Of a stretch of DNA of 20,325 nt, positions 1-20,325 are shown one piece after another; position 1 is the first letter of the stretch; each line of letters begins with the position of its first letter. The translations under genes and the position numbers were made by a program. Origin of the DNA: an uncultured Ruminococcus sp. (lineage in GTDB: Bacteria; Bacillota; Clostridia; Oscillospirales; Ruminococcaceae); the NCBI GenBank assembly GCA_947175005.1, contig CAMWLD010000004.1:1-20325 (forward strand). The letters are read 5' to 3'. A model generated the notes under the pieces. The model made no database searches and was not told the origin of the DNA. It saw only the letters and a program-made list of their open reading frames with translations.

Positions 1-215
1 CCGACAAGCCCGTTACGACCAAGCCGCTTGGCACTCGTATGGGTTCCGGAAAGGGCTCGCCCGAGTACTGGGTAGCGGTTGTTAAGCCCGGCAGAGTTCT
101 TTTCGAGATCGCAGGCGTTCCCGAGGAGACTGCAAGAGAGGCTATGCGTCTTGCAATGCACAAGCTGCCCATTAAGTGCAAGTTTATTGCTAAGGAAGAG
201 GAGGCGAAGGGTTGA
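1..215 (+). CDS. rplP: 50S ribosomal protein L16, C-terminal part (5' end outside window)
   Basis: This is the C-terminal 70 residues of L16, read from the first complete codon at position 3. L16 is a large-subunit protein near the peptidyl-transferase centre and the A-site tRNA elbow. The typical L16 stretches [20 protein letters not shown] and [18 protein letters not shown] are present, followed by a lysine/glutamate-rich end. The stop TGA (213-215) overlaps the ATG of rpmC in TGATG, so the two genes are probably translationally coupled. The gene order rplP-rpmC-rpsQ is the normal end of the S10 operon. Confidence 0.97.
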
Positions 216-412
216 TGAAAGCTTCAGAAGTAAGAGATATGACCGAGCAGGAGCTCACAAACAAGCTCACCGACCTTAAAAAAGAGCTTTTTGCGCTCCG
301 TTTCCAGCACACTGTAAACCAGCTTGACAATCCTGCCCGTCTGCGTGACGTTAAGAAGGATATTGCAAGAGTTAAGACGATTCTTCGCGAGAAGTTCGAT
401 ATCAAGATGTGA
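215..412 (+). CDS. rpmC: 50S ribosomal protein L29
   Basis: This is a 65-residue L29, a small helical-hairpin protein near the polypeptide exit tunnel that contributes to the docking site for trigger factor and SRP. The N-terminal [14 protein letters not shown] and the LFALRFQ...[17 protein letters not shown] pattern are typical. I chose ATG 215, which overlaps the rplP stop by one base, over the in-frame TTG at 212, because L29 proteins normally begin MKASE/MKAKE. No independent promoter is seen; it is co-transcribed with rplP and rpsQ. Confidence 0.97.
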
Positions 413-432
413 GTGAAGGGAGGACAAAGCTA

Positions 433-690
433 ATGGCTGAAAGAAATCTTAGGAAAACAAGAGTAGGCAAGGTCGTATCCGACAAAATGGATAAGACTGT
501 GGTTGTCGCAATCCAGGACAACGTTAAGCACCCCCTTTACAAGAAGATCATCAAGAGAACCATTAAGCTCAAGGCGCACGATGAGAACAATGAGTGCAGG
601 ATCGGCGACAGAGTTGAGATAATGGAGACCCGTCCTTTGTCCAAGGACAAGAGATGGAGACTTGTACAGATCATCGAAAAGGCCAAGTAA
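433..690 (+). CDS. rpsQ: 30S ribosomal protein S17
   Basis: This is an 85-residue S17, a primary 16S rRNA-binding protein of the small-subunit body with an OB fold. Diagnostic segments are [31 protein letters not shown], and [23 protein letters not shown] 433 is chosen over the in-frame GTG at 409 because it is preceded by GGGAGG (418-423) at normal spacing and gives the family's usual N-terminus. It is the last gene before a 424-nt break. The E. coli S10 operon ends at this same gene. Confidence 0.97.
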
Positions 691-698
691 GCCTTTTT
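677..698 (+). terminator. weak terminator-like hairpin overlapping the rpsQ stop
   Basis: AAAAGGC (677-683) can pair with GCCTTTT (691-697) around a 7-nt loop that contains the rpsQ stop codon. The 3' arm is part of a short T run. The stem is short, with four of seven pairs A-T, so at most it would be a leaky terminator between rpsQ and the rplN promoter. Its position at the operon break is suggestive, but the hairpin alone is weak evidence. Confidence 0.3.
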
Positions 699-888
699 GT
701 GAGGGGTACGGCACGGGAGGCTGCGGCGCAGGGTTTACGGCAGCTGCAAAGATGCAGTTCGGCAGGAGGCAGGGACGTCGGGTTTCTGATGAATGCGGAA
801 TGGCAGTAATTGCCGGAAAGTTTCCGAAGAATTTTATATGTTCAAGGAAAATTAAAGAAAATTTTTTAAATAAATTTTCCGAAAACCC
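691..888 (+). other. gene-free spacer between rpsQ and the rplN promoter
   Basis: No coding sequence is supported here. It holds several short inverted repeats: CTGCA/TGCAG at 744-757, GGCA/TGCC at 802-814, and CGGAAAgTTTCCG at 814-826. An AT-rich inverted repeat GGAAAATT (846-853) / AATTTTCC (873-880) sits directly upstream of the promoter -35 box. The composition shifts from GC-rich (691-810) to very AT-rich (827-885). The AT-rich part can act as an UP element. The rest is unexplained. Confidence 0.6.
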
Positions 889-917
889 TTGACAAGCATG
901 CCCAAACGTGATATAAT
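864..917 (+). promoter_or_regulatory. consensus extended -10 promoter with AT-rich upstream element, driving rplN and downstream genes
   Basis: TTGACA (889-894), a 17-nt spacer and TATAAT (912-917) are perfect sigma-70/sigmaA hexamers. TG at 909-910 adds an extended -10 motif. An AT-rich tract at about 864-884 sits where an UP element would bind the alpha C-terminal domain. The predicted start is near 924, about 190 nt before rplN. In the E. coli layout the spc operon also starts between rpsQ and rplN. Confidence 0.88.
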
Positions 918-923
918 TTTAAT

Positions 924-1114
924 GTTGTTGTGTGAATGATTCAATTTGAGGAATGTATACGCCTCATTTCGGGAAACGCACGGCGGCGTTGAAACGTTAA
1001 AAATTAGTGAGATTCCGATATTGTGGCAGAAAATGCGAAGCGTTGTAAGACAATGCAAGGCGGTTTTCTGCCATGGTGTCGATATTCGCTGTTAAGGGAA
1101 GGAGTTTATGCGCT
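924..1114 (+). ncRNA. structured 5' leader of the rplN transcript (candidate ribosomal-protein leader)
   Basis: The untranslated leader contains three possible hairpins. They are TGAGG/CCTCA (947-966), AACGC/GCGTT (975-990), and a long hairpin at 1016-1081. In the long one, 1016-1033 pairs with 1064-1081 over 18 bp, including a perfect 10-bp core TGGCAGAAAA/TTTTCTGCCA and five G-U pairs. A short continuation 1034-1036/1060-1062 has a bulged G1063. Next come a 3x3 purine internal loop (GAA/AAG) and a 7-bp inner stem (1040-1046/1050-1056) closed by the triloop AAG. The structure ends about 12 nt before the ribosome binding site (1094-1104). Autoregulation by a ribosomal protein is an inference; I do not recognise a named RNA family. 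Confidence 0.55.
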
Positions 1115-1483
1115 GTGATACAGATGCAGACTTATTTAAAGGTCGCTGATAATACGGGTGCTAAGGAACTTATGTGTATCAGAGTTCTGGGCGGTACTCG
1201 CAGAAGATATGCGAACATCGGCGATGTGGTTGTTGCTTCGGTCAAAAAAGCAACACCAGGCGGCGTTGTTAAAAAGGGCGACGTTGTTAAGGCGGTTATC
1301 GTAAGATCCGCTAAGGGCGTCCGCAGAGAGGACGGCACATACATCCGCTTCGATGATAATGCAGCAGTTATCATCAAGGAGGACAAGAATCCCAGAGGAA
1401 CCCGTATCTTCGGGCCTGTGGCAAGAGAGCTGCGCGACAAGGACTATATGAAGATCCTGTCTCTGGCTCCTGAAGTACTTTAA
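1115..1483 (+). CDS. rplN: 50S ribosomal protein L14
   Basis: This is a 122-residue L14, the normal length. L14 lies at the subunit interface and forms bridge B8 with 16S rRNA; it also contacts L19. The start GTG 1115 gives [20 protein letters not shown] (initiator read as Met), matching the family's N-terminus, with AAGGGAAGGAG (1094-1104) about 10 nt upstream. The in-frame ATG at 1073 would add 14 unrelated residues and lies inside the leader hairpin, so it was rejected. This is the first gene after the internal promoter, as in spc operons. Confidence 0.97.
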
Positions 1484-1500
1484 GCGGGAGGTGCCTATAA

Positions 1501-1827
1501 ATGAACAAGAAACTGCATGTTAAAACAGGCGACACCGTTGTTATCCTGTCCGGCAAGGACAAGGGGCAGAAGGGAAAGGTTCTTGAGGTATCCCCTAAGG
1601 AGCAGAAGGTGATCGTTGAGGGCCTTAACATTGTAACCAAGCACGTTAAGCCCCGTCAGATGGGTCAGCAGGGCGGCATTGTAAAGTGCGAGGCTCCCCT
1701 GTACGCCTGCAAGGTGATGGCTGTTTGCCCTCACTGCGGCAAGCCTACAAGACTTGCTCACAAAATTGCCGAGGACGGCAGCAAATCGAGAGTGTGCAAG
1801 CACGCTGACTGCGGCAAAGCATACTAA
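1501..1827 (+). CDS. rplX: 50S ribosomal protein L24 with a C-terminal cysteine (zinc-ribbon-like) motif
   Basis: This is a 108-residue L24, an assembly-initiator protein of the large subunit with an N-terminal KOW/SH3-like domain (about residues 5-40: [20 protein letters not shown]). The C-terminal half carries CPHC (C76, C79) and CKHADC (C99, C104). This is a four-cysteine arrangement that probably binds zinc, replacing the cysteine-free tail of B. subtilis or E. coli L24. The flanking GKPTR...GSKSRV framework is conserved in the family. A GGGAGG site precedes ATG 1501. It lies 17 nt after rplN and 18 nt before rplE. Confidence 0.97.
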
Positions 1828-1845
1828 GGAAAGGAGTTACCCTAA

Positions 1846-2388
1846 ATGGCAGCAAATTTAAAGGAATTATATGTCAGCACCGTAGCTCCCTCGCTTATGA
1901 AGAAGTTCGGCTACAAGAGCGTTATGCAGATACCCAAGCTTGACAAGGTCGTTATAAACGTGGGCGCCGGCGAGGCTAAGGACAATTCCAAGGTCATTGA
2001 CGCTATTATGAACGATTTGGCGCTTATCACAGGGCAGAAGCCTGTTGTGTGCCGTGCAAAGAAGTCTGTGGCTAACTTCAAGGTTCGTGAGGGTATGCCT
2101 ATCGGCGTTAAGGTCACTCTCAGAGGGGAAAAGATGTACGAGTTTCTGGACAGGCTTTTCAATGTTGCGTTCCCTCGTGTACGTGACTTCAGAGGGATCA
2201 ACGGCAACTCCTTCGACGGCAGAGGAAATTATTCCACAGGTATCAAGGAGCAGCTTATTTTCCCCGAAATCGAGTATGATAAGATCGACAAGGTAAGAGG
2301 TATGGATATTAACATCATCACCACTGCCAACACAGACGAAGAGGCCAAGGAGCTGCTGGAGCTCATGGGCGCTCCCTTCGCTAAGTAA
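1846..2388 (+). CDS. rplE: 50S ribosomal protein L5
   Basis: This is a 180-residue L5 (about 179 in most bacteria), which binds 5S rRNA in the central protuberance and contacts P-site tRNA. Visible family segments are [54 protein letters not shown], and the C-terminal [31 protein letters not shown] precedes ATG 1846. It sits in the standard rplX-rplE-rpsN-rpsH order. Confidence 0.98.
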
Positions 2389-2403
2389 TCGGGAGGAATT
2401 TTT

Positions 2404-2589
2404 ATGGCTAAAACTTCTATGAAGATCAAACAGCAGAGAACTCCTAAGTACACAACCCGGGCGTACAACCGCTGCAAGATCTGCGGCAGACCTCACGCTT
2501 ATCTGCGTAAGTTCGGCATTTGCAGAATCTGTTTTCGTGAACTCGCTCATAAGGGTCAGATTCCCGGAGTTAAAAAGGCAAGCTGGTAA
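2404..2589 (+). CDS. rpsN: 30S ribosomal protein S14, zinc-binding type Z
   Basis: This is a 61-residue short-form S14 of the small-subunit head. Two CXXC pairs, RCKICG (C24, C27) and ICRICF (C40, C43), form the zinc site that defines the C+ (type Z) form. The C-terminal [18 protein letters not shown] is canonical. GGGAGG (2391-2396) lies before ATG 2404, which is 15 nt after rplE. The next gene, rpsH, is separated by a 132-nt spacer carrying heptad repeats. Confidence 0.98.
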
Positions 2590-2591
2590 CT

Positions 2592-2627
2592 AGAGGCTAG
2601 AGATTTAGAGGCAAGAGGCTAGAAGAG
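2592..2627 (+). repeat. degenerate heptanucleotide repeat (AGARGCW type) between rpsN and rpsH
   Basis: Tandem units read AGAGGCT (2592), AGAGATTT (2599, one base longer), AGAGGCA (2607), AGAGGCT (2614), and AGAAGAG (2621). The 10-mer AGAGGCTAGA recurs exactly at 2592-2601 and 2614-2623. The array starts two bases after the rpsN stop. Related units occur at 14052-14086. The remainder of the spacer (2628-2705) shows no gene or promoter that I can support. Confidence 0.7.
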
Positions 2628-2721
2628 TGTGCGGGGAGGCTTCCTTGCAGATTTGATCTTGCTGTAAATTGTCCTTTGGATCGTCCTCTTAACGGCGGCA
2701 ATATATAAGGAGGTAAATGGT

Positions 2722-3120
2722 ATGCAGATTACCGATTCAATTGCTGATATTCTTACAAGAATCCGCAACGCCAACACTGCTAAGCATCCCACTGTTGACG
2801 TGCCCGCTTCCAATATGAAGAAGGCTATCACTCAGATTCTTGTTGATGAAGGCTATATCAAGAGCTATCAGCTCATCGACGACGGCAAGCAGGGTATCAT
2901 CAGGATCACCCTCAAGTACGGCGAAAATAAATCGCAGGTCATCACCGGTCTGCGCAGAGTATCCAAGCCCGGTCTGAGAATTTATTCAAGCTGCGAGGAT
3001 ATGCCCAAGGTTATGAAGGGTCTCGGCATTGCTATCGTGTCCACGTCCAAGGGCGTTATGACCGATAAGAAGGCAAGAGAGCTTAACGTTGGCGGCGAAG
3101 TCCTTGCGTTTGTATGGTAA
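2722..3120 (+). CDS. rpsH: 30S ribosomal protein S8
   Basis: This is a 132-residue S8, a primary 16S rRNA-binding protein of the central domain. In E. coli it is also the translational repressor of the spc operon. Family segments include [40 protein letters not shown], and the C-terminal [21 protein letters not shown] strong AAGGAGG site (2708-2714) precedes ATG 2722. The 132-nt gap upstream is longer than usual within this operon and contains the heptad repeats. Confidence 0.98.
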
Positions 3121-3133
3121 GGAGGAACACCAG

Positions 3134-3679
3134 ATGTCAAGAATAGGAAAAAAGCCTATAAGTGTTCCCGCGGGCGTTGAGGTAAAGATCAACGGCACAG
3201 AGGTTACCGTAAAAGGACCTAAGGGTACGCTTACTAAATCCTTTCACAAGGATATGATCATAAAGCAGGAGGGCGCAGAGCTTATTGTTGAACGTCCCTC
3301 CGAGGATAAACTCCACAAGTCCCTCCACGGACTTACAAGATCGCTCCTTGCCAACATGGTCGAGGGCGTAACACACGGCTTCTCGAAGTCCCTGGACATT
3401 GAGGGTATCGGTTACAGAGCTCAGAAGCAGGGCAAGAACCTGGTAATGAACCTGGGTTACTCTCATCAGGTGATCGTTGCGGAGACCGACGGTATTACCA
3501 TTGATGTTCCCTCTGCCAACAAGATCGTTATCAACGGCATTGACAAGCAGGTTGTGGGACAGTTCGCTGCCGAGGTCCGCGAGAAGAGACCCCCCGAGCC
3601 TTACAAGGGCAAGGGTATCCGCTACACAGGCGAGCATATCATCCGCAAGGAAGGTAAGGCAGGTAAGGGTAAGAAGTAA
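3134..3679 (+). CDS. rplF: 50S ribosomal protein L6
   Basis: This is a 181-residue L6, a two-domain protein near the GTPase-associated region of 23S rRNA. It begins MSRIGKKPISVPAGVEVKIN. The C-terminal domain ends with PPEPYKGKGIRY, the family signature. ATG 3134 is chosen because AAGGAGG (3119-3125, overlapping the rpsH stop) precedes it; upstream in-frame starts would extend into rpsH. A 132-nt spacer (3680-3811) follows, in which I see no gene, promoter or strong hairpin. Confidence 0.98.
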   Translation: MSRIGKKPISVPAGVEVKINGTEVTVKGPKGTLTKSFHKDMIIKQEGAELIVERPSEDKLHKSLHGLTRSLLANMVEGVTHGFSKSLDIEGIGYRAQKQGKNLVMNLGYSHQVIVAETDGITIDVPSANKIVINGIDKQVVGQFAAEVREKRPPEPYKGKGIRYTGEHIIRKEGKAGKGKK

Positions 3680-3811
3680 GTTTCCCTTTAGGTGTTTTGA
3701 ATATTGGCTCTCACTATGGGGAGAATGGGACAGACTGTACAGGGCGGCGTTATTATGCAGCTTTGGGTACATGCCTACTATTTTCCGAAACGATAAGGAG
3801 TTGTAATTAAA

Positions 3812-4171
3812 ATGGTTAAGCAGATCAACAGAAAGGAAACAAGGGCGAAAAGACAGAAGCGTGTACGCGGCAAGATCAGCGGCACTGCTGCACGTCCCCG
3901 TCTGAATGTTTTCCGCAGCGCTAAGCATATATACGCTCAGCTTATTGACGACGTTGCAGGGGTTACTCTTGCAAGCGCTTCCTCCCTTGAAAAGGGATTT
4001 GACGCAGACGGCGGCAATAAGGACGGCGCATTCAAGGTTGGCGAGGCTATTGCCAAGGCTGCCAAGGAGAAGGGTATTGAGGAAGTCGTTTTCGACAGAG
4101 CGGGCTACCTTTATCACGGCAGAGTTGCAAGCCTTGCAGACGGCGCACGTCAGGGCGGTCTCAAGTTCTGA
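3812..4171 (+). CDS. rplR: 50S ribosomal protein L18
   Basis: This is a 119-residue L18, which binds 5S rRNA together with L5 in the central protuberance. The basic N-terminus (residues 5-30) is followed by the [20 protein letters not shown] and [20 protein letters not shown] family segments. It ends in GGLKF. ATAAGGAG lies upstream of ATG 3812. The following rpsE is 24 nt away, so the two are co-translated from one message. Confidence 0.98.
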
Positions 4172-4195
4172 TCAAATTAAAAGGAGGTTACACTT

Positions 4196-4696
4196 TTGAC
4201 TAAGATAGACGCTTCAAATCTGGAGCTTACCGAGAAAGTCGTTGCTATCAACAGAGTTTCCAAGACTGTTAAGGGCGGACGTATTTTCAAGTTTGCCGCT
4301 TTGGTCGTAGTTGGCGACGGCAACGGTACGGTTGGCTTCGGCATAGGCAAGTCCGGAGAAGTTCCCGACGCTATCCGCAAGGGCATTGAGGACGCTAAGA
4401 AAAATCTTATGAAGATCTCCCTCAGAGGTTCTACTATCCCTCATGAGGTCATCGGTAAATTCGGCGCAGGCAGAGTGCTTATGAAGCCTGCTGCACCCGG
4501 TACCGGCGTTATCGCAGGCGGTCCTGTTCGTGCAGTGATCGAGGTTGCGGGAATCAAGGACATCAGAACTAAGTCCCTGCGTTCCAACAATGCCTGCAAC
4601 GTGGTAAGGGCTACACTTCAGGGTCTGTCCGAGCTTCGCAGCGCCAAGGAGGTTGCAGCGGTAAGGGGCAAGTCCGTGAAGGAAATTTTAAACTAA
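4196..4696 (+). CDS. rpsE: 30S ribosomal protein S5
   Basis: This is a 166-residue S5, which helps maintain decoding accuracy and mRNA unwinding at the small-subunit entry tunnel. The double-stranded-RNA-binding domain shows [20 protein letters not shown] and [17 protein letters not shown]. The C-terminal ribosomal domain shows [20 protein letters not shown] and [16 protein letters not shown]. The start is TTG 4196, set by a perfect AAGGAGG (4181-4187) 8 nt upstream. The first in-frame ATG lies far inside the conserved domain, so a TTG start is required. Confidence 0.97.
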
Positions 4697-4711
4697 GGAG
4701 GGCGACCGACA

Positions 4712-4885
4712 ATGGTTAAAATCAAACTTGTAAAGAGCCTTAACAGCTGCAAGAAAGACCAGATCGCAACCGCAGCCTCTTTGGGACTCAAAAAGATCGG
4801 CGATGAGACTGTTCAGCAGGACAACGCCGCAGTACAGGGCAAGATCAAGAAGATCTCCCACCTTGTATCCGTAACAAACGCTTGA
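4712..4885 (+). CDS. rpmD: 50S ribosomal protein L30
   Basis: This is a 57-residue L30, a small large-subunit protein present in many but not all bacteria. It starts MVKIKLVKSLNSCKKDQIAT and contains LGLKKIGDETVQQDNAAVQG, the typical ferredoxin-like L30 pattern, ending in KKISHLVSV. A GGAGGGCGA site lies just after the rpsE stop. Its place between rpsE and rplO is standard. Confidence 0.97.
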   Translation: MVKIKLVKSLNSCKKDQIATAASLGLKKIGDETVQQDNAAVQGKIKKISHLVSVTNA

Positions 4886-4903
4886 ATGGAGGTGCTTTAA
4901 GCT

Positions 4904-5344
4904 ATGAAGTTATATGAACTTTCTCCCGCTGCAGGCTCTGTTAAGGACGTTAAGCGTGTGGGACGGGGTCACGGCTCGGGCAACGGCAAGACTGCCGGAA
5001 AGGGCCACAAGGGACAGAACGCTCGTTCGGGCAGCGGTGTAAGACCCGGCTTCGAGGGCGGTCAGATGCCTATGACCAGAAGAATCCCCAAGAGAGGATT
5101 CAACAACATCTTCGCTGTAAGATATGAGACCGTGAACGTTTGCGACCTGGATAAGTTTGTGGACGGCACAGTGGTTGACGCTGAGCTGCTGAAAGCAAGC
5201 GGTCTGGTGAAGAAAACACAGAACGGTATTAAAATTCTCGGAAACGGAGAGCTGAATCGCAACCTTACCGTTAAGGCTAATGCATTCTCCGCATCCGCAA
5301 AGGAAAAAATCGAGAAAGCAGGCGGGAAGGCTGAGGTGATGTAA
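4904..5344 (+). CDS. rplO: 50S ribosomal protein L15
   Basis: This is a 146-residue L15, a late-assembly protein with an extended glycine- and basic-rich N-terminus that threads into 23S rRNA. That region includes [19 protein letters not shown] and a [15 protein letters not shown] segment. The globular C-terminal domain follows. GGAGGTG (4888-4894) precedes ATG 4904. The stop at 5344 is one base before the secY start, and the secY ribosome binding site lies inside rplO. Confidence 0.98.
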
Positions 5345-5345
5345 T

Positions 5346-6665
5346 GTGTTTGCTACCATGCGAAACGCTTGGAGAACACCGGAGTTAAGAAAAAAGCTCC
5401 TATACACATTACTCATTATCGTTATCTTCCGCTTAGGCTGCTCAATGCCCGTGCCTTTCCTGGAACCCGAGCGGATATCCGCTATGATCAACGGGAACGA
5501 CGGCAGCATTTTCAGCTATTTGGATATGCTTTCAGGAAGCGCTATCTCAAAGGGTACGGTGTTCGCACTGTCCATTCAGCCCTATATCAACGCTTCGATC
5601 ATCATTCAGCTTCTGACATATGCTCTGCCTCCGCTGGAGTCGCTTCAAAAAGAGGGCGAAGAGGGCAGGAAGAAGTTACAGAAGATAACAAGCGTTACAG
5701 CCCTTATAATCTCCCTTGTAATGAGCTACGGTTACTATTTCACTATAAGGAATCAGGCCAATGCGGTAAAATATGTCAATGGCGCAGAGGGCGTGTTTGC
5801 GGCTGTTGTAATCATCGGAGTGCTGACAGCAGGCTCAAGCCTTATTGTATGGCTGGGCAACCTTATCAACGAAAGCGGTATCGGAAACGGTATCTCCATT
5901 ATACTCTTTGCGGGTATTGTGGCAAGGATCCCCACTGACATCAGGACTCTGTTCAGAGACGCACAGCTCGATAACAAAAAATACTTTTATATTCTTCTTA
6001 TCGCCATTATTGAGGTTGTGATGATCGGGTTCATCGTTCTGATGAACAATGCCGAGCGGCGAATACCCATTCAGTACGCTAAGCGTGTGGTGGGCAGGAA
6101 GCAGTACGGCGGGCAGAATACTCACATTCCCGTTAAGGTTGCAATGAGCGGCGTTATGCCTATCATCTTTGCTATGGCGTTTATGTCGCTGCCTCAGACC
6201 ATTCAGATGTTTGCGGGCAGACCTGACCCTCAACTGTATGACCAGTGGACGGTATGGCAGAAGTTTTACAACGGGCTACTGAATTTCTTCAGCACAAACA
6301 GCGTTTGGTATGCGCTGATATACTTTGTCCTCATTATCGCTTTCAACTATTTCTACGTTTCAATGCAGTACAATCCCATTGAGATCGCCAACAACTTGAG
6401 ACAGAACAACGGCGGTATTCCCGGTATCAGACCCGGTAAGCCTACCAGCGATTTCATTCAGAGAGTTCTCTCAAAGATCACTCTTATCGGCGCTGTGTGC
6501 TTAGGCGTTATTGCCATATTCCCCATATTCTTCCAGATGGCAACCGGAATGCAGATCTCCATGGCGGGTACTTCGATACTGATCATTGTCAGTGTTGCGC
6601 TTGAGACTGTAAGGACATTGGAGTCGCAGATGATGATGAGACACCACAAAGGATTTCTTGAATAA
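5346..6665 (+). CDS. secY: protein translocase subunit SecY
   Basis: This is a 439-residue SecY, the ten-helix membrane channel that with SecE and SecG exports unfolded preproteins driven by SecA. Visible marks are the N-terminal cytoplasmic helix AWRTPELRKKLLYTLLIIVI, the plug-region GSAISKGTVFALSIQPYINA, the conserved loop YAKRVVGRKQYGGQNTHIPV needed for SecA/ribosome docking, and the C-terminal NNGGIPGIRPGKPT loop. The start is GTG 5346, one base after rplO, with GAGGTGA inside the rplO end. SecY synthesis is therefore probably coupled to L15. Confidence 0.98.
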   Translation: MFATMRNAWRTPELRKKLLYTLLIIVIFRLGCSMPVPFLEPERISAMINGNDGSIFSYLDMLSGSAISKGTVFALSIQPYINASIIIQLLTYALPPLESLQKEGEEGRKKLQKITSVTALIISLVMSYGYYFTIRNQANAVKYVNGAEGVFAAVVIIGVLTAGSSLIVWLGNLINESGIGNGISIILFAGIVARIPTDIRTLFRDAQLDNKKYFYILLIAIIEVVMIGFIVLMNNAERRIPIQYAKRVVGRKQYGGQNTHIPVKVAMSGVMPIIFAMAFMSLPQTIQMFAGRPDPQLYDQWTVWQKFYNGLLNFFSTNSVWYALIYFVLIIAFNYFYVSMQYNPIEIANNLRQNNGGIPGIRPGKPTSDFIQRVLSKITLIGAVCLGVIAIFPIFFQMATGMQISMAGTSILIIVSVALETVRTLESQMMMRHHKGFLE

Positions 6666-6702
6666 ATAAATTTAAGACGCTTTTAATGAAAGGAAAAATG
6701 CT

Positions 6703-7335
6703 ATGAATCTTATTCTTTTGGGCGCTCCGGGCGCAGGCAAGGGAACTCAGGCAGAGGTTATAAGCTCTAAACTGGGCATTCCTCAGATCTCTACAGGCAA
6801 TATCCTCAGAGCGGCTGTTAAAAACGGCACCGAGTGGGGTCTCAAGGCAAAGGCATTTATGGATGCGGGTGACCTTGTTCCCGATGATGTTGTTATAGGC
6901 ATTCTGAAAGACAGGATCGCCGAAAGCGACTGCGCTAAGGGATTTATCCTTGACGGCTTCCCCAGGACCGTTCCCCAGGCAGAGGCGCTGGAGACCATGG
7001 GCGTTGTCATTGACAAGGTTATCGAGATCTCCGTTCCCGATGAGGACATCAAGAACAGACTGGGCGGCAGAAGAGTCTGCGAAAGCTGCGGCGCTTCCTA
7101 TCATGTGGAGTTCAACCCCACTAAGGCAGAGGGCGTTTGCGACAAGTGCGGCGGCAAGGTAGTTCAGAGGGCGGATGACGCTCCCGAGACTGTTCTTAAC
7201 AGACTTGCGACCTACCACGAGGCTACCGCTCCTTTGGTGGATTTCTACAAGGGAAGAGGAAAGCTTACTACCGTAATAGGTCAGAGCGAGGTTTCCGATA
7301 CCTCCAAGCTGGTGCTTGACGCTGTTAATGCGTGA
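6703..7335 (+). CDS. adk: adenylate kinase, zinc-LID type
   Basis: This is a 210-residue cytosolic adenylate kinase (ATP + AMP = 2 ADP). The P-loop is GAPGAGKGT (residues 7-15), the AMP-binding segment is STGNILRAA (about 30-38), and FILDGFPRT (81-89) is the family signature. The LID domain holds four cysteines (C126, C129, C146, C149), the structural-zinc form common in Gram-positives. AAAGGA precedes ATG 6703. It follows secY in the common secY-adk-map-infA order. Confidence 0.98.
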
Positions 7336-7364
7336 GCCCTGCCTGCTGCAAAGAAGGCACGTTA

Positions 7365-8123
7365 ATGATTATTGTAAAATCCAAGTACGATCTTGAAAAA
7401 ATGCGTCTGGCGGGGCAGATTTCCGCCGACGCGCTCCATTACGGAGGACAGTCGATCCGACCGGGTATGTCCACCTATGAGCTGGATAAGATCATTCATG
7501 ATTATATCGTTAAGCACGGTGCAAAGCCTAACTTTCTTAACTACGGGGGGTTCCCCGGCTCGGCGTGCATTTCGATAAACAACAAGGTGATCCACGGTAT
7601 CCCCTCCAAGCATGAGATTATCAAGGAGGGCGACATTGTAAGCATTGACACAGGTGCTTGCATTGACGGATTCAACGGTGACAATGCCTATACGTTTGCT
7701 GTCGGAAATGTTTCTGAGGAGGCAAAACAGCTGCTCAAAGTTACCGAGGAAAGTCTGTACAAGGGAATTGTGCAGGCTGTTGTCGGCAACAGGGTGGGGG
7801 ATATCTCCCATGCTGTGGAAGAGCACTGCACCTCTTACGGATACGGCGTAGTCAAGGCCTATGTAGGTCACGGGGTGGGGGCTAAGCTCCATGAAGCCCC
7901 GGAGGTGCCCAATTTCGGCAAGCCCGGAAGAGGCCCCAGACTTATAGCGGGTATGACGATCGCAATAGAACCCATGATCAACGCGGTAGGAGATGAGGTC
8001 AAGGTACTCCCGGACGGCTGGACCGTGTTGACAAAATCAGGTTCACTCTCCGCTCACTTTGAGCATACAATCGCAGTTACGTCCGAAGGGCCTGTAATTC
8101 TAACAAAGCCCACAATCATTTAG
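7365..8123 (+). CDS. map: methionine aminopeptidase, type I
   Basis: This is a 252-residue MetAP that removes the initiator methionine from nascent proteins. The five metal ligands are present: D95 (SIDTG), D106 (NGDNAYTF), H169 (GHGVG), E202 (IAIEPM) and E233 (FEHTIAVT). The conserved substrate histidine is H78. ATG 7365 is preferred because AAGAAGG lies 7 nt upstream and family members begin near this MI-VKSKYDLEKMR sequence. An in-frame GTG at 7332 overlaps the adk stop as GTGA and would add 11 residues. Type I without an N-terminal zinc extension. Confidence 0.97.
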   Translation: MIIVKSKYDLEKMRLAGQISADALHYGGQSIRPGMSTYELDKIIHDYIVKHGAKPNFLNYGGFPGSACISINNKVIHGIPSKHEIIKEGDIVSIDTGACIDGFNGDNAYTFAVGNVSEEAKQLLKVTEESLYKGIVQAVVGNRVGDISHAVEEHCTSYGYGVVKAYVGHGVGAKLHEAPEVPNFGKPGRGPRLIAGMTIAIEPMINAVGDEVKVLPDGWTVLTKSGSLSAHFEHTIAVTSEGPVILTKPTII

Positions 8124-8134
8124 AGGGATTCGCT

Positions 8135-8392
8135 ATGGAAAATGCGGTAGGAAGGATCGTCAGAAGCGCGGCGGGACGGGATAAGGGTAAATTTCTCGTT
8201 GTAGTCGCTGCGGATGATGAGTTCGTCATGGTGGCAGACGGTAAGGAGCGCAGACTTGGGAACCTCAAGCGCAAGCGTTTAAAACACGTAAAATTTACCA
8301 ATACTGTTATAGATATGACAAATATTACCGATAAAAAGCTCCGCAGTATAACAGGCGAGTGGAATTTGCGAGCCTGCGATCCCCGCAACTAA
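8135..8392 (+). CDS. KOW-domain RNA-binding protein (L14e-like)
   Basis: This is an 85-residue basic protein with a KOW motif near its N-terminus: [20 protein letters not shown] (about residues 6-25), followed by a basic [16 protein letters not shown] stretch. Related proteins are found between map and infA in many Clostridia and resemble the archaeal/eukaryotic L14e fold by motif. Its role is not established; RNA or ribosome binding is inferred from the motif and location. AGAGGGA lies upstream of ATG 8135. It lies 11 nt after map and 22 nt before infA, so it is clearly in the operon. Confidence 0.9.
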
Positions 8393-8414
8393 TACTCTCA
8401 AGGAGGCTGTCAGC

Positions 8415-8633
8415 TTGTCTAAGGAAGATGTTATTGAGATTGAGGGCACGGTTATAGAGGCTCTCCCCAACGCCAACTTTCAGGTTGAGCTTGCAAACGG
8501 ACATAAGATTCTTGCTCATGTTTCGGGTAAACTGAGAATGAACTATATCAGAATCGTTCCCGGCGACAAGGTCACTGTGGAAATGTCTCCATACGATCTA
8601 TCAAAAGGAAGGATCACATGGAGAGCCAAGTGA
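8415..8633 (+). CDS. infA: translation initiation factor IF-1
   Basis: This is a 72-residue IF-1, an OB-fold protein that occupies the 30S A site during initiation with IF-2 and IF-3. Family segments are [39 protein letters not shown], and [20 protein letters not shown]. The start is TTG 8415, fixed by a perfect AAGGAGG (8400-8406) and by the exact family length. There is no alternative ATG near the N-terminus. Confidence 0.98.
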
Positions 8634-8666
8634 TTCGGATCAATCTAACACAAGGAGGAATTATCA

Positions 8667-8780
8667 ATGAAAGTAAGACCTTCAGTTAAGCCTATGTGCG
8701 AAAAGTGCAAGGTTATCAAGAGAAAAGGCAAGATAATGATCATCTGCGAAAATCCTAAGCACAAGCAGCGTCAGGGCTGA
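8667..8780 (+). CDS. rpmJ: 50S ribosomal protein L36, zinc-binding form
   Basis: This is a 37-residue L36, beginning [20 protein letters not shown]. Three cysteines and a histidine (C11, C14, C27, H32) form the zinc site of the C+ form. It binds 23S rRNA near the L7/L12 stalk base. AAGGAGG (8652-8658) precedes ATG 8667. The gene is short but full length. Confidence 0.98.
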
Positions 8781-8913
8781 GTTGCTGCTGCACCCGGGGT
8801 GCGTGTTCTTCGGGACGCGGGCTTTGCAGGGGGGCATGAAATAAGGAAAGATGATATTTATATTGCTTTGAACGGAGTCTGCCGTGTAAATACGGTCGGA
8901 TTCGCCCAAAATT
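8781..8913 (+). promoter_or_regulatory. rpmJ-rpsM spacer with hairpin before the rpsM ribosome binding site
   Basis: This 151-nt gap has a GC-rich hairpin GCACC/GGTGC (8790-8802) and a competing partly bulged hairpin around 8801-8818. A composite helix lies directly before the rpsM ribosome binding site. It pairs 8875-8879 with 8899-8903, then, across a small internal loop, 8881-8886 with 8891-8896, closed by TAAA. It may regulate the alpha-cluster genes, in which S4 is the known repressor in E. coli. I found no convincing promoter here. Confidence 0.35.
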
Positions 8914-8931
8914 ACGGAGGTGTATTTATTA

Positions 8932-9300
8932 ATGGCACGTATAGCCGGTGTTGACCTGCCCAAGAATAAGAGAGTTGAAATAGGACTCACTTATATCTAC
9001 GGTATAGGCCGTAAATCTGCGAGCGTTATTCTCGCAAGCACAGGTGTAAACCCTGATACAAGAGTAAAGGATCTGACTGAGGACGACGTTTCCAAGCTCA
9101 GAGAATATATTGACCACAATCTGGTGGTGGAGGGCGACCTTAGAAGAAATGTTGCTCTTAACATCAAGCGGTTGGTTGAGATCCAGTGCTACAGAGGGGT
9201 CCGTCACCGCAAGGGACTGCCCGTAAGAGGTCAGAGAACCAAGACCAACGCCAGAACACGCAAGGGTCCTGTTAAGACCATTGCAAATAAGAAGAAGTAA
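8932..9300 (+). CDS. rpsM: 30S ribosomal protein S13
   Basis: This is a 122-residue S13 of the small-subunit head, contacting P-site tRNA and forming bridges to L5. It begins [20 protein letters not shown], carries the helix-two-turn-helix region, and ends with the basic [20 protein letters not shown] tail. ATG 8932 is chosen over the in-frame GTG at 8920, because that GTG is part of the ACGGAGG ribosome binding site and the family starts MARIAG. Confidence 0.98.
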
Positions 9301-9314
9301 GGAGGGTATGAACT

Positions 9315-9716
9315 ATGGCTCAGCAGAAAGGTAAAAAGACTACTGTAAGACGCCGCCGTGAGCGCAAGAATATTGAAAACGGCGCTGTTCATATTCAGTC
9401 CACCTTTAACAATACGATTGTAACAGTTTCCGATATACAGGGCAACGTTATTTCATGGGCGTCCGCCGGTGAAATGGGCTTCAGAGGCTCTAAGAAATCC
9501 ACTCCTTTTGCGGCTCAGACCGCTGCGGAGACAGCTGCAAAGGCTGCTATGGAGCACGGCCTCAAGACTGTTGAGGTTTTCGTAAAGGGCCCGGGCGCAG
9601 GACGTGAGGCGGCTATAAGAGCGCTCCAGCAGGTAGGTCTTGAGGTAAGACTTATCAAGGATGTAACTCCTATTCCTCATAACGGCTGCCGTCCTCCCAA
9701 GAGAAGACGCGTCTAA
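9315..9716 (+). CDS. rpsK: 30S ribosomal protein S11
   Basis: This is a 133-residue S11 of the small-subunit platform, lining the mRNA exit near the Shine-Dalgarno helix. Family segments are [56 protein letters not shown] and the C-terminal [25 protein letters not shown] (9300-9306) precedes ATG 9315, which lies 14 nt after rpsM. Confidence 0.98.
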
Positions 9717-9738
9717 TTTACAGGAGGTGTAATGTAAA

Positions 9739-10344
9739 ATGGCTATAAACAGAGAACCTATCCTCAAAAGATGCAGATACCTTGGGATAAGCCCTATGGT
9801 CATGGGCGTTTCCAAGGAGTCTAAGAGGTTTACCAAGCCCGGTGTGGCTAACACCCGCAAGAAGGTTTCAGAATACGGGATGCAGCTGAAGGAAAAGCAG
9901 AAGCTGAAGTTCATCTACGGCGTTCTGGAAAAGCCTTTCCGTCACTATTTCGAGATCGCCTCCAAAATGGAGGGCAAGGCCGGTGACAATCTGGTAACGA
10001 TCCTCGAATCCAGACTGGATAATGTGGTCTACAGAATGGGCTACGCTCTCACAAGACGTGAGGCAAGGCAGCTGGTTACACATAAGCATTTCTCGGTAAA
10101 CGGTCAGAGAGTGGATATCCCCTCTTACCGCGTAAAGCCCGGAGATGTTGTTACTCTTCATGAGAAGAGCAGAAGCAGCGCAAAGTTCAAGGATGTCCTG
10201 GAACAGACCAATGGCAGAGTTGTTCCTCTGTGGCTGGAATCCGACAGAGACAATTTCTCGGCAAAGATCGTTCGCGCTCCCATTACCGACGACCTTGATT
10301 ACGAGACTCAGACACACCTGATAGTCGAGCTGTACAGCAAGTAA
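9739..10344 (+). CDS. rpsD: 30S ribosomal protein S4, zinc-free form
   Basis: This is a 201-residue S4, a 16S rRNA assembly-initiating protein that in E. coli represses the alpha operon. The N-terminal region has a single cysteine (RCRYLG) and lacks the cysteine cluster of zinc-type S4. The S4 RNA-binding domain is clear: SRLDNVVYRMGYALTRREAR and LVTHKHFSVNGQRVDIPSY (about residues 90-135). CAGGAGGTG precedes ATG 9739. In B. subtilis rpsD lies elsewhere; here it is inside the cluster, as in E. coli and many Clostridia. Confidence 0.98.
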   Translation: MAINREPILKRCRYLGISPMVMGVSKESKRFTKPGVANTRKKVSEYGMQLKEKQKLKFIYGVLEKPFRHYFEIASKMEGKAGDNLVTILESRLDNVVYRMGYALTRREARQLVTHKHFSVNGQRVDIPSYRVKPGDVVTLHEKSRSSAKFKDVLEQTNGRVVPLWLESDRDNFSAKIVRAPITDDLDYETQTHLIVELYSK

Positions 10345-10395
10345 TCCTTGCGGTACTGCAAAACATCATAATGCGATCATAGGAGGGTTTTATAA

Positions 10396-11349
10396 ATGCT
10401 TGAAAAAATCGAAAAGCCGGAAATCGAAACCGTAAACCCGGAAGCTAACGGCACATACGGTATGTTCGTTCTCGCTCCTTTGGAGCGCGGCTATGGCACT
10501 ACACTGGGAAACTCTCTCAGACGAGTGCTGCTCTCCTCGCTTCCGGGTGTGGCTGTTACCTCTGTTAAGATTGACGGCGTGCACCATGAACTTTCAACTA
10601 TCCCCGGGGTCAAGGAGGATGTTACCGAAATTATCCTTAACCTTAAAGGGCTTACTGCAAAGCTTTACGGAGAGGGTCCGAAGACCATATACATTGAAGC
10701 CGAGGACGAGTGCGAGGTCACCGCAGGCGATATCAAAACCGATTCCGAGGTGGACATTCTTTTCCCGGATATGCATATTGCAACGCTGGGCAAGGACGCA
10801 AAGCTTTATATGGAAATAACCATTGACCGAGGCAGGGGATATGTTCCCGCCGAAAAAAACAAGCAGCTTTTCAACCTTGGCATAGATGTTATTGCCGTTG
10901 ACTCCATTTACACCCCTGTTCTGAAGGTCAACTTCAGGGTGGAGGACACAAGACTCGGGCAGGTAACGGACTATGACAAGCTCTTCTTAGAGGTATGGAC
11001 CGACGGAACTGTTTCCGCAAAGGAAGCTGTTTCCCAGGCGGCAAATCTGCTGATAGAGCACCTCAAGAGCTTCTCCAACCTTTCGGATGAATCCGCTATT
11101 ACGGACATTATGGTTGAGAAGGATGACAAGGGCAAGGAAAAGATACTGGAGATGACCATTGAAGAACTGGATCTCTCGGTACGTTCTTTCAACTGCTTGA
11201 AGCGTGCGGGTATCAACACTGTTGAAGATCTGATAAGCAAATCAGAAGAAGAAATGATGAAGGTCAGAAACCTTGGAAAGAAATCCTTTGACGAGGTCAA
11301 GGAGAAGCTCCAGTCACTGGGCTTTGATCTCAGCACCGAGGAAGAATGA
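10396..11349 (+). CDS. rpoA: RNA polymerase alpha subunit
   Basis: This is a 317-residue alpha subunit. The N-terminal assembly domain (about 1-230) includes [20 protein letters not shown]. The C-terminal DNA-binding domain (about 255-312) includes [14 protein letters not shown] and [17 protein letters not shown]263, N266, and the GKKS segment, the residues equivalent to those that touch UP-element DNA in E. coli, are kept, consistent with the AT-rich element before the rplN promoter. AGGAGGG precedes ATG 10396. Confidence 0.98.
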
Positions 11350-11382
11350 TCTTATATTAGATAATGTAAGGAGTGAAATCTA

Positions 11383-11724
11383 ATGCCGGGAACCAGAAAA
11401 CTGGGTCGCTCCAGCGACCACAGAAAGGCAATGCTCAGAGCAATGGTAACTTTTCTGCTTGAAAACGGCAGAATAGAAACCACCGTAACGAGGGCAAAGG
11501 AAGTCCGCTGCATGGCTGAGAAGATGATAACCACAGCTAAGACCAACGATCTGCACTCTAAGCGTCAGGTTCTCGCATACGTAACAAAGGAAGATGTTGT
11601 CAAGAAGCTTTTTGACGAGATCGCTCCCAAGTATGCGGATGTAAAGGGCGGTTACACAAGAATTATCAAGACAGGTCCCCGTAGGGGCGACGCTGCCGAG
11701 ATGGCGGTAATTGAGCTTGTTTGA
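11383..11724 (+). CDS. rplQ: 50S ribosomal protein L17
   Basis: This is a 113-residue L17, located near the polypeptide exit tunnel. The basic N-terminus [20 protein letters not shown], the [13 protein letters not shown] segment and the C-terminal [20 protein letters not shown] identify it. AAGGAGTG lies before ATG 11383. It is the last gene of the cluster, 28 nt before the terminator. Confidence 0.98.
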
Positions 11725-11752
11725 GCTGGGCTTAACAAAAGAATTTTGATTG

Positions 11753-11789
11753 TAAGGCAGGAGTGTTTCGCTCCTGCCTTATTATTTTA
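11753..11789 (+). terminator. intrinsic terminator of the ribosomal cluster
   Basis: TAAGGCAGGAG (11753-11763) pairs perfectly with CTCCTGCCTTA (11771-11781) around a 7-nt loop, followed by a T-rich tail (TTATTTTAT). Its place just after rplQ marks the end of the alpha cluster transcript. Confidence 0.93.
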
Positions 11790-11820
11790 TGGAGATCGGA
11801 AATTGGATTTTGGGGTATGA

Positions 11821-11874
11821 CTTTAGCGAATTTTAACAAAATATAATGTTGATTTTATTGCAATTTCGCTAAAG
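11821..11874. repeat. inverted repeat CTTTAGCGAA...TTCGCTAAAG upstream of the EAL-gene promoters
   Basis: CTTTAGCGAA (11821-11830) and TTCGCTAAAG (11865-11874) are perfect 10-bp inverted arms 34 nt apart (about 44 bp centre to centre). The right arm ends 6 nt before a -35 box. The left arm lies in the 11-mer GACTTTAGCGA (11819-11829), which recurs exactly at 14975-14985 in the terminator downstream of the YopX-like gene. There is no T run after either arm, so this is not a normal terminator. It could be an operator or the remnant of a small repeat element. Confidence 0.55.
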
Positions 11875-11880
11875 ATGCCG

Positions 11881-11909
11881 TTGACAATATTTACGGTATA
11901 TGCTAAAAT
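11881..11909 (+). promoter_or_regulatory. distal promoter (P1) upstream of the GGDEF/EAL gene
   Basis: TTGACA (11881-11886), 17-nt spacer, TAAAAT (11904-11909), with TG at 11901-11902 giving an extended -10. The predicted start is near 11916, about 237 nt before the gene. The AT-rich stretch 11910-12037 shows no credible ORF. Confidence 0.75.
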
Positions 11910-12037
11910 AATGATGTAAAAAGTATGGGGATATTTTGAAAATACGTTCGGCTGTGTGCCCTTTGATTTAAATTAAAAGCATATTCAATGTTGTATGGCT
12001 GTTAATAACATTTTAAAAAATATAAATATTCAATTAA

Positions 12038-12066
12038 TTGACATTACTTCCGAAAAGTGGTATAAT
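12038..12066 (+). promoter_or_regulatory. proximal promoter (P2) of the GGDEF/EAL gene
   Basis: TTGACA (12038-12043), 17-nt spacer, TATAAT (12061-12066), with TG at 12058-12059. Both hexamers are perfect consensus and the -10 is extended. The predicted start is near 12073, giving an 80-nt leader. I looked for a cyclic-di-GMP riboswitch in the leader and saw none. Confidence 0.85.
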
Positions 12067-12152
12067 CATAATTATATTAAGCAGACATTTCATATGCGGG
12101 CAAAACAATTTCACGATTCTTGGGAATATTCTTTTGAAAGGTGGTTTTGAGC

Positions 12153-14090
12153 GTGCCGATACATGCACAGTGCTGCGGGCTTTTTATAATGCTTGTGCTC
12201 CTATACTTCTACAAAAGCCAAAAATCTATAAAGCTCAACACCGAAAGATCTTTTTGGAATGCCTTTTGTATGACTATTGTCTGTATTGTTCTTGATATTA
12301 CCTCCTGTGTTACCATATGCAGGATGGATTTTTTCCCGATGCCGCTGGTGCGGTTTGTGGCAAAGGCGTATTTGGTTTCGCTGGTGGGTGTTACCTTTTT
12401 TGCGCTGATGTATATTTGCACGGATATTTACAGCGTAAAGGAAATGTATATAAAGCGATTGCGGCGGTATCTGGCGTTTGCGCTGACGGCGGCGGTGTTG
12501 ATATTCGTTGTGCCCATAGAGCTGTTTTACGATAAGGATGAGGGGCAGCTTTATTCCTACGGGCCGTCTACTGTTGTGGCGTACATATTTGCGGCGCTGA
12601 CTATGATAATGATGGGCACATTGCTGGTGCGAAAGCGGAAGGAGATAACCAAAAGCCGCTTGGAGGCGGTGGCTATGCTGCTTGGCATATGGCTCGTTGC
12701 GGTTGTGACACAGTTTATTTTCCCAAAGCTTTTGCTGGTAGGCTTTGCCTGTGCGGCGGGTATGCTGGTGCTTTATCTTAAAATGGAAAACCCGGGTTAC
12801 AATATCGACAGGCAGACGGGGCTGTTCAATAACAGTGCGTTTTTGCAATATTCAAAGCAGCTTTATGATATGAAGTCGTCCTTTTCCGTTTTGGCGATCG
12901 TTATTGAACGCAGCTGCTTCAGATCTATTTCCAGTGAGCTGGAGGACGCTGTCATTGCCGAGGCGGTGCAGTATTTGCTAAGTATTCCCGATACAAGAGT
13001 TTTCAGGATCACCAGTACGGAAATTATGCTTATATTTTCCGATAAGGATACCGCAAGGGAGAATATGGAAAGCGTCCGCAGGCGCTTTGGGCAGCCTTGG
13101 GGGAAGAGCAGGGGAGTTATTGTGTCCCCTTACTGGATATATGCGGAGGATTCACTTTTGGCGGATAATACTATAGATCTGCTTTATCTTATTCGTTATG
13201 CAAGGCAGAACAGCAAGGAGCTTGCGGAAACAAGATTTTTTGAGATAGAAAATGAATTTGTCCGTATAAGGCGTGAGGAAAAGGATATTGAGGGGCTTAT
13301 TGCCGACGCTTTGAAAAATGATTGGGTGGAGGTTTGGTATCAGCCCATTTATTCCACCGAGGAGGGCAGATTTACCTCCGCAGAGGCGCTTATCCGTATC
13401 CGCACCAACACGGGCAAGCTTTATCAGCCGGGGAATTTCATTGACATTGCCGAGCGCAACGGGACGATAATGCAGTTGGGGGAAACGGTTTTTGAAAAGG
13501 TTTGCAGGTTTTTAAAGGAATATGACATAAACGCCATGGGGCTTGATTATATCGAGGTCAATCTGTCGGTCATTCAGTGCGCTTACAGTCAGCTGGCGGA
13601 GGATTATATCCGCATAATGGAGGAATACGAGGTAGAGCCGGGGCTTATCAATCTGGAGATAACCGAGTCCGCTTCCATAAACGCCCGCAAGACCCTGCTG
13701 CGGAATATGGAGAGCCTGCGCAAATACGGCGTTACATTCTCCCTTGACGATTTCGGCACGGGGCAGTCAAACCTTGATTATATAGTGGATATGCCCGTTC
13801 AGATAGTGAAATTTGACAAGGGCATGACGGGGGCGTATTTTGAAAACGGCAAGGCGAAGTACATTATGGACGCTGCCATGGGAATGATTCAGGGTATGAA
13901 CCTTAAAATAGTTTCCGAGGGGATAGAGAGCGAGAGTCAGTTCAATGTAATGCGTGAGCTGGGGATAAACTATATTCAGGGATATTATTTCTCAAAGCCC
14001 TTGCCTGCGGACGAATTTGTAAAGTTCATCAGGGAAAACCAGTGCACTGACAGAGGCAAGAAGCAGGAGGCAAGAAGCAAGAGAGCGTAG
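12153..14090 (+). CDS. 7-TM, degenerate GGDEF, EAL protein (predicted cyclic-di-GMP phosphodiesterase)
   Basis: This is a 645-residue membrane protein. Seven hydrophobic segments lie at about 8-22, 35-54, 66-90, 105-126, 138-159, 169-190 and 192-210. A diverged GGDEF domain follows (about 215-360): the RQTGLFN motif is kept, but the active-site loop reads ITSTEI instead of GGDEF, so cyclase activity is unlikely. The EAL domain (about 385-628) keeps E411 (EAL), N470, E502, D532-D533 (DDFGTG), K553, E589 and Q609, so hydrolysis of cyclic-di-GMP is expected. GTG 12153 is chosen because AAAGGTGG (12137-12144) lies 8 nt upstream; GTG 12141 overlaps that site. The last 13 codons are made of the heptad repeat, producing a basic tail. 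Confidence 0.93.
   Translation: MPIHAQCCGLFIMLVLLYFYKSQKSIKLNTERSFWNAFCMTIVCIVLDITSCVTICRMDFFPMPLVRFVAKAYLVSLVGVTFFALMYICTDIYSVKEMYIKRLRRYLAFALTAAVLIFVVPIELFYDKDEGQLYSYGPSTVVAYIFAALTMIMMGTLLVRKRKEITKSRLEAVAMLLGIWLVAVVTQFIFPKLLLVGFACAAGMLVLYLKMENPGYNIDRQTGLFNNSAFLQYSKQLYDMKSSFSVLAIVIERSCFRSISSELEDAVIAEAVQYLLSIPDTRVFRITSTEIMLIFSDKDTARENMESVRRRFGQPWGKSRGVIVSPYWIYAEDSLLADNTIDLLYLIRYARQNSKELAETRFFEIENEFVRIRREEKDIEGLIADALKNDWVEVWYQPIYSTEEGRFTSAEALIRIRTNTGKLYQPGNFIDIAERNGTIMQLGETVFEKVCRFLKEYDINAMGLDYIEVNLSVIQCAYSQLAEDYIRIMEEYEVEPGLINLEITESASINARKTLLRNMESLRKYGVTFSLDDFGTGQSNLDYIVDMPVQIVKFDKGMTGAYFENGKAKYIMDAAMGMIQGMNLKIVSEGIESESQFNVMRELGINYIQGYYFSKPLPADEFVKFIRENQCTDRGKKQEARSKRA
14052..14086 (+). repeat. 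degenerate heptanucleotide repeat at the 3' end of the EAL gene
   Basis: Five units in a row: AGAGGCA (14052), AGAAGCA (14059), GGAGGCA (14066), AGAAGCA (14073), AGAGAGC (14080), ending one base before the stop TAG (14088-14090). The consensus AGARGCA is the same type as the array at 2592-2627. In the coding frame it gives a lysine/arginine-rich tail (RGKKQEARSKRA) beyond the EAL domain. Confidence 0.75.
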
Positions 14091-14105
14091 GTCTGCTGTT
14101 CATTT

Positions 14106-14133
14106 CCGTAAACTTTGTAAACTGCGTTTACGG
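14106..14133 (+). terminator. possible weak terminator after the EAL gene
   Basis: CCGTAAAC (14106-14113) pairs with GTTTACGG (14126-14133) across a 12-nt loop. A second GTAAAC copy (14117-14122) could pair with the same arm. A T run is lacking directly after the stem, so termination would be inefficient; an ACAATTTT tract begins 4 nt later. Confidence 0.35.
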
Positions 14134-14179
14134 GAACAATTTTCCAAGCAAAATTTACAAAAAAAATTAACAAATGCTA

Positions 14180-14208
14180 TTGCATTTTTAGGAGAAATGT
14201 GTTATAAT
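14180..14208 (+). promoter_or_regulatory. promoter of the YopX-like gene
   Basis: TTGCAT (14180-14185), 17-nt spacer, TATAAT (14203-14208), with TG at 14200-14201 (extended -10). The predicted start is near 14215. The upstream region (14150-14178) is AT-rich. Confidence 0.82.
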
Positions 14209-14281
14209 TATTAATAAGGAAATTGAAGATATGTTTGTATCTTCCGTAAATCAATTTAAAGCCGAGGAGAGCGAGTGCACT

Positions 14282-14953
14282 ATGTCGTTACAGCGGTATA
14301 GGATCATATATCCCGACTGCTTGTTCAGAGCCTTGAAGACTTACAAGAATATTGAACCTCCCGAAGATATGTGGGCGGAGGGTGCTATTTGCGCCGGCGA
14401 GCGGGGAGAGATGTATATCATCAACCGCCGTCAGGGAGATGGTGTTTACGGATTTACCGAATTTCAGTGGGACACGCTGGGGCTGTGGTCGGGGTTTGCC
14501 GACGGCGAACGTACCGATATTTTTGAGGGGGATATTGTTAAGATAACGCAGTTTGCCCCTGCTGCTCCCGAGCAGGCTGCTGTCAGTGATAATGAAGAGG
14601 AGAATCCCTTTTCCGAATATGTTCCCGACACGTTTACTCCGTTTTTTAAGGAGGACGACGAGGAGGAAGAGCCGGAGGAGAGGGAGGTCTTTTCGGAAAT
14701 TCCCGATGACGCTGTGGAGGTCGCCTCTGTGGAGGGGGTAGTGTACATGAGCGAGGGAATGTTCTATATACAGTATTTTGATAAAAATACGGGGTGCTTG
14801 TCTGCGCTGCCCTTATACCCGTACTTCTTTTATGACGGGCTTCCCGCCCCTTTTACTGCGGTAAAGGTGGAGGGGAATTTGTATGATGATGAGGACCTGT
14901 ATAAGCAAGTGCTTCATTTGGATATGTTTATGGGCGGACAAATGGGTGCGTAA
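14282..14953 (+). CDS. YopX-like (phage-type) protein with acidic insert
   Basis: This is 223 residues from ATG 14282. The segment FQWDTLGLWSGFADGERTDI followed by FEGDIVKI (about residues 60-87) matches the YopX pattern (T-x-G-x-x-x-G-x-x-D ... I-[FY]-E-G-D-I-V). Near the end AVKVEGNLYDDEDL matches the domain's terminal V-x-G-N-[IL]-[YF]-[ED] motif. Between them is a long acidic, proline-containing insertion (about residues 98-150, with DDEEEEPEEREV). YopX proteins are common in phages of Firmicutes; their function is unknown. An ATG at 14231 would add 17 residues, but its AAGGA sits at the predicted transcript start. ATG 14282 has GAGGAG about 12 nt upstream. The choice is uncertain. Confidence 0.75.
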   Translation: MSLQRYRIIYPDCLFRALKTYKNIEPPEDMWAEGAICAGERGEMYIINRRQGDGVYGFTEFQWDTLGLWSGFADGERTDIFEGDIVKITQFAPAAPEQAAVSDNEEENPFSEYVPDTFTPFFKEDDEEEEPEEREVFSEIPDDAVEVASVEGVVYMSEGMFYIQYFDKNTGCLSALPLYPYFFYDGLPAPFTAVKVEGNLYDDEDLYKQVLHLDMFMGGQMGA

Positions 14954-14970
14954 ATTTTAAGTGTACGTTT

Positions 14971-15008
14971 AAGGGACTTTAGCGAGCGGTTGCTAAAGTC
15001 CCTTTTTT
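14971..15008 (+). terminator. intrinsic terminator after the YopX-like gene
   Basis: AAGGGACTTTAGC (14971-14983) pairs perfectly with GCTAAAGTCCCTT (14992-15004) over 13 bp around an 8-nt loop, with a T6 tail (15003-15008). It lies between convergent genes. On the - strand it lacks a good T run but might slow polymerase arriving from the lepA unit. Confidence 0.95.
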
Positions 15009-15065
15009 GATGAAATAAAAATTCGGCGCACGTTCAAGAACAGACTTCCCCTGTGTTCCTGATAG

Positions 15066-16469
15066 CTAGTCTATCATCTCCGGTTCGGACAGCTTAAAAT
15101 CATCTGTTACCTCAAACTGCTTCGGTATCTCCTCGGACAGCTTTTTATGTAAACTTTCCAGAATTTTGCCAAATATCTCAAATCCGGGGTCGTCACTGCC
15201 GGGGCACTGCTCTCCTGCGCAGTTGCATATGCACCTAAGCAAATGAGAAGCGGTATTTCCGATGGAATAAATATTGCAGCTGCTGTCCTGTAAGTTCATA
15301 TTCATTTGCTCACCGTCGTAATAATATTCAAAGGAAAGCGGCTCAAGGGGTGTCTGAGCGTTTTTCAGCTCTTTCAGCAGATCATCTCCGCAAAACTCCA
15401 CACACTCACCCACTGCTTTTGTCAGTTCCGCAGATTCTCCCTCTGACGAAAAATCAAAGCACATATAAACGGGGATCTTGACCTTGCCGGAATTAACATA
15501 AACAGCCCCAAGTTTGCAGCCCCGGTAAGTCACTTCAATATCTTTTGCCATATCGCAGTTGTCTATATCGTATACAGTATAACTGTTGGCGTTGTTTGTT
15601 ATCATGCCGGAGAAATACTCGACCGTCAGGCATTCGTCGGAAGATCGGTCAAGGACACCCGCCGCAAAAACGCCATCCTCGTGAGCCATTGGTATCATTT
15701 GTTTTTCCATAGTACATTTTCCCCTGTTAAATGTTGTTATTTCTTCGGCAGGCGATTTTATTTTTTCATTTGAGCTGTCATTTTCAGACACAGCTACATT
15801 TGTATCATATATTTCCGTAAAACTGAAGCCTGTAATATTGTTTGCTTCGACAAAATCTTTAAACTCGTCAGTTACCCATACTAGACGATGAACATAATGA
15901 CCGGTTCTGGGCTTAAAAATCGGTAATATTTTTACATTATTAAAAACGTCTTTATAAATATCCGAGTCCAATTTTGAATTAGAAAATATTTCAACCTCCG
16001 GCATATCTATCGCCTTAGCAGGGTACAATTGATAATAATTTTTTTCCGTATCATTATCATTTGTAATAGGCAGAAATTGAATAAGTCCCTCAAACCGATT
16101 TTCAAGAAGATTTTTTGAATACTCATCAGCAATAAAAAATCCTATGTTATGCCGTATCACATTAGCATCATGCTTCCCCTTATTAAGTTCATCATCAACT
16201 TTATAATGGACAGATTTCCACTTTTCGATCCACTCTTCATAAAATGTATTATGTTGCTCATAGTTTCTTCTCACTTCAGACAATTCGCAAAACGTCACGG
16301 AAGAGGTATCCTCCGAAAAATACCCAACCTTATTTCCCTCAACTATAAAAAGCTTATATATTTTCATATTTTCACGCCGAATTAGCCCGGCACTCCTTTC
16401 ATATTTTTTATAGTTATTTGTCCTTGTGAAATCTGAATTAAAAATTGTGCTATACAGCTGTTTGTTCAT
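15066..16469 (-). CDS. Imm11-family-like immunity protein with an unrecognised C-terminal half
   Basis: This is a 467-residue predicted soluble protein. Residues about 35-222 follow the Imm11 (MXAN_0049-type immunity) layout: MKIYKLFIVEG, FFIADEYSKNLLENRFEGLI, QFLPI, YYQLYPAKAID, and VWVTDEFKDFVEANNITGFS followed by FTEIYD. Imm11 proteins are thought to neutralise partner polymorphic toxins. Residues about 254-467 are not recognised; they include a cysteine cluster (C413, C415, C417, C422). The ATG at 16469 overlaps the hemW stop as ATGA, supporting coupling. An internal ATG at 16367 (MKIYKL) matches the usual family start and may be the true one, although GAAAGGAG is about 25 nt upstream. 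The gene looks AT-richer than its neighbours, suggesting acquisition. No toxin gene is visible nearby. Confidence 0.72.
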   Translation of the reverse strand: MNKQLYSTIFNSDFTRTNNYKKYERSAGLIRRENMKIYKLFIVEGNKVGYFSEDTSSVTFCELSEVRRNYEQHNTFYEEWIEKWKSVHYKVDDELNKGKHDANVIRHNIGFFIADEYSKNLLENRFEGLIQFLPITNDNDTEKNYYQLYPAKAIDMPEVEIFSNSKLDSDIYKDVFNNVKILPIFKPRTGHYVHRLVWVTDEFKDFVEANNITGFSFTEIYDTNVAVSENDSSNEKIKSPAEEITTFNRGKCTMEKQMIPMAHEDGVFAAGVLDRSSDECLTVEYFSGMITNNANSYTVYDIDNCDMAKDIEVTYRGCKLGAVYVNSGKVKIPVYMCFDFSSEGESAELTKAVGECVEFCGDDLLKELKNAQTPLEPLSFEYYYDGEQMNMNLQDSSCNIYSIGNTASHLLRCICNCAGEQCPGSDDPGFEIFGKILESLHKKLSEEIPKQFEVTDDFKLSEPEMID

Positions 16470-17542
16470 ATGCTCTCGGTCAGCCGCAGAATAATTTCAT
16501 TGGACACCAGAAATCCCTCGGGTGTAAGGGCTATTCTGTCCTCCGAAATTTTCAGCAGACCTGCCTTTTCCATGGGTGCAGCGGCGGATATGAGCTTATT
16601 TGCATATTCTTCTGCCTCGCTTATGGGGAAGCCCTCGGAAAGCCGCAGGGCAAGCATAAGCCGCTCGGAGAGGCTGCCTGGGACGCTGTCGGTTATGACT
16701 TCCTGCTGCCGCTCGGATTTAAGAAAGTCCTCCATATTCTTCGGCACTTCAAAACGAACGCCGTTCAGATAAGAATGCGCTCCCGTGCCTATGCCGAGAT
16801 ATTCCTCACAATGCCAGTATTTCAGATTATGGCGGCATTCGTGTTCCGCTTTGGCAAAGTTGGATATCTCATACTGGGCAAAGCCCTTTTCCTTTAGCAA
16901 GTTTACTGTCAGCAGGTACATTTCCGCTTCCTCGTCATCATCGGGGAGGGTTTGCAGCAGTTTCTCGTCCGCTGCTAAGGGCGTGCCCGTTTCTATCTTC
17001 AGCATATAGGCGGAAATGTGGGTGAGGGGAAGCTGACACAGCCTTTCAATCGTATCGTTGAGGCTGTTCATTGTCTGCCCCGGAGTTGCCAGCATAAGGT
17101 CGGCGCTGATATTTTCAAAGCCTGCTGCATGGGCGTTTTGCACTGCCGCTATTGCTTCGGCCGAATTATGCAGCCGCCCGAGGGCGTGAAGCTCGTTGTC
17201 GTTAAGGCTCTGAATTCCGAAAGAAAGGCGGTTCACTTCTGTAGTGCGAAGTTCCGAAAGGTATTTTTTATCTGCGCTGTTAGGATTGCATTCCATGGAA
17301 ATTTCCGCATTTGTCGTAATATTCGCTGCGGAAAGTATATCATAAATTTGCCCTGCGGTAAGCAGTGAGGGCGTGCCGCCGCCGAAATAAACCGTGTTAA
17401 AGGTTTCTCCGTATGCTTTGATATTGCGGATAAGGGCTTTAATGTAATCCTCGGCAAGGGTCAGGTCGGTGACGGAAAAAAAGTCGCAGTATCGGCATTT
17501 TCTTTGGCAAAAGGGAATGTGGATATATAAGCCCTTATTCAT
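16466..17542 (-). CDS. hemW: heme chaperone HemW (radical SAM, CPO-III-like)
   Basis: This is a 358-residue radical SAM protein beginning [19 protein letters not shown]. The cysteine triad C12-x3-C16-x2-C19 binds the [4Fe-4S] cluster that cleaves [17 protein letters not shown] and RLSFGIQS are family segments. [20 protein letters not shown] is typical of HemW, which delivers heme to membrane enzymes, rather than true HemN. The ATG at 17542 overlaps the lepA stop by 8 nt, so translation is probably coupled. A TTG one codon upstream is possible. The pairing lepA-hemW is common in Firmicutes. Confidence 0.95.
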
Positions 17543-19343
17543 CAAGCTTCAGCACCGCCATGAACGCCTCCTGGGGCACTTCCACGGTACCCAGCTGCCT
17601 CATGCGCTTTTTGCCCTCTTTCTGCTTTTCAAGGAGCTTTTTCTTTCGGGTTATGTCGCCGCCGTAGCACTTGGCAAGAACGTCCTTGCGCATGGCTTTG
17701 ACTGTTTCACGGGCGATTATCTTGCCGCCGATAGCCGCTTGTATGGGAACTTCAAAAAGCTGGCGGGGGATATTGTCCTTTAGCTTTTCCGCTATTTTTC
17801 TGGCTCGTGCATATGCCTTGTCGGTGTGGACTATGAATGAAAGTGCGTCGACTATATCGCCGTTTAGCAGCACGTCCAGCTTGACAAGCTTGCTGGGGGC
17901 ATAGTCGGAAAGTTCATAATCAAAGGAGGCATAGCCGCGGGTGCGGGATTTGAGTGCGTCAAAGAAATCGTATACTATTTCATTAAGGGGCAGGTCGTAG
18001 TGCATTTCTACACGGGTCTCGTCAAGGTATGTCATATTCTTGAACACGCCGCGTCTGTCCTGGCAAAGGTCCATGATATTTCCCACATATTCCGAGGGGG
18101 ACAGTATGGAGGCCTTTACCATAGGCTCGTATGCCTCGGCAATAACGGCGTTGTCGGGGTAGTTGGAGGGGTTGTCGATATAGACGATTTCGCCGTTTGT
18201 GAGCTTTATTTTGAAGATTACCGAGGGGGCGGTGGTGATGAGGTCAAGATTATATTCACGCTCCAGACGTTCCTGGATTATCTCCATATGCAGCAGACCG
18301 AGGAAGCCGCAGCGGAAGCCGAAGCCGAGGGCGGCGGAGGTTTCGGGCTCAAAGGACAGGGAAGCGTCGTTAAGACGGAGTTTTTCCAAAGCGTCACGCA
18401 GGTCGCCGTATTTTGCACCGTCCGCAGGGTAAATTCCCGAAAAGACCATGGGGTTTACTTCTCGGTAGCCGGGCAGGGCTTCGGTGCAGGGATTTTCGGC
18501 ATCGGTTACGGTGTCACCCACCTTGGTGTCGCCGATTGATTTAATGGAGGCGGCAATGTAGCCAACCTCGCCGGCGTGCAGCTCGCCTGCATTCACAAGC
18601 TCGGTTGCGCCCATATAGCCTGTTTCTACCACGTCAAACTCGGCCCCTGCCGCCATGAGGCGTATACGCTGGCCGATTTTTACAGAGCCGTCGGTAACAC
18701 GGACATAGATGATAACGCCTTTATAGGAATCGTAATAGCTGTCGAAAATAAGGGCTTTCAGGGGTGCGTTTTCGTCGCCCTTGGGAGCAGGTATTTCGGC
18801 GGCTATTTTTTCAAGGACTGCACGGACGTTCGTGCCCATTTTTGCGGAAATTCTGGGGGCGTCCTCGGCGGGTATGCCTATGACGTTCTCCACCTCGCTG
18901 CAGACACGCTCGGGGTCTGCGGAGGGCAGGTCTATTTTGTTCACCACGGGCACTATTTCCAGATCGTGCTCAATGGCAAGGTAAGTGTTGGCGAGGGTCT
19001 GCGCTTCTATCCCCTGGGAGGCGTCCACCACCAGCACTGCCCCCTCACAGGCGGCAAGGGAACGGGAGACCTCATAGTTAAAGTCCACGTGACCGGGGGT
19101 GTCGATAAGGTTAAAGACATATTCGCTGCCGTCCTCGGCGGTGTACAGCAGCCGAACGGCACGGGCTTTTATGGTGATTCCCCGCTCACGTTCAATGTCC
19201 ATATTATCAAGGAGCTGTTCCTCCATATCACGCTTTGCGACTGTGGAGGTAAGCTCCAGTATGCGGTCGGCGAGGGTGGATTTGCCGTGGTCGATATGGG
19301 CGATTATGCAGAAATTTCGGATGTTTTCTTTGTTGTATGACAT
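17535..19343 (-). CDS. lepA: elongation factor 4 (LepA)
   Basis: This is a 602-residue ribosome-associated GTPase linked to back-translocation or initiation/assembly on stressed ribosomes. Motifs are G1 AHIDHGKST (15-23), switch [11 protein letters not shown]3 DTPGH (81-85) and G4 NKID (135-138). The LepA-specific C-terminal domain includes [20 protein letters not shown] and [23 protein letters not shown] precedes ATG 19343. It is the first gene of the three-gene - strand unit; its promoter lies at 19386-19414. Confidence 0.98.
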
Positions 19344-19385
19344 TTATATTTTCACCTACTACTGATTTTTTGAATATACCAAATT

Positions 19386-19414
19386 ATTATACTACATTTT
19401 GAGCGGAATTGCAA
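19386..19414 (-). promoter_or_regulatory. promoter of lepA
   Basis: On the - strand TTGCAA (19409-19414), a 17-nt spacer, then TATAAT (19386-19391). The predicted start is near 19379, giving a leader of about 36 nt before lepA. Confidence 0.8.
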
Positions 19415-19432
19415 GAGATTTTTTGTAAATAA

Positions 19433-19474
19433 ATTCCGCCGTCCCATTGTATAGGGACGGCGGAATGGTTTTTT
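19433..19474. terminator. terminator between the nuclease-family gene and lepA
   Basis: ATTCCGCCGTCCC (19433-19445) and GGGACGGCGGAAT (19454-19466) form a perfect 13-bp stem with an 8-nt loop. On the - strand, the direction of the flanking gene that ends at 19488, it is followed by TTATTTAC. On the + strand it is followed by a T6 run (19469-19474). It can act in both directions, and it keeps upstream transcription out of lepA. Confidence 0.9.
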
Positions 19475-19487
19475 ATTGAATGTTGCC

Positions 19488-20303
19488 TTATACCGTGATC
19501 GACTGTATTTCCTCCTCAAGTCTTTCAAGTGTTTCAACGGACAGATTTGTGTATTTGGCTATTTTCTCGATCGAAAGGCCGTCTGTCAGCATTTCCTTTG
19601 CCCGTTCAATATCCTTTTCCTTTAATAATTCTTCAAACAGCTCGTCTATTATTTTACACATTTTTACTTCTCCTTCATTGTTATTTTTCAGTTCTTTTGT
19701 GTTCCTTGCAAGTATTTCTGTTTGCATTTTATCCGGGTCGGAGCAAAGAAAATCATGCATAAGCATGGCAAGCTCCGATTTATCTTCCGGGTCGCTGTAG
19801 GAAGCATTAAGATAAAGTATATGCGTACCGTCATTCAAGGGTTTGCCTTTGGAAAGGCTTGTCCGCACATAATGATAGGCAAGCTCGCCTTCTCCGAAAA
19901 AATCGTTTTCGGTTATGAATATGATGTATGTTTCGCGAAGACTTTCGAAATCCTTGCCCTTGTAGAGAAATTCAACATCAAGCGCTGCCGAATGGTATCT
20001 GGCACGTTTGGGTGAAGCCCCTCTGTCCGACCGCTGAATCTCTATATCATAAAGAGTACCTTTGCTGTCCTCTGCAAATACATCAAGGCAAATTGACCTT
20101 CCGCCGTCTTGTCGTGCCAAGTCGAACTGTGTGTTTTCTCTGATTATTTTAAGATCGGGCGTGTTTGTAATGAGCTGCAGAACATATTCCGCAAGAGGTA
20201 TATTTTCTCTGAAAAGAACCCGCATAAACGTATCGTCAATAGGACGGAATTTCTTTATGGTTTCTTGAAATTTGGGTATCAGCTGTTCATCGGTAGCTTG
20301 CAA
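19488..20303 (-). CDS. Rpn / PD-(D/E)XK nuclease family protein (transposase-like)
   Basis: This is a 271-residue protein of the Rpn recombination-promoting nuclease / PDDEXK_2 group. Marks are FRPIDDTFMRVLF near the N-terminus, the nuclease core LDVFAEDSKGTLYDIEIQR with D74, E88 and Q90 (D-x-n-E-x-Q form), and RARYHSAALD after it. The C-terminal helical part is variable and ends with ERAKEMLTDGLSIEKIAKYT NLS, typical of the group. The start is TTG 20303, set by GGAGGTG 20309-20315 upstream; no in-frame ATG exists earlier. It appears intact. No transposon ends were found around it. The cellular role of most members is unknown. Confidence 0.87.
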   Translation of the reverse strand: MQATDEQLIPKFQETIKKFRPIDDTFMRVLFRENIPLAEYVLQLITNTPDLKIIRENTQFDLARQDGGRSICLDVFAEDSKGTLYDIEIQRSDRGASPKRARYHSAALDVEFLYKGKDFESLRETYIIFITENDFFGEGELAYHYVRTSLSKGKPLNDGTHILYLNASYSDPEDKSELAMLMHDFLCSDPDKMQTEILARNTKELKNNNEGEVKMCKIIDELFEELLKEKDIERAKEMLTDGLSIEKIAKYTNLSVETLERLEEEIQSITV

Positions 20304-20325
20304 CGCTGCACCTCCTGCATGAAAT

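Follow-up and report, generated by a model that had tools for sequence, protein, structure and literature searches.

The gap between rpsQ and rplN in an uncultured Ruminococcus is predicted, from its sequence, to be a dedicated start point for transcription of the spc operon. With a probability of roughly 0.6, we propose that it combines an spc promoter, a WhiA-type operator just inside the transcribed region and a structural leader hairpin (P2) in front of the first gene of the operon. The DNA analysed (the window) is a stretch of 20,325 nucleotides, contig C4 of a 2.47 Mb assembly of 394 contigs that is 83% complete (G000 below; handles in G denote genomes, in C contigs and in L loci). Its features are collected in Table 1. 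Relatives found by an L14 search of named records were mostly uncultured Ruminococcus and other Clostridia, and a sample of 20 genomes of the genus, 16 of which gave a match to rplN, was used for comparison.

Table 1. Positions of the features discussed, in window coordinates unless a locus is named.
Feature	Position	Strand	Basis or remark
rpsQ (S17), last gene of the S10 operon	433..690	+	Pfam Ribosomal_S17, E 4.2e-34
Predicted sigma-70 promoter, TTGACA-17-TATAAT with TG before the -10	889..917	+	12/12 consensus
P1, upstream arm	918..934	+	pairs with 977-993; only 924-934 would be transcribed
WhiA-like site	973..991	+	core GAAACGCA at 973-980, auxiliary GTTG at 988-991; overlaps the downstream arm of P1
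P2, hairpin and outer stem (first described as 1016-1081)	1006..1090	+	fold, stems of relatives, covariation
Shine-Dalgarno sequence of rplN, GGAAGGAG	1097..1104	+	sequence
rplN (L14), first gene of the spc operon	1115..1483	+	GTG start at 1115; Pfam Ribosomal_L14, E 2e-57
rpsH (S8), downstream, also in the spc operon	2722..3120	+	Pfam Ribosomal_S8, E 8.9e-53
adk (adenylate kinase), downstream in the ribosomal-protein cluster	6703..7335	+	Pfam ADK, E 3.1e-53
R3 loci	L276:232-314; L271:38-117 (minus); L259:38-119 (minus); L279:226-314; L320-L324; L261		

Predicted spc promoter and 5′ leader

Transcription from the promoter in the gap is predicted to begin at about position 924, which would give rplN a 5′ leader of about 190 nt, and the stretch 924-1120 folds more stably than shuffled sequence (z -4.2). 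Promoters that match the consensus at 10-12 of 12 positions stand before rplN in all 16 genus genomes with a readable rplN and in both genomes of a sister genus (G020 and G123). The 16 include G017, where rplN is separated from rpsQ and has as neighbours an opposite-strand gene and a GMP-synthetase-like gene (named by eye); here the promoter and the WhiA-like site described below are both kept. An AT-rich stretch lying 5′ of the -35 (window 858-895), with many partial matches in the genus genomes, several of them directly before TTGACA, is probably a common promoter upstream element.

A WhiA-like site downstream of the predicted start

By eye, conservation among the genus leaders is highest outside the hairpin, in the stretch GAwACrCACGGCnrCGTTG. 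In the window this strongly conserved leader sequence reads GAAACGCACGGCGGCGTTG (973-991), lies about 49 nt after the predicted start and ends about 14 nt upstream of the hairpin. We searched the 20 genus genomes for the pattern with up to three mismatches, using the reversed pattern as a control, and found it at 28 places in 13 genomes against 11 for the control. At two mismatches or fewer, 16 of 17 places were before rplN or rpsJ, the exception being on contig C1 of G018.

The rpsJ leaders of Clostridia carry at least 9 of the 11 core letters in 52 of 61 cases, compared with 65 of 1,220 random windows from the same loci. A 25-column matrix built from those 52 leaders, which do not include the window's genus, scored 24.9 bits at 970-994, the best position in the window; the runner-up, at 18.9 bits, lies in the coding sequence of rplN. 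The same matrix gave 15.3-26.0 bits in 15 of the 16 genus rplN leaders, and in the other (G011) the promoter is kept and the WhiA-like site lost (6.6 bits). Run over both strands of 80 named loci (1.16 Mb), it returned 98 matches above 15 bits. Coding-strand matches 5.0-6.2 kb upstream of rplN, the position of the rpsJ leader, account for 61; 32 fall inside rplN and 5 elsewhere. The matches inside rplN mean that part of the motif can come from a conserved peptide. In the window they correspond to 1250-1271, the rplN codons for ATPGGVV, which resemble the element and exceed 15 bits in 32 of the 80 named loci; this match is probably a coding coincidence.

A model of the rpsJ element matched at E ≤ 0.5 in 54 of 60 family genomes. 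Its best 30 places have E-values that are weak for each genome (0.0009-0.016). Of these, 26 map to the contig that carries rplN, 5.2-5.7 kb ahead of the gene; the remaining four comprise one directly before rpsJ (G166), two elsewhere (G061 and G067) and one that was not placed (G167). In the window's own genome, whose rpsJ leader was not found, a position on contig C94 that is not before a ribosomal-protein gene scored slightly better (E 0.059) than the window's site (E 0.074). Outside the genus, we scanned the rplN gaps of 27 of 28 loci (L070 was left out for a mismatched start pattern) and of 40 further loci, in which the parsed rpsQ-rplN gaps measured 24-131 nt, two gaps being left out. The element was present before rplN in 4 of these 67, namely G020 and G123 of the sister genus and G095 and G113, the latter pair with no promoter found by scan; it was present before rplN in none of the 80 named genome loci.

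Several further occurrences were observed beyond the rplN leaders. In Clostridia rpsJ leaders, such as those of L047, L133, L160 and L177, GAAACRCMCGG-N4-GTKK stands close upstream of rpsJ, often just after an attenuator. One occurrence sits within the S10 operon itself: in L143, a Ruminococcus metagenome-assembled genome, the element, at 20.8 bits, stands in front of a gene named by eye as rplB (L2), about 3360 bases ahead of rplN. In L196, L198 (Gemmiger), L249 and L250, a look-alike of 11-23 bits takes up the S10 promoter spacer and overlaps the -35 and -10. A Clostridium record (L186:1-700) repeats the S10 leader, the second copy being fused to tuf-like sequence beside a run of N, which is likely to be an assembly artefact.

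In Mycoplasma gallisepticum, according to Fisunov et al. (2024; PMC11701221), WhiA binds GAYACRCY together with a downstream GTTGT and represses the rpsJ operon; the core is described there as conserved before the rpsJ operon in most species that keep whiA, and the auxiliary motif as present in Firmicutes. The window core, GAAACGCA, agrees with GAYACRCY at only 6 of 8 positions, for which reason we call the site WhiA-like and do not regard its identity as proven. Only G008 has an exact core (GATACACC, 8 of 8). Across the 15 genus sites the core begins GATAC in nine and GAAAC in six, and the auxiliary motif is GTTG in 13 and GTGT in G019 and G001; that of the window is followed by A where the published motif has T, the two being compared by sequence and side. 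In 17 leaders the core starts 30-55 nt past the -10, or about 24-49 nt after the predicted start, and the WhiA sites of Mollicutes are placed 22-40 nt after the transcription start in the same paper. That paper also reports that a site 1 kb from the promoter had only a weak effect, so that initiation and not elongation is controlled; such control suits the sites before rplN better than those before rpsJ, which are placed past the attenuator. A whiA gene (HTH domain) was found in 19 of the 20 genus genomes, the window's own included, and was not found in G006, a genome that is 69% complete. We therefore consider 973-991 a probable WhiA operator. No report of a WhiA site at an rplN or spc promoter was found in the literature searched, which consisted of main texts, largely open-access.

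Two other readings of the element were rejected. A short upstream open reading frame (ETPGxV frame) was set aside because in-frame starts are missing in several loci (by eye); across the 52 rpsJ elements one codon of that frame varies more at its second position than at its third. Mimicry of 23S helix 39 was rejected because GAGACACACGGCGG, which E. coli 23S reads at position 940, is not what the one family 23S stretch displayed (L200, of 11 loci) reads. A search for 23S in the 20 genus assemblies found none.

Pairing of the site with the 5′ end of the RNA

The WhiA-like site overlaps an inverted repeat, P1, which forms 17 pairs in a fold begun at the -10 end and 8-9 in one begun at the predicted start. 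In minimum-energy folds, the first 25 nt of the RNA form 8-14 pairs with the site in 13 of 15 genus leaders (9 pairs in the window); G020 and G123 have 10 and 12. The idea that the sister genus lacks this pairing was dropped on finding these. Since the 5′ end pairs with the site in most leaders, part of the conservation of the site could come from RNA, and we have trimmed the weight given to WhiA and raised that of an RNA function for the same reason. On such an account, 973-991 would be an RNA common to the S10 and spc leaders, recognized either by a protein that binds RNA or through base pairing to the 5′ end, and not a DNA site for WhiA; the element does lie within transcribed leaders and, at rpsJ, downstream of the attenuator. 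We think this account possible but on balance unlikely. The site is kept in G013 and G017 with 1 and 0 such pairs, and the segment z is near zero or positive in G000, G010, G001, G020 and G123, although the 69-nt segment used trims some 5′ ends. In sequence, in the genes it accompanies and in its distance from the start, the element also resembles the operator DNA published for WhiA, which argues for a DNA site, as does the look-alike that related genera carry inside the S10 promoter spacer.

A covarying hairpin in front of rplN

An earlier note on this DNA had described a hairpin at 1016-1081, ending about 12 nt before the ribosome-binding site, and had put it forward as a ribosomal-protein leader. 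Its shape was reproduced by RNAfold, which gave 19 pairs, a bulge, 2 pairs, a 3x3 GAA/AAG internal loop, a 7-bp stem and a triloop at -35.2 kcal/mol (z -7.6), and it stood out from shuffled sequence (0 of 200 shuffles as good). Its extent had to be corrected. P2 continues outwards through an internal loop into a further stem, AGUGA (1006-1010) with UCGCU (1086-1090), and by way of this outer stem its base comes to within about 6 nt of the Shine-Dalgarno sequence. With G017 and G011 left out, the distance is 6-8 nt in 13 of 14 leaders; in the fourteenth, G002, it is 11 nt. The outer stem lies directly before TGTT in 15 of the 16 genus leaders, G011 being the exception, and the inner stem is also present in 13. 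Folding of the P2 region gave z values of -2.5 to -7.8 in 15 of the 16 and -0.5 in G017; the value for G011 comes from a different stretch and rests on other hairpins.

MAFFT failed to align the arms of P2 across the genus, and covariation was determined on hand-joined arms from 15 leaders, 11 of them distinct. Changes on both sides were found in 8 of 10 pairs, bearing out the compensatory changes expected of a leader RNA, and 99% of 98 cells were paired, a percentage inflated by our having picked the arms by eye from folds. Registers slid as controls gave 14-61% paired, and the covariation score was 0.542 against 0.279 ± 0.036 in shuffles. A covariance model of P2 (R2) trained on six leaders also found G018, G013, G001 (E 0.26) and the window (15.2 bits, E 0.71); it missed G006, G005, G010, G017, G011 and G002, and had no match in 68 loci of other genera. 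The window has no Rfam match at gathering thresholds, in agreement with the earlier note, whose author recognised no described family, and a lax scan of 680-1200 gave only five matches, all far below their cut-offs. Likewise, no leader before rplN was reported in the literature searched, largely open-access main texts, and those of PMC7247131 and PMC11109978 make no mention of rplN. As computed from these leaders, P2 is a covarying, lineage-specific leader hairpin that is kept as a structure and not as a sequence.

Such conservation weighs against P2 and its leader being a functionless insertion or repeat, which we judge highly improbable. The tip of P2 and much of 691-888 are indeed unshared by most genus leaders, but the stem is kept with compensatory changes within the genus, and the leader (900-1120) matches only itself in its own genome (E ≤ 0.001). 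A repeat element was rejected on the latter count, there being no second copy at that threshold.

What P2 may do

The earlier statement that P2 is not a terminator is upheld for the window genome: P2 is followed by no T run, and a terminator scan of 400-1500 called no site there, its one call being on the other strand inside rplN. In relatives, a T-rich tail (5-7 T in 8-base windows) follows P2 in 5 of 15 genus leaders (G006, G005, G010, G017 and G002), and in neither the window nor the other nine. P2 and its tail in G005 were called terminator-like on the coding strand (L040:1442-1475); none was called in G006. Because of these tails and the G005 site, we raised the odds that this strong leader hairpin is a transcription terminator or attenuator from next to nothing. 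With no tail in the window or the nine further leaders and a negative scan in the window, such a role is still very improbable for P2 in general; in some relatives the hairpin could serve as an attenuator.

A role of P2 as a switch acting on the Shine-Dalgarno sequence was rejected, since removal of P2 in silico changed the accessibility of that sequence in no consistent direction across 14 leaders.

The earlier note had suggested that P2 is bound by a ribosomal protein, naming S8 and L14 and pointing to the bulged G and the purine internal loop. An RNA leader in front of rplN is borne out by structure, position and covariation; its identity as a ribosomal-protein leader is not, as no ligand is indicated. 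If P2 were an autogenous leader, S8, L14 or another spc protein would bind it and block translation of rplN and the genes coupled to it. The base of P2, 6-8 nt before the Shine-Dalgarno sequence in 13 of 14 leaders, is well placed for this, the stem covaries, the operon encodes both L14 and S8, and spc control in B. subtilis or other species is stated to be unknown in PMC10931766. Against it, the 13 members with both stems assigned show no conserved unpaired nucleotide and differ in their loops and tips (by eye), and the hairpin is restricted to one lineage, with no match among the 68 loci of other genera. The features that had suggested a protein site, namely the bulged G, the purine loop and also the AAG triloop, are private to the window genome among the 16 genus leaders. 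No rRNA-like site was seen in P2 by eye, nor any likeness to the S8 site of 16S, and an S8 mimic was rejected for want of an AAG/UACU core (by eye). Autogenous control through P2 is in our view unlikely.

A three-way-junction RNA before rplN in other genera

Four other family genomes were observed to have in common an 84-nt three-way junction before rplN, from which we built a model, R3. Searched against 118 family genomes, it gave nine matches, eight of which (G022, G090, G083, G068, G060, G059, G144 and G024) are directly before rplN and one of which (G080) lies elsewhere. Together with G149, a training member, and G107, found among the loci, R3 precedes rplN in ten genomes of eight genera. 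In the fitted alignment (11 rows, G080 included), 16 of 18 pairs change on both sides, and the members before rplN have a common junction core of roughly U-R-AGCG, YAG and C-N-GG-N-A. Rfam gave one weak match for an RNA of the R3 type, below gathering, and R3 was not found in the 80 named loci, the window or the genus members searched. Mimicry of the S8 site looked possible for R3, but ACUGG varies among members. From its sequence, R3 looks a good candidate for a ribosomal-protein leader, more like a classical one than P2.

A model for spc control

The predicted promoter, the site, the hairpin and their conservation come from the analysis above; WhiA binding, the direction of control and the function of P2 are what we infer in the following scheme. 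A strong promoter in the rpsQ-rplN gap would produce an spc mRNA with a leader of about 190 nt. WhiA, bound about 49 bp past the start, would hold back initiation when ATP is low, by analogy with M. gallisepticum. With the S10 (rpsJ) and spc operons both under WhiA, one regulator would serve both halves of the cluster. The transcript would fold P2 with its base abutting the ribosome-binding site, where it would most likely protect the mRNA or set the spacing for ribosome entry. A version with two layers, an ATP-linked WhiA operator shared with S10 plus P2 bound by an spc protein that shuts translation of rplN, seems to us doubtful; if true, it would be the first autogenous spc leader outside the gammaproteobacteria. 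The scheme we prefer suggests that one DNA-binding protein can keep the two halves of the largest ribosomal cluster in step once they have come apart, as they have in G017, and an spc operon with its own promoter, a WhiA-like site shared with S10 and a covarying hairpin makes the question of spc control directly testable.

Comparison with known systems

The S10-Clostridia leader (RF03136), present in 5 of 5 genus rpsJ loci searched, is the leader of the neighbouring operon; P2 is a different RNA, RF03136 gave no hit in the window, and its own place is upstream of the WhiA-like element. A published motif in the rpsJ 5′ UTR, proposed as a ribosomal leader, is of another family and gene. R3 resembles P2 as a structured RNA just before the Shine-Dalgarno sequence of rplN, but its fold differs and it has conserved junction nucleotides; the four loci used to build it have no WhiA-like site above 10 bits. 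Control of the spc operon by S8 in E. coli concerns the same operon with the same first gene, but, according to PMC10931766, S8 binds at rplE, the third gene, whereas P2 precedes rplN and has no S8 site by eye.

The WhiA operator of the rpsJ operon, as described in PMC11701221, is the system closest in kind to the DNA site. The window's site differs from it in standing at a separate spc promoter before rplN, in two of the eight core positions and in being known here from sequence. The two sites resemble each other in a GAnACRC-type core and a downstream GTTG, and both lie just downstream of a ribosomal-protein promoter, with adk in the cluster and whiA in the genome.
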